A DNA stretch of 64,000 nt. Origin: an uncultured Fodinibius sp. Its GTDB lineage: Bacteria; Bacteroidota; Rhodothermia; Balneolales; Balneolaceae. Every line of letters begins with the position of its first letter. The first letter of the stretch is position 1. The stretch lies in assembly GCA_913057775.1 (NCBI GenBank), contig CAJXOG010000001.1, forward strand, positions 372,001 to 436,000, given 5' to 3'. Below the pieces are notes generated by a model. The model did not search any database, was not told the DNA's origin, and saw nothing but the letters and a program-made list of their open reading frames with translations. The position numbers were made by a program, and so were the translations under genes. Shown here piece after piece: positions 1 through 64,000 of the stretch.

Positions 1-398
1 GGGTTGTCCGAATAGCCGGGCGTGTAACCCCAAATTACCGCATTATCTAAGTTATAAAAGTGTCGAAATCCCTTTAACAGCGACTGCTCATAAAGCCTAG
101 CATTATACACCCGATGGATGCTCCGCTGCATATCGGAAGTACCACTGCTCTTAAAAACAAGCTCACTATTATCTTCCGAATGGGTCGTCACTAAAACATC
201 TTTAAATGCTTTAATCGGCAGTAGCGGAATAGCTGATATGTCATCCTGAACTTGTTTCAGGATCTCGGATTTTGTATTCAGCGCGACACAAAAACGATCA
301 TAGACCGAATTATTCTGCAGCTGATATTCAAAAACTTGTTTGACTTTTTCTCTGAAAGACAGACCCTCCGAAAAGATGATATCTGACCAATTTTTCAT
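1..398 (-). CDS. LuxE/PaaK-like acyl-protein synthetase, partial (C-terminus beyond left edge)
   Basis: Own translation of the minus strand from ATG at 398: MKNWSDIIFSEGLSFREKVKQVFEYQLQNNSVYDRFCVALNTKSEILKQVQDDISAIPLLPIKAFKDVLVTTHSEDNSELVFKSSGTSDMQRSIHRVYNARLYEQSLLKGFRHFYNLDNAVIWGYTPGYSDN. IPLLPIxxFK and SSGTS match the LuxE acyl-protein synthetase family. Absent from the ORF track because no stop lies in the window. Confidence 0.75.
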   Translation of the reverse strand, partial: MKNWSDIIFSEGLSFREKVKQVFEYQLQNNSVYDRFCVALNTKSEILKQVQDDISAIPLLPIKAFKDVLVTTHSEDNSELVFKSSGTSDMQRSIHRVYNARLYEQSLLKGFRHFYNLDNAVIWGYTPGYSDN

Positions 399-462
399 AA
401 CAATATTAGCTGAAGACGAATCACACAAAAGTTATTGGTATCCATAAATTCAAATTTGTGAT

Positions 463-1758
463 CTATTCTAACCCTACGCGTTTAAAAATGCGCTCCACAT
501 TTCGGGTGTGGTGATCTAAATCAAAAGCCTCTTCGATTTCTTCTTCGGTGAGACTTTCCTGTACTGTCTCGTCCGCTTCCACCAGATCGCGAAACATCGT
601 CTTCTCTTCCCACGCCTTCATTGCCAAAGGCTGCACGGTATCATAGGCCTTTTCGCGTGACATGCCGGTATCAATCAGCTTATGCAGCACGCGCTGTGAA
701 AAGGTTAATCCAAAAGTCTTGTAGATGTTATCGTGCATATTATCTTCAAAGATGGTCAACTTTTCCACCACACCTGAAAAGCGATTGAGCATATAATCCA
801 GTAAAATGGTAGAGTCCGGCAAAATAATACGCTCTACGGATGAATGCGAGATGTCGCGTTCGTGCCAGAGCGGAATATTCTCATAGGCCGACATCATATA
901 TCCGCGGAGCACACGTGAACAGCCCGAAATATTCTCCGAGCTTACCGGATTACGTTTATGCGGCATCGAGGATGAGCCCTTCTGCCCTTTTCGGAAAAAC
1001 TCTTCTGCCTCCCTTACTTCGCTGCGCTGTAAGTGACGTATTTCCACCGCCATCTTTTCCATCGTTGATCCGATCAATGCCAACGTTGAAATATAATCGG
1101 CATGACGATCGCGCTGCAAGGTTTGCGTAGAAATAGGCGCTGGTGAAAGACCTAACTCTTCACAAACAGAGTCTTCTACTTCGGGCGGAATATTGGCAAA
1201 GGTACCTACCGAACCACTCATTTTGCCAAATTCCACGTTCTTTGCTGCTTTCTCGAAACGCTCCAAGTTACGCTTCATCTCGGCATACCAAAGTGCGCAC
1301 TTGAGACCAAAGGTTGTAGGTTCCGCATGCACTCCGTGCGTGCGTCCCATCATTACGGTATATTTGTGCTTTTTGGCCTTTTCCGCCAACACATTAATGA
1401 TTTGCTGTATATCTTTTCGTAGGATTTCGTTAGCCTGTTTCAGGCGATAGCCGTTGGCTGTGTCCACGACATCAGTGGAAGTAAGTCCGTAGTGTACCCA
1501 CTTTTTCTCTTCCCCGAGCGATTCTGAGACCGACCGTGTAAACGCCACTACATCATGTCGGGTCTCCTTTTCGATCTCTTTAATCCGATCAACATCAAAT
1601 GACGCATTTTCGTAAAGCTTTTCGACATCTTCTTTGGGAATTTTACCCAATTTGCTCCAAGCATTACAAGCAGCCAACTCGACCTCTAACCAGGCTTGAA
1701 ATTGATTTTCCAACGACCATATATCGGCCATCTCCTTACGGGAATATCGCTCAATCAT
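463..1758 (-). CDS. purB: Adenylosuccinate lyase
   Basis: 431 aa; [14 protein letters not shown] signature, [16 protein letters not shown]-terminus, [10 protein letters not shown]. Confidence 0.97.
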
Positions 1759-1798
1759 TGCTAATAAATTTGGGCTGTAATTAAATAGAAAGTTCGCC

Positions 1799-1806
1799 CA
1801 AAGATA
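1799..1806 (-). promoter_or_regulatory. Bacteroidota-type -7 box TATCTTTG upstream of purB
   Basis: Exact TAnnTTTG on the minus strand about 40 nt upstream of the purB start. Confidence 0.45.
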
Positions 1807-1877
1807 TTGGATTTTTTAACAAAAGTAAGAAGTAATGAGTAATAATGATCAGCAATATTTCTTATTACTAACCAGGT

Positions 1878-3365
1878 TTATCGTCTCGGAATTTTAATCC
1901 AGCTGCCCTGTTCGATACTGGCATCAGAATCTACCTGATTGAGAATCGCTACATCCTCTGGCGTAATATCCATTGGTAAATTATTCGTGAATATCGACAG
2001 AGACTGGGACTGATCTATCCTTCGTGTTTGCAGGCGAACAGGCTCTCGGTTCAACTTATCCTGGTCGGTAAGTTCCGTAAACGAATAGCTGGTTTCTTCA
2101 AAAGAAGATTGATAGCCATCAAATTTCTGTGCAAGGCTGTAATTGGTAAATCGATAGATATTACCATGATACGCAACTGCATAAACTAAAAACTTGTAGT
2201 TCGTTCCATCCTCTGTAGTAGCTATAGCTGTAGCCTCATAACCATTTAAGTCATTTTGCTGTCTAGAACGTTGTGACTGTACCGTAAAACCATCCTGAGT
2301 TACGTAATTCTTAACCGACATTTCTGGGGAATCCGCTTCACTATCGATCTGCATAAGTGAGATAGCATCTTGATTTTCATTAACTGCTGCTACCAATGTA
2401 GGCTGATTAACAATTTCCCAGTTGTCGGGATAATTAAACTGAAATTTTAAATCCGGGTGATAAAAGTTTCCATCTTCGGTAAATCCTTCGCGCGGATTTT
2501 CACCATAAATCATCCCATTAATCACATTCATATACTGATCCGTATTTTCTACATTTTGTTCATATCCTTTTTGCTGCCATTGTTGTGCCAATTCCGGTAT
2601 GCGCTTGGCACGCTCCGAAGGATCGGGATGTGATGATTGCCAGCTTGGGATACTTTGTCCCGACTGTTCTGATATTCGTTCAAGCGCCGAAAAGAACCCA
2701 GCACCATCTTCAGCCTCATAGTTTTTCATGGCAGCATATTCTACTCCCAGCTGATCGGATTCACGTTCATCATCCCGCCCGTAACTCAAGAATAAAAATT
2801 GGGCGGCTTGACTGCCTAATTGAAGCACACTTTGGCCGGGTACTCCCAGCAACTCCTCACCAGCTACAGCTCCGCCAATCAGTGCAATCTGCCCCAACTG
2901 CTGTTCGAATGCACGTTGTGAAGCATGTCGTGCCGCCACGTGCGCAATTTCATGCCCCAGCACCACCGCAAGTTGAGCTTCATTTTTAAGATGAGCCAAC
3001 AATCCGCGAGTTACATAAATATAGCCCCCGGGCAATGCAAAAGCGTTAACTACCGGACTGTTGAGCACCCGAAAATAAAACTCCGTCTCCCGATACTTCG
3101 GATCTGTGTCTTCGCGACGCATGTGGCTCACCTCCAGCACTTTCTGACCAATACGCTCAACATATTGCTGCACCTCTTCATCATCGTAAACTCCATATTG
3201 CTGCTGAATCTGCTGATCCGCCTCTTTTCCAATCTCTAGCTCCTGCTGCCAACTATATCCATATGCCCTTTTTGAACCAGTAATCGGACTTTTTTGAACA
3301 GTACAAGAGCCTACGAAAAGTACCAGTAAAACAGCTGTGAAAAATAATCTCAGAGAAGACATCAT
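1878..3365 (-). CDS. M48 family Zn metalloprotease, lipoprotein
   Basis: 495 aa; lipobox FVGSC, HEIAHVAARHASQ zinc motif. Confidence 0.93.
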   Translation of the reverse strand: MMSSLRLFFTAVLLVLFVGSCTVQKSPITGSKRAYGYSWQQELEIGKEADQQIQQQYGVYDDEEVQQYVERIGQKVLEVSHMRREDTDPKYRETEFYFRVLNSPVVNAFALPGGYIYVTRGLLAHLKNEAQLAVVLGHEIAHVAARHASQRAFEQQLGQIALIGGAVAGEELLGVPGQSVLQLGSQAAQFLFLSYGRDDERESDQLGVEYAAMKNYEAEDGAGFFSALERISEQSGQSIPSWQSSHPDPSERAKRIPELAQQWQQKGYEQNVENTDQYMNVINGMIYGENPREGFTEDGNFYHPDLKFQFNYPDNWEIVNQPTLVAAVNENQDAISLMQIDSEADSPEMSVKNYVTQDGFTVQSQRSRQQNDLNGYEATAIATTEDGTNYKFLVYAVAYHGNIYRFTNYSLAQKFDGYQSSFEETSYSFTELTDQDKLNREPVRLQTRRIDQSQSLSIFTNNLPMDITPEDVAILNQVDSDASIEQGSWIKIPRR

Positions 3366-3439
3366 TGGTTTGATGAATTATATTTAGTGGTCAATATTTA
3401 TAAATGTACGTAATTCCTAAATGTTCCTACTATAAAAGT

Positions 3440-5341
3440 TTAAGCTTGCTCCATCTTTTTCTGCCAGTGCTGATAAATCATCATCATAGCGAGTGTATCA
3501 AGCTCACAATATTTTAGCAATGCATTTTGATAGGCCTCATGTCTTTCGGAATCTAATTTCTGTGCAATCATTTTACCATAGACTACCATAGCCTCAGTAC
3601 CACGACGGATTGGCGAATCTCCGGTTTCCGTTAAGATTGAATAGGGATTTCGGGCCCCACCGTTTCCGTCGGACTGCCACCAAACAATTTGATCAAAATT
3701 ACTGCTCGAATACGGTTTTGAGTAGATATTCTTTAAATAGGAACTGTGGCTCATCACCGATCGGAGTACATCCTTTATACTCAGTGAACTCTCCATCTCG
3801 CTGTTATAGTAAAAATTCTTTACCAAACGACTCAAATCCGCAATATAAGGTGGCTGCGAATGTGAAGAGTCGTGGCGATTTATGATCTTCTCTATCCAGT
3901 TAATAAGCTGATTTGCATCAGCAATTTCATTTTGTTCTTGTAGTAGCTCTGACCTGATTGTTTTTAATGCATTGCGTTCAAAGTTAGAATACTGAACAAT
4001 GGTACCGTCTTCGATATCCGGGATTTGTTTCAACTTGCGAACCAGCTCAAAGTTAGGGTACCCACTTTTCAAATCATCAATCCACTCATGATGCTTCCAC
4101 GTTCCATCTTGATACAATGTATGACATGAAAACTGGAAAACAACTAAATGATACGGACTGCGATTTTTACGAACCGGTACTGCATAGTTCCCGGCCTCAA
4201 AATCGAGGAAGTGCAACGGAAACTGCCATCGGTCAAGCTCCTCAAATAATAATGTTCTGATAATCTCCTCGGGCACCTCTTCATCCTTCTTCTTATGAAC
4301 CTGCAGTGCCTGACGCATCTCTTGGGAAATGCGTCCCTCCGATTTGATGACGTTTACCGAACTAAAAATAGTGTCAGCAGGAATATCTTTCTGATCATAA
4401 TTTCCGTTGGCAAGTCTCTGACTTGTTCCGGGACCAATTAAATCAAAGATATGATTCTCAGATGGATTTCCCTCCGACATCACCGGCGACCAGCATTCGT
4501 TAAATCCACTTATTTTTCCTTCGCTTATCCTATCTGTATCAATACGAAATTCACAATTTTTACACTTTAGGCCAACTTTGGAATCGGGTTTATCATCCCC
4601 GAAATACACCGTGGAAAAATAATTCAACGTCTTTTTTAAGGTGGATTTTGGGATATTGTGTTCAGCAAATCTTGGTCGGTTCACTAACTTCTCCACCTCC
4701 TCTGTTACATCCAATTTAGCCAACAACTCCTGATTGGAAGCATTAATATTTTCAGCTTTGTAATTGTTATCTAAAGGATGCAATAAAAAAGGTAGGTTAT
4801 CGGTATATGCACTGCTCGATTTTTCCGGCATCACCAGCGTAGCTTGAATATTCAGATCGGGATGACTTATCTGAATCAAATACACCTGGTAGGCAAAATC
4901 AAGTAGATACTTTTCCCATTTACTATAAATATAACCTTTTGCATCTGTAATTCTATGTTTGCGAGAATCGAAAGCCTTAGTCCGGATATAAAAAACCGTC
5001 AGCTGATTGCCGGATTTATGAATAATGGGTAATCGAGCCATCATCTGTTGATGCTCAAAAGTAGCATCAAAAAGTACAACCTCATCCTTCTGCAATAACT
5101 GGCAGGTTTTGTCAGCGGCTTTTTTTACCTGCTTGCTATCAACAAAAACTCCATTGGGATAAACGGATCGAGCCAAAGCGGTAAGCAACCGTTTATTGTA
5201 GATAGCATGCTCAATAAACGGACGAGACTGCTTATCTTGAGGATAATCTTGCCGGTAATAATAAAGCTTAACCGGACATTCCAAACCGGCACCAAAAAGA
5301 TGTCGGGTAAAATATTTCTCGCGATCTCTAAACCTTGCCAT
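3440..5341 (-). CDS. DUF2779-like protein: Cas4-like Cys-containing N-terminal region plus DEDD 3'-5' exonuclease-like C-terminal region
   Basis: 633 aa; ECPVKLYYY ... CKNCEF ... ECW cysteine pattern, then FLDFEAG, YSNFERNALK, DLSRLVKNFYYN, YCELDTLAMM. Confidence 0.75.
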   Translation of the reverse strand: MARFRDREKYFTRHLFGAGLECPVKLYYYRQDYPQDKQSRPFIEHAIYNKRLLTALARSVYPNGVFVDSKQVKKAADKTCQLLQKDEVVLFDATFEHQQMMARLPIIHKSGNQLTVFYIRTKAFDSRKHRITDAKGYIYSKWEKYLLDFAYQVYLIQISHPDLNIQATLVMPEKSSSAYTDNLPFLLHPLDNNYKAENINASNQELLAKLDVTEEVEKLVNRPRFAEHNIPKSTLKKTLNYFSTVYFGDDKPDSKVGLKCKNCEFRIDTDRISEGKISGFNECWSPVMSEGNPSENHIFDLIGPGTSQRLANGNYDQKDIPADTIFSSVNVIKSEGRISQEMRQALQVHKKKDEEVPEEIIRTLLFEELDRWQFPLHFLDFEAGNYAVPVRKNRSPYHLVVFQFSCHTLYQDGTWKHHEWIDDLKSGYPNFELVRKLKQIPDIEDGTIVQYSNFERNALKTIRSELLQEQNEIADANQLINWIEKIINRHDSSHSQPPYIADLSRLVKNFYYNSEMESSLSIKDVLRSVMSHSSYLKNIYSKPYSSSNFDQIVWWQSDGNGGARNPYSILTETGDSPIRRGTEAMVVYGKMIAQKLDSERHEAYQNALLKYCELDTLAMMMIYQHWQKKMEQA

Positions 5342-6380
5342 CCGAACTCACAATATTAACTTCTGGAACAAGAGCAATACCGAACTTTTCTTTTACCGAC
5401 TTTTTGATACGATCAGCTAAGTCCAGAATCTCTCTACCAGTAGCTCCTCCATGATTTACAATGACCAGCGCCTGTTGTTTATAGGTCCCGGTATTCCCCA
5501 CTACTTTTCCTTTCCATCCTGCCTCTTCAATCAGCCACCCGGCCGGTACCTTGGTTTTCTGATTTCCCATATCGTAGCCCGGCGCTTCGGGGTACTCCTT
5601 TTTGATGTGTTCATAATCATCATCTCTTACAATAGGATTCTTAAAGAAGCTACCGGCATTCCCAAGCAAATTGGGATTAGGCAACTTACTATTTCTGATA
5701 TCAATTACAATATCACTGATATCACGAATAGTTGGTTTATCAATATTTCGTTCTTCAAGTTCAGACTGGATGGCTCCGTAAGAAGTATTTAGTTCTGGAT
5801 TTTTCGACAGTTTCAAAACTACATTGGTAACTATAACAACCCCCTTCAGCTCTCCCTTAAAAATGCTGTCGCGATAGCCAAATTCACAGTGCTCCTTTTC
5901 ATATCGACGTGTTTCTCTGCCCTCAATATCTACGGCCTCCAGCCACTCGAAAACCTCTTCAAGCTCAACGCCATAGGCACCTATATTTTGAATGGGAGCT
6001 GCACCTACCGTGCCGGGAATAAGGGAAAGATTCTCAATGCCGCCCCATCCTTTATCAACACAGTAGCGGACCGTTTGATGCCAATTTTCACCAGCACCAA
6101 TTTTTAGCCAGACGTAGTCATCCGTTTCTTTAATTACTTCTTTTCCCTTTATCTGGATATGCAGTATTAATCCGTCAAAATCATCCCCAAAAAGAACATT
6201 ACTACCACCCCCCAGTACCATAATTTTGAGTTTCTCTGTTTTGGGATGCCGTAATATTTCTTTGAGTTGTGATTCCAATTCGACCGAGGCAAAATAACGC
6301 GCCTTCGCAGAAATATTCAGCGTATTATAGGGTTGTAAATCAACATCAGTTTTAACTAACGAATTAAAATCGGTGCCCAT
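5328..6380 (-). CDS. murB: UDP-N-acetylmuramate dehydrogenase
   Basis: 350 aa; LGGGSNVLF, NLSLIPGTVGAAPIQNIGAYG, NAGSFFKNP. Confidence 0.96.
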   Translation of the reverse strand: MGTDFNSLVKTDVDLQPYNTLNISAKARYFASVELESQLKEILRHPKTEKLKIMVLGGGSNVLFGDDFDGLILHIQIKGKEVIKETDDYVWLKIGAGENWHQTVRYCVDKGWGGIENLSLIPGTVGAAPIQNIGAYGVELEEVFEWLEAVDIEGRETRRYEKEHCEFGYRDSIFKGELKGVVIVTNVVLKLSKNPELNTSYGAIQSELEERNIDKPTIRDISDIVIDIRNSKLPNPNLLGNAGSFFKNPIVRDDDYEHIKKEYPEAPGYDMGNQKTKVPAGWLIEEAGWKGKVVGNTGTYKQQALVIVNHGGATGREILDLADRIKKSVKEKFGIALVPEVNIVSSDGKV

Positions 6381-6413
6381 TTATATGGTTATACTCTTTG
6401 CTTACAGATATTT

Positions 6414-7784
6414 TTATGATTTAGAACGACCCTGAACTTTCACACGTAGTTTTTTTACGCGATTATTTGTTACAGAGTGGATCGTAAGCTCCATATTATT
6501 ATAGTAAACTCGTTCGCCTACATTGGGAATGCGCTCTGTCAGATGATAAACGAGTCCACCGAGTGTTTCATACTCATCATCTTCAGCGGTGAGCTCAATA
6601 TTCAGGATATCCTCCATGTCATCGAGGTCAATCTTAGCATCAAAAATGTATACGCCACTTTTAAATTTCGTGTAGAGACTTTCTTCGACGTCATCATACT
6701 CATCAGATATTTCCCCGACGATCTCCTCAAGAATATCATCTAGCGTAATTAATCCCTCAGTACCGCCATATTCATCCACTACAATAGCAATGTGCGTTTT
6801 TTCCTGCTGAAAATCACGAAGTAGGTCATCCACTTTTTTAGTAGACGGAACAAAAAGAGCTTTACGCGCAATAGTACGCCAATTTATTGTTGTCCGTTCG
6901 ATATCAGAGTTTATATAAGGCAGCACATCTTTGGAATGAATAACGCCCAATATGTTGTCCAGGTCGTTCTCATATATCGGCATACGCGAAAGGCCTTTTT
7001 CTCTGATCAACTGCAAAACTTCATTCAGAGAGTTATCGGTAGAAATAGCAACGATATTAACGCGTGACGTCATTATCTCACGAACTGTAGTCGTGCCAAA
7101 TTCAATCACATTTTCAATAATCTCCCGCTCATCACTTCTAATAGATCCCTCCTGCTCACTCACCTCTGCCATCGTCATAATATCTTCGGAGGTCATCTTG
7201 CTGTCTGGTTTCGGTAATCTTTCTTCCAGACTAAGTGTACTATTGGCAATAAGACTCGAAAGCGGTGTGAGTAGCTTAAATAACACATAAATAAAAGAGC
7301 TTACCTGCCTCGCACTCTTTAAGGGATTATTTATGGCGATAACTTTGGGCGTAATTTCGCTGAGAATCAAAATCATAAACGTCAAGACAACCACTTCCAA
7401 GGTGTAGACCAAAACCTCTGAAAGTCCAAAATAGATCGCGATATTCCCGGCTACCACGGCAGCCAGTACTGATGCCACAATATTAGCAAACGTATTGCAA
7501 ATCAGAATTGTAGCCAGCAATCGCCGCGGATATGCCAACATCTTGGTGATTTGGCGATCTTTGGAACCCTCTGTATCCTGATCAGTTAACAAATCTTGTT
7601 GATTAATAACAGAGAAGAAGGCCACCTCAGCCCCCGAAAAAAGAGCGGAAAAAAGAAGCCCTAAAACAATTATTGCAATCTGTATTGCCAGCGCTACGGG
7701 ATCTAATGTAGAATCGATAAGAACAGATTCCCCTTGCTGGGAAATAAAATCGAAAATAAACAGTAAACTACTCGGGTCGTCCAA
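6414..7784 (-). CDS. gldE: GldE-like CNNM/CBS/CorC-domain membrane protein
   Basis: 456 aa; N-terminal TM domain, paired CBS (REIMTSRVNI), TEGLITLDDILEEIVGEI, C-terminal CorC domain. Adjacent to ssb, as in the known ssb-gldE order of Bacteroidota. Confidence 0.8.
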   Translation of the reverse strand: MDDPSSLLFIFDFISQQGESVLIDSTLDPVALAIQIAIIVLGLLFSALFSGAEVAFFSVINQQDLLTDQDTEGSKDRQITKMLAYPRRLLATILICNTFANIVASVLAAVVAGNIAIYFGLSEVLVYTLEVVVLTFMILILSEITPKVIAINNPLKSARQVSSFIYVLFKLLTPLSSLIANSTLSLEERLPKPDSKMTSEDIMTMAEVSEQEGSIRSDEREIIENVIEFGTTTVREIMTSRVNIVAISTDNSLNEVLQLIREKGLSRMPIYENDLDNILGVIHSKDVLPYINSDIERTTINWRTIARKALFVPSTKKVDDLLRDFQQEKTHIAIVVDEYGGTEGLITLDDILEEIVGEISDEYDDVEESLYTKFKSGVYIFDAKIDLDDMEDILNIELTAEDDEYETLGGLVYHLTERIPNVGERVYYNNMELTIHSVTNNRVKKLRVKVQGRSKS

Positions 7785-7848
7785 CTACCTATTTTTAATT
7801 TGGGTTATCTTAAAGCTATTGACTGTAGACATGCAGTGCAAGAAAAGT

Positions 7849-7879
7849 AAAAGCGGCAAGGAATTTCCCCGCCGCTTTT
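7849..7879 (-). terminator. Intrinsic terminator downstream of ssb
   Basis: AAAAGCGGC (7849-7857) / GCCGCTTTT (7871-7879), followed on the minus strand by ACTTTTCTT. Confidence 0.75.
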
Positions 7880-7909
7880 AAATGTATGCTAAATATAATT
7901 CGGATACCA

Positions 7910-8350
7910 TTAAAATGGTAAGTCGTCGTCAATATCGTCAAAATCTTCATTTAAATCGACATTGCTCGATACCGGTTGAGAGTTATCCGGTTTGGGGGGG
8001 ACATCGCCACCGCCTTCACCTTTACTGTCAAGCATCGTCATAGTCAACGCTTTTATCTCTGTAGAGTAACGCGTTTGACCTTCTTTGTCTTCCCACTTAC
8101 GTGTTTGAATGGGACCTTCAATATAAACCTGTGATCCCTTCTTTAGATATTCCTGGCAAATTTCGGCCAGCCGCCCCCAAGCCACCACTCGGTGCCATTC
8201 GGTGTTCTCCTTCCATTCGCCCTGTTTATCCTTATAACGTTCAGATGTTGCAACAGATAAGTTTGCCACGGCTGTATTGGACTGCGTATAACGTACATCA
8301 GGATCTTGTCCCAATCGGCCGATAATCATTGCTTTATTGAGTGAACTCAT
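7910..8350 (-). CDS. ssb: Single-stranded DNA-binding protein
   Basis: 146 aa; [35 protein letters not shown], acidic tail ending DDDLPF. Confidence 0.98.
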
Positions 8351-8439
8351 AATATTTCCTCGTTTGTTTTTATTGTTTCGTTCTAAAGGTAAGATATATT
8401 TTGGAGGAAATCCTTACAGAAAAAATCTTGGCAAAACCC

Positions 8440-8462
8440 TTACCTATTTAATAAATAGGTAA
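8440..8462. promoter_or_regulatory. Perfect 11-bp inverted repeat, candidate operator in the ssb / DUF2207 divergent region
   Basis: TTACCTATTTA-A-TAAATAGGTAA. Confidence 0.5.
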
Positions 8463-8545
8463 AAAATATTATCCTAATTAAAATTATTACCTTATCGTAA
8501 GGCTGTAAAATAAAGTAGTATATTCTTAAAGCATAACTTTCTGGC

Positions 8546-10297
8546 ATGTGGATTAGATCACTCATTATATCGATTTTAGTAATTGTAGGCAGTTTTCTTT
8601 CTACTTCGGCAAAGTCATACGAAATCCCTGATGTTCGAGTAGAAATAACCATTAAAAAAGATGGTACTGTTCACGTTACGGAACACCTGACTTACGTTTT
8701 TGATGGATCTTTTTCCTGGGCAGAATACCAAATCCCCCGACAAGGGTTTTCGGCTATTAGAAATATCCAGATTAAGGAAAATGAAAAACCTTATATCAAT
8801 GAAAATACGGAATCAACCGGTACATTTAGCGTAGCACATAATGACGAAGTAATTAAGATAACTTGGTACTATTCAGCGGAGGATGAAAAGCGAACGTTCA
8901 CTGTTTCATACGTTTTAGAAGGTGCATTAACTGTTGGTCCTCAATGGTCACAGTTTTTCTGGAATTATTTATCAGATGAAAGGGACAAATCCACCAATCA
9001 CCTCAATATTAGTATCCAGCTACCCGAATCAGTATCAGCCGACTCGCTTTTCGGTTGGACACGAGGTCCCAAAGGACAATTTAATCTCCAAGAATCAGCC
9101 GGAACGTTCACAATCAATGCCTCAAATATTAATGATGACGAATTTGCAAAAGTCAGAGCGGTATTTCCAACCAGAGTTCTAAATAGGTCGCAAATTTCTA
9201 CTACAGACGAAGAGTTCTCACTTGATCAGGCTCAGAAAGAGGAGCAGGACTACCAGGAAAAACGCAATCAAAAAATAGAACGACAGGAATATCTTTCTAA
9301 TCTTTGGACAACACTAAATTATATTATCATTCTACTTAGTGTTGGTATTTTTTACCTGCTCTACCAAAAATACGGTAAGCGACATTCTACCTCCCGTTTT
9401 TCATCCACAGAAACAATCATGATACCGGGTCAAATTCGTCCGGCGGCAATTGGGTGGCTTCTACAGGGTCGAACTATCACCAGCAACTTGCTTATGGCTA
9501 CGGTTCTTAATCTGGCTCGAGATGGATATTTTAATATACAAGAAGAACCGCCCAAGGATGGATTTTTAGCTGATGACAAACCTACGTTTTCTATCGAGCG
9601 AACAACAAAACAATTGAATGAGAAATTGCAGAAGTGGGAAAAACAAATCATCAACTTTGTTGAACAACGTCTTAAAGATGATCACCAGAAATTGCATGAA
9701 ATCTTTAAGGGGACTAATTCTGAAGTATCGTCATGGTTTACCAAGTGGAAGAACAACTTAAAAGAGTTTGCATTTGATCAAGGTTGGATTGACAAGCAAA
9801 GCTATACCGGCTGCTACTGGAATATTGCACTGCAATCATTACTTGTTATAGCAAGCATTCCGGCACTAATGTATGCAGGTCTGGTTGGATTAATAGCCCT
9901 CTTGATTAGCATGTTTGCATTGATTTTTTCTTTTCTGATCATTCGACGCACTCCCGAAGGAGAAGAAGTATATCACCAATGGAGCAAATACAAAGAGGGT
10001 CTTAAAAATGCCAAAGAACACAGCATCTCATCCGACAAACTCGATAAGCATTTTATCTATGGACTAGCTTTAGGCCTGGGCGAACAAGAGCTTGAAAACG
10101 TCATCGCTACAAATACTGATGTTGTACCTGTAATTGCCTGGATGACTTTCAGCTCAAATACCAGCTCGGTAGCAAGTGTTGCCAGCAGCTTTTCTACGCT
10201 CGGGGCAACGGGCGCTACATCTTTTCCAGGAACATCCGGTGGAACAGGAGCTTCTGCCAGTGCTGCAGGAGGCGGTGCTTCGGCAAGTGCAGGCTAA
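8546..10297 (+). CDS. DUF2207 domain membrane protein
   Basis: 583 aa; signal peptide, Y.IPDVRVEITIKKDGTVHVTEHLTYVFDG, C-terminal TMs and G/S/A-rich tail typical of DUF2207. Confidence 0.85.
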   Translation: MWIRSLIISILVIVGSFLSTSAKSYEIPDVRVEITIKKDGTVHVTEHLTYVFDGSFSWAEYQIPRQGFSAIRNIQIKENEKPYINENTESTGTFSVAHNDEVIKITWYYSAEDEKRTFTVSYVLEGALTVGPQWSQFFWNYLSDERDKSTNHLNISIQLPESVSADSLFGWTRGPKGQFNLQESAGTFTINASNINDDEFAKVRAVFPTRVLNRSQISTTDEEFSLDQAQKEEQDYQEKRNQKIERQEYLSNLWTTLNYIIILLSVGIFYLLYQKYGKRHSTSRFSSTETIMIPGQIRPAAIGWLLQGRTITSNLLMATVLNLARDGYFNIQEEPPKDGFLADDKPTFSIERTTKQLNEKLQKWEKQIINFVEQRLKDDHQKLHEIFKGTNSEVSSWFTKWKNNLKEFAFDQGWIDKQSYTGCYWNIALQSLLVIASIPALMYAGLVGLIALLISMFALIFSFLIIRRTPEGEEVYHQWSKYKEGLKNAKEHSISSDKLDKHFIYGLALGLGEQELENVIATNTDVVPVIAWMTFSSNTSSVASVASSFSTLGATGATSFPGTSGGTGASASAAGGGASASAG

Positions 10298-11979
10298 TAC
10301 TCCCAGCCCATAAGGGTTTCAATTTGGTCAAGTTCCAGCGGATCTTGTGCACTTAAAGCGCTATCAAAAGTCTCTGCCAAATAATTAAGTGCAATATCAA
10401 ATCGCTTATTACCATCTGATTGTTTCTCTTCAATGAGTAGCGCCATCTGGAAGAGCCTTATTAATTGCTTAAACAGTGGTTTGGCAGAGGCCTCGATCCT
10501 ATCACGATCGTCCAACGAACGAATGTCTTTCCAAATCGTTTTAATTTCAGTCAATTTCTCTGCCATCAGTCCACTGTATTCCGACGATTGATCAGCTGCT
10601 TGTTCAATAATCTCAAAAATTATATCCAATCCACGGGATTTTTCAGTAGCACGAAGCATATCCAACACAATAATATTTCCCGAACCCTCCCAGATTGGCA
10701 GTACATTGATATCCCGAAGTAATTTGGGCATTACAAAATCCTCGATATAACCGTTGCCACCCATCAGTTCCATGCATTCTCGGACACCGTAAACTGCATT
10801 CTCGGCCGACCACCACTTGGCCATGGGCGTAATCATTCGTAACAGATGTTGTTCGTCCTCGTCCCCTTTTTCCGCCGCATCCATCGCTTGCAAACCACGC
10901 CAAACCAGTAGAAAATTAGCTAAATATTTAGCTCCCAACTCAAGAAATTTTTCTCTGATTAGTGCATGCTCAACAGCTCGTTTTCCAAAAGTTTTACGAT
11001 GATTCAGATACTGCCATGCCTCAATAATTGCACGGCGATTCCCCGCCAGAGCAGCCACAGAGTTATAATTTCTGGAAATATTAATCATCTGAGCCATAAT
11101 TTTGAATCCATCGCCCTCTTTCCCAAGCCTTTTCCCAACAGTATCCTGAAATCGAACTTCTGCCGAAGCCATCGAGCGTACACCCAGTTTATCTTTCAAA
11201 CGAATAATCTCCATCGGATTTCGCTCGCCACTTGGCAACTGTTTTTCTACCAGAAAAAGCGACAGTCCACGGGTGCCCTTTTCCACCGGTCCTGTTCTGG
11301 CCAGTGCCATAATTATATCCGCATTAACGTTACTACAAAACCATTTTTCACCACTCAGCCGATATTCATCTCTACTTATTTTTTCAGCTGTGCACAAATT
11401 AGCTCCTACGTCAGATCCGCCGGATTTCTCTGTTAAAAACATGGCTCCCGAATAAAGCTTATCTCCCTCCTTTGCACCCAGTTTTGGTAAAAGCCGCTTT
11501 TTATCTTCCTCATCAGCAAACTGTTCAACCAAATAAGCCGCACCGTCAGTCATGCAATGCGGACAGTATTGTCCCAATTCGCTCATCGCATACAGCTGCC
11601 CGAGGGCAAAACCCATTTGATGCCGACTCCCAGTAAACTCTTTTCTTTTTTCCGGATGATATTTCAAATAAAACATCTTCGATTCAGCAGCGATATCCAT
11701 AAGGTCCCAATAGGCGGGATGAAATTCGATCTCGTCAATATCTTCACCCAGCTTATTACGCTTCTTTAGTACAGGAGAATATTTGTCAGCTTTTTGTGAA
11801 AGCTCATCCATCTCAGTTGCCGCTACTTCTCCCATCTTATTTAACTTTCCATCAAGATATTGCTTGGCCTGCTCAGGAAAATGCCGGTTTAGATAATCAC
11901 GGAGAATTAAATCAGACTTATAAAAATTTTGGCTGGTCTTATAATCATCGGTTAGCACTTGGTTTTTTGGATGAGACAT
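10294..11979 (-). CDS. Acyl-CoA dehydrogenase
   Basis: FLTEKSGGSDVGAN, ISRNYNSVAALAGNRRAI, ELMGGNGYIEDF. Start trimmed to MSHPKNQ at 11979; the ORF-track extension runs into a terminator. Confidence 0.93.
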   Translation of the reverse strand: MSHPKNQVLTDDYKTSQNFYKSDLILRDYLNRHFPEQAKQYLDGKLNKMGEVAATEMDELSQKADKYSPVLKKRNKLGEDIDEIEFHPAYWDLMDIAAESKMFYLKYHPEKRKEFTGSRHQMGFALGQLYAMSELGQYCPHCMTDGAAYLVEQFADEEDKKRLLPKLGAKEGDKLYSGAMFLTEKSGGSDVGANLCTAEKISRDEYRLSGEKWFCSNVNADIIMALARTGPVEKGTRGLSLFLVEKQLPSGERNPMEIIRLKDKLGVRSMASAEVRFQDTVGKRLGKEGDGFKIMAQMINISRNYNSVAALAGNRRAIIEAWQYLNHRKTFGKRAVEHALIREKFLELGAKYLANFLLVWRGLQAMDAAEKGDEDEQHLLRMITPMAKWWSAENAVYGVRECMELMGGNGYIEDFVMPKLLRDINVLPIWEGSGNIIVLDMLRATEKSRGLDIIFEIIEQAADQSSEYSGLMAEKLTEIKTIWKDIRSLDDRDRIEASAKPLFKQLIRLFQMALLIEEKQSDGNKRFDIALNYLAETFDSALSAQDPLELDQIETLMGWEY

Positions 11980-12023
11980 GATGGACTTCTCTATAGTTAA
12001 TATTTGCACAACTAATCTATTAT

Positions 12024-12057
12024 AAATAAAAAAAGGACGGGTTTTACGCCGTCCTTT
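12024..12057 (-). terminator. Intrinsic terminator downstream of the 121-aa membrane protein / pgk
   Basis: AAAGGACGG (12032-12040) / CCGTCCTTT (12049-12057), followed on the minus strand by a run of seven or more T. Confidence 0.85.
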
Positions 12058-12135
12058 AAAATGGAATAGGTAACTGATGCCTAACACTTGAAAAATTTTA
12101 GACCTATTAGTAACTGAAAGGCGGGGTATAGAGCT

Positions 12136-12501
12136 TTACTTCCAGCGGCCTAAGAGCTCAAGACCTATACAGCTATTTAATAGATTAAAGACCACAACAA
12201 TTACTATTAATAAGCAGGGCACCCAAAGTAAGTAAGCCACTTGAGTTCGGAAATGTTTAATTGCAAAAAAAGTTATTACAATAGCAATTAATGCATGAGC
12301 AACACCAATTAAATTTAGGTGCTTTATGTTATCAGACATGCCTAAGGCTACTAGGGCTAAAAAAACAAGCAGAGCTTTAACGGATTGTATTATTTTTCCC
12401 TCTTTAACAGTAAAAAGCATACCTAATATAAGAGCTATAAACGAAACGCTTATTACTGACCAAGAAAACCATATGTAATTATTAAAAATGAAATCTGACA
12501 T
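12136..12501 (-). CDS. Small integral membrane protein
   Basis: 121 aa, about four hydrophobic segments; no family recognised. Confidence 0.6.
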   Translation of the reverse strand: MSDFIFNNYIWFSWSVISVSFIALILGMLFTVKEGKIIQSVKALLVFLALVALGMSDNIKHLNLIGVAHALIAIVITFFAIKHFRTQVAYLLWVPCLLIVIVVVFNLLNSCIGLELLGRWK

Positions 12502-12512
12502 GCCCTATAACA

Positions 12513-13706
12513 TTAACTATCCGTCAGAGCAGCAACACCCGGCAGCTCTTTGCCCTCCAAGAACATCAGGCTGGCACCGCCACCCGTAGAAACGTGCGAT
12601 ACTGCATCTTCGAGCCCGGCCTGTTTAATGGCTGAGGCCGAATCACCGCCCCCAATAATAGTCGTTCCGCCGAGCTTCGTTGATTCCGCAAGCGCTTCAG
12701 CTACAGCATTTGTTCCATCCGCATAATTTTCCATCTCAAAAACCCCCATGGGACCATTCCATACCACCGTTTTTGCATTTTTGATGATATTACCAAACGA
12801 AATAGCGGTCTGCGGACCAATATCTACGCCCATCCAGCCGTCTTCGATACCATCCTCATCAACGACTTTGTGCTCGGCGTCATTTTTAAATTCTTTTGCC
12901 GCAACCGAGTCAACAGGCAACACAAAATTGACGCCCTTCTCATCGGCTTTCTGCATCAGCTCTTTTGCCAAGTCAACTTTATCATCCTCAACCAACGAAT
13001 CACCAATGGGCAACCCTTTAGCTTTATAAAATGTGTACGTCATACCGCCACCAATGAGGATACTATCCACCTTATCCAACAAATTTTCAATCACTCCAAT
13101 CTTGTCAGATACTTTCGCTCCGCCCAAAATTGCAACAAATGGTCGGTTAGGATTGTTAATTGAATCGTTGAGATACTTAATCTCTTTTTCAAGCAGATAT
13201 CCCGACACAGCCGGCTGGAGAAAACGGGTTACGCCAGCCACTGAGGAATGTGCTCGGTGGCTGCTTCCAAATGCATCGTTACAAAAAAGGTCGCCATGCT
13301 TGGCAAGTTGTTTACAAAACTCTTCGTCGTTAGCTTTTTCTCCTTTATGGAAGCGTACATTTTCCAAAAGTACTATTTCACCATCTTCGGCCTGATCTAT
13401 AATAGTTTTTGCTTTTTCTCCTATACAATCCTCGGCAAAATAAACATTTGTGTCGACCAGTGTTCGTAGGTGCTCGGCTACCGGTTTCAAACTGAGTGAC
13501 TCATCAACTTCTCCTCCCGGGCGTCCAAGGTGACTCATAAGAATGAGTTTACCACCGTTTTCTGTTACATGATTGATGGATGGCAAGGCCTGAACCATAC
13601 GATTGTCATCACCTATTTCACCATCTTTTATAGGGACGTTAAAATCCACTCGCATCAATACTTTTTTGCCTTCAACCTGTACACCTTCAAGCGTCATCTT
13701 ATCCAT
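12513..13706 (-). CDS. pgk: Phosphoglycerate kinase
   Basis: 397 aa; [65 protein letters not shown]. Confidence 0.98.
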
Positions 13707-13754
13707 AAGTAGCAGTAATTTTAAGCTGATTAACCAATAATTTTATAGCTGAAT

Positions 13755-15218
13755 TTACCAGCTTATTGAAAGCCGTCCAAACCCGCCATCAAACCATGTG
13801 GGATCACCTATTACTTTTTGTGTTCCTCGTCCGGTTTGTTGATCCTTATCAATATCATATGAAATACCGGCCAGTAAATAAAAGCGGGGGCTAAACCGAT
13901 AACCAATGGAATAGGTAAACCGAGCATTATAATCCCTGACGATGCTGTATGTTCTTCTAAACTCAAAACTACGCACCCCGTTAGGTGCTTTTTCTCCCTG
14001 TGGTCGGCTGTACTCAGCATGAAATTCCAATCCGGTTCTCAGTCCTGTATCAACAGGATCATAAAACAACCTACTTTTAACACTGATAGGTTCCTCCAGA
14101 TAATCAAACGGTACTCGCTCAAAACTGTGTCTCCTCAAATCTCCGGGCACCTTTTCTCCCTGCAGGCGATCCGTATCATGCCCATACCATAACCATTGTT
14201 CCAAAACGAATGAGTTAATTCTGCCAGTGGCATATAGACCCAACTGATTAGTGATCTGCCAATTGCCAAAATTGAGATCATAATTAGAGTTCAATGTGGG
14301 TTTTCTTTTTAATTTTGAAAAGGTTCGCTGATATGTTAATCCAACCGTAAAAAGAGGGTGGTCATATTCAACTAATCCTCCTAAATAATGTACCCACTCT
14401 TCATCTATATAGTTACTGGTATCGGCATGGACTTCAACCCTTTTACGTGAATACGTTTGCAAGCCTCCCATAAATTCTACTTTTAGCCTATTGGATTGGG
14501 AACTGGTATATTTCAGCGAAAATAATTCAGGACTGTTGGAATATTGATGGGTAACCTCATACCGTTTATTCCACTTATTTCGACTGTCTTTTGCTAAATC
14601 CTGAACAACATTACTTCCCCAATCCAGTATACTTGCACTTACTTCAATCATGCCGTCATCAAAGTTTCCGTACCGATAAAAAAAGGTAGCATCAAGATCA
14701 GCTTTTTCCTGACTTAGAGTATGACTCACTCCCAAATAGTGCTTACCAGTAATATTTCGGGTATAACCGAGATGGAACAGAAATCGATTTGTACGGATGT
14801 TTTCTGCATGATACCCACCAATAGAGACCTGATTCTTATTATTAAAAATAATATCACTTTTAATCGTATTTTCGACCGCAAAATCCGTGGCATTTAAACT
14901 GCCTGTCGTCATTCGATATGCATTCTCGGCTTGTTCAAAATCGTAATCCTGAAATAACGTAAATCGATAAGTAATCAAATCCAGGGTATGCTCGGGACTC
15001 ATTTCATTGAGATGCTCACGAAATAATCCCCGGTTAAAATGAGTGCCCCCGTAATTGTTTGAACGATCCAGCATAAAATTTTGGATCCGCTGCTCCCATC
15101 CCAGTAACGTAGCTGTTGATGTCGAATCCTGTCCACTCGCAGTATTAAATGAAGAAAGCTGAAAAGCAACTACTAAGACACTCAAAAATATTACTCTTGA
15201 AGAAACCCAGTTGTTCAT
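13755..15218 (-). CDS. Uncharacterised outer-membrane beta-barrel protein
   Basis: 487 aa; signal peptide then alternating amphipathic strands, ends GRLSISW. Confidence 0.6.
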   Translation of the reverse strand: MNNWVSSRVIFLSVLVVAFQLSSFNTASGQDSTSTATLLGWEQRIQNFMLDRSNNYGGTHFNRGLFREHLNEMSPEHTLDLITYRFTLFQDYDFEQAENAYRMTTGSLNATDFAVENTIKSDIIFNNKNQVSIGGYHAENIRTNRFLFHLGYTRNITGKHYLGVSHTLSQEKADLDATFFYRYGNFDDGMIEVSASILDWGSNVVQDLAKDSRNKWNKRYEVTHQYSNSPELFSLKYTSSQSNRLKVEFMGGLQTYSRKRVEVHADTSNYIDEEWVHYLGGLVEYDHPLFTVGLTYQRTFSKLKRKPTLNSNYDLNFGNWQITNQLGLYATGRINSFVLEQWLWYGHDTDRLQGEKVPGDLRRHSFERVPFDYLEEPISVKSRLFYDPVDTGLRTGLEFHAEYSRPQGEKAPNGVRSFEFRRTYSIVRDYNARFTYSIGYRFSPRFYLLAGISYDIDKDQQTGRGTQKVIGDPTWFDGGFGRLSISW

Positions 15219-15336
15219 TAAAGATAGTCGAGATTAAATGTTAATCAATTATGTCAGCAAACAGGATGTTCGAAGAATTCCATGGTACCATAAACTATCA
15301 GCACAGTCAAACCCTGCTTTTCTATGCAAAATTAAA

Positions 15337-15344
15337 TATCTTTG
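15337..15344 (+). promoter_or_regulatory. Bacteroidota-type -7 box TATCTTTG upstream of the cysteine desulfurase gene
   Basis: Exact TAnnTTTG 31 nt upstream of the start codon. Confidence 0.45.
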
Positions 15345-15375
15345 ACTGATCAATTGTAAAACTAAAAATGAAGAT

Positions 15376-16539
15376 ATGGATACCGTTTATTTTGATCACG
15401 CTGCTACTACACCTGTGGATGAGCGCGTGCTTGAAGCAATGAGCCCTTACTTTACTGAGCACTACGGAAATGCAAATTCCCCCCATGGATTGGGTAATAA
15501 TGCCAAAGTTGCTGTTGAGGAAGCAAGGGAAAATATTGCTGAAATGATCGGTGCTGAACCGGCTGAAATTATCTTTACCAGCGGCGGTACTGAAAGTGAC
15601 AACAGTGCTATAAAAGGAGTTGTTAATGCTACAGGAAAAACAGAAGTCATCACCTCTCCTCTTGAACATCATGCGGTATTGCATACCGCTGAGAATTTAA
15701 AACGTCATGGAGCAAAGCCGGTCTACCTGGAGCCAAACACCAAGGGTATTATCACCGCTGAGAAAGTCGAGGAAGCAATCAATGAGAATACGGCGATGGT
15801 TTCGCTAATGCACGTCAATAACGAAATCGGTTCCATCAATTCTTTGGCAGAAATCAGCGAAGTTTGCAATGAACACAACATCCCTTTCCATTCTGATACC
15901 GTTCAAAGCGTTGGCAAAATTCCGGTGGATGTGGATCAACTCGGACTCGATTTTCTGAGCATCAGCGGGCATAAAATTTACGGCCCAAAAGGTATTGGCG
16001 TAATGTATATGCGTCATGCTACACCATGGATCCCCTGGATGCACGGCGGTTCGCAAGAACGCCGCCGCCGTGGGGGAACGCTAAATGTTCCCGGCATTAT
16101 AGGTTTGGCCAAAGCGATGGAACTGGCTAAAAACGAAATGGATGATCATCGAAAACACTTCATCAAACTGCGTAAAAAACTTATTAGCGGACTTGATGAA
16201 AAATTTGGAGATCGCTATCACATTAATGGGGATATCGAAAATGGTGTTCCTCATATTATCAATATCTCTTTTACGGATTCAAACGGAAACGGTATCGACG
16301 GGGAGATGCTTATCCTTAATCTCGATGTAGAAAATGTTTGTGTTTCAAACGGCTCGGCCTGTACTTCAGGGGCAATGGAACCCTCTCACGTGTTAAGCGG
16401 CATCGGACTCAATGATGAAATTGCCAATTCGAGCATTCGCATCAGCCTGGGCAAACAAAATACCCTTGAAGAGATCGACTACTTTCTTGAGAAGATCGAG
16501 GTTGTTGTAGAACGTATGATGGGGACCGTAAAAGCATGA
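15376..16539 (+). CDS. Cysteine desulfurase, NifS/IscS family
   Basis: 387 aa; YFDHAATTPVDERV, SISGHKIYGPKGIG, SNGSACTSGAMEPSHVL. Confidence 0.95.
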   Translation: MDTVYFDHAATTPVDERVLEAMSPYFTEHYGNANSPHGLGNNAKVAVEEARENIAEMIGAEPAEIIFTSGGTESDNSAIKGVVNATGKTEVITSPLEHHAVLHTAENLKRHGAKPVYLEPNTKGIITAEKVEEAINENTAMVSLMHVNNEIGSINSLAEISEVCNEHNIPFHSDTVQSVGKIPVDVDQLGLDFLSISGHKIYGPKGIGVMYMRHATPWIPWMHGGSQERRRRGGTLNVPGIIGLAKAMELAKNEMDDHRKHFIKLRKKLISGLDEKFGDRYHINGDIENGVPHIINISFTDSNGNGIDGEMLILNLDVENVCVSNGSACTSGAMEPSHVLSGIGLNDEIANSSIRISLGKQNTLEEIDYFLEKIEVVVERMMGTVKA

Positions 16540-17087
16540 GTTTCAAAAAACGAGTTTGCGTTTACTGTGGATCCAAAACCGGTAACAATTCTTCCTTCAT
16601 TCCACAGACTAAATCATTGGGACATGCCCTTGCCTCCAATGGAATAGGATTAGTCTATGGCGGCGGTTCGGTGGGTCTGATGAACGAAATTGCCAATGCC
16701 ACTCTTTCTCGCGGCGGACAAGTCCACGGTGTAATCCCACAACATTTGTATGATATGGAGGTTGCCCACGAAAATCTTACTGCCCTGCATATCACCGACA
16801 CCATGCATGAAAGAAAGGCTATGATGGCCGAGCTTTCGGATGCATTTATTGCCCTGCCCGGCGGCTTTGGTACGTTCGAAGAGCTAATGGAAGCAATCAC
16901 TTGGCTACAGCTCGGCATCCACAACAAAACGGTGATTCTGTTCAACATTGATGGGTACTACGATAAGCTGATCGAGTTTATCGACGAGGCGGTAAACAAT
17001 CAGTTTATTACTGAGAATAACCGGTCACTGCTTAAAACGGCAAATACCATCGAAGAATGCTTACACCATCTTCCGTTTCATAACTAG
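16536..17087 (+). CDS. LOG family (TIGR00730-type) protein
   Basis: 183 aa; VYGGGSVGLMNEIA, MHERKAMMAELSDAFIALPGGFGTFEELME. ATGA overlap with the upstream gene. Confidence 0.93.
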   Translation: MSFKKRVCVYCGSKTGNNSSFIPQTKSLGHALASNGIGLVYGGGSVGLMNEIANATLSRGGQVHGVIPQHLYDMEVAHENLTALHITDTMHERKAMMAELSDAFIALPGGFGTFEELMEAITWLQLGIHNKTVILFNIDGYYDKLIEFIDEAVNNQFITENNRSLLKTANTIEECLHHLPFHN

Positions 17088-17101
17088 TTAATCAGATAGG
17101 A

Positions 17102-17593
17102 TTAACCAAAGGTTGTCAATCCGGGTTTATACCATCCCAGCAACGTACTAATAACGACGAGCAGATATACAGTCATAGAAAAGCGATACGCAGCACTCCA
17201 CTTTTTTACGGATAGCTTTTCTGAATCAAGATCCCTTGATCGCAGTTGTCGGGCAAGTTTCTTACTTCTCTTAAGATCAACAATAATTAACAACAGGATG
17301 ATGACAAAAAGCAATTGTTTTAATGCAAGCCAAGGATAAAGCTGTACATCAAACCATCCCCATTGCGGACCTTGGGTAATGGTCGAAAGTACCCATCCTG
17401 AAACTATGATCCCTCCGGCGCCAAGAATGTGCCCCCACTTCGTAATCAATCGCTCGGTTTGTATCAATTTATAGATAGTGGGTGGACTTTTTATCAGATA
17501 TATCCTAATACCATACACCAAGCTTCCGGCCAATGCACATAACCATATCAGGTATGAAAAAATGTGAGTCCACCGAAAGAATTCGTATAACAT
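17102..17593 (-). CDS. CopD/DUF2269-like four-TM membrane protein
   Basis: 163 aa; RWTHIFSYLIW, GGIIVSGW, four hydrophobic segments. Confidence 0.5.
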   Translation of the reverse strand: MLYEFFRWTHIFSYLIWLCALAGSLVYGIRIYLIKSPPTIYKLIQTERLITKWGHILGAGGIIVSGWVLSTITQGPQWGWFDVQLYPWLALKQLLFVIILLLIIVDLKRSKKLARQLRSRDLDSEKLSVKKWSAAYRFSMTVYLLVVISTLLGWYKPGLTTFG

Positions 17594-17604
17594 TCAAAAT
17601 TATC

Positions 17605-19479
17605 TTAGTTGGAGAAAATATCATCAATAAGATGACCGTATTTATCCTCCACAATTCGGCGCTTGATCTTCAAAGTAGGTGTTAGCTCACCGGACTCAAC
17701 CGAAAATTCGTTAGGTACAATTCGGAAATCCCTTAATTTTTCGTGTGATGCCAGATCTTTGGAGTGGCTCCGCACTTCTTTATTGTAAATTTTCTGGATC
17801 TCATCCTTTTGGATCAGATCTTCGATAGAATCATATTCAATACCCTCCTCCTCGGCATGAGCTTCAAGCGCTTCAAAATCCGGTACTATTAAGGCTGCCA
17901 TATAGGGCTGACGCTCACCGACAACTACCAGCTGATCAATCCATTTGCTTGTTTTAAACAGGTCCTCAATCGGTCCGGGATAAATATTTTTACCACCGGC
18001 ATTTACTATCATATGCTTGATTCGATCAGTAATCTGCAGTTTCCCATCCACAAATTTACCCACATCACCGGTATGCAAATATCCGTCATCATCGATCATT
18101 TCGCGGGTCGCCTCTTCATTTTTCCAGTATCCCTCCATCACATTAGGACCCTTACATAGTATTTCGCCCTGCTCAGAATCGTGATCAGTCGGGTAATCCT
18201 CCCCGCTTATTTCAGCAATAATTTTACTATCCTCTAACCGCTGAATGGCTACTGTAACGCCAGGCAACACTTTACCGACCGTACCCATCTGCTCATCACC
18301 ATAAGTATTGCAGCACATAACGGGCGATGTTTCGGTTAGTCCGTAGCCCTCAATAATATGGAGCCCGGCTCCCATAAAGAAATGTCCAATTTCTGCGGGT
18401 AATGCGGCTCCGCCGGAAACAAAAAAGCGGATACGTCCACCGGTACGTTCTTTCAGCTTATCAAATACCAGCTTATCAGCCAGCTTTTTCTGCATCGAAA
18501 CCAATCCGCGCTGCCCATCGGCATATTTACGGCCCACTTTCTGTGCCCAGTTAAAAATTTTCTGTTTAACGGTACTGCCCTCTTCTACACTCTTGGAAAC
18601 AAGATTGTAGATCTTCTCAAAGAGTCGCGGCACGCTCATAATAATAGTGGGATGAGCCTCCGTCATATTTTTTGCCACCGTATCTACACTTTCGGCATAA
18701 TAAATCTCCGCTCCACCCGCCATCATTGCATAATATCCGGCCGTACGTTCAAACGAATGGCAAAGCGGCAAAAATGACAAGCAGCGATCCGTTTCCATAA
18801 TATCGATACGCTGGTGAGCGGCCTTAATATTACTTACAATATTGCGATGCGTAAGCATAGCACCTTTAGGTTTTCCCGTTGTACCTGAGGTATAAATAAG
18901 CGTAGCCAAATCTTCTGGTTCAATTGCTTTACTTCGCCGGTCTATTTCATCTTCCACCTTTGGCAACTCTTTTAATCCCTCACTCATTACCTCATCAAAA
19001 AGAGAAACGTAAGCATCGTCCAGGTAACTGGAAATATTGGGCTCATCAAAAGCAATAACACGATTTAAATCCTCACAATTATCAAACACTTCGTGCGCTT
19101 TCTTAAGCTGAATCCCCGTAGAAACAAAGAACATTTCTGCCTCAGAATTCTTTAAGATATACTCACACTGCTTGGGTGGCAGCGAGGTGTAAAGGGATAC
19201 ATTTATTGCCCCAATTAATTGCATAGCTAAATCCACAACGGCCCATTCGTAACGGTTTTCACTAAGAATAGCTACTCGATCTCCGGCCTCAATGCCATGC
19301 TTTATCATATAAGCCGCCAGCGAATGAGCGTCTTCAAAAACCTGATCCCACGTTATTGTTTCGTAGGGTTCATCCGTCTTGGGTTTACGAGCAAAAGCTG
19401 TTTTATCGGTCCCTTTATATTTTTTGAATAAATTTAGAAACAGATCTGTTAACGTTTCAAAAGCTACAACTGTGGGCAT
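17605..19479 (-). CDS. Long-chain acyl-CoA synthetase (AMP-binding)
   Basis: 624 aa; TLIYTSGTTGKPKGAMLTH, EGYGLTETSPV, GYLHTGDVGKF, DRIKHMIVNAGGKNIYPGPIE. Confidence 0.95.
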   Translation of the reverse strand: MPTVVAFETLTDLFLNLFKKYKGTDKTAFARKPKTDEPYETITWDQVFEDAHSLAAYMIKHGIEAGDRVAILSENRYEWAVVDLAMQLIGAINVSLYTSLPPKQCEYILKNSEAEMFFVSTGIQLKKAHEVFDNCEDLNRVIAFDEPNISSYLDDAYVSLFDEVMSEGLKELPKVEDEIDRRSKAIEPEDLATLIYTSGTTGKPKGAMLTHRNIVSNIKAAHQRIDIMETDRCLSFLPLCHSFERTAGYYAMMAGGAEIYYAESVDTVAKNMTEAHPTIIMSVPRLFEKIYNLVSKSVEEGSTVKQKIFNWAQKVGRKYADGQRGLVSMQKKLADKLVFDKLKERTGGRIRFFVSGGAALPAEIGHFFMGAGLHIIEGYGLTETSPVMCCNTYGDEQMGTVGKVLPGVTVAIQRLEDSKIIAEISGEDYPTDHDSEQGEILCKGPNVMEGYWKNEEATREMIDDDGYLHTGDVGKFVDGKLQITDRIKHMIVNAGGKNIYPGPIEDLFKTSKWIDQLVVVGERQPYMAALIVPDFEALEAHAEEEGIEYDSIEDLIQKDEIQKIYNKEVRSHSKDLASHEKLRDFRIVPNEFSVESGELTPTLKIKRRIVEDKYGHLIDDIFSN

Positions 19480-19661
19480 AAATCAAAAGTTAATTACTGT
19501 TAATCCACCGATCATAATCTATTTGTACTGCTCGAATATAACATTCTGAATCAAAAATTCATCAAATCCTAATATTTGAGATTGCTATCATTGGGTATAG
19601 ATACTGCAAATGAATTTTTTTAGGTATCCCAAATCCTTATATTAAAAGAAAAATTGATGTT

Positions 19662-20171
19662 ATGGCTCATCCGGCAAGTGAAGAAACAATTGATTTAGTT
19701 AAAGAAATTTTCAGCTCATATCTAAAGGAGCACAATCAGCGGCAAACACCCGAGCGCTTCATGGTCCTCGAAGAAATTTACCGGGCCGACGGTCACTTTG
19801 ATGCCGATGATATCTTCTTCAATATGAAAGAAGGCGGTACCCGAGTTTCCCGGGCAACGGTATATAATACTCTTGACCTTTTAGTAGAATGCGGATTAGT
19901 CCAGCGCCAGCAGTTTGGTGAAAATCAATACTATTATGAGCGTGCTTATGCTTACCAACAGCACGATCACATCATCTGTAAAAAATGCGGCACGGTCTTG
20001 GAGTTTTGCGATCCGCGTATTCAGGAGATCAAAACGATGATGGAGAAAATCCATAAGTTTAACATTACGGGGCATTCGCTCCACTTTTTTGGTACCTGCC
20101 AAGATACCGAAGCTTGCGAAAAGCGACAGCAAGAGCAAGTAGGTAAAAAGAAGTCAAAAGTTAACTCATAG
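19662..20171 (+). CDS. fur: Fur family transcriptional regulator
   Basis: 169 aa; RQTPERFMVLEEIYRADGHFDADDIF, SRATVYNTLDLLVECGLV, HDHIICKKCGTVLEF. Confidence 0.93.
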   Translation: MAHPASEETIDLVKEIFSSYLKEHNQRQTPERFMVLEEIYRADGHFDADDIFFNMKEGGTRVSRATVYNTLDLLVECGLVQRQQFGENQYYYERAYAYQQHDHIICKKCGTVLEFCDPRIQEIKTMMEKIHKFNITGHSLHFFGTCQDTEACEKRQQEQVGKKKSKVNS

Positions 20172-20194
20172 ACGCGTACGACCTTACTTCTTGA

Positions 20195-20686
20195 TTGATG
20201 ATTACCCGTGCCAAGCCTGCACATCTCAAAGACATAAATGACATCTACAATCAGGCAGTAGCAGATGGATTACGTACGGCTCACACTCAGCCGGTTTCTC
20301 TAAAACAGCGCAGACAATGGCTCCAAAATCATCCCAAGAATACCCACCCTGTTTTTGTTTATCTGGATGATGATACCGTACTTGGCTGGCTTTCTGTCTC
20401 ACCTTACCGCTCTGACCGGCAAGCATTGAATGAAGTTGTTGAAATAAGCTACTATGTAGATTATGATCATCATGGAAAAGGGGTAGCTACAGATCTGATG
20501 AATCATGGCCTTGAATTTTGCAGAATCAACAGCTACCGAATTGCCGTTGCCATTTTAATTAGTGGAAATAAATCCAGTATTGCTCTCCTCGAAAAGTTTG
20601 ATTTTACCGAGGGTGGACGTATTCCGGATGCTCTCCATTTCGATGGTGAGTATCGAGATCATCTTTACATGTATAAAAAGCTGTAA
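20195..20686 (+). CDS. GNAT N-acetyltransferase (phosphinothricin acetyltransferase-like)
   Basis: 163 aa; ITRAKPAHLKDINDIYNQAV, VEISYYVDYDHHGKGVATDLM. Confidence 0.88.
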   Translation: MMITRAKPAHLKDINDIYNQAVADGLRTAHTQPVSLKQRRQWLQNHPKNTHPVFVYLDDDTVLGWLSVSPYRSDRQALNEVVEISYYVDYDHHGKGVATDLMNHGLEFCRINSYRIAVAILISGNKSSIALLEKFDFTEGGRIPDALHFDGEYRDHLYMYKKL

Positions 20687-20768
20687 GTTTTGATCTCCTT
20701 CCTTAAAGAATGACAGATAAGAATCCCTGAAAATAGATCCGTTTGTCAGATCAAAAAATTATTTCTTT

Positions 20769-20776
20769 TATATTTG
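20769..20776 (+). promoter_or_regulatory. Bacteroidota-type -7 box TATATTTG upstream of the RRM gene
   Basis: Exact TAnnTTTG in the intergenic region 75 nt upstream of the RRM ORF. Confidence 0.35.
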
Positions 20777-20851
20777 AAAACGTCGTAATATCATATTTGT
20801 GGGAGGTATTATAAGTCCTGCATTAACCTATAATAAACTGGTATTAGACGA

Positions 20852-21115
20852 ATGAATATTTACGTAGGAAACCTTTCCTTTAAGGTTTCAGATCAAGAAT
20901 TAATGGAAGTATTTGAAGAATTTGGTGATGTAACTTCTGCCAAGGTAATCAAGGACCGGGAAACCGGTCGCTCAAAAGGATTTGGTTTCGTAGAAATGGA
21001 AAATGATGACGAAGCCCAAACTGCTATCGATGAGCTTGATAGTTCCGAAATCAATGGCCGTACTGTTAAGGTGAACAAAGCGCGTCCCAAAGAAAAAGCC
21101 GGCAATCGACGATAA
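20852..21115 (+). CDS. RRM-domain RNA-binding protein
   Basis: 87 aa; MNIYVGNLSF (RNP2) and GRSKGFGFVEM (RNP1). Confidence 0.96.
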   Translation: MNIYVGNLSFKVSDQELMEVFEEFGDVTSAKVIKDRETGRSKGFGFVEMENDDEAQTAIDELDSSEINGRTVKVNKARPKEKAGNRR

Positions 21116-21137
21116 GTTTTACTTTTTGATTCATTAG

Positions 21138-21168
21138 AAAGCCCCGGAATTCTTTCCGGGGCTTTTTT
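21138..21168 (+). terminator. Intrinsic terminator of the RRM gene
   Basis: AAGCCCCGGAA-TTCT-TTCCGGGGCTT followed by a T run. Confidence 0.9.
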
Positions 21169-21228
21169 GCTTGGTTTGTATTTTTCTATCGACAAGAAAC
21201 TTTATATTGACACTTGGTATCTGTATGT

Positions 21229-21250
21229 TATATCATTATATAATGATATA
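21229..21250. promoter_or_regulatory. Perfect 22-nt palindrome, candidate ArsR operator
   Basis: TATATCATTATATAATGATATA, 10 nt before the ArsR start codon and downstream of a TTGACA at 21207-21212. Confidence 0.75.
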
Positions 21251-21260
21251 TTAATAGATT

Positions 21261-21626
21261 ATGGATACTGAGCAATTATTGCCCGATGAACAAGCCATTC
21301 GCATTAAAGCAAAATTGTTTCGCGGTTTTGCAGACCCCTCCAGGTTGATGCTCATTGAGGTGCTTCGCAACGGAAAGAAAAGTGTGGGAGAATTGGTAGA
21401 AATCACCGGACTTTCTCAACCAAATGTTTCTAATCACTTGCGTTGTCTTGCTGACTGCGACTTGGTTAAAAAAGAACGAGACGGGCGTTATATCTACTAT
21501 AGACTTAGTGATATGCGTATAACAACGATCCTGCAAAAATCTGAACAGCTTCTCTCAGAAGTTGCAAAAGGGGTGTACGATTGCACGCGATATGAATCAG
21601 CAAAAGAATTAGAAAATAATGAGTAA
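21261..21626 (+). CDS. ArsR/SmtB family metalloregulator
   Basis: 121 aa; KLFRGFADPSRLMLIEVLRNGKKSVGELVEITGLSQPNVSNHLRCLADCDLVKKERDGRYIYYRL. Confidence 0.93.
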   Translation: MDTEQLLPDEQAIRIKAKLFRGFADPSRLMLIEVLRNGKKSVGELVEITGLSQPNVSNHLRCLADCDLVKKERDGRYIYYRLSDMRITTILQKSEQLLSEVAKGVYDCTRYESAKELENNE

Positions 21627-23715
21627 GAAAGAAGTTCAACTCACGGTTAAAGGCATGGATTGCTCGGGCTGTGCCAAAAATGTAAAAAGTGCGCTCGAAC
21701 AACTTGAGGATGTAGAGTCTGCAGAAGTCTTTCTTTCAGCTGAAAAAGCTAAAATTCAAACAAAAACCGATCATCCTGACCTCCAGACCTTTAAAAAAGC
21801 TATACATGACATTGGCTATCATATCCCTGAAAAAGAAAATACTAAACAGGCCTCCGGCGAAATTTCGCTCAAAGAAAAAGCCCAAAAATCTTTCCGACTA
21901 TTCGGACTAGTTTTCGGGGCGATCCTGCTGGTTGTTATAGCCGGGGAATGGCTGGGACTTTTTCAGGCCTTAACACAGTGGGTCCCCTTCTGGGCAGGGG
22001 CCGCTCTCGTACTTTTAATGGGATATCCTGTATTTAAACAGGTTATCGTGGCTGCTAAAAAAGGATTGGTAACCCCACATGCTTTGATGGCTCTGGGATC
22101 ACTTACAGCTTTGGCAGCCGGGGAATGGGTTACAGCCGGCATTGTCGTATTTTTTATGCGTACCGGTGATTACATTGAAAACTATACCACCGAAAAAGCC
22201 CGGGATTCACTTCGTTCACTAACAAAGCTTGCCCCCCAAACAGCTACCGTTGTTCGAGATGGCTCCGAAAAAGAAATTCCCATCGATCAGGTAAAAAAAG
22301 GAGACCATATTTTAGTGCGTCCGGGGGGTAAAGTACCTGTAGATGGAACGGTAATTGACGGACAAGCCACCATCGACGAATCTCCCATTACCGGTGAATC
22401 AATGCCCGTCGAAAAAACGGAAGGATCCAGTGTTTTTGCATCCACCATAGCGCAGGGCGGATTTCTCACCTTACGAGCTGAAGCGATTGGAAGTGATACC
22501 ACTTTTGGTAAAATAATCAATATGGTGGAAGAGGCCGAATCAAAAAAAGGGGCTGTACAGCGTTACGCTGATAAATTCTCGGCCTGGTATCTGTCAGTAG
22601 TGACATTTATTGCCATATTAACTTACCTCATCAGCGGGGATCTTATGGCAACTGTTGCCGTTATGGTAGTGGCCTGTGCCTGCGCATTTGCTCTTGCTAC
22701 GCCCGTTGCCCTGTTGGCTTCGGTGGGATCCAATGCCAAACGCGGAGTACTCATTAAAGGTGGAAAATATATCGAAGCTCTTGCCCGGGCCGATATTTTA
22801 TTGATTGATAAAACTGGGACTCTCACTTTTGGCCGACCTGAAATATCAGAAATTATTCCACTTAACGGAATTACCGAGGGAGAATTACTCATCATGGCAG
22901 CCAGTGCTGAGCAATACTCTGATCACCCCATCGGCAAAGCCGTTGTTGAGGCTGCTCAGAAACGTCATCTGAATCTACAAAAACCCGATAACTTTAAAGA
23001 AATAACGTCAAGCGGAGTCCGTGCTATTTTTAAAGATTATACCGTGACTGTTGGTAATGAACGCTTACTTGAAAATGGCAAGCAAGATATCCATCCCACA
23101 GTAAACAAGATTAAAGAAGAAGGCAAAACAGCTATTATCGTACAAAAAGATGGGCTACCCATTGGAGTGCTTGCTGCCCAAGACACGGAACGTTCTGAGG
23201 CAGGTATTGCTCTTACCAATCTTCGAGAACAACATTCGTTTGGTGCTGTTGAGTTATTAACTGGAGATAATACCACAACCGCCCGCCATTTAGCAAATAA
23301 ATTAAATATCGATTTCAGAGCCGAATTATTACCTGAAGACAAAATTGATATTGTAAAAGAATATCAATCGAAGGGTCAAACGGTGGTGATGATCGGTGAT
23401 GGCGTCAATGATGCCCCTGCCCTTGCTCAAGCGGACGTAGGAATTGCCATGGGCACCACCGGTACCGATGTAGCAATTGAAACGGCTGATGTAACACTAA
23501 TGCGTGATGATTGGAACTTGGTGCCCCAGCTCTTTACATCCGCTGACAATACAATGAACATTATAAAGTGGAATTTCGGATTTACGACCGCTTATAATTT
23601 AGTGGGACTTTCACTCGCGGCGTTCGGCATTCTCCCTCCTGTTTTAGCCGCAGCGGCTCAGTCACTGCCGGATGTCGGGATATTGCTTAATTCATCACGA
23701 CTATTAACAAAATAA
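21619..23715 (+). CDS. Heavy-metal translocating P1B-type ATPase with atypical CAC transmembrane motif
   Basis: 698 aa; N-terminal HMA GMDCSGC, TGES, ACACAFALATP, DKTGTLT, SDHPIGKA, GDGVNDAPALAQADVGIAMG. Overlaps arsR by 8 nt. Confidence 0.95.
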   Translation: MSKKEVQLTVKGMDCSGCAKNVKSALEQLEDVESAEVFLSAEKAKIQTKTDHPDLQTFKKAIHDIGYHIPEKENTKQASGEISLKEKAQKSFRLFGLVFGAILLVVIAGEWLGLFQALTQWVPFWAGAALVLLMGYPVFKQVIVAAKKGLVTPHALMALGSLTALAAGEWVTAGIVVFFMRTGDYIENYTTEKARDSLRSLTKLAPQTATVVRDGSEKEIPIDQVKKGDHILVRPGGKVPVDGTVIDGQATIDESPITGESMPVEKTEGSSVFASTIAQGGFLTLRAEAIGSDTTFGKIINMVEEAESKKGAVQRYADKFSAWYLSVVTFIAILTYLISGDLMATVAVMVVACACAFALATPVALLASVGSNAKRGVLIKGGKYIEALARADILLIDKTGTLTFGRPEISEIIPLNGITEGELLIMAASAEQYSDHPIGKAVVEAAQKRHLNLQKPDNFKEITSSGVRAIFKDYTVTVGNERLLENGKQDIHPTVNKIKEEGKTAIIVQKDGLPIGVLAAQDTERSEAGIALTNLREQHSFGAVELLTGDNTTTARHLANKLNIDFRAELLPEDKIDIVKEYQSKGQTVVMIGDGVNDAPALAQADVGIAMGTTGTDVAIETADVTLMRDDWNLVPQLFTSADNTMNIIKWNFGFTTAYNLVGLSLAAFGILPPVLAAAAQSLPDVGILLNSSRLLTK

Positions 23716-23721
23716 GCTACC

Positions 23722-24336
23722 TTGGCCGACTCAACCATTAATCGCTACAATCGTGAGGCAAAAAAGTATGAGCAAAAATGGCATAAATATCTTGACCACA
23801 CGCACCGAATGCTGCTCAAACATATCGAACTTACCCCATCAGATGTCGTCTTAGATCCTAGCGGCGGTACGGGGTTACTTGCTAAAAAACTTATCGCCCA
23901 AAATTATTCTTTCGAACAGTTGGTAATTAATGACCCGTCCGATGAAATGCTTGCAATTGCCCGCCAGCGGCTGTCCGACAAGCCCTCAATTAGCTTTAAA
24001 AATAAGAAGGTTCAAGATCTCTCATATCCGAAGAATTATTTTACCAAAATTATCTGCCTGAATTCTTTTCATTTCTATGAAAAACAGGATCAGGTTTTGA
24101 GTCAGTTTTACAAACTCCTAAAACCGGCCGGGAAACTCTATATTCTTGATTGGAATCGAGAAGGATTCTTCAGGATTATCAATTCGCTAATACGATGGTC
24201 AAGCTCTGAATATATAAATACTCGTTCGCTTCGTGAGCTACAGCAGATGATGTCCGAAAATACATTTAATATTCAAACCTCTCACCGCTGGAACTGGCGG
24301 TACTGGAAGCTCATGTTTGTAGAAGGCGCTAAATAA
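23722..24336 (+). CDS. Class I SAM-dependent methyltransferase
   Basis: 204 aa, TTG start; VVLDPSGGTGLLAKKLI, FYKLLKPAGKLYILDWNREGF. Confidence 0.8.
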   Translation: MADSTINRYNREAKKYEQKWHKYLDHTHRMLLKHIELTPSDVVLDPSGGTGLLAKKLIAQNYSFEQLVINDPSDEMLAIARQRLSDKPSISFKNKKVQDLSYPKNYFTKIICLNSFHFYEKQDQVLSQFYKLLKPAGKLYILDWNREGFFRIINSLIRWSSSEYINTRSLRELQQMMSENTFNIQTSHRWNWRYWKLMFVEGAK

Positions 24337-24408
24337 AGAACAACTTGGTTCTGTTAAAATCGACCAATATCTTAAGCGAAAATTTGAACTTCAATTATTC
24401 AAACAACG

Positions 24409-25287
24409 ATGAAAACCTGCGCCTTTCTTTCTATGGATAACCTCGATGATTTTGAAGTATATGATCATCTTCTTTTCGAACCACTCAAAGAGCTGGGGTG
24501 GCATACTGAGGAGGTTTCCTGGCGTAGCGATGATGTAGATTGGGATAGTTATGATGCTGTCATTATTCGCAGTCCGTGGGATTATCAAAAAGAGCCCAAG
24601 GCTTTTTTAGATGTACTTGCTGAGATCGAACAGTCGGATGCCCTGCTCGAAAATAGTCTTGAAATCGTTAAATGGAATATTGATAAAACCTATCTCCGTG
24701 ATCTGGAATCCCGCGGCATTGAGATCGTCCCAAGCCAATGGTATCAAACCTTTAACTCAGATCTGTTTCCTTCTGTTTTTACGGACCTGGAATCCGAAGA
24801 GATCGTAATAAAACCTACTATCAGTGCCGGAGCGGATGATACTTTTCGTATTCACAAATCGAACTATGGCATTTTTGTTGATGATCTAGAATCCGTTTTC
24901 AAAGATCGTCCTTTTTTAGTGCAGCCCTTTATGGATAATATTACTATTGAAGGCGAATTTTCGGTCTTCTTTTTTGGAGATACCTATAGCCACACCATCC
25001 TCAAGACTCCCAAAACCAATGACTTTCGTGTGCAGGAAGAACACGGTGGCAAGTTAACACCGGTTGAACCGGAAGAAGATCTGTTGGAAGTTGCCCGCAA
25101 AATGCGTGATATGATTCAACCCGAGCCGCTCTATACACGTGCGGATTACGTCCGAACAGCAAAAAACACCTTTGCACTGATAGAACTCGAACTCATCGAG
25201 CCATCCCTCTACTTTAACATGGATCCAGAATCACCCAAACGATTTGCAAAAGTTTTTGACGAATGGATGAAAAAGAAATCAAACTAA
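24409..25287 (+). CDS. ATP-grasp domain protein (RimK/DcsG-like ligase fold)
   Basis: 292 aa; AVIIRSPWDYQK, EEIVIKPTISAGADDTFRI, PFMDNITIEGEFSVFFFG, LIELELIEPSLYFNMD. Confidence 0.85.
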   Translation: MKTCAFLSMDNLDDFEVYDHLLFEPLKELGWHTEEVSWRSDDVDWDSYDAVIIRSPWDYQKEPKAFLDVLAEIEQSDALLENSLEIVKWNIDKTYLRDLESRGIEIVPSQWYQTFNSDLFPSVFTDLESEEIVIKPTISAGADDTFRIHKSNYGIFVDDLESVFKDRPFLVQPFMDNITIEGEFSVFFFGDTYSHTILKTPKTNDFRVQEEHGGKLTPVEPEEDLLEVARKMRDMIQPEPLYTRADYVRTAKNTFALIELELIEPSLYFNMDPESPKRFAKVFDEWMKKKSN

Positions 25288-25297
25288 AATAAAATAG

Positions 25298-25324
25298 CAG
25301 TAGCATGGCATACCGCGCTACTGC
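25298..25324. terminator. Hairpin between convergent ATP-grasp and dnaJ genes
   Basis: GCAGTAGC / GCTACTGC, followed on the plus strand by CATCAGTTTTT. Confidence 0.6.
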
Positions 25325-25350
25325 CATCAGTTTTTACATCGGCCTTAAAA

Positions 25351-26496
25351 CTATGTAAACACATCTTTTATCTTAGAAAAGAATCCTTTGCCATCATCTT
25401 CTCTGTTTGATGCTTTAAAATGGTCATTGCCTCTTAGCGCTTCTACGTGCTCACGCTCTTCATCGGAAAGATCTTTTGGAATGTAAACATTCACTCTCAC
25501 ATATTGATCCCCAATACCTGAGCGGTTAAGTCCGTGAATGCCTTTTTCACTCATACGCAACAACTTGCCCGGCTGAATACCCGGTTCAATATTAATTTTC
25601 GCTTTGCCTTTAAGCGTCGGCACCTGCACTTCGGTCCCCAGAACAGCGTCGGGCACACTCAGCACCAGATCGTAATAAATGTCATTGCCGTCGCGCTCAA
25701 AATGCTCGTGCTCTTTCTCCTCGATTAATACAACCAATGATCCTGCTTCACCACCGCGTTTACCGGCATTCCCTTTGCCGCGCAGGGTTATATAATTGCC
25801 TTCAGATACGCCTGATGGAACATTTACCTTCACGGTTTTTTCACCTCGATAGCGCCCTTCGCCATGACATTTTGAGCATTTATTGCGGATAATACGACCT
25901 TCGCCACGGCATTCGGGGCACGGTTGTACATTTACCATTTGGCCGAGCATTGTTTTGCGAACCTGGCGCACTTCCCCGGTTCCATTACAGGTACCACACA
26001 TTTCAAAATCTTCTTCCGATTCTGCACCGGTACCATTACACTCATCACATTTGATCTGCTTTTTGACCTTTAACTTCTTCTCAGTGCCAAAAGCAATCTC
26101 TTCAAGCGACAACTCGATGCGCAATTTCATATCCGAACCGGGCTGTCCCGATGAACGACGTCCGCGCGAACGACTGCGACCGCCACCAAAGTCACCACCA
26201 AAAATATCGCTGAAGCGACTAAAAATATCCTCAAAGCCAATATCCTCGAAACCGGCAGCACCGCCACCACCGTTTACACCGCGATGGCCAAATTGATCGT
26301 ACCGCTGACGTTTTTGTTCATCCCCCAATACTTCATAGGCTTCCGAGGCTTCCTTGAATTTCCGTTCTGCTTCCGGATCATCAGAGTTACGATCCGGATG
26401 AAATTTCATCGCTTTCTTGCGGTAGGCCTTTTTAATTTCATCCTCAGATGCATTTTTGCTTACGCCGAGTACGTCGTAATAGTCTAATTTAGACAT
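25351..26496 (-). CDS. dnaJ: Chaperone DnaJ
   Basis: 381 aa; J domain with HPDRN, G/F region, four CxxCxGxG zinc motifs. Confidence 0.98.
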
Positions 26497-26524
26497 GTAT
26501 TGAACTAACTAACTTTTATAAATT

Positions 26525-27142
26525 TTATTCGCTTACAATTACTTTTGCGTGACGGATGGTTCGGTCGCCCATGCGATAACCGCTCTCTACAACATTGAGA
26601 ACGACATCACTGCCAATGCTGTCATCTTCTGGTTTTTGCCGCATCATGGCATCGTGCATATCTACATTAAACGGGACACCTTCTTCATCAATACGTTCTA
26701 CGCCATATTTGTTAAGCACTTCTTTAAATTTATTGGCTACAAGGCTCACACCATCCATCAGGGTATCATTAAACTCGAGCTCTTCAGCCGCCTTCAGCGT
26801 GCGCTGCAGATCATCATTAATCTCCAGAAAATCATCCAGCGCATTGGCTTTGGCCGTTTCATATACCTGTGAACGCTCCCGCTGTACCCGCTTGCGATAA
26901 TTCTCCAACTCAGCAGCTTTACGCAGGTGATTGTCCTTTGCTTCGGCCAGTTCTTCTTCTAATTCCTGCACTTTCTGATCACGTGCAACAAGCAATTCAC
27001 GAAGCTCATCTTCTTCAAAGTCTTCGTACTGAGAATACAGCTCCTCAGTTTCCTCATTTTCTTTTTCAGCTGACTGTTCTTCCTGTTTCTGCCCTTTTTC
27101 AGCTGCTTGCTCCTCTGTTACTTTTTCCTTGGATTCGCTCAT
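26525..27142 (-). CDS. grpE: Nucleotide exchange factor GrpE
   Basis: 205 aa; LRKAAELENYRKRVQRER, VESGYRMGDRTIRHAKVIVSE, directly upstream of dnaJ. Confidence 0.95.
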   Translation of the reverse strand: MSESKEKVTEEQAAEKGQKQEEQSAEKENEETEELYSQYEDFEEDELRELLVARDQKVQELEEELAEAKDNHLRKAAELENYRKRVQRERSQVYETAKANALDDFLEINDDLQRTLKAAEELEFNDTLMDGVSLVANKFKEVLNKYGVERIDEEGVPFNVDMHDAMMRQKPEDDSIGSDVVLNVVESGYRMGDRTIRHAKVIVSE

Positions 27143-27235
27143 GTGAAATCAAATTAACAATTAAATTCTATTTTGTTTCTTGATGGGTAAGAATGCAAAT
27201 AACATGCCATCACCCTATACCTTTAAATCTGCTGA

Positions 27236-27243
27236 CAAAGTTA
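27236..27243 (-). promoter_or_regulatory. Bacteroidota-type -7 box TAACTTTG upstream of grpE
   Basis: Exact TAnnTTTG on the minus strand about 94 nt upstream of grpE. Confidence 0.35.
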
Positions 27244-27323
27244 CGGAAGTTCTATTTTCCTTTAGAAGGAAAGATTCAGAGTGTCAGCTTTTTTGTATCA
27301 TTATCTAACGCACTAATGAAACA

Positions 27324-27716
27324 TTATTCGTCATCTTCTTCGTAGAAAAACTCCAGCATATTACCGTCGGGATCGGATATAAACACAAATCGACCCCGCT
27401 TGCGATTTGCCGGTCCACTTAAAATAGAAACTTCCTTCTCACGAAAATAATCTGCCATCTCGTCAACCTCTTCCTCAGAATCCAGATAAAACCCAAAATG
27501 ATCTACCCGGTAGTCACGAGATTCCGGATCGTAGCTTGTTTCTGCCTCGACGAGCACCAACGTATCCTCTTCACCAACCTGGTACACAGCCATGCTCTTT
27601 CCCATTTTTCTGAGGAGTTCGAATCCTAAAACATCTCCATAAAACTCTTCGGCACGCTCAATATCATTAACTCGAATAGTAATGTGATTAATACCTGATG
27701 GACTAAAATCTATCAT
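27324..27716 (-). CDS. VOC/glyoxalase family protein
   Basis: 130 aa; GINHITIRVNDIERAEEFYGDVLGFEL, FISDPDGNMLEFFYE. Confidence 0.9.
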   Translation of the reverse strand: MIDFSPSGINHITIRVNDIERAEEFYGDVLGFELLRKMGKSMAVYQVGEEDTLVLVEAETSYDPESRDYRVDHFGFYLDSEEEVDEMADYFREKEVSILSGPANRKRGRFVFISDPDGNMLEFFYEEDDE

Positions 27717-27934
27717 AATAATTTTGTTTATCTATCTATTTGTTTATAAAATCTGATAGGATTGGTAACACAAAAATCCTCAATCATCATTCCTTTTCTA
27801 ACGCAGCTAAGTATAGCCTTTTTCCGCCTCAATTTCAGCCTGCATAATTACTATAGTCATGTCGATATAGTTAATAAGTTTTTGTTACTTTCATTCGGAT
27901 CTAAACTCACATAATCGAAAACCCTTTTTAGCCG

Positions 27935-28618
27935 TTGAGTACCCTTTATATCGTAGCCACCCCCATTGGTAACCTGGATGATATATCACAGAGATCCATC
28001 CAAACGCTCGAATCGGTTTCTTACATTGCCTGCGAAGATACTCGTACTTCGAGCGTGCTGCTCAACAAGCTGGAGATCGATGCTCAAACCTTTGCCTTCC
28101 ACGCCCATAACGAGCATCAAAAGGTAGAGCATCTGCTCAATATTTTAGATGCACGACAAAATGTAGCCATTATCTCTGATGCCGGTATGCCCGGGATTTC
28201 AGACCCGGGATTTCTGGCTGTTCGCGCCGCTCATCAGTCCGGACATTCGGTTTCCGTGATTCCCGGTCCCGATGCTGCCACAACCGCTCTTGTTGCCAGT
28301 GGGCTGCCATGCGACAAATATGTTTTCGAAGGATTTTTACCGCAAAAAAAGGGACGTCAAAAGCAGCTAAAACAACTGGTGGACGAAGAGCGCAGCATTG
28401 TGTTATACGAAAGTCCGCATCGCCTGATGAAACTACTCGAAGAACTGCGAAAATATATGGGCGATCAGCGTATGATGGCAGTCTGCCGCGAACTCACCAA
28501 AAAATTCGAAGAAGTCATTCGAGGATCTATTAAATCGGTGTACGATACTTTTCAGCTGCGTGATGATATAAAAGGAGAAATCGTCGTTATTATTGCCCCA
28601 AAAGACTACAGCGAATGA
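27935..28618 (+). CDS. rsmI: 16S rRNA (cytidine(1402)-2'-O)-methyltransferase
   Basis: 227 aa, TTG start; LYIVATPIGNLDDISQRSIQTL, CEDTRTS, ISDAGMPGISDPG, FEGFLPQKKGRQ. Confidence 0.96.
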   Translation: MSTLYIVATPIGNLDDISQRSIQTLESVSYIACEDTRTSSVLLNKLEIDAQTFAFHAHNEHQKVEHLLNILDARQNVAIISDAGMPGISDPGFLAVRAAHQSGHSVSVIPGPDAATTALVASGLPCDKYVFEGFLPQKKGRQKQLKQLVDEERSIVLYESPHRLMKLLEELRKYMGDQRMMAVCRELTKKFEEVIRGSIKSVYDTFQLRDDIKGEIVVIIAPKDYSE

Positions 28619-30192
28619 AACATACAATGCAAAAATTCTGGAATAACAGCTGGCTATTATCAGTCATGGCGGGAATTCTGCTGGGACTAAGTTATCCGCC
28701 TATACCTCTGCCCTTTCTTATCTTTCCAGCATTTCTGTTCATTTTCCGTATCGTTGATCTGTCTGATTCTGCCCGTGAAGCAGCTTACAAAGTCTATCCG
28801 GCATTTCTCATCTGGAATATCATTACTACCTACTGGCTTGTGATGGCAACTGTTGCAGGCGGAGTCGCCGCCATCTTGGCTAATGCCGCAGTAATGACCA
28901 TTCCCGTGATGCTACAATATAAAGTCCAACAGCCGAATTTTTCGCCATGGCTCATCGCTCTCTTTCAAACAGCTTTCTGGCTTAGTTATGAATATCTGCA
29001 CCACCTATGGGATTTGGCTTGGCCGTGGCTGGCTGTGGGTAACGCATGGGCAAATGTACCTCAGTTAGTACAATACATCTCCGTAACCGGATACTGGGGT
29101 ATCTCATTCTGGGTTATTTTTGCCGTAGCGCTGGGCTACCAGTACCTGAAAAAGCCCAATCAATCCACGAAAATGGCACTTATATCAGTGCTGCTGATAT
29201 TTCCTATTTGGTCCATTTCGATTTCCTTTTTTGGAAGTGAGACAGACCACCAACAAACCCATAAAGTGGTCGTGGTACAGCCCAACTTTGACTCCTATGA
29301 GCCCAATGGCGGATTTGACAGTGCACAGCAAGCCAATAACCATCTTCTTGCGCTTACCGACTCGGTAATCACCGAAAAGACCCAGCTCATCGTCTGGCCG
29401 GAAAATGCCGTACAGAATCAAATTCTGAATATAGATGGATATCGAAGTTCTTCCGATCAAACCAAAAACCAGCTAAATAACTATGCTAATAAATGGGATG
29501 CTAAACTGATTACCGGCGCTACCTTTTTTGAATTTTATCAGAATAGTGATACCCCTTCCCTGCCCCGTACTAATAAGCGCGGCGCCTACTTAGCCTTCAA
29601 TGCTGCGCTCGGGTTTTATCCCGATAAACCGATGGAGACTTACCGCAAGCATAACCTGGTGCCCATCGTAGAGCGCATTCCCTTTGTCCACTTTCTAAAC
29701 ACCATCGATGTTTTTGGATGGGTGGACTGGAATCAAATACAAGGATATGGAAAGGGACATCATCCTGATCAGTTTTCGGTCAATGGCACCGCAACACCAG
29801 CACTTATCTGTTACGATTCGGTATTTCCAAACTGGATACTTAACTACGTGCGCAATGGGGCTGGCTACCTGACTATCATCACCAACGATGGCTGGTGGGG
29901 TAACACTAGCGGACATTCACAGCACTTTGCCTATGCGCGGCTGCGGGCCATCGAATTCGATCGGTGGATCGTGCGCAGCGCCAACAACGGTATTTCGGGC
30001 ATTATCGCGCCGGACGGTTCCGTGAAAGTGGAAACGCCCTACTGGAAAACCACGGCTTTTAACTACGACGTACCGGTACTCACCTCCCAAACATTTTATA
30101 CTCGCTTTGGCGATTGGCTGCCCTATCTGATGATGGCTCTCTCAGTATTTGGTATAGGATTTTCTTTCTTAAGCATGAAAAACAAGAATTAA
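28615..30192 (+). CDS. lnt: Apolipoprotein N-acyltransferase
   Basis: 525 aa; WPENAV, YRKHNLVPIVERIPF, ICYDSVFPNWILNYVRNGAGYLTIITNDGWWG. ATGA overlap with rsmI. Confidence 0.95.
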   Translation: MKHTMQKFWNNSWLLSVMAGILLGLSYPPIPLPFLIFPAFLFIFRIVDLSDSAREAAYKVYPAFLIWNIITTYWLVMATVAGGVAAILANAAVMTIPVMLQYKVQQPNFSPWLIALFQTAFWLSYEYLHHLWDLAWPWLAVGNAWANVPQLVQYISVTGYWGISFWVIFAVALGYQYLKKPNQSTKMALISVLLIFPIWSISISFFGSETDHQQTHKVVVVQPNFDSYEPNGGFDSAQQANNHLLALTDSVITEKTQLIVWPENAVQNQILNIDGYRSSSDQTKNQLNNYANKWDAKLITGATFFEFYQNSDTPSLPRTNKRGAYLAFNAALGFYPDKPMETYRKHNLVPIVERIPFVHFLNTIDVFGWVDWNQIQGYGKGHHPDQFSVNGTATPALICYDSVFPNWILNYVRNGAGYLTIITNDGWWGNTSGHSQHFAYARLRAIEFDRWIVRSANNGISGIIAPDGSVKVETPYWKTTAFNYDVPVLTSQTFYTRFGDWLPYLMMALSVFGIGFSFLSMKNKN

Positions 30193-30248
30193 GTTCAGCC
30201 TTACTAAGCTTGAAAGTTTAATTAAAGCTAATAATTACCGAATAATAC

Positions 30249-33200
30249 CTAGTTTGACCGAATGGATACCACAATATTAAATAAGATATCGTGATCAGTT
30301 CGACCATACACCCCTGATGTTTTGGGTATCAACTTGCTGTAGTTGTATTCAAAATTAGCCTGTATCATCTGTGAAAACTGGTACCCAATAACGGCTGATC
30401 CGTTGATACGGGCCTGTCCCCCCGTCACCGTGCTTGAGAAGTCTGCCCGATCGGGATCTTTGATAATATCATCCGGTCCAGCAGCAAGCGCTTCATCAAG
30501 ATCGGAATCGAGCTCAAATTTCTTTTCTTCGTCTTCGATATAGCTCCCATTCAGGGTTATATCCACGGCATTATCCAAGCGCTTGAAAAATGGAATCTTG
30601 AAATTACGGATGGTATACGCAAAGGTTAGTTTGAGTCCCTTGGACAGGCGCTCAATCACCGTGGAGTTCGACAGTGCCAGGCTCGTTACTTTGCTCTGTT
30701 CGTATTGAATATTCGTCCTGAGATTCGATTCCCAAGTCAAATTTAATCCTACCAACGGACTGAATCGCTTTTCAATATTAATGCTATTGGGTTCAAACTC
30801 AGGACGTCGATTTGTAACTGAATAAGCGCCCAGCGAAATATCCGGCAACAGACTTTGATCGGCATTAAAAACCCATCCTAAACGGTATGTACCGCTGTAA
30901 TTATGTGATATTGATGCCCGAGACATAAAATCCCCGAAATAGGGGATAAATTTTTCGAGTCCCGTCCATGTAATGCGCCATCCCGGAAGTGGAAAGGGCG
31001 TAAAGTTACGATCCCCAATAGCTCCCTGGCTAAAGGCGAGATATGACTGTCTGAAATCCTCTTGGAGAGCCGTTCGGCCCAATACCGTTCGTCCATCGCT
31101 ATTGCCGGTAGAATCGGTAATATCAGTATTATCGCCAATATCATCAAAAGCAGTACGTAACTGCTTCTTGAAAAATGCTTCATACCCGCTTCCAAAAGCC
31201 CAAATACTCGAAGAAATGGATCCATTTTGCGAACGCACTGTACTTAAATTTTGATTGGGATCTATGGTGATCGACTTAGTATTCGTTTCATTCCATTTCG
31301 AATTCCAGGATAAATCGATGGTTAAATTATCAAAAGGCTGTAAGCGCGACCGAACGGTAATATCATCCGTTAAATTACGGTTTGATGGAAGCTGCAGTGA
31401 AGAATTTTCACTCGGATTTTCGATTAGCTGATTGAGGCCAATTTCGTTTGCAAACCCCGTACGATACGAAAACGGAGGGGAATATTCTCCACTACTGCGT
31501 CCAAACATATCATACAGGGGCGATGTGCCCGCATATCCACTTTGAAGCGAACTCTGTGAGATATTAAATGAAAAGTCCATAGACTGTATGCTCAATATCC
31601 CTCCTACAACCTTTTTTCCAATGTCACCAATGGTTTTGCCGAATTGTTTTTCGGTTAGTCCTGTTGTCGTATCAGCCGGAAAAGAACTATTTGAATTCTG
31701 ATTATTTTGCAGATTCCGATACCAATCCATTCCGTTTAGCAAACTTCGGATATTGAAATCCAGCGTCTGGTTTAGCGAAAAGTTATTTGATACGTTTGCC
31801 CCCAAATCTGATCCTCGCGGACTGTTTCTCCACTGATATCCACCGCTGTAGTTAGCCGAATAGTTTATCCAGTCCAACGCACTAACTTTGTTTAACCTGG
31901 GCTGCCAGGCAGCGGTATACGACTCTTGGTAGTTGCTGCGCCTTGACGAGAGGGTATCAAAAACAAGATCACTTAATACATCAAAAGAAGGACGTACTGA
32001 ATATTGAGTAGAATCGGCCATGGGATTACCCGGACCAGCCTCCTCAACCCCCGCTCTAGACAAATCAAAGACGGTGCGAGACCTAAAAGTAGTTTTAATG
32101 GTTGGCGTAATATTATATCCCAAGCCAAATTCAGTATCGTATGTAAAGCTATGCGATTGCTGCAGTGCATTTTCCAAGTCAGGATCAGAAATTCTGCGAA
32201 GCTGTTCGTCGTATTCCCGATCCATACCCACCGAAGCATTGATAGATGCCGGAGTATATCCCAACTTTATACCCGCCAATGGATGTATTAACGGCACATT
32301 CCCTAAAAATCCAAGTGGTCGAAATACCTTTGTTTGAGGAAAGCTATAATTGTACCGCACCGAACCGCTGTAATTCCAGTTATCCTGTTGCTGGTACTGT
32401 GGGTTTCTTCGCTCCGTAACGTTGTAGACATAATTAACCGTTGTTTTATCGAGCGTATATTCGGCCAGGCTTGACTGCGATCTCGACTTTGATAGGTTCG
32501 ACACATTTATGGAATAACTCTCAGTTACCGTCTGACTTTCCCGAACACGCTGATCAATAATTTGTTGTTTTTGGGACTCGGAAATATCATTCCGGGCTTG
32601 TACAGCGTTTTCAAATTCCGAAAGCCGGACATCACCCTGATTAGGTAAATACCGGGGTGTTGATGATGAGCGTCGAGTGGAAAGTGATACCGGGATATTC
32701 CAGCCAAAACGATCAGGTATAAACTTGTGCATATTGACAGTTGAATTCAGATCATACGCCTGTACATCAGACATACGGCGCTGTCCCAATCGCGAATTAA
32801 GGGCTCCAAAACCATCGGTTTCTCTATTAAAGTTTGCATTGACTGTAGCAAAATCGGCTAGCTTCATCTCTGCTTTGGCATTGGCTGCCCAACCCGACTT
32901 ATTATCAAAACCAGAGACCCGCAGCTCGTTAAACCAAAACTGTCCATTCAAAGAAGCAATGCCGCCCTCATCGGGATTTTGCGGATCAAAGGGATTTTGG
33001 ATGCCCATACCAATTTCACCGACCCTGTCCAACGAAGGATTTCCTTTGACTCCAATAATCGCACCGGGTGGTGCATTCTCCAATAAATCTCCGCGCTCAA
33101 ATACCGTATTACTTTCAACCCCCTGTTGATCACGCAATTGTTTAAGCTCATTAAATGCCCGCAGCAAAATATTCATGCTGTTTTCTTCGTACAGCCACAC

Positions 33201-36200
33201 CTCCTCGGCCTCCATCTCACGCTCCGCCTCACCCATTTCACTCAATTGTTCAGTGCTATACGGATAATTTGGATCGGAAGGCGAAATAGGTTGACGATAC
33301 TCGTAAAAGTTGTTGGTCAGATCCGTACCAAAACGTACAACAAGCTCTGCATCACCGCGGTTATCGTATCCTTCCCCGTGTACAAACATTCGTACGTTAG
33401 AGTAGTTAATCATATTCAATCCCCCGGGATAGACACGCTTCATCATCTTCAGCTCACCGGGTCCTAGATTTTCTATATTCATCGTGATCGACTGCTCGTT
33501 GGCAATGGTCTGCCGCTGACGGTCACGATTAACGGCTCGAATCGCACCCTCGGGCTGGCGATATGGAATTGGACTGCGCTGGCTGTTTTCTTCAATATTG
33601 ACAGATGAAATATTGAACTCACCCTGCGTCGTGCCTTGCTGCTGATCCACATTTTCGGCCGGCCGCCATTGACTTCCTACCAGCTCAAACGTAGCAAAAC
33701 GCAGGGTAAACGGCTTCTCATACCCCGATAACCAAACCCTGATATATGAAATATTCTGGAAATTTTCGATGCCGCCAACTTTTCGTACCCAGTCTTCCAG
33801 CGGCAGACGCACCTGGTACCACCGATCCTGCTGATTGGCTCCGTCCACTTTATCTACAATAAAAGTACCCTCGGAACCCGGTTCCAGCTCAGAAAAATCG
33901 GCGGGATTCCAGTCAATTTCATACTGAAAATAAGCGTTATTCTGCTCAACAATTGATGGAGTTATTAATCCCTCGGTATCGGGCTTGTTCGTTACAGCTC
34001 TTTTTTCGCCCTCGTTTGGCGGTGTATTCCCATCGTGATAGCCATACATGCGCGAAAACCGTTCCTGAAGATCGCCATTGCCAGCCTGGCTCTCTCCATA
34101 GTATACGTAATCATCATTAGAGGGATCATCTACAATTTGCTCATACTCATCACTTGCAATCCCATACTCTGAAGCCATGGATTCAATAAATTCCGAGAAA
34201 AGATTCTGCTCATTCTTGTTGGCAATCCCACCTTCGTTCGGAGCCCCATCCAATCCTACATCTGACAACCCCCGTGTATCATTAGAAAACTGTCCCTCTG
34301 GAGCAGGCAATGGGGTAGGAATATATGATCGCGACTGCCCGCTAATATTATCCTCTTGTAAATCCTGGGGGCGGCGAACCAACCCATCTTCGGTATTGGT
34401 TTTGAAGTTGGGAACCACATCTTCAGAAACAACCCCAATATCGATATAAATTTTTCCCTCATAATCCTGCAGATCTTGGGCCGATGGACTTCGGCCATTG
34501 GGTAATACCGACTGCATCCAAAATTCCAAGAATTCAATATTATTTTGCGTCAAGTCTTCCTGACCGGAAGGCAGCGTAGTCGTCATCCCACTCCAGGTGC
34601 GCTCCGGCTCATCCTCCAATAGCGTTCTCAAATTCTCATTATAGTTATACGGCCCTCGCTTAGTGGGATCGAAATAGACATCCAGCGTACTAATAAAATT
34701 TTCTTCGGTAAGCACATCCCGGTTCGGAAAAACATCCGTCACCCTAACCTGCTCAGTTTCGGGATTAAAATTAACGCCACCCAAAATTTGATCAATATTT
34801 TGAGGAATACTGTACCATGCAAAAGTCCCCCGAAGATCGGAACGAGCAATTTTATCAGCAATATTTGTCGATGGGTTCTGCGGCGGATTTTCCTCAAAAA
34901 ACATCTCATCCGGCCCATAGCCCGGTAAAGCTGCAGGTGCTGCCGCAAGATTCCACCGCCCGGGATTCATAAAACTCAATCCAATATCTGAACCTTCAAA
35001 ATCATCAATAAAGGACAGTCCGTTTTCTTCATCTTCAAATAGGCGATTATTTTCAATGGCATCATTCACCGCACTTGTTTGAGATACACCCGGACGCAAA
35101 TGAGCAAATTCTCCGCTTAACGTAAAGCTTGAATTTTCTTTTGTCTGCAACAGTGGTATTTGATCAATCAATCGTGTAAGCCATGGGGTATCGAAGTGAG
35201 CATTAGCGTCAAACCCTACCACTGAATTGTTAACCGGTTCATCGCCAATACGAATCTTATCCTGCAAGGGACGCTCTTTGAGTTTAAAATAGGTGCTTCC
35301 CAGCGAAATATTGTCCGTAAACTGATACTTTGCCCTTAAGCCGGTAAAGCTCTTTTTTCCAATCTGCGTAAGCTGGTTATTTTCATATTCAATTTTAATT
35401 TCCTGTCCCCGGCGGAGGTATTGCTCATTTAAGATGGTAATACTTCCTATGGAATAGTCTACGGCATAATCGGTTCCTTCCTGTAACTCGCGGCCGTTTG
35501 CAAATACTTTTACTGAACCTTCAACCAACGAATATCCCAGCGAATAACTTGAGGAAATACTACCCTTTGAGCTTCCCTGAATACGGTAAAAGCTATTTTT
35601 TGAACTTTGATTCGCATTTACCTTTTTCTCGTTATAAAGTTCATCAAAAGTAAGGTCACTGACACGATCGGACGGAGTCCCGGATTCTGTAAGCAACTGT
35701 TCAATACGCGATCCGAAAGGCTCCAAATAAGGAAAAACAAGCGTGCCGGTAGAAGGCTCCAATACCGTTGTGCTAAAATCGATTTTATTATCAGGATTCA
35801 ACGCTCCCTGCTGATCAACCCGGTCGAGCCCTAAATCCTGCAGTAAAATTTGATCACGTTGTGGTAACGAACTGCTGGGCACATTTTGTTCGGTATATTT
35901 GATATCAAGTTCTAATCCATCCTGCGTTAAATTATTTGCTCCCAGCGAGTACACATTTTTCATCATCAAGTCCCACAAAATATTTGAGGTCGTCACCGTT
36001 TGGGGCCGTAACAACTTTAAATACATGCGTTCATTGCCGCCTTGGCTCACATCCCCCACACTTATCGTTTCGCCAGTCTGGGGGTCGCGATACTTAAAAG
36101 AAACAGCCAATGCCTGCCGCGAACCCAAATTCCGTTTGATGGATATATAACCCAGATTCCGATCCAGGCTATAATCAGCTCCCTGCTGCAATGGAACAAA

Positions 36201-37469
36201 ATATCCTTCCACAAATGATGTGGCCTCAACACCAAAACTTTCGGCTGATACCCCCTGTGCCGGATCGCGATATTGAGCCAGCGTATCCTCATTAAATACA
36301 TCCTGATCTTCATCCGGTGGCATAAATGTACTGTCCGGATTTTGCACTACACCCAGATCTCCCAGCGCAATTGCCTGACGTTCTCCCTCCTGCGATTGGG
36401 TTGATTCACGAAGTACCCAAACATTAACCTCCGTTAGTTGTAAAGCTTGTCCCTGCTGCTGTGGATTGGAGACATTATCTTCAAACTCCTGGCGGGTAAA
36501 GAAATCCAGAAAGAAGTGTTTGTCGGATTCATAATCGCCCGGCCGAATGGAAATTTCCTGTTCTTGCGCACCACCCGTTATTGTTTCTGTTTTACTATCT
36601 CCCTCTTGCTGAGATAGTACTGAGGTTAATTTTAGCGACCCAATTTGAGCCACAGATTTAACCCCGAAAAGAGCGCTACCACCTCGAATTAGCGAATTAC
36701 CTGTTTGCATGGACACATTTCCCAATTCCAACCGCTGCAAAATCTCATCCTCATATCCATCATAAACAATGCTCAAGCGGTTCATAAAGTCAAAATCGCG
36801 CTCGGTATCCCAATCGGTTTGAATCGACAACTTATCTCCAATCGTACCCTGAATATTCAGCTTCAAACTTTGTTCAAAAGTAGGATCAATCTGCCGGCGT
36901 TGATCTTCCGGAATCTCAGGATTCTCAGTCTTTTGTATCGAAGCACCCACATTCATATTGGCCGTTCCGTTAATGCTGAGGTTCACTTCCGGCTTGCCAA
37001 AAATAGTGGTAAAGGTGGATTCTTCTCCCCCCGGTATATCAAGATTAAAGTCAAGCAAACCCTCTTGGCGTTGATCCTCTGTTTGTTGCTCTTGAACAAG
37101 CATTTGCCAGTTATTTTTCAGATGGCGCCGCTTTGATTCTTCTGCATACTGCTCAAAGCTCATCCGAAAACTTGAAGCAACCGGCATCTCATACACTAAC
37201 CGCTGACTGCTATAAGATCCCAGGGAATCGCGTTGAACATACGTCTCCTCTTGGGGCAGCTGTACATAAAAAAGCTTGGGAGGAACATCCGGAAAGGGTT
37301 GCGAAATAGAAGACAGCTTATGCAGCCGGGGCAATGTATCGAGTTGAGCAGTCGTTATACGAAGTGAGTCCTGTGCACCCTGAGCCATACTCTGCTCGGG
37401 GCCTGCTACCATAGCTGCCAAACAAAAAAGTAGAACAAAGGTCGAAAAATTAAATGCTTTGAGCTGCAC
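30249..37469 (-). CDS. sprA: Type IX secretion system outer-membrane translocon SprA
   Basis: 2406 aa; signal peptide, LSINGTANMNVGASIQ, IGDKLSIQTDWDTERDFDFMNRLSIVYDGYEDEILQRLELGNVSM, large beta-barrel. Confidence 0.95.
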   Translation of the reverse strand: MQLKAFNFSTFVLLFCLAAMVAGPEQSMAQGAQDSLRITTAQLDTLPRLHKLSSISQPFPDVPPKLFYVQLPQEETYVQRDSLGSYSSQRLVYEMPVASSFRMSFEQYAEESKRRHLKNNWQMLVQEQQTEDQRQEGLLDFNLDIPGGEESTFTTIFGKPEVNLSINGTANMNVGASIQKTENPEIPEDQRRQIDPTFEQSLKLNIQGTIGDKLSIQTDWDTERDFDFMNRLSIVYDGYEDEILQRLELGNVSMQTGNSLIRGGSALFGVKSVAQIGSLKLTSVLSQQEGDSKTETITGGAQEQEISIRPGDYESDKHFFLDFFTRQEFEDNVSNPQQQGQALQLTEVNVWVLRESTQSQEGERQAIALGDLGVVQNPDSTFMPPDEDQDVFNEDTLAQYRDPAQGVSAESFGVEATSFVEGYFVPLQQGADYSLDRNLGYISIKRNLGSRQALAVSFKYRDPQTGETISVGDVSQGGNERMYLKLLRPQTVTTSNILWDLMMKNVYSLGANNLTQDGLELDIKYTEQNVPSSSLPQRDQILLQDLGLDRVDQQGALNPDNKIDFSTTVLEPSTGTLVFPYLEPFGSRIEQLLTESGTPSDRVSDLTFDELYNEKKVNANQSSKNSFYRIQGSSKGSISSSYSLGYSLVEGSVKVFANGRELQEGTDYAVDYSIGSITILNEQYLRRGQEIKIEYENNQLTQIGKKSFTGLRAKYQFTDNISLGSTYFKLKERPLQDKIRIGDEPVNNSVVGFDANAHFDTPWLTRLIDQIPLLQTKENSSFTLSGEFAHLRPGVSQTSAVNDAIENNRLFEDEENGLSFIDDFEGSDIGLSFMNPGRWNLAAAPAALPGYGPDEMFFEENPPQNPSTNIADKIARSDLRGTFAWYSIPQNIDQILGGVNFNPETEQVRVTDVFPNRDVLTEENFISTLDVYFDPTKRGPYNYNENLRTLLEDEPERTWSGMTTTLPSGQEDLTQNNIEFLEFWMQSVLPNGRSPSAQDLQDYEGKIYIDIGVVSEDVVPNFKTNTEDGLVRRPQDLQEDNISGQSRSYIPTPLPAPEGQFSNDTRGLSDVGLDGAPNEGGIANKNEQNLFSEFIESMASEYGIASDEYEQIVDDPSNDDYVYYGESQAGNGDLQERFSRMYGYHDGNTPPNEGEKRAVTNKPDTEGLITPSIVEQNNAYFQYEIDWNPADFSELEPGSEGTFIVDKVDGANQQDRWYQVRLPLEDWVRKVGGIENFQNISYIRVWLSGYEKPFTLRFATFELVGSQWRPAENVDQQQGTTQGEFNISSVNIEENSQRSPIPYRQPEGAIRAVNRDRQRQTIANEQSITMNIENLGPGELKMMKRVYPGGLNMINYSNVRMFVHGEGYDNRGDAELVVRFGTDLTNNFYEYRQPISPSDPNYPYSTEQLSEMGEAEREMEAEEVWLYEENSMNILLRAFNELKQLRDQQGVESNTVFERGDLLENAPPGAIIGVKGNPSLDRVGEIGMGIQNPFDPQNPDEGGIASLNGQFWFNELRVSGFDNKSGWAANAKAEMKLADFATVNANFNRETDGFGALNSRLGQRRMSDVQAYDLNSTVNMHKFIPDRFGWNIPVSLSTRRSSSTPRYLPNQGDVRLSEFENAVQARNDISESQKQQIIDQRVRESQTVTESYSINVSNLSKSRSQSSLAEYTLDKTTVNYVYNVTERRNPQYQQQDNWNYSGSVRYNYSFPQTKVFRPLGFLGNVPLIHPLAGIKLGYTPASINASVGMDREYDEQLRRISDPDLENALQQSHSFTYDTEFGLGYNITPTIKTTFRSRTVFDLSRAGVEEAGPGNPMADSTQYSVRPSFDVLSDLVFDTLSSRRSNYQESYTAAWQPRLNKVSALDWINYSANYSGGYQWRNSPRGSDLGANVSNNFSLNQTLDFNIRSLLNGMDWYRNLQNNQNSNSSFPADTTTGLTEKQFGKTIGDIGKKVVGGILSIQSMDFSFNISQSSLQSGYAGTSPLYDMFGRSSGEYSPPFSYRTGFANEIGLNQLIENPSENSSLQLPSNRNLTDDITVRSRLQPFDNLTIDLSWNSKWNETNTKSITIDPNQNLSTVRSQNGSISSSIWAFGSGYEAFFKKQLRTAFDDIGDNTDITDSTGNSDGRTVLGRTALQEDFRQSYLAFSQGAIGDRNFTPFPLPGWRITWTGLEKFIPYFGDFMSRASISHNYSGTYRLGWVFNADQSLLPDISLGAYSVTNRRPEFEPNSINIEKRFSPLVGLNLTWESNLRTNIQYEQSKVTSLALSNSTVIERLSKGLKLTFAYTIRNFKIPFFKRLDNAVDITLNGSYIEDEEKKFELDSDLDEALAAGPDDIIKDPDRADFSSTVTGGQARINGSAVIGYQFSQMIQANFEYNYSKLIPKTSGVYGRTDHDILFNIVVSIRSN

Positions 37470-37509
37470 GAAACCGTTGTAGAATATATTTACATATTAT
37501 TTCAATCAG

Positions 37510-37517
37510 CAAATCTA
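37510..37517 (-). promoter_or_regulatory. Bacteroidota-type -7 box TAGATTTG upstream of sprA
   Basis: Exact TAnnTTTG on the minus strand about 41 nt upstream of the sprA start. Confidence 0.45.
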
Positions 37518-37706
37518 TAGTAGCAATCTTCTATATACGGCTCCTTGTTTTTATTGAAATGATCGTATCCCCATGCACTCTGCAGAATTATAATGGATTC
37601 CTGCTTTCCATAAAAGTACAAACTCTGGGTTTGTAGTCATAATAAATCTCCATTTTGTAAAGAACGCATATAGACCTAATTTTAGGCTCCCTAATTAATC
37701 AACAAT

Positions 37707-39146
37707 ATGCGATTACTACCCAACAAACTACAATTAGATATTCTTAAGCGGCATATAGGTCCCTTCATCTTCTGTTTCTGTACGCTGATGTTCCTGCTGC
37801 TTATGCAATTTCTGATTCTTTATATTGACCTGCTTATCGGCAAGGGATTACCATTAGGGGTTATTTTGGAGCTTATTATTACGAATCTGGCTTCGATGGT
37901 CGTACTTGCCGTGCCGATGGCCGTATTGGTAGCTTCATTAATGGCTTATGGGAAAATTACGGAATTAAATGAATTAACGGCTATTCGTGCCGCAGGTATC
38001 AATCCCATCCACGTTATAAATCCCGTTTTGGTTGCATCCATACTGCTTTCCGTTTTTCTGATGTGGTTTTCCAATGATATTCTGCCTGATGCCAATCAGC
38101 GAGCCCGGTCGCTATTTATTGATATCCGCCTTAAAAAACCTGGATTTGATCTGAAAGAAAATGAGTTTTACGAAGGGATCGACAATTACACTTTCCTGGT
38201 CAAGGAGATTACGAACGAATCTGATTCACTCCGCGATGTCACCATATACCAGCATCCCACTCGTGACCGTAAAGAGGCCTACATCAAAGCCGAAAAGGGA
38301 CGGCTCGCAAGTAAACAAAGCGGACAAACACTCACCCTCTTTCTGAATGACGGATCGGTACTTCGAAAACTTGATCGCAGACAACAAGGAAAACTGGTTG
38401 ACGTCTTTGAGGAGACTAAATTTGATCGGTATCGGATTAGCTTTGACCTATCAGATTTAGCCTTTTCGCGTTCCAATCCTGCTGATCGTTCCCGCAACGA
38501 CCGTACTATGAATATACAGGCAATGAGCAGCGTTGTCGATTCTCTGAACAATCAGATAGAAAAACAGAAAAAGCATATCTTAAAGAATACAAATTACATC
38601 TATCCTACGCTCACCATAACCAATACCGGGGAAAACAAGGAGTCGGATTTAAAAAAATCGGAGACCGATACTACCGATTCTCCATACCAAAGTCAGTATT
38701 TGGCATTGCAGCATTTACAATCAAAATCTGACCAATTACGACTGCACGATATTGGCCTGATGAAACTACGCAACTATAAATCCTTTATTGAAGACGTTGT
38801 CTCGGATACCGAGTGGCGACTCGAAAAAATCGCACAATACCTGGTTGAAATACATAAAAAGTTTTCCATTCCCATCGCCTGTATTGTCTTTGTTCTACTT
38901 GGCGCTCCCATTGGCATGTATACCAAGAAAGGGAATTTGGGATACGCAGCTCTTATTGGTACGGTATTTTTAACGTTCTACTGGATTTCCATTATTCAGG
39001 GCGAAAAGATGGCAGACCGCTTGTTTATTTCACCTTTCACCGGAATGTGGTTATCAGATATTGTGCTTGGTGCCGTAGGACTTATTATGGTAATCAGCAT
39101 TAGTACTCCTTACAAACTATCAAAACTGTGGAAACATCGTGACTAA
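37707..39146 (+). CDS. LptF/LptG family LPS export permease (first copy)
   Basis: 479 aa; LQFLILYIDLLIGKGLPLGVILELI, LNELTAIRAAGINPIHVI, FSIPIACIVFVLLGAPIG. Confidence 0.9.
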   Translation: MRLLPNKLQLDILKRHIGPFIFCFCTLMFLLLMQFLILYIDLLIGKGLPLGVILELIITNLASMVVLAVPMAVLVASLMAYGKITELNELTAIRAAGINPIHVINPVLVASILLSVFLMWFSNDILPDANQRARSLFIDIRLKKPGFDLKENEFYEGIDNYTFLVKEITNESDSLRDVTIYQHPTRDRKEAYIKAEKGRLASKQSGQTLTLFLNDGSVLRKLDRRQQGKLVDVFEETKFDRYRISFDLSDLAFSRSNPADRSRNDRTMNIQAMSSVVDSLNNQIEKQKKHILKNTNYIYPTLTITNTGENKESDLKKSETDTTDSPYQSQYLALQHLQSKSDQLRLHDIGLMKLRNYKSFIEDVVSDTEWRLEKIAQYLVEIHKKFSIPIACIVFVLLGAPIGMYTKKGNLGYAALIGTVFLTFYWISIIQGEKMADRLFISPFTGMWLSDIVLGAVGLIMVISISTPYKLSKLWKHRD

Positions 39147-40221
39147 AAAAATTGATCGCTATATCTTTTTTAGGATGTTGACCATCACATTATTTGTGAT
39201 GATGGTGCTGATATTCATTTTTATCGTTATTGATTTTTCGGAAAACAGCGAAGATTTTACCGATAAGGGAGCTACTTTTGTCCAAATATTCGGGGTCTAT
39301 TATCTTAATTATATTCCTGAAATAGCTCGCTTAATCATCCCTGTTGCCGTATTTATCGCCTGCCTGTACTTAACGGGACAAATGGCTGAACGACTCGAAA
39401 TTACCGCCCTGAAAGCAGCCGGCGTTAGTTTGTACCGTCTAATTTTACCCTACCTTGCGTTCGCCTTTTTAATGACAGCCACCATGAGTTATCTGGATGC
39501 TTTTGTAATCCCAAATGCCAATGAAACACGCATTGCATTTGAATCGGAATATCTGTCCGGTAAATCGGATAAAGTAGATACAAACCGAATCTTTCGACAG
39601 GAATCCGAGAACTCCATTTTTAAAATAAATTATTTCAATCCCGATAAAGGAACCGGATATCGAGTTGATGTAGTAAACTTTGAGGGCGACAGTATCAGCG
39701 AAAAAATGTTTATCCAGCGCATGATCTGGCAAGAAGAGAAACAACACTGGAAGCTCGAAAATGTACGGAAACAAACTTTTACTGAAATGGGCTACACCGA
39801 AGTCCATATCGATTCAATGGATACAACACTGAATATCTATCCGCGCGATTTAACTCGCAAAACATCCGATATCTACCAACTTACCTATCCCGAAGCTCAA
39901 AATTATATTCAATCCATCGAGCGCAGCGGTGCCGGGGGTGTGGAATTGCCCAAAGTACAGCTCTTCGGGCGGTATGCCTATCCCTTTTCAATTATTGTTG
40001 TGACTATCGTGGGATTTGCTCTCGCTTCGGTTCGACGGGAAGGCGGCAAGGGGTTCTATATCGCAGCGGGGCTGGCCGTAAGTTTTCTATACCTGGTAAT
40101 GATGAAAGTGATTGAACCATTCGGAGGTCAGGGCGAAATTGACCCTATGCTGGCAGCAACACTACCTCACCTGATCTTTCTGGTAATTGGTGTAAGTATC
40201 CTCATTAACGCCCGTAAATAA
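39139..40221 (+). CDS. LptF/LptG family LPS export permease (second copy)
   Basis: 360 aa; DRYIFFRMLTITLFVMMVLIFIFIVIDFSEN, LEITALKAAGVSLYRLILP. 8-nt overlap with the upstream copy. Confidence 0.9.
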   Translation: MTKKIDRYIFFRMLTITLFVMMVLIFIFIVIDFSENSEDFTDKGATFVQIFGVYYLNYIPEIARLIIPVAVFIACLYLTGQMAERLEITALKAAGVSLYRLILPYLAFAFLMTATMSYLDAFVIPNANETRIAFESEYLSGKSDKVDTNRIFRQESENSIFKINYFNPDKGTGYRVDVVNFEGDSISEKMFIQRMIWQEEKQHWKLENVRKQTFTEMGYTEVHIDSMDTTLNIYPRDLTRKTSDIYQLTYPEAQNYIQSIERSGAGGVELPKVQLFGRYAYPFSIIVVTIVGFALASVRREGGKGFYIAAGLAVSFLYLVMMKVIEPFGGQGEIDPMLAATLPHLIFLVIGVSILINARK

Positions 40222-40235
40222 TCTTCAGCTAGCTA

Positions 40236-41714
40236 TTAGCTTACTGAATAGTTTGGAGCTTCTTTGGTAATTTCTACCGTATGAGGATGACTTTCTTTGT
40301 AAGCTGCTGCAGAAATTTGTACAAATTCAGCCTTCTGCAGTCTAGCAATATCAGGCGCTCCGCAGTAACCCATAGCAGCACGTAATCCGCCAGTCATTTG
40401 ATGGACGACTTCGCTTAAATAACCTTTATATGGAACTCGTCCTTCAATGCCTTCAGGTACAAGTTTATTGATGTTATCCTCAACATCCTGGAAATAACGA
40501 TCTTTTGATCCTTGTTCCATCGCTCCCAGGCTTCCCATTCCACGGTACGACTTGTACTTTCGTGATTCATAGATAACCGTCTCACCGGGCGCCTCATCAA
40601 CTCCCGCGAACATCGATCCCATCATAACCGCGTGCGCTCCCCCGGCCAGTGCTTTGGGGATATCTCCCGTTTGCTTAATTCCCCCATCGGCAATAACACT
40701 AACACCTGCCTCATGAGCATATTCCGCCACTTCCATCACCGCACTTAATTGAGGCACTCCCACTCCTGTAACAACGCGAGTTGTACAAATAGATCCCGGT
40801 CCAACACCTACCTTAAGGACATCTGTTCCTACATCAATCAAGGCCTTTGCAGCATTTCTGGTAGCAATATTTCCGGCAATAAGATCCAGATCAGGATATT
40901 CTCTTTTGATATCTTTCACCATATCCAGCACACCCTGCGAGTGGCCGTGTGCGGTATCGATAGTGATAACATCAACACCGGAATCAACCAATGCTTCAAC
41001 ACGATCCAGTGTATCTGCTGTAACACCAACCGCTGCTCCCACGCGCAGACGGCCCATGTCATCCTTACAAGCGTTGGGAAAATTCATTTTCTTCTCAATA
41101 TCCTTAAAGGTGATGAGCCCAACCAGCTTCATATTGTCATCCACAATAGGTAGTTTCTCAACCTTGTGCTCTTGCAGTAACTTTTCCGCCTCTTCCAGTG
41201 TGGTACCTTCACGTGCCGTGATAAGATTCTCGGTCGTCATAATAGTACTCAATTTCTTATCCACGTAATGCTCAAAACGCAAATCCCTGTTCGTAACAAT
41301 ACCGATGAGCGTATTATCATCTTCCACAATGGGAATTCCGCCAATCTTATGCTTCTTCATAAGTCCGCGCGCTTTGCGAACGGTTTCATTCTTTCCCAAT
41401 GTAACCGGATCAACAATCATCCCACTTTCACTACGCTTTACCATGCGTACCTGGTCGGCCTGATCCTCAATCGACATGTTTTTGTGCAGCATCGCAATCC
41501 CACCTTCGCGCGCTAGCGCAATAGCCAGTCGGTACTCCGATACGGTATCCATAGCCGAACTAATGATGGGAATATTGAGCGTAAGTTCAGAAGTTAAATC
41601 CACGCTTGTATCTACTTCGCGGGGAACAACTTCAGAATGCGCTGGAACTAAAAGTAAATCATCATAGGTTAAACCCTGACGTGAAATTCGGTCGAAAGGA
41701 GAGGAATTTTCCAT
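40236..41714 (-). CDS. guaB: Inosine-5'-monophosphate dehydrogenase
   Basis: [18 protein letters not shown] pair, [20 protein letters not shown]. Start trimmed to [10 protein letters not shown] at 41714. Confidence 0.98.
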
Positions 41715-41753
41715 GGTAGAAACGATCTGCAAGTATTGTGGTTCCAGTTTGGG

Positions 41754-41761
41754 CAAAGATA
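41754..41761 (-). promoter_or_regulatory. Bacteroidota-type -7 box TATCTTTG upstream of guaB
   Basis: Exact TAnnTTTG on the minus strand about 40 nt upstream of the guaB start. Confidence 0.5.
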
Positions 41762-41769
41762 AAAAAAAT

Positions 41770-41826
41770 GTGGGCGACCTGCTTAACAGAATTTCCTGAA
41801 AAAAAATGCTAAGCAAGGTCGCTCAC
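41770..41826 (-). terminator. Long-stem hairpin plus T-tract between the 109-aa ORF and guaB
   Basis: GTGGGCGACCTGCTTAACA / TGCTAAGCAAGGTCGCTCAC arms; minus strand continues ATTTTTTTTATC. Confidence 0.75.
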
Positions 41827-41859
41827 ATCCGCTTGCAGCCAAGCGCCTCTCCTATAATT

Positions 41860-42189
41860 TCACAGCGATTTTATGTGCAAAGCCTCAATGGCTGTATCCA
41901 ATGAGCAGATACCATCGCGATAACCTTCAACCCAGTAAACCACACGCTGACGTCGACGAGCTACATAGGGGTCGCAGCTGGAATAGTGGCCTTTCAATTC
42001 ATTAACCATAGCCGATACATCATCCTTGATTTCCATTTTAAGCGCATCGGGAATATCGCCCCATCCCATTAACTTAAACATATCTTGCAGCTCGCGGTGC
42101 TCTTTTTCTGCCTCTTGTAAGACCTTGCGAAGAACTGGTTCTAAATTAGTATCAAGACGTTTTTGACTAGTTTTAATCGCGGTATTCAT
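41860..42189 (-). CDS. Hypothetical 109-aa protein
   Basis: Own intergenic setting with downstream terminator; sequence MNTAIKTSQKRLDTNLEPVLRKVLQEAEKEHRELQDMFKLMGWGDIPD... Confidence 0.65.
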   Translation of the reverse strand: MNTAIKTSQKRLDTNLEPVLRKVLQEAEKEHRELQDMFKLMGWGDIPDALKMEIKDDVSAMVNELKGHYSSCDPYVARRRQRVVYWVEGYRDGICSLDTAIEALHIKSL

Positions 42190-42384
42190 AATGGTTTTCT
42201 TTGTTTAATTGATGTTCAGTTCTAACTTAATAACCATAAGTGACACCAGTATGTCACCCCTATTTGAATAACTTATTAATCAGATATTAGTCCCACATTT
42301 TCTTTTCTCAAATAGTTGTTTTTTATCCCAAAACCATGAATTTTAAAACCTGTCAATATTTACTTTTATACCAACAGTTTACTT

Positions 42385-44502
42385 ATGATGCATTATTTGA
42401 AAGCGCTTTTGTTCGCAATTGTTAGTTCTGTTTTAATTTTTAGTTGCGATATAATGAATAAATTATCGACTGTTTCTTCTCCCGATGGGAGCTTATCAGT
42501 CACATTCTCTCTTTCCGAATCTGGGAACCCTCAATACACTGTTCAGCATGGAGAAGAACAGATTATTGACACCTCGGGCTTGGGATTTGAATTCAAAAAC
42601 CTTCCTCCTTTAAGAGACAGCCTGCAAGTTACAAGTGTTGAAAGGCGAACTTTTGATGAAACCTGGCAACCGGTTTGGGGTGAACAAAAGGAAATACGGA
42701 ATCACTATAATGAACTGTTGGTATCTCTAAAAGAAACAGCTGAGCCCCAACGTGTTGTACATCTCCGATTCAGAGTTTTTGACGACGGGTTCGGCTTCCG
42801 ATTTGAATTTCCCGCTCAAAAATCGATGGCCGACAGCTTGTTTATTATGGAAGAACAAACCGAATTCGCGCTTACCGGAGATCACACCAGCTGGTGGATT
42901 CCTGCCGATTATGACAGCTACGAGTATAATTACAATGAAACGAAGGTTAGCGAAATAGATGCATCTGAATTTGCGGACGAAAACGAACGCGTTGATAGAC
43001 AGATAGGTAACTTTAATGCTGCCAATACTCCCATCACCATGAAAACGGAAGATGGAGTTTACCTGAGTTTTCACGAAGCAAACTTAACCGACTATGCCGG
43101 AATGACTCTGGGTGTGACTGAGGATTTGAAGTTAGTTAGCGAACTTGTGCCCTGGGCCGATGGTACCAAAGTAAAAACCAAACCACCTTTTTCCACTCCG
43201 TGGAGAACTGTACAAGTCAGTAAATCCCCGGCAGCTCTTGCAGAATCATTTTTACTCCAAAATCTAAATGAGCCTAACAAGCTGGATGACACCTCTTGGA
43301 TAGAGCCGATGAAGTACACAGGTATTTGGTGGGAGATGCACATCGGAAAATCTAATTGGAGGCTCAAAGAAGCTGCGGAAGGGTCGTTCGAAGATCAGGG
43401 GGGATCGAAACATGGTGCCACGACTGAGAATGCTAAACGATACATTGACTTTAATAACCGAGCCGATATAAAAGGATTTTTGGTCGAAGGTTGGAATACT
43501 GGCTGGGAGTACTGGGGCGCCGATTCCGTAGGCTTTTTCGATTTTACCACGCCCTACCCTGATTTTGATCTGAAAGAGGTAGTTGATTATGCCAAGGCCA
43601 AAAATGTAGCGCTGGTTGGCCATCACGAAACATCGGGACAAGCTGCCCATTACGAAACCAGGCTCGATACGGCATTTCAGCTCTATCACGATCTAGGTAT
43701 TCATCATGTTAAAACAGGATATGCCGGAGGAGTTATTCCAAAAGGCGAATATCATCACGGACAATGGATGGTACGCCATTACCGAAAAGTGGTAGAAAAA
43801 GCGGCTGAATATCAGATCGGAATAAATGCCCATGAACCAATTAAAGGGACCGGTTTGCGGCGTACTTTTCCCAATATGATGACCCGCGAAGGGGTGCGCG
43901 GTATGGAATACAACGCCTGGAGCGAAGGCATGCCTCCAGAACACACCACTATTCTGCCTTTTACGCGCGTGCTAAGTGGACCCATCGATTATACCCCTGG
44001 AATTTTTGATATAACCTTTGATGAATATTCGGATGGAGAACAGGTGAAATCGACGTTGGCCAACCAACTGGCTCTATATGTTGTATTATATAGTCCCATG
44101 CAAATGGCTGCGGATCTACCCGAAAACTATTTGATGAACAACGGAAACCTTCATCCCATGTTCCAGTTTATTCGTGACGTTGCTGTCGATTGGGATGCTT
44201 CACATGTTTTAGATGCCAAAATTGGAGATTATGTAGTAACTGCGCGAAAAGAAAAAGGCAGTAATAACTGGTTTCTTGGGGCTGTCACCGATGAAAATGA
44301 GCGTACCATAGAGGTATCACTCGACTTTTTAGATGCTGATAAAACCTACGAAGCCAGAATATACAAAGACGGGCAAAATGCTCACTGGCAGGATAATCCT
44401 ACTGCCTATGAAATCGAAATACAGGAGGCTACTGCTGATACCATGCTCGAAATTGGGATGGCTTCAGGTGGGGGAACAGCCATCAGTTTCGAGATTAAAT
44501 AA
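42385..44502 (+). CDS. GH97 glycoside hydrolase, SusB-like inverting type
   Basis: 705 aa lipoprotein (IFSC); EGWNTGWEYWG, GHHETSG, VKTGYAGGVIPKGEYHHGQWMVRHY, INAHEPIKGTGLRRTFPN, GMEYNAW. Confidence 0.9.
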   Translation: MMHYLKALLFAIVSSVLIFSCDIMNKLSTVSSPDGSLSVTFSLSESGNPQYTVQHGEEQIIDTSGLGFEFKNLPPLRDSLQVTSVERRTFDETWQPVWGEQKEIRNHYNELLVSLKETAEPQRVVHLRFRVFDDGFGFRFEFPAQKSMADSLFIMEEQTEFALTGDHTSWWIPADYDSYEYNYNETKVSEIDASEFADENERVDRQIGNFNAANTPITMKTEDGVYLSFHEANLTDYAGMTLGVTEDLKLVSELVPWADGTKVKTKPPFSTPWRTVQVSKSPAALAESFLLQNLNEPNKLDDTSWIEPMKYTGIWWEMHIGKSNWRLKEAAEGSFEDQGGSKHGATTENAKRYIDFNNRADIKGFLVEGWNTGWEYWGADSVGFFDFTTPYPDFDLKEVVDYAKAKNVALVGHHETSGQAAHYETRLDTAFQLYHDLGIHHVKTGYAGGVIPKGEYHHGQWMVRHYRKVVEKAAEYQIGINAHEPIKGTGLRRTFPNMMTREGVRGMEYNAWSEGMPPEHTTILPFTRVLSGPIDYTPGIFDITFDEYSDGEQVKSTLANQLALYVVLYSPMQMAADLPENYLMNNGNLHPMFQFIRDVAVDWDASHVLDAKIGDYVVTARKEKGSNNWFLGAVTDENERTIEVSLDFLDADKTYEARIYKDGQNAHWQDNPTAYEIEIQEATADTMLEIGMASGGGTAISFEIK

Positions 44503-44540
44503 TCTCCAATCAACTAAATTAAAAAACAAAATCTGATCCT

Positions 44541-45434
44541 TTATTCTGGATAGATAGACTTTTTAGCAGCAAGCAAGGTGTTTTTCATCAGCATTGCCAC
44601 AGTCATAGGACCCACTCCGCCCGGTACAGGTGTAATCCAGCTGGCTTTTTCTTTAACGCTTTCAAAATCACAATCCCCAACCAAGCTATATCCTTTTTCT
44701 TTGGTTTCATCCGCTACACGATTGATTCCAACGTCAATAACGACTACTCCTTCTTTAACCATCTCTGCTTTTATCAACTCCGGCTGTCCCGCTGCAACGA
44801 CCAAAATATCTGCCCCTATAGTATGCTGGGTTAGATCTTTGGTAAATTTGTGACAGACAGTCGTTGTAGCTTTACCTTGTTCTCCACTCTCTTTATTCAA
44901 CAGGATTGATATCGGGCGTCCCACAATATTACTGGCGCCCACTACTACGGCATGCTTTCCTTTTGTGGGAATGCTGTAGTGTTTGAAAAGTTCAATAATT
45001 CCGGCGGGCGTACACGATCTGAAGCTTGGCTGCCCCACGGTTAATCGACCTACATTCATTGGATGAAAGCCATCCACATCCTTTCTATAATCTATAGATT
45101 CAATAACATCGTGGGCTGATAGATGGTTAGGCAGCGGCAGCTGAACCAGAATACCATCCACCGAATCATCTTTATTTAGTTTATGTATGGTAGCTTTTAA
45201 CTCCTTAGCTGAAACGGTATCCGGCAACCGCATGGTGTCAGTTTCAATTCCCACTTCTTTGCATGCTCTCGTTTTGGCACCCACATACACATCCGATGCG
45301 GGATTGTTTCCAACAAGAACTACTTGTAAAAATGGCGGACGATTGCCCGCATCCATCCAATCATCCACATCTTTTCGGACTTCGTCTCGGGTTAATTGTG
45401 CAACTTTTTTGCCGTCTATTATATTCGCTGACAT
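44541..45434 (-). CDS. folD: Bifunctional methylenetetrahydrofolate dehydrogenase/cyclohydrolase
   Basis: 297 aa; GILVQLPLPNHL, KDVDGFHPMNVG, VVGASNIVGRPIS, TPVPGGVGPMTVAMLM. Confidence 0.97.
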   Translation of the reverse strand: MSANIIDGKKVAQLTRDEVRKDVDDWMDAGNRPPFLQVVLVGNNPASDVYVGAKTRACKEVGIETDTMRLPDTVSAKELKATIHKLNKDDSVDGILVQLPLPNHLSAHDVIESIDYRKDVDGFHPMNVGRLTVGQPSFRSCTPAGIIELFKHYSIPTKGKHAVVVGASNIVGRPISILLNKESGEQGKATTTVCHKFTKDLTQHTIGADILVVAAGQPELIKAEMVKEGVVVIDVGINRVADETKEKGYSLVGDCDFESVKEKASWITPVPGGVGPMTVAMLMKNTLLAAKKSIYPE

Positions 45435-45533
45435 TAATAATCGTTATTAGATACTAAAATTTTGATTTATTCAATGCACACTCTAAAGCAAGATAATATT
45501 ATCAATAGGTCTACGTGCTTGAATCGTGTATGA

Positions 45534-46907
45534 TCATCGCTCAATATCGTACTTTTTCATTTTGTTATACATATGACTGCGCTGGATATCTATCGCTTCA
45601 GCCGTTTGGGAGACATTCCAGTCGTTTTCCTCCAGTTTGCGAATCAAAAATAACCGTTCTACCGATTCCTTAAACTTCTGAAATGTTTCTACATTATCAG
45701 CTAAGTCAGTAAACGTGTCACTTTTTTTGCCTCCGGAAAGCGTTAGTGCTTGTACATCTTCTTTACTTATCTCAGAATCATCAGCCAGCAATCCTAACCG
45801 CTCAATACCGTTCTGGAGCTCACGGACGTTACCAGACCAATTCTGCTTTTTAAGTTCCTCCAAAGCATCATCCGTAAAATTGATCCCGGAAAACATGATA
45901 TCTTTTTCAGCCAATTGCTGAAGCCAATCTTCAGCCAACAGCGGAATATCTTCACGTCGTTTTCGCAACGGTGGCACATGGATTGGAATCACATTTAATC
46001 GATGATACAAATCCTCGCGAAACCCACCGGTTTCTATTTCATCGAGAAGATCCTTATTGGTTGCTGAAATCACACGGACATCGACGGATATTTTTTTTGT
46101 GCCGCCTACACGAACAATAGCATTTTCCTGCAATGCACGCAGTACTTTAGCCTGGGCATCGGGACTCATATCTCCAACCTCATCCAAAAACAGCGTTCCG
46201 CCATCAGCCTGCTCAAACTTACCAATACGCTGACTGCTGGCACCGGTAAACGCTCCTTTTTCATGGCCAAAAAGCTCACTCTCCAGCAAATCGGCGGGGA
46301 TTGCTGCACAATTAACATCCACAAAAGATCCACTGCTGCGATCACTTTTCTCATGGACCCAACGGGCCACAAGCTCCTTCCCCGTTCCATTTTCACCGGT
46401 AATCATCACCCGGGAACTCGTTTGTGCCACCTTGTCGATTGTCTTCTTGATCTTTTTAATCGCATCACTTTCGCCGATAATTTCGGGTACATCTGGGAGG
46501 CGCGATTTTATTGACCTGTTTTCTTCAGACAAGCGATATTGATCCAGCGCATTACGCACACTCACCAGCAATCGGTTTAAATCCGGGGGTTTCTCAATGA
46601 AATCAAACGCTCCTTTCTTAGTAGCTTCTACAGCAATTTCAATATTGCCATGCCCTGAAATCATAATTATCGGAAACTGATAGTTCTCCTCCTTCAGTTT
46701 TGAGAGGATCTCAATACCATCCATACCGTGCATTTTAATATCCAGCAACATCAGGTCCACTCGATTCACGTCCAGCAGACCAAAAACCTCCTCACCACTT
46801 TCTGCTTCAAGCACAGCATAATCTTCAAATTCGAGGATATCTCGAAGTGAATTCCGAATGCTTTTTTCGTCATCCGTTATTAGAATGGTTGGTTTTTTCT
46901 CTGACAT
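45534..46907 (-). CDS. Sigma-54-dependent response regulator (NtrC/NtrX-like)
   Basis: 457 aa; receiver LITDDEKSIR/LLDIKMHGMDG, GENGTGKELVAR, GAFTGA, C-terminal Fis HTH. Confidence 0.95.
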   Translation of the reverse strand: MSEKKPTILITDDEKSIRNSLRDILEFEDYAVLEAESGEEVFGLLDVNRVDLMLLDIKMHGMDGIEILSKLKEENYQFPIIMISGHGNIEIAVEATKKGAFDFIEKPPDLNRLLVSVRNALDQYRLSEENRSIKSRLPDVPEIIGESDAIKKIKKTIDKVAQTSSRVMITGENGTGKELVARWVHEKSDRSSGSFVDVNCAAIPADLLESELFGHEKGAFTGASSQRIGKFEQADGGTLFLDEVGDMSPDAQAKVLRALQENAIVRVGGTKKISVDVRVISATNKDLLDEIETGGFREDLYHRLNVIPIHVPPLRKRREDIPLLAEDWLQQLAEKDIMFSGINFTDDALEELKKQNWSGNVRELQNGIERLGLLADDSEISKEDVQALTLSGGKKSDTFTDLADNVETFQKFKESVERLFLIRKLEENDWNVSQTAEAIDIQRSHMYNKMKKYDIER

Positions 46908-46914
46908 CGGGTTC

Positions 46915-48384
46915 TTAATATTTTGCGTATATATTTTCTAATATCTGTTCTTGAATAGAATCAACATAAGACGTCTTTTCGGTATAGTTATTTGTCACTA
47001 CCGAGAATACTAACGGCTTGCCCGAAACCCCTTCCATATATCCACTTAAGCTGCGTACACCAGAAACATAACCTGTTTTCCCAAATAACTTTCCTTTAAG
47101 AGGAGAATTTGTAAACCGATTTTCCAACGAGCCATCCTGCCCAGCTACTGGTAGGCTCTTTTTATAAACATCAAAATGAGGATGATTTCTTATTTCTACC
47201 AACAGCTGATTTAAATCTTCCGTTTTTAACAACGTAGCAGCTGCCATGCCCGAAGCATCCTCTATTTCAAGATTCATAGTGTCCATTTTCATGGATTTGG
47301 CAAAATCTTTTACCAAACTTATGCCCAGCTCAGTACTACCCGCAGCATCGAAATGCTCAGCAGCAGCTGTTTTAAGCAACATTTCAGCATAAAAATTATC
47401 ACTCTCTTTATTCAATTGGGCAAACATAGAATCCAAAGGTACCGATACATGTTCCGCCAACTGTTGATACCTATTCTCATTCCAATCTTGTGGTTTACTA
47501 TCTACAATGATGCCACCGCTAAGATCAATATTTCCATCTTCAAGATACTTTTTAAAAGTATCCAGAAAAAAGTGGGGGGCATCATCTATCGAAAGCGACT
47601 CCTTTTCTATATATCCCTTGGGCAATTTACTGCCCAATACAATAGTGTTGGTACCGGGCTTTCGGCGATAAAATTCATCATATTCCGTATCAGCAGGGGT
47701 AATTACCTGATCATTAATAAAATTCACATAATCCGTATCAAACGGGAACCACTCAATTTCCGGCTTTGTCCCCACATTTCCCCTGGCATAGACCGTCAGA
47801 TCTACGGCATTATTATTAAATGACAAAGCATTGATCTCCACCCCATAATAAAATGAAAGATCTTCCCAACTCCATCCCTTCGGATAAGGCTGTTGATCAA
47901 AGAAAGAATCATTACCAATCAAGTTGCCGTCAACTTTTCGAATGCCTCTGTCATAGAGGGCTGAGAAAAATTTATCAAACACATGAAAACGATCATCCCT
48001 ATAAAACTCTCCGCTTATGGATGGATCTCCGACGCCGCGAATTACGATATCACCCTGCCAGATATCATCTACCTGTTTACCAATACCGTACATTTTTGTT
48101 CGAAACTGATATTCGGGCCCCAATTCATCTAAAATTGCAGCAGACGTCAATAGTTTTAGATTTGATGCAGGGCGTACCAGCTTTTCAAAATTATATCCTT
48201 CTAAAATCTTTCCCGTAGTATCACGAACAATGACCGACCAAAAAGCATTATTGGTCCGGCTATTCTCGATGGTATTAACAACATCAGGCGAAAAAATAAT
48301 TTGCTGTGCCTGAACAGTACCGACCGTAAATAGAAGTGCGAAAAGCACCCCTGCACCAAGACAAATAGATTTTTTTTGAGACAT
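46915..48384 (-). CDS. dacB: D-alanyl-D-alanine carboxypeptidase/endopeptidase (PBP4)
   Basis: 489 aa; SNLK, SDN and GKTGYVSGVRSLSGYM motifs. Confidence 0.92.
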   Translation of the reverse strand: MSQKKSICLGAGVLFALLFTVGTVQAQQIIFSPDVVNTIENSRTNNAFWSVIVRDTTGKILEGYNFEKLVRPASNLKLLTSAAILDELGPEYQFRTKMYGIGKQVDDIWQGDIVIRGVGDPSISGEFYRDDRFHVFDKFFSALYDRGIRKVDGNLIGNDSFFDQQPYPKGWSWEDLSFYYGVEINALSFNNNAVDLTVYARGNVGTKPEIEWFPFDTDYVNFINDQVITPADTEYDEFYRRKPGTNTIVLGSKLPKGYIEKESLSIDDAPHFFLDTFKKYLEDGNIDLSGGIIVDSKPQDWNENRYQQLAEHVSVPLDSMFAQLNKESDNFYAEMLLKTAAAEHFDAAGSTELGISLVKDFAKSMKMDTMNLEIEDASGMAAATLLKTEDLNQLLVEIRNHPHFDVYKKSLPVAGQDGSLENRFTNSPLKGKLFGKTGYVSGVRSLSGYMEGVSGKPLVFSVVTNNYTEKTSYVDSIQEQILENIYAKY

Positions 48385-48414
48385 AAATCTCAGCTTTATT
48401 GCTTTCTACAAGTT

Positions 48415-48885
48415 TTAGCTATTCAGCGTAACATGCTCTTCTTTTTTAAAGGCTTCGATAATTTCTTCCGCTGTAGAACAGCTACGTAGTCGTTCCCTAA
48501 ATTCGGTATTATTCATCAGTCGTGAGATACGGCTCAGCATTTTAATATGTAAGTTATTGCTGGCTTGTGGGCCAACCAACAGAAAAATCATATTCACGGG
48601 CTCGCTGTCGATCGCTTCGTAATCAACCGGTTCTTTTAAAATGGCAAAAGCAGCGTAGGTTTGTGTAATTCCAGATGCTTTCCCGTGCGGAATTGCTAAG
48701 CCTTTGCCTACCCCTGTAGACATAATGCGTTCCCGCTCAAATACAGCCTCTCTTATTTCTTCAATTTCTCCATTAGGTACCATATCCTCTAAAGAAGATA
48801 TCATTTTATCCAATATCTCAGCTTTATCTTTGGCTTTCAGATTTGGTAATACCGTTTTCTCATTCAATAAGCTGAAAATATTCAT
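48415..48885 (-). CDS. PTS IIA (nitrogen-type, PtsN-like) domain protein
   Basis: 156 aa; GVGKGLAIPHGKASGI active-site His, KMLSRISRLM. Confidence 0.9.
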   Translation of the reverse strand: MNIFSLLNEKTVLPNLKAKDKAEILDKMISSLEDMVPNGEIEEIREAVFERERIMSTGVGKGLAIPHGKASGITQTYAAFAILKEPVDYEAIDSEPVNMIFLLVGPQASNNLHIKMLSRISRLMNNTEFRERLRSCSTAEEIIEAFKKEEHVTLNS

Positions 48886-48921
48886 GCGAATAAATCTAAA
48901 TTATGTATTTCATATGCAGTT

Positions 48922-48929
48922 CAAATATA
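48922..48929 (-). promoter_or_regulatory. Bacteroidota-type -7 box TATATTTG upstream of the PTS IIA gene
   Basis: Exact TAnnTTTG on the minus strand about 37 nt upstream of the start. Confidence 0.4.
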
Positions 48930-49033
48930 CTCATCGTTTTTCATCTGTTACAACTTAATTACTCCACCAATTTAAGATCCCGAATTTTGCATTTCGGTTT
49001 AATTGTTGGGAGCAAATTTTGTAAACTTTGCTG

Positions 49034-49702
49034 ATGGATTTTTTACAAGGAATATCAGCAGTATTAACCAAAGATTTACAAACAGAGCTTCGGTCAAGGT
49101 ATGCTATTAATACCGTTTTGGCTTTCGTAGGTGCCGCCCTGTTGCTCATTCTGTTTGCCCTTAATGCAGAACAGCTGGCTCCTACTCCCAAAAGTGCCCT
49201 CGTTTGGATTGTGATACTCTTCGCCGCACTGTCGAGCCTCTCGCGTTCTTTTGTGATGGAAACCGACCGTAAAACCTTTGATCTGCTCCGTATCCACAGC
49301 CACGCCTCCGAAGTTTTTGTAGGCAAATTGTGCTATAATTTTCTGTTCACTCTAACCGTAAACCTGGTTACCTTTTTACTTTATATATTTCTGCTGGGAA
49401 TGCCCATCGCCGATCTGCTCGCCTTAATCTTGGTACTGCTTTTCGGTACTGCTGGATTATCCGGCGTATCCACTATGCTCGGCGCCATTGTCTCACAGGC
49501 CGATCGAAAAGGTGCTATCTTTTCGGTACTCAGCATACCGTTACTTTTCCCGTTAATTCTTATTCTCGTGCGAACAACCAAAGCTGCACTTATCGATGGG
49601 TTTACCGATAACTATCTCAATGATTTTTGGGCCTTGGTGGGATATGCCGGTGTAACTATTACAGCGGGAATTTTACTTTTTGATTACATTTTTGAAGAAT
49701 AA
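49034..49702 (+). CDS. ccmB: Heme exporter protein CcmB
   Basis: ISAVLTKDLQTELRSRYAINTVLAF, FAALSSLSRSFVMETDRKTFDLL. Start taken at ATG 49034 (MDFLQG); the ORF track starts two codons earlier. Confidence 0.88.
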   Translation: MDFLQGISAVLTKDLQTELRSRYAINTVLAFVGAALLLILFALNAEQLAPTPKSALVWIVILFAALSSLSRSFVMETDRKTFDLLRIHSHASEVFVGKLCYNFLFTLTVNLVTFLLYIFLLGMPIADLLALILVLLFGTAGLSGVSTMLGAIVSQADRKGAIFSVLSIPLLFPLILILVRTTKAALIDGFTDNYLNDFWALVGYAGVTITAGILLFDYIFEE

Positions 49703-49708
49703 AACATC

Positions 49709-50911
49709 ATGACTGATTACAAAGATCTTACATTTAATTTTGGTGATCGCCGGCTGGTGGGTCAAAATTTTGCCCGTGAGCAAATCGACCGTATAGTCCA
49801 TTCGGAACGCATCAGTCACTCCTACCTCTTTTCTGGCCCCCCGGGTATCGGCAAAACTGCCTTTGCTCTTGCTTTTGCAGAACTCATAAACGGTGTTGAC
49901 CATTTAACTGATTTAGGTGATCAAGCTTTTTCAAAGAAATCATCCTGGTTTACACATCCCGATATCCATGTTTTTTTACCGGTTCCTACAGATGTGTCAG
50001 TAGAGGAATTGCGCGAACGGTTGGAGTTATTGCGCGAAGATCCCTACGAAATTGTGGATTTTAGTCTCCGCCCGTCACTAACCAACGAAGAAAGCACCAA
50101 GAACAAACGTGCTTTTTATCCTATCGATTATTTCAGGGAGGAAATTCGTCCTGCTGCTTATTATAAACCCAACGAAGGGCAAAAAACGGTTATCATCATG
50201 ACCGGTATTGAGAGCATGAAAAAAGAAGCTGCCAATTCCTTTTTAAAATTGCTTGAGGAACCGGCAGAAGATCTCATCTTTTTACTTACGACGGATAATA
50301 CCGAAGCATTGTTACCCACCATCATCTCACGCTGCCAACATATTCAGCTGTCACCATTAAAAACAAAAGAAATTGAACATGCCCTTATTGAACAGGATGG
50401 GGTAGATGAAAACGAGGCTGCATACCTGGCTCGCGTCTCGGGCGGTAATTATGCAATGACCCGCTTTTTTGATGTTGATACCCTCAAAAGTACGAGAGAA
50501 GCAATTATCGAATATTTGCGGTACTCCTTTTCGCAAGATGCCGTTAATATTACGCAAACAGCTCAAGACTGGCAGAGTCAGGAAAATCTTGAGGGGCAAA
50601 TTGCGATCCTGAACGTCATGGAGGTTTTCCTCCGCGATTTACTAGTTTATAGATCAACGCAGAATAAAGAATTAATTACCAATGCTGACCAACTTGATGT
50701 TATTAAAAAGTTCTGCGAGACATTGGCCGATGCGCGGCTCGAGGACATGATCGAACAAGTTAACAATTGTAAACCGATGGTTTATCGAAATGTACAGCCA
50801 AAACTCATTTTTACCTCCTTGGCCTTTCGATTTTCAAGTTTGATGCGTGGCAATGATCCCATCATCAATAAACAAGATTCTTGGAAACACTTACCCGCTT
50901 TCTCTGAATAA
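49709..50911 (+). CDS. holB: DNA polymerase III delta' subunit
   Basis: 400 aa; GPPGIGKTAFALAFAELI, ANSFLKLLEEPAEDLIFLLTTDNTEALLPTIISRCQ. Confidence 0.9.
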   Translation: MTDYKDLTFNFGDRRLVGQNFAREQIDRIVHSERISHSYLFSGPPGIGKTAFALAFAELINGVDHLTDLGDQAFSKKSSWFTHPDIHVFLPVPTDVSVEELRERLELLREDPYEIVDFSLRPSLTNEESTKNKRAFYPIDYFREEIRPAAYYKPNEGQKTVIIMTGIESMKKEAANSFLKLLEEPAEDLIFLLTTDNTEALLPTIISRCQHIQLSPLKTKEIEHALIEQDGVDENEAAYLARVSGGNYAMTRFFDVDTLKSTREAIIEYLRYSFSQDAVNITQTAQDWQSQENLEGQIAILNVMEVFLRDLLVYRSTQNKELITNADQLDVIKKFCETLADARLEDMIEQVNNCKPMVYRNVQPKLIFTSLAFRFSSLMRGNDPIINKQDSWKHLPAFSE

Positions 50912-51747
50912 TGGATACACCAGACCACGACATATCATTTACAAAAATGCAAGCGGCAGGCAACGACTTTGTCGTAATTGATAACCGGTCAAAATTATTT
51001 ACCAAAGATAAGCTAGTTTCTCTGGCACCCGATATTTGTACCCGCAAATTTGGTGTTGGCTCTGATGGCATTTTGGCATTATTTCCACCTGAACACAACA
51101 ATATGGATTATACAATGTTTTATCGAAATCCTGATGGCAGCGACGCCGGCATGTGCGGCAACGGTGCCCGATGTATTGCATTGTTTGCTCACTCCCTGGG
51201 ATTTGATAAAAAGCATAGGTTTAATGTGCACGAGAATATCTACGAAGCTAATATTTTAGATTCTGATTCGGTTGTTATTACTTTTCCAATGGAAGCATCA
51301 GTCAATGAAAAAACTATTGGCGGTGAAACTTTATATGCTATCCATACCGGTACCGAACATGTAGTAAAAAAAGTTTCCGAAGAAAAACTGAAGTATGAAG
51401 AGCAGCTTGCCTCCGAAGGAAGAAAGCTTCGATACCACGAAAACTTTGAGCCGAAAGGAACTAACGTTAATTTTATCTGTGGCACTGATTCAACTGCACT
51501 TAAACTCCAAACCTACGAGCGAGGGGTAGAAGACTTAACGTTGGCATGTGGAACCGGAGCCATCGCCTCTGCCCTTGTTTGGCATCATCTGCAAGATAGT
51601 AGTAGATCAGCCCAAAAATATTCGGTTGAAACCAAAGGGGGCATATTATCGGTGCACTTTTCATTTGATGCCGAATCAAACACATATAACAATATTAAAC
51701 TCGAAGGTCCCGCCCATTTTGTATTTAAAGGCACTTTTTTACAGTAA
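50911..51747 (+). CDS. dapF: Diaminopimelate epimerase
   Basis: 278 aa; KMQAAGNDFVVIDN, MCGNGARC, LACGTGAIASA. Confidence 0.96.
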   Translation: MDTPDHDISFTKMQAAGNDFVVIDNRSKLFTKDKLVSLAPDICTRKFGVGSDGILALFPPEHNNMDYTMFYRNPDGSDAGMCGNGARCIALFAHSLGFDKKHRFNVHENIYEANILDSDSVVITFPMEASVNEKTIGGETLYAIHTGTEHVVKKVSEEKLKYEEQLASEGRKLRYHENFEPKGTNVNFICGTDSTALKLQTYERGVEDLTLACGTGAIASALVWHHLQDSSRSAQKYSVETKGGILSVHFSFDAESNTYNNIKLEGPAHFVFKGTFLQ

Positions 51748-53026
51748 GCTTATTCCCATTCTACTGCCATTTATTATTGTGGGATGTGCAACATCAGGCT
51801 CCTATGAAGAACAGCAGTCTTCTAAATCAGAAAATTATTTGGAAGGAGCCCTTGCACTTGATCAACAAAAAGCACCGCCAAATGATATTCAAAGTATCCA
51901 GCTCCATCCCAAAGGGCAACCGGAACAAGCTCCCCTCATCGAACTAAATTCCTCTCAAAAGCTACTGCTTTCCTTTGATTATTTAGGGACACAAAATCGA
52001 CAATTTCGAGTAACGGTAGATCATTACGATAAAAACTGGAATCAAAGTGGCATCGGACCAAATACGTATCTGGACAGCTTCTCTGAAACGACGGTCCAAT
52101 CCTCCAATATCAGCTTTGGACAGCGTCCCTCCTATTATCATGTGGAATTTTCTTTTCCAAATAACGAGCTGGAGCCCGCTGTAAGTGGAAATTATCTAAT
52201 TAAGGTTTATTCAACTGATGACAATAGCCCGCTGTTTTCAATGCCATTTTTTGTGACTGAAGATGAAGGACAAATAGAAACAAATGTGGAGCGGCTTTTC
52301 GCCCAGCGCAACGATGGCCGTCCCCTCGATCAGCTTTTTAGCACCTATAGCTATCCCGGGTTTGTAGAATATCCTCAATTTGATTTATCTATGTCATTTG
52401 TGCAAAACCAGTTCTGGGGACGAACAAAACAGGTCGAATTTCTTGATACTATCACACCGGGTCAGCTGCGAGGATATATCGAACGCGATAATGCTTTTGT
52501 TGGAAATTACGAGTTCAAGCACCTGAATCTTCAAAATTTTAACGTCGATAGCGAACAGATCTTGGAATATCAGCCCGGTGTTACCCCACCCAAAGTTATT
52601 TTACGAAGGGATGTTCAAAACCTGGATATCAATCCCAAGTGGTCAGAAGCAGCTGTCGCTAAGGGTATTCCTGATAATGATCGCAACAGCAACTATGCAC
52701 AAGTGGAATTCAGGCTGCAAACAGATAGCAGCATCCAGCCATCATCAAAGATTTATATCGTGGGCCATTTTAACAACTGGATGATCAATGACCTTAACAA
52801 AATGAGTTTCAACTCTGAGACACAGATGTGGACGGGACAAGCATTAATTAAGCAGGGATCGTACGCTTATAAATACGTGATTGTACGAGAAAATAAGGTG
52901 GATGATCTTGCCTTGGATCAAGGTTTTCTATCAGCTGAGCAGGAGTATTTAACCTTCATTTATTTTAAAGATCCAAACGAAAATTTTGATCGGCTGTTGA
53001 AAGTAGATCGTATTATAAAGCGATGA
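51719..53026 (+). CDS. DUF5103-type T9SS Plug protein, lipoprotein
   Basis: Lipobox IIVGC, SQKLLLSFDYLGTQNRQFRVTVDHYDKNW, FGQRPSYYHVEFSFPN, IYIVGHFNNW. Start re-assigned to TTG 51719 (upstream GAAGG); the ORF-track start lies within dapF. Confidence 0.82.
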   Translation: MYLKALFYSKLIPILLPFIIVGCATSGSYEEQQSSKSENYLEGALALDQQKAPPNDIQSIQLHPKGQPEQAPLIELNSSQKLLLSFDYLGTQNRQFRVTVDHYDKNWNQSGIGPNTYLDSFSETTVQSSNISFGQRPSYYHVEFSFPNNELEPAVSGNYLIKVYSTDDNSPLFSMPFFVTEDEGQIETNVERLFAQRNDGRPLDQLFSTYSYPGFVEYPQFDLSMSFVQNQFWGRTKQVEFLDTITPGQLRGYIERDNAFVGNYEFKHLNLQNFNVDSEQILEYQPGVTPPKVILRRDVQNLDINPKWSEAAVAKGIPDNDRNSNYAQVEFRLQTDSSIQPSSKIYIVGHFNNWMINDLNKMSFNSETQMWTGQALIKQGSYAYKYVIVRENKVDDLALDQGFLSAEQEYLTFIYFKDPNENFDRLLKVDRIIKR

Positions 53027-53070
53027 CTTTATGAACAACGAAATAATTTTATGGCTGAAGAAGAAAAATA

Positions 53071-53095
53071 CAGCCTGATGAATTACATCAGGCTG
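53071..53095 (-). terminator. Intrinsic terminator downstream of the peptidase/TolB/barrel gene
   Basis: Perfect CAGCCTGATG-AATTA-CATCAGGCTG hairpin; minus strand continues TATTTTTCTTCTT. Confidence 0.8.
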
Positions 53096-53110
53096 ATAAG
53101 CTTAGATTGC

Positions 53111-56100
53111 TTAAAAGTCTACTCCAATCGTAATATAATGGATAGGATCACTTCCAAAGCCATCACGATAGTATGGCCAGCCTACATCGTATCGAAGTGG
53201 AAATCCAAAAAGAATGGTTCGTAAACCAAATCCCGCTCCCATCAAAATATCACCCTCATTAACAGGCACATTAAAAGTACCGTTACCGGTATTAATTTGA
53301 CGCTGTGATCTTTTACTGACCCTAAAATCAAGATCCGACTCGTTGAGCACCACACTTTCACGCGCAAATTGTTGATTGGCACTTTGGCGGAAGTACTCAA
53401 ACACAACATCCTGTCCCCAAGCCATACCGGCGTCGAAGAATGCAACACCATTTAAGTTATAAAGAGGTAATATTGGTATAGGTCCGGGTAATATGGCAGC
53501 AAATAACGGGAATCGAAACTCTGCATTAGCCAAAGTAAATCTATCCCCGTAAATAGCATTGTACGGATGCCCCCTGAGTGGAAGCGCCGGCAGCGTAAAA
53601 AACGTATCCCCAAAACGATCTGTTGGAATACTACGTCCCGAATATCTGGAGTTTATCCACCCCAGCATGCCACCCATAAAAAATGTCTGAGAATCTCTCC
53701 CAAACGAAGCTGCACCCGAACCGCGAAGAGCGACAGTGTATCCCGATCCCAAATTAAAGTACTTTCTATAATCACCAAGTACAGATGCAAATTGCAGGCT
53801 CTCATTAGTAATAGGAGGACTACCTGTAATACTTACAGAGTAACGTGATCCTCCTCGAGGTGATGTAAATCCCGGTAATGTTTTATCGCTGGTATAAATT
53901 ATTTGTGGATATGCAAAGGCTGTCGTTTCGTTTTGACTGGTATCTGCATAAGCAATGCTATAGTCCTGTGCTATTCCAATACCCGACAGTCCTACATCAA
54001 TACGGCGAAATTTATCGAACGGGTACCGCATATTTATACCACCGCCATACGATCGGAATCGGTAAAGCTGACCAGAAAAATCCTGAAAATTACTTGCGTT
54101 ATGGAAAAACGTAAATTGCCAGTCGGCCCTATTTTTCAAGTAAGCATACTGCAGAAAGTAGGTGCTGTTGCGTAAGTCCAGATTTAGGTTTGAACCAAAA
54201 GAAATCTGATGATTGCCCAGCAGATCACTAATCTGAATTTGAGTTATTCCATAAGTTCCGTAAGAGGTGGAAAAATTGCCGCCCGCGTAAATAATATCAG
54301 TACTAAAACGCAATCGATACTCTCGTGGGATATATCGGCCATCCTCAGTTTGATTACCTTCGAGATTAAATTTCGCCTCATCCATATATTCTGCAACAAA
54401 AGCTGTGTCTTCTTCTATCGAAGAATCAAACACGTAATTTCGAAAATCAAAGCTATCATCTTCTTGCTCTTCGGTGGTATCCTGCTGAGCAGCATTATTG
54501 GTATCTACGTATGCTTCTTTGGGTTCAGGATCTATTTTAGAAGCAACGGCATCTGTCAAACTTGTTGAATCAACCGACTGGGTCGTTAACATTTCACGAA
54601 CGTATTTGGTGGCCGGCACGCGATCAGCTTTAGATTCTTTTGCCCTTCTCTTAGCCCATTCATTAGGTTCCAGCGGCTGATCTTTAATACGACTCAAAGG
54701 CGACTGAATCATGAAAATATCCAGATAACCTTCGTTAATAGAGTTCACAGCCAAACGGCTGGCATCGGCACTGATCGACATCTGCATAACGCCGGTCTGC
54801 AAATCGGTAACCGGCGATGAGGTACGATCCTGAAGATCCATAAGATAAATATTGGGAATACCGTTTTCATCAGAGATGTAGAAAAGCTTACCGTCCCGAC
54901 TGGTTGCAGGCTGGGTTTCATCCCAATTCGGAGTCTTGGTAAGTCTTTGTGCTGTTGATGCACCAATCTTTACTGAATAAATATCAGATGTATACAAGTC
55001 ATCATCTATCAACAAGCGTGAGGTATTCTGCACGTTATTTAAGCGCACCTGATTGCCTCGATGCGATACAAAATAAAGCGTTTCAGAATCGTCGGCCCAA
55101 GCTGGCTCATAATCCGAAAACACATCATTAGTTACGTTATTGAATTCCTGTGTTTGTAAATTGTACACATAAATATCCTGATTGGGACCGATATTACCGT
55201 CGAAGGCAATTTTATTGCCATCGGGCGACCAATCAACAGAGCCAATTGCATCTAACTTGGGAAACCTAACCATTCTTACTTTGCCAGTTTCGTAGTCAAC
55301 AATAGCCAAGTTATCAGATCCTTTGGACTTGCTGGATAACGCAATCTTTTGACCGTCGGGTGACCATGTTAAATTCGGATTGAGAATATTCAGTTCTTCA
55401 AAATTTAAGTTGTCTTCTCCTTTAATGACCGTCTTTATTTTTTCACCTGTGATGGCACTAATTACAACAACATCAAAATAACCCCGCTCATTGGTAATCA
55501 TCGCAATTTTATCGCCCTGTGGTGATACTGCAGGACTCGTATTGTAGGTTCCTGCTTTATCACGCTCAGTTAATAAGTCACCAAATGATGTTATATCCTC
55601 CCGATTGGCAACTTCCGGTAGATACCGCTTTCGGTAAAAATCCTGCCAGCGCTCCGACAACTCTTCCAAACTCAAACCTAGGGTTCTGTTCATCGTCACT
55701 TCCAAATTCCGCTGATTATGCAGCGTTTGCATAATCTCAGTAATCTTTGGCCGCCCATATTCTTCAGCAATATAGTTCCAAACCGATTGCCCTCCTCGAT
55801 AAGCAAAATATCCACCAAGCCGTGGAATGGGAGGCAGATAATTATTAATGGTGGCATCACGGATCCACATGTCGGTGTTAGTATCCCAACCAAGTGAGGT
55901 AAATTCAGACATTCCTTCGCTGTACCACAAAGGAATTTGAAGTGCGTTACCACTTAAACGCGACTGTACATTTCCGCCATAAAACATGTCATTCATAACA
56001 GCATGTACAAGCTCATGATGTAGCGTACTTCGAAATTTCGCATAATTCCCATCAAAAGGCATGGTAATGCGGTTTTTATACGCATCAGTAACTCCGCCAA

Positions 56101-56455
56101 TTCCTTCGGCATCAACAGGCAACGGCACTACATTCGTCTGAGAAAAATCATTATGAGAATCATAAATGATAACCTGTATACGATCTGCAATCTCATGATC
56201 AAAATCCTCACTCAACTGCTTGTAAGCCGATTCCATCGAATAGGCAGTAAAATTGGCCAGATCATAGTTCTTGGTCTTATAATAGTAAATATCGAAATGC
56301 TCAGACTGCACATACCGCCAATCGAAGTCGTTATACTGCACCCTGTTTTTCCCAAATGAAAAGTATTGGGCCTGTGCCTCTTGCACCAACCCACCAACAA
56401 AAGCAGTAAGAAATAGGGCTATCAGAAATTGCCGAAGAAGTTGAGATAATTTCAT
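53111..56455 (-). CDS. Fusion: HExxH (gluzincin-like) peptidase domain + TolB/PD40 propeller + Omp85/BamA-like beta-barrel
   Basis: 1114 aa; HHELVHAVMND ... WYSEGMSEF, repeated WSPDGxKIAF-type PD40 units, C-terminal barrel ending HYITIGVDF. Confidence 0.85.
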   Translation of the reverse strand: MKLSQLLRQFLIALFLTAFVGGLVQEAQAQYFSFGKNRVQYNDFDWRYVQSEHFDIYYYKTKNYDLANFTAYSMESAYKQLSEDFDHEIADRIQVIIYDSHNDFSQTNVVPLPVDAEGIGGVTDAYKNRITMPFDGNYAKFRSTLHHELVHAVMNDMFYGGNVQSRLSGNALQIPLWYSEGMSEFTSLGWDTNTDMWIRDATINNYLPPIPRLGGYFAYRGGQSVWNYIAEEYGRPKITEIMQTLHNQRNLEVTMNRTLGLSLEELSERWQDFYRKRYLPEVANREDITSFGDLLTERDKAGTYNTSPAVSPQGDKIAMITNERGYFDVVVISAITGEKIKTVIKGEDNLNFEELNILNPNLTWSPDGQKIALSSKSKGSDNLAIVDYETGKVRMVRFPKLDAIGSVDWSPDGNKIAFDGNIGPNQDIYVYNLQTQEFNNVTNDVFSDYEPAWADDSETLYFVSHRGNQVRLNNVQNTSRLLIDDDLYTSDIYSVKIGASTAQRLTKTPNWDETQPATSRDGKLFYISDENGIPNIYLMDLQDRTSSPVTDLQTGVMQMSISADASRLAVNSINEGYLDIFMIQSPLSRIKDQPLEPNEWAKRRAKESKADRVPATKYVREMLTTQSVDSTSLTDAVASKIDPEPKEAYVDTNNAAQQDTTEEQEDDSFDFRNYVFDSSIEEDTAFVAEYMDEAKFNLEGNQTEDGRYIPREYRLRFSTDIIYAGGNFSTSYGTYGITQIQISDLLGNHQISFGSNLNLDLRNSTYFLQYAYLKNRADWQFTFFHNASNFQDFSGQLYRFRSYGGGINMRYPFDKFRRIDVGLSGIGIAQDYSIAYADTSQNETTAFAYPQIIYTSDKTLPGFTSPRGGSRYSVSITGSPPITNESLQFASVLGDYRKYFNLGSGYTVALRGSGAASFGRDSQTFFMGGMLGWINSRYSGRSIPTDRFGDTFFTLPALPLRGHPYNAIYGDRFTLANAEFRFPLFAAILPGPIPILPLYNLNGVAFFDAGMAWGQDVVFEYFRQSANQQFARESVVLNESDLDFRVSKRSQRQINTGNGTFNVPVNEGDILMGAGFGLRTILFGFPLRYDVGWPYYRDGFGSDPIHYITIGVDF

Positions 56456-56474
56456 AAGTGGATACGCATTTTAG

Positions 56475-58646
56475 TTAACTACCGTCATCTACAAGTTTTA
56501 AATCTATTTGTCGTGCCTTTATATCTGTTCTAACGACTTTAACACGAATTTCTTTCCCCAGTTGATATTTTTTACCGTGATTTCTACCAATCAGGCAATG
56601 CTGCTTTTCATCATATTCATAATAATCATCATCAAGATCACTAACACGAACCATACCTTCACAGTGAATATCTTTCAAATCGACAAAGATACCACCGTCC
56701 ATAACGCCACTGATAACACCCTCAAAATCTTCTCCCAAGTGTTCACTCAGGTATTCAACCTGTTTCAACTTAATAGAATCTCGTTCAGCCTCAATAGCAG
56801 CACGTTCTCTTTCACTACAATGCGATCCCAGCTGTTTAAGTTCATTATGAGAATAACTGGGTTTGCCAGCCAGGTAGCTTTTCAATAAGCGATGCACCAG
56901 CACATCCGGATAACGCCGAATAGGACTGGTAAAGTGTGCATAATTTTCAAAACCCAGCCCAAAGTGTCCAATATTATCAGGGCTGTATTCTGCTTTCGAC
57001 ATTGCGCGGAGCATTAAATCATTGATTGTCAACTCCAGCGAGGTGTCTTCAATCTGTTCTAATAAAACATTTATTGCTTTGGAGCTTACCGTCGGACTGT
57101 CAATATGAAAGTTGATCCCGATCGGTTTCACATTTTCCTCAATATTCTTGAGCTTATCAAGGTCCGGCTGATCGTGAATACGATATAAAAACGGATACAG
57201 ATCTTTTGACTGTTCTTTATTGGATTGCTTTCGCAGATCATCAATATACTTGGCAACCGTCCTGTTGGCCATAAGCATGCACTCTTCAATCAATCGGTGA
57301 GCAAACAGCCGTTCTTTAAGTTTTACATCAATAGGCTTACCGTTTTCATCCAGTACAAATTTCGGTTCGGGCGTTTCGAAATTGATGCTGCCCTCGCGAA
57401 ATCGTTTATCCAAAAGCACCTGCGCTAAGTTAGCAGCCGTTTGGATTTCATCTGCATATTCACTGTCTTTGCCATCAATAATTTCCTGCGCCTGTTCGTA
57501 GGTTAAACGCTTGTTGGAATGAATAACCGTTTCTTCAATAGAATAATCTACCCGCTTACCATTGGGCGTAATTTCCATAAAACAACTAAAAGCCAGCTTG
57601 TCTTCCTCCGGATTCAAACTACAGACATCGTTACTGAGAACCTCTGGCAACATTGGAATCACCCTATCCACTAAATACACACTGGTAGCACGATGTTCGG
57701 CCTCATCATCGAGCACTGTATTGCTCGGCATATAATGAGTTACATCAGCAATGTGCACGCCCAAATAGTAATTGCCGTTATCTAGCTTTTTTATGCTCAA
57801 TCCGTCATCAAAATCTTTAGCTGTATCAGGATCAATTGTCAGCACAACCTCATCACGCATATCACGGCGACGTTCAATTTCCTTCTCTGTAATTTCCCGA
57901 TTGATATCTGCAGCATATTCTTCAACTTCTTCGGGAAAACCGGCTTTAATTTGATTTTCGGCTAATATCGAAAGGACGTTGGCATCATTCGTTCCCTCCT
58001 CTCCAAGTACTTCCACAATTTTCGCTTCCGGTAGTGATTTGGGATGCACCCAGTCTACCAACTCAAAAACCACTTTTTCACCGGGTTGGGCCTCATCAAT
58101 ATTATTGGGTAGTACAAAGAAATCGGTATGGGCCGATTTTTCATCAGGCTCAATAATATAATTCTGTTTACCCTGCTTCTTAAGAATGCCGACAAATATA
58201 CTTCGTCCGCGTTCTACAATATCAACAACTTTTCCTTCCTGACGGCTTTTTCTACCCTTTTTCCCTAAGAGTTTCACTTTAACAGTGTCATCCTGAAGAG
58301 CCGTACCAAGGTTTTTCGAGGGCACTCGGATGTCTTCATCAAATCTTTCAGTAATAAGGTAACCTGTACCACGTCGGCTGATATCCATTTTACCAACTAC
58401 GGTATTCCGATCTTTCTTTCCACTGTCACTGCCATTAGGGGAAAGCTGTACTGCCCCACCCTTCCGCTTTACAATTAAATTGCGGTCGTATAAACTATTA
58501 ATGGCATCTTTTAGATGCTGATTATCTTTCTTACCATCTACCTTTAAAATATTCTGCAAAACATCGAATGGCAGATGTGCCTCCGGATTATTCTGCAAAA
58601 TATCGAGGATAATATTTTCAAATGTTTCTTTCTTACTTTTTTCCAT
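56475..58646 (-). CDS. rnr: Ribonuclease R
   Basis: 723 aa; TIDPDTAKDFDDGLS, FTSPIRRYPDVLVHRLL, C-terminal S1 domain. Confidence 0.96.
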   Translation of the reverse strand: MEKSKKETFENIILDILQNNPEAHLPFDVLQNILKVDGKKDNQHLKDAINSLYDRNLIVKRKGGAVQLSPNGSDSGKKDRNTVVGKMDISRRGTGYLITERFDEDIRVPSKNLGTALQDDTVKVKLLGKKGRKSRQEGKVVDIVERGRSIFVGILKKQGKQNYIIEPDEKSAHTDFFVLPNNIDEAQPGEKVVFELVDWVHPKSLPEAKIVEVLGEEGTNDANVLSILAENQIKAGFPEEVEEYAADINREITEKEIERRRDMRDEVVLTIDPDTAKDFDDGLSIKKLDNGNYYLGVHIADVTHYMPSNTVLDDEAEHRATSVYLVDRVIPMLPEVLSNDVCSLNPEEDKLAFSCFMEITPNGKRVDYSIEETVIHSNKRLTYEQAQEIIDGKDSEYADEIQTAANLAQVLLDKRFREGSINFETPEPKFVLDENGKPIDVKLKERLFAHRLIEECMLMANRTVAKYIDDLRKQSNKEQSKDLYPFLYRIHDQPDLDKLKNIEENVKPIGINFHIDSPTVSSKAINVLLEQIEDTSLELTINDLMLRAMSKAEYSPDNIGHFGLGFENYAHFTSPIRRYPDVLVHRLLKSYLAGKPSYSHNELKQLGSHCSERERAAIEAERDSIKLKQVEYLSEHLGEDFEGVISGVMDGGIFVDLKDIHCEGMVRVSDLDDDYYEYDEKQHCLIGRNHGKKYQLGKEIRVKVVRTDIKARQIDLKLVDDGS

Positions 58647-58722
58647 TTAACTACTAAAATAAAACTTTTAAAATTTCTTACTTCTTTTACCAAGTTGCTT
58701 CAATTTAAGCAACACAAATTTA

Positions 58723-61700
58723 CTATTCATTGTTTGCGGAATCTTTGTTTATTCCAAAAATTCCTCTAATTCGATTTATTAATTCACTCCAAGTGTTGAA
58801 CTGTACCTGCGATTCAATCCCTAATCCGTCTACATACGGTGTTACATCTCCGGCTTGCGGACTTGCCTGTAGATTACTCAAGGCCTGATCTTGCCGGTGA
58901 AAAGCCGTCAATGACAATCCCTTTCTAATACGATATGTGGCATTTAAATCACCAATACGATCACCCGGTGTACTTTCCGGCCCACTTCCTGTTATTTGTC
59001 CTTCACGGCGAAAAATTAACCGATCGTTATACAATCGCAATGCAATACCTAAGTCCACTTCATTATAAGCATTCAAGTTAAAATCAATATCCAAGCGACT
59101 TACATCACTATTAAGTAACGTATTTATTTGATTAGACAGTAGCGAACTTACCTGGTTAGACAAAAATGGATTTACATAGGTAGATCCACGCGTCAGATTT
59201 TGGCTTAGCGTTGCCGTGTTGCTACCTATACCTTGTGTGGGAATAAATTGCCCCGTAAAAAGTATACTAGTGGCCTGCAGCAATTTTTGCTGCTCGTCTC
59301 GGTTGATTTGGTTAAGTGTATATTGCAAAGTTGAATTTGAGGAAAGCTCCATCGTAGAAGGGAGCCTAAAATAGTAATTATTTTCAACACTATTAAGCGT
59401 TCCGTTAATTTCTACAATAAGATCCACCGGTACCTGCTGACTCCCATTTTGATTTTGGTCACTCAGACCATCCTCGTTTAGCAATGTTGAGACATTGGGA
59501 CGAGCATTATAAACCGCGCTAATATCTAAACGGGCGTTATCAGGCGGCCCTTCCCACACGATGGTACCTCCAGATTCCAATTGGAGACGCCGGCTTATAA
59601 TCTCACCGGTTACAAACTGATAATTCCCACCATTTATGTTGTATTGTCCAAACATCTGCACGTCCTGATCCTGCATGGTGATACGAAGTTGCCCAGTCCC
59701 CTGTGCGGTAAGTACTTCTCCAGTAACGGGATCAAAAATAAGGTTTACACTTAAATTCTCGGGTGCGTTAAAGCGAAGATCCAGATCAAAACGCTCGGTG
59801 AATGTCAACTCTTCAAGAGCCTGCTCCAGTGCCTCTTCTGCCCTTTCAGATTCTTGGGCGGTGCGTTCAACAACAGATCCCGACCTCTTATATACCTCAT
59901 CAAAAGAATCTACAAACCGAATAAATTTACCGCTCTCCTGTAATTCCGTCTCTTCAAGCAGTGGAATGGAAACTTCAGAGTCGCTGGTAACCTGCACGGG
60001 ATTTTCCGTACGCATGTACATATCAGTATTGGATCCTGAAAGCCTTACAAGCCCGGTGCCCGAAACATTGCCATAAAATGGGATGTCTGGATCCATCTTA
60101 TTATTAAGAAACTGCAAACGATTCATATCCAACGACAGATCGAGGTAGGTAATAGGATCAAAATCATTAAGATCTACCGTGCCCCAGATCGTTCCTGTAC
60201 CCCCCTTGGTATCCATCACACTAAGCGAATCAAGGACCACTCCTTCATCCCTATTAAACTGTATCGGACCACTTAAAAAGTAGTTGGTATTCAAAAACTC
60301 TGGCCGGGCAAATACATTCTGGGTTTTAAACTGAGACCTAAAATCATATTCTTCTAAATTACCAGTAATATAGCCCGTTCCAGAAGCCTGTCCCTCTACC
60401 TCTGCAAAAACATTGTCGGCTATAACTGCTAAAAACCATAGGTCAACCTGATCAAAATTGGCATCAAAATAATATACTGTGTCTTGGCGGACCGTTGGAT
60501 TGGGTGTTACGAAATATCCATTTAATCGAATATCTTGACCTATACCATCGTTAGATTCAAGGTAATCATCGTATTTTGTACTGTCGGTTAAAATATCAAT
60601 GCGGGTATCAAACTGCTGCTTGTCGGGATTATACTTACTCTCAAAGCGCACATCTCCGATTATGCGGTTATTCATTCGAAACCGATTCACATTTAGATTA
60701 CCTTGAATAGTAGGCCGGCTTGCAAGTGATTTTGTTACTAAGCTGCCGTTTAATACGCCAGCAAAATCAATTCTGCCTTTAATAAGATCCGAAATACGCT
60801 GTAGGTTTATATCACGTAACGTATATGTCAGCGAGTCGCTTCGATTAGGACTTAACCTACCTTGTAATCTGAAATATTCATTTTGATTCTGAAAGCTAAA
60901 CTCATCAAAATCGACTTCTCCACTGCGGAAATACTGTAATCTGGGCGTCCGTTCGTTGACCCACGCATACTGGTTATTGCCCATAAAAAATTCTTCTACC
61001 GATACCGCTATTACCGAATCAGTAAAATTTGATCGCAGGGTCATATCAAATTGCGCATCGTCTGATATAGACCCTACATGCTGTGTAAAATAAACTGAGT
61101 CTTGTTTTACAGACAGATCAAATACAGTCGAATCTAAATCGGCCGATTCCGTTTCAATTCTAGATATCTCGGCTTCCCAGTCAACCGATGAAAATTCACT
61201 TAATGTGCGATCACTCCTGAAACTGGCGGTAAACTGGGTATTGGCATTACGAAAATTAAAATTATTGAATGAAAGAGTATCTGATGTCATCTCCGCTGAT
61301 AAAAGCAGTCGAGTCCCATCTGTATTTACGTTAAAAGTAACATCCGATTCGGCATAAAGGGTGGGAAATTGCGGCAGATATTTTTTGAGCAACCCCAAAT
61401 CTTTTGTTTGTAAATTTCCATCCACAACTACATTCCTATCTTTTGGCGAACCATTTAAAGAATCAGTAATGATCGGCTGAGTCATCAATATTTCAGAGTC
61501 AAATCTACTTTTGATGTACGAACTCCAAAACCTTGTTTGCGAAATCACATCAGCCGGCGTAACCTCACCACTTATATTCAGATCAAGCAGTGAGCTTGTA
61601 AGTCGAAACTGTCGAGTTGAAGCATCAGGCGAATTTAAATCCATATAAACCTGATGGGCACGTACGGTATCGCCATTAATAACGGAAGGAGCTACATCAA

Positions 61701-63405
61701 GATTCGCCTTGCCCTGGAGACGTTTGGGATCAAATCCCCGGAACTCTACGCTATAATCAAAATTAAGTGCGGTCTGAGCCACCGTATTTTCGGGAAAAAA
61801 ATTACCCAGGTTTACATTTCCGGCATCCCCATTTATTGTTACCGTTCGATCCTCAGCATTAAAGTCTATCGATGAGGAACCCTGCAAAAACTCATCATTA
61901 TTACGGTATTCATACTTTTGGCTCCAAACCTTGTTATTCAGATTTGAGGAGAGAACTAACCGTTCAAATTGGTGGGCTCCTACTCTGCTATCCATAAATG
62001 TTGCACTCAAATCAGAAACTGCTTTGTCCAAACTAAATCCGTTTCCTTCCAGCCGGGCACTGAAATTAAGAGCAGTAGTATCTATGCGCTCAGCAAAGAA
62101 AGGACCAATATCTAATCCTTTTCCAACCAATGTTCCCTTATAATTAAATGGTTCTATAAGCTGTGTCTCTCCCTCAACCTCAAGCGATCCAAGTGCGCTC
62201 GAAAGCGAAAATTCTCCATTAATATGTTGCAAGCTGCCATTGGCCTGACCAGAAATTGCCAAACTTTGGAGTTCCTCGTTATTGGGAATAGCCAGCGAAT
62301 CTAATAACTGGGAAAGGTCTTCATTTCGTAGATTTAATCCTTCAAAACGCAGTTCATATGATAGGTTTTGACGGTCAATTATATTCTTAATAAGACCACT
62401 AAAATTTACAAAACTTTCACCAATACCCAGCTCTGCACGATCTATCCAAAGGGAATCAGCAGGTCCCTCTGTCCTAAAATCAATGCTTAGAGACTTTTCA
62501 AGATCCGGGGTATAGTCCGTAAAATCAGCGATATCCTGTAGGTCGATGTCACTGGAACGAACATCCAAATCATATTGGGCAGCTTTAAACTGCTTGGTTA
62601 CATCAGGCTCTAAGAGATTTACGCCATCCACTTCACCATTAAAAACAAATCGGGAACTGCCTAATGTTAGATAAAAAGAATTAAACTCCAGGAAACGATG
62701 ATCGTTGTAAACCTGTCCCGATGCAGAAATATTTTCCACTTGTAGATTTTCAGACTCAGCCATAAACGATTCGATATCCAAATACCTCTGCATTTCACTC
62801 CAATCCACAAAAAGCGAAGCATTAATATTAGTCAGTGAAAATGATGACGGAAGATTGCCAATTTGATGATTGTCCGATTCGGCTTCCAGATGAACGTTGC
62901 CATTTTCGATTTTCACATTGGGAGCAATAATTTCAATTCTACTCAACCAAGGATCACCGTCTAGGCGCTGGCGTTTTTTAGTTTCCGGTCTTCCTTCAAG
63001 CAATACCAATCTTCCATTTTTATCTGATCGAAGGTTAACTTCAGGTGAATGCAAAGAAAAGCCAACAATCGACAGCTTATTTTGAAGCAATCCCCAAACA
63101 TCAATTTCACTGTCAATCTGCTGAACAGATACCAACGTATCAGTATCGGTCTCACCACTGCGCAGCAAAGCAACATCGTACAAGCTCATTTGAAAAGGTA
63201 AAAAACCATCGACATCCCCAATGTTGAGTTCTGCCTTATATGTTTGTTCTATTTGCCGCTCTATACGGTCCGCCAAATAGTCTTTGGTTACATCAAGCTG
63301 TAAGATACCAATAACAATACCCGAAAGGATAACAGCGGTAAGCAATAGTACAAAGACTATCCTCCAAAAGTATTTCCAACTTTTATATAACCAGCGATAA
63401 AACAC
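58723..63405 (-). CDS. TamB-like (DUF490) translocation/assembly protein
   Basis: 1560 aa; single N-terminal TM, AsmA-like repeats, C-terminal DUF490-type region (INGGNYQFVTGEIISRRLQLESGGTIVWEGPPDNARLDISAVYNARP). Confidence 0.85.
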   Translation of the reverse strand: MFYRWLYKSWKYFWRIVFVLLLTAVILSGIVIGILQLDVTKDYLADRIERQIEQTYKAELNIGDVDGFLPFQMSLYDVALLRSGETDTDTLVSVQQIDSEIDVWGLLQNKLSIVGFSLHSPEVNLRSDKNGRLVLLEGRPETKKRQRLDGDPWLSRIEIIAPNVKIENGNVHLEAESDNHQIGNLPSSFSLTNINASLFVDWSEMQRYLDIESFMAESENLQVENISASGQVYNDHRFLEFNSFYLTLGSSRFVFNGEVDGVNLLEPDVTKQFKAAQYDLDVRSSDIDLQDIADFTDYTPDLEKSLSIDFRTEGPADSLWIDRAELGIGESFVNFSGLIKNIIDRQNLSYELRFEGLNLRNEDLSQLLDSLAIPNNEELQSLAISGQANGSLQHINGEFSLSSALGSLEVEGETQLIEPFNYKGTLVGKGLDIGPFFAERIDTTALNFSARLEGNGFSLDKAVSDLSATFMDSRVGAHQFERLVLSSNLNNKVWSQKYEYRNNDEFLQGSSSIDFNAEDRTVTINGDAGNVNLGNFFPENTVAQTALNFDYSVEFRGFDPKRLQGKANLDVAPSVINGDTVRAHQVYMDLNSPDASTRQFRLTSSLLDLNISGEVTPADVISQTRFWSSYIKSRFDSEILMTQPIITDSLNGSPKDRNVVVDGNLQTKDLGLLKKYLPQFPTLYAESDVTFNVNTDGTRLLLSAEMTSDTLSFNNFNFRNANTQFTASFRSDRTLSEFSSVDWEAEISRIETESADLDSTVFDLSVKQDSVYFTQHVGSISDDAQFDMTLRSNFTDSVIAVSVEEFFMGNNQYAWVNERTPRLQYFRSGEVDFDEFSFQNQNEYFRLQGRLSPNRSDSLTYTLRDINLQRISDLIKGRIDFAGVLNGSLVTKSLASRPTIQGNLNVNRFRMNNRIIGDVRFESKYNPDKQQFDTRIDILTDSTKYDDYLESNDGIGQDIRLNGYFVTPNPTVRQDTVYYFDANFDQVDLWFLAVIADNVFAEVEGQASGTGYITGNLEEYDFRSQFKTQNVFARPEFLNTNYFLSGPIQFNRDEGVVLDSLSVMDTKGGTGTIWGTVDLNDFDPITYLDLSLDMNRLQFLNNKMDPDIPFYGNVSGTGLVRLSGSNTDMYMRTENPVQVTSDSEVSIPLLEETELQESGKFIRFVDSFDEVYKRSGSVVERTAQESERAEEALEQALEELTFTERFDLDLRFNAPENLSVNLIFDPVTGEVLTAQGTGQLRITMQDQDVQMFGQYNINGGNYQFVTGEIISRRLQLESGGTIVWEGPPDNARLDISAVYNARPNVSTLLNEDGLSDQNQNGSQQVPVDLIVEINGTLNSVENNYYFRLPSTMELSSNSTLQYTLNQINRDEQQKLLQATSILFTGQFIPTQGIGSNTATLSQNLTRGSTYVNPFLSNQVSSLLSNQINTLLNSDVSRLDIDFNLNAYNEVDLGIALRLYNDRLIFRREGQITGSGPESTPGDRIGDLNATYRIRKGLSLTAFHRQDQALSNLQASPQAGDVTPYVDGLGIESQVQFNTWSELINRIRGIFGINKDSANNE

Positions 63406-63418
63406 GTGCGCTCAACAT

Positions 63419-64000
63419 TTATGTATTAAATTTATCAAGGGTGTAGCTCCAACTTTTTTTGAGCAACGAATGATCTTCACAACTGTAAAGATACGGCGAT
63501 CCCCATTCATTCAACAACACTAAACGAATAGTATTATCTTTTACTTTTTTATCAGATTTCATTGCTTCCAAAAGGGCTTTAGTATCTACCGTCAACGGCG
63601 ACATCTGTTTTTTATACAACGATAGGAAAGGGGAAAAACGTGCATCACTAACAGGATGTCCCAGTTCCTTCGAAAAGTGACAGGCCGCAATCATCCCAAT
63701 AAAAACGGCCTCTCCATGGGTAATTTTCCCATAGCCTGATGTCTTTTCAAGAGCATGACCGAAAGTATGTCCAAAATTCAAATACGCTCGTTTACCCGCC
63801 TCAAGCGCATCTTCCTGTACAATATCAGCTTTAATTCGGACACTTTCTTCAACAACTTCAACCCAGCGCTGTTTTGGTGTTAAGGGCTGATGAATCAGCT
63901 CTTTCAACACATCAAATAGCTTGGGATTTCGGATAGCCGCGTATTTCAATATTTCTGCCATCCCTGTAATCCACTCCTTTTGTTCGAGTGTTTCCAGAAA
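63419..64000 (-). CDS. aroB: 3-dehydroquinate synthase, partial (N-terminus beyond right edge)
   Basis: FLETLEQKEWITGMAEILKYAAI reads through the ORF-track Met to the window edge; YLNFGHTFGHALEKTSGYGKITHGEAVFIGM. Confidence 0.93.
   Translation of the reverse strand, partial: FLETLEQKEWITGMAEILKYAAIRNPKLFDVLKELIHQPLTPKQRWVEVVEESVRIKADIVQEDALEAGKRAYLNFGHTFGHALEKTSGYGKITHGEAVFIGMIAACHFSKELGHPVSDARFSPFLSLYKKQMSPLTVDTKALLEAMKSDKKVKDNTIRLVLLNEWGSPYLYSCEDHSLLKKSWSYTLDKFNT

Follow-up and report, generated by a model that had tools for sequence, protein, structure and literature searches.

A P1B-type metal ATPase with CAC in place of CPC belongs to a distinct CxC clade and is a probable exporter of soft divalent metal ions

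The M4 proline is regarded as the defining structural feature through which P-type ATPases open their ion site, and one class of P1B pumps, P1B-7, was reportedly defined by Smith et al. in 2014 through a CSC motif. In P-type ATPases generally, M4 is broken by one or more prolines (PMC10654040). P1B-7 itself has no known substrate (PMC7558416) and was biochemically unexamined in 2016 (PMC4932525). The other described systems that bear on the present case are P1B-1, exemplified by E. coli CopA (CopA structures 3RFU, 7R0G), P1B-2, exemplified by E. coli ZntA (PDB 4UMV/4UMW), the TPC pump Nia of S. meliloti in P1B-5, and CtpG of M. bovis, a Zn2+ exporter controlled by CmtR (PMC9045314), a regulator whose cysteines are numbered 57, 61 and 102 (PMC7863910).

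An open reading frame at 21619-23715 on the forward strand of the window, by which we mean the whole 64,000-nucleotide stretch of DNA analyzed, starts with ATG and encodes 698 amino acids with zero internal stops. Its source is a salt-loving bacterium, an uncultured Fodinibius sp. of the Balneolaceae. The product scores 579.5 bits (cutoff 346.25) against TIGR01525, the model for heavy-metal P-type ATPases, and profile searches recover E1-E2 ATPase and hydrolase domains and a single HMA domain, whose N-terminal metal-binding motif GMDCSGC (residues 12-18, 21652-21672; PF00403) shares GMDC with E. coli ZntA, E. coli CopA having GMSC. Alignment with the CxC clade described below, CopA and ZntA confirms that DKTGT (the phosphorylation motif with Asp397, 22807-22821), TGES, HP and GDGVNDAP are all intact, as the first-pass annotation of this DNA had read them, and by the catalytic motifs (DKTGT, TGE, HP, GDGxNDxP) together with TIGR01525 the protein is a P1B-ATPase. 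A Foldseek search with its predicted structure likewise ranks P1B structures first (ATP7B, CopA, ZntA). The cadmium model TIGR01512 outscores the copper model TIGR01511 (457.5 versus 434 bits), an order also seen in the pumps L043 and L071.

The codons TGT GCC TGC (22675-22683) encode Cys353-Ala354-Cys355 within MVVACACAFALATP, and when the protein is aligned to E. coli CopA (ACPCALGLATP) and ZntA (GCPCALVISTP), which requires no gaps, Ala354 falls on the CPC proline, in agreement with the initial reading of CAC at the CPC/CPH/SPC position. Hence, the pump lacks the central M4 proline (CPx or xPC) used as a P1B criterion, with CAC here and CSC elsewhere in its clade. The second M4 proline, Pro362 of the ATP motif (22702-22704), is kept and is invariant in alignments A1 and A3. 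In M5 the copper-pump-like Tyr659-Asn660 (YN, 23593-23598) is invariant across the CxC clade, and in M6, with the register set against CopA and ZntA, Gln681-Ser-Leu-Pro684-Asp685 (QSLPD, 23659-23673) places Q681, P684 and D685 in the M, S and S columns of CopA; the retention of YN and the replacement of MxxSS, both remarked on at first sight, are thus correct.

The CAC form is carried by five genomes of the same family, listed within the Balneolaceae as L001/L013 (L001 being an Aliifodinibius MAG of the same genus as the source genome), L005 (the source's own), L014, L015 and L016, the last with a pump 70% identical to that of the source. CSC is found in about 20 relatives with 50-68% identity, namely L017 and L018 in the Balneolaceae, L042-L047 and L080-L086 in other families of the class, a Desulfobacterota-type genome (L079, a Desulfonauticus MAG), and plasmids of the proteobacterial and actinobacterial hosts Shinella, Diaphorobacter, Streptomyces and Mycobacteroides (51-55% identity), on which the NCBI label is only 'cation-translocating P-type ATPase'. 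The occurrence is patchy: within the class, 19 of the 245 genomes have a CxC pump, in the phylum around L002 one of 297 (L079) has it, in the phylum around L004 a search of 300 genomes at E <= 1e-150, run with no positive control, recovered no clade member, and a viral-contig scan with the clade alignment returned zero members. Two viral-contig CPC pumps (L098:119-1918 and L100:788-2725), with ALVHNAGSV and ALVHNFGSV in M6, form a separate long-stem clade that fits no listed P1B class. In Shinella sp. HZN7 pShin-10 (L074) and S. zoogloeoides p2 (L182) the CSC pump gene is split over two frames; near-identical Shinella plasmids have it open, and the split is a frameshift or an assembly difference. 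In two Balneolaceae genomes, at L175 (12645-17470) and L176 (2990-5649), the CxC pump is part of a metal-resistance island that also encodes a CPH copper-type ATPase, and the L175 island contains genes for DUF411 and DUF302 proteins, an ArsP-type permease and a cytochrome c as well.

In trees comprising CopA, ZntA, CPC, CPH, SPC, CPG, TPC and APC pumps along with the CxC pumps, the latter are monophyletic, with 100/100 support when the M4 and M6 regions are masked and with an SH-aLRT of 100 in two further trees. The clade falls outside P1B-1, P1B-2 and P1B-4. In one of the two further trees, midpoint-rooted for drawing only, it also lies outside the group holding the ZntA-like, SPC and CPG rows, and a starred branch divides it from the P1B-1 (Cu) rows. 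The present pump shares both this monophyly and the signatures C[SA]C, FTxxYN and [QH]SxPD. The suggestion that CAC might mark a distinct clade therefore holds for the robust CxC clade as a whole, but not for CAC itself: most members have CSC, and the CAC pumps are a small subset derived from among them. The CAC/CSC split costs one change on the tree, which rules out CAC as a clade of its own. Judged from this topology, CSC is ancestral, and CAC arose within it later through one Ser-to-Ala replacement.

Clade membership of the Vibrio campbellii plasmid pump L073 (3998-6094, forward strand, NZ_CP092684.1), with CSC in M4 and INEGAALIVIANGLRLL in M6, was rejected by the AU test (p = 0.0002); nearby on this plasmid are genes for an ArsR-family protein and a rifampin ADP-ribosyltransferase. 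The grouping of two GAC pumps, L049:1501-3456 (reverse strand) and L093:794-2791 (forward strand), with no M4 proline and with HVGSE and HVSSE respectively in M6, with the CxC clade was not rejected (AU p = 0.47), and this lineage is possibly sister to the CxC clade, sharing its proline loss. The M4 proline had been called essentially invariant, and in a mixed set of 55 rows its conservation is indeed 90% or higher; however, the sequences indicate its loss from one or more lineages besides the CxC clade, with L073 independent. As the proline has been lost at least twice, 'invariant' is too strong a term, and its absence from L049, L093 and L073 as well makes the central M4 proline a poor P1B-defining feature.

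The M6 residues can be compared across classes at positions N-10 and N-7,N-6, numbered backward from the conserved Asn of this helix. Copper pumps have M/SS here, most ZntA-like pumps D/AT, most SPC pumps H/ST, the CxC clade Q or H/PD, TPC (P1B-5) pumps Q/ID, and GAC and CtpG-like APC pumps H/SE. The CxC acid thus has the register of the TPC and CtpG-like APC pumps and lies one helix turn off the ZntA Asp, with Asn replacing the M5 Lys. Across 18 diverse CxC members Cys353, Cys355, Pro362, Tyr659-Asn660, Ser682, Pro684, Asp685 and Asn691 are invariant, and position 681 is Q or H. In an AlphaFold2 model of the pump (pLDDT 89, 55 rows) M4 is unwound at 352-354, and in that of the CPC control L004 (pLDDT 92) at the equivalent place, 345-347. 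The modeled M4 break would be compatible with the missing proline; most alignment rows carry the proline, and the break may be inherited from them. The Wilson disease mutation P992L might suggest that a pump suffers when the CPC proline is lost, but it does not bear on this point: with C983/C985 as the M4 cysteines of ATP7B (PDB title), P992 corresponds to the second M4 proline.

The pump gene overlaps by 8 bp the gene for a CmtR-like ArsR/SmtB metalloregulator (21261-21626, forward strand; NF033788 above cutoff). Upstream, the edge is set by the intrinsic terminator of the preceding RRM gene (21136-21167, forward strand; 14-bp stem and T tract), whose inverted repeat is present in four genus members. 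A promoter-like element, TTGACA-18-TATCAT (21207-21236, forward strand), is a consensus match only, at 11 of 12 positions, its -35 not being conserved among relatives and its second hexamer lying within a perfect 22-bp palindrome, TATATCATTATATAATGATATA (21229-21250), that precedes arsR. This palindrome, the likely ArsR operator, is kept in three congeners (L001, L014, L015) and is the sole such site in the 3.1-Mb genome; because it has no second genomic copy even when up to 3 mismatches are allowed, its simplest reading is that of a dedicated local operator. The only cysteines of the ArsR protein are Cys62, Cys66 and Cys108, and it aligns with CmtR (2jsc) across HLxCLxxC with the Cys62/Cys66 pair matched. 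With these it has, at like spacing, the counterpart of Cys57, Cys61 and Cys102 of CmtR, which we take to be the sensory triad of a Cd(II)/Pb(II) sensor, and the triad recurs in the ArsR partners of a second family's CxC pumps (L043-L046). The curated CmtR model NF047906 scores 60.2 bits against a cutoff of 150 and is outscored by the TsoR model, and the regulator, as far as its sequence tells, is CmtR-like but below a curated CmtR assignment. Downstream, a class I SAM methyltransferase gene (23722-24336, forward strand; PF13649/PF08241), with an uncertain TTG start, is the probable third gene of the operon and adjoins the pump in L001, L013-L015 and L017. Next to the operon, in each of the four genus members that were checked, is an ATP-grasp gene (24409-25287), whose product resembles the D-cycloserine synthetase DcsG but scores 170 bits against a cutoff of 360. 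An Rfam scan of 20000-26000 found no RNA element.

Taken together, we consider it probable that this gene encodes a working P1B efflux ATPase of a distinct CxC subfamily, most likely exporting Cd2+ and/or Pb2+, and Zn2+, from the cytoplasm. A soft divalent ion is favored by the tree position, the M6 acid, the GMDCxxC motif of the HMA domain and the CmtR-like regulator, as well as by the higher score of the cadmium model over the copper model. Contextual information points the same way: the MerR regulators beside four plasmid homologues have Cys in the column of CueR Ser77, as in ZntR, none of the source genome's other four P1B pumps (two CPC, one CPH and one CPG) is ZntA-like (CPC plus Asp), CmtR controls a Zn2+ exporter in the case of CtpG, and the family f9 homologue L172 comes after ZnuA/ABC/ABC-3 metal-uptake genes. 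Against the Cd/Pb/Zn reading count the M5 YN, a copper-pump feature, copper-type neighbors on the Shinella and Diaphorobacter plasmids, and the model scores, the ArsR falling below the curated CmtR cutoff and the plasmid MerR proteins below all metal-specific cutoffs. In the proposed mechanism the metal would arrive from the HMA domain or from thiols and bind at Cys353, Cys355 and the M6 carboxylate of Asp685, with Gln/His681 and Asn660 close by; despite the missing proline, M4 would be unwound over Ala352-Ala354 in the manner of CPC pumps, and phosphorylation of Asp397 and the E1/E2 cycle would bring about release outside. The CmtR-like ArsR on the palindrome at 21229-21250 would repress its own operon, with metal at Cys62/Cys66/Cys108 leading to derepression.

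The reading that survives best among the alternatives is an unusual Cu+/Ag+ exporter, in which the cysteines and YN would serve monovalent copper in the way known from P1B-1, the Asp of M6 having a structural role. This accords with the invariance of YN across the CxC clade, with the PCu(A)C, SCO and CopZ-like genes beside the plasmid homologues of Shinella and Diaphorobacter, and with the CPH copper-type pump genes about 2-6 kb off in L175 and L176. Nevertheless, we regard it as unlikely: the pump lies outside P1B-1 in the tree, has QxxPD in place of MxxSS, is associated with regulator cysteines of the CmtR or divalent-MerR type, and occurs in a genome that already has CPC and CPH copper-type pumps. 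The hint of a copper-type pump initially drawn from YN is thus outweighed by the phylogeny, the M6 carboxylate, the HMA motif and the CmtR-like regulator. Next in order, and judged improbable, is an exporter of another divalent ion, such as Ni2+, Co2+, Fe2+ or Mn2+, on account of the resemblance of the M6 Q...D to that of P1B-5 Nia. Q at N-10 and D at N-6 are found in three TPC rows, one of them the TPC pump of S. meliloti pSymA, the substrates of Nia are Ni2+ and Fe2+ (PMC4932525), and the uptake genes ahead of the relative L172 are of the ZnuA type (Zn or Mn); yet two M4 thiolate ligands favor softer metals, the regulator is of the CmtR-like three-Cys kind, and the C-terminal hemerythrin-like extension of the TPC protein is absent.

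Loss of transport along with the M4 proline, leaving a metal-sensing or degraded ATPase, is very unlikely: M4 of P-type ATPases is described as proline-broken (PMC10654040) and an absent proline could block its unwinding, but 18 diverse members show no variation at any catalytic residue or at the rest of the site, the genus has a dN/dS of about 0.05-0.08, intact genes are found on several plasmids, the predicted M4 break is kept and Pro362 is retained. Conserved catalysis, purifying selection, operon structure and a clade-wide odd site all favor the first-pass view of a probably active pump with a non-canonical site. A sequencing or assembly error can be dismissed, even though one base would suffice to turn CSC (TCC) or CPC (CCC) into CAC (GCC), since GCC recurs in five separate genomes, one of them with a 70% identical pump, and CSC is found in every other clade member.

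There is about an even chance that a whole P1B subfamily moves metal without a proline between the M4 cysteines, M4 being unwound otherwise, perhaps via the relocated M6 Pro684-Asp685, giving an undescribed geometry. This geometry, C-x-C plus Asp with no Lys and with Q/H and YN, is described for no characterized P1B class, and if the reading is true the CAC pumps would require neither the proline nor a serine hydroxyl at the middle M4 position. A natural proline-less clade, with one branch bearing alanine, would allow a direct test of the role of the proline in selectivity and transport. The CxC clade may be the uncharacterized class P1B-7; CAC would then be a variant within that class, and the proposed metal would be the first substrate assigned to a group for which reviews list none. 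Our literature searches found no text stating a CAC or CSC motif for a P1B class and no experiment on any CxC-clade member, and accordingly CAC did not emerge as an already characterized subclass with a known substrate.

Among the characterized classes, P1B-1 resembles the pump in the M4 C-x-C, the M5 YN and the overall fold, but of its defining features only YN is present, CPC being replaced by CAC and MxxSS by QxxPD, with placement on the other side of the tree. With P1B-5 only the M6 register is common (Gln at N-10, Asp at N-6), whereas Nia has TPC in M4 and a long C-terminal extension, and the two form separate starred clades. The mycobacterial CtpG/CmtR system, set against the pump by description, similarly combines a CmtR-type ArsR in an operon with a P1B pump bearing an M6 acid (HEFTE; PMC9045314), but has APC, with one Cys and the proline kept, versus CAC, and HEFTE versus QSLPD. 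P1B-2 differs in having the CPC proline, the M5 Lys where the pump has YN, and the M6 DxG(x7)N, the pump having its Asp (D685) one helix turn further along with Q/H at the ZntA Asp position and falling outside the P1B-2 rows. Nevertheless, the pump shares with P1B-2 the P1B architecture, a GMDCxxC HMA domain, two M4 Cys, one M6 Asp and, probably, divalent substrates.
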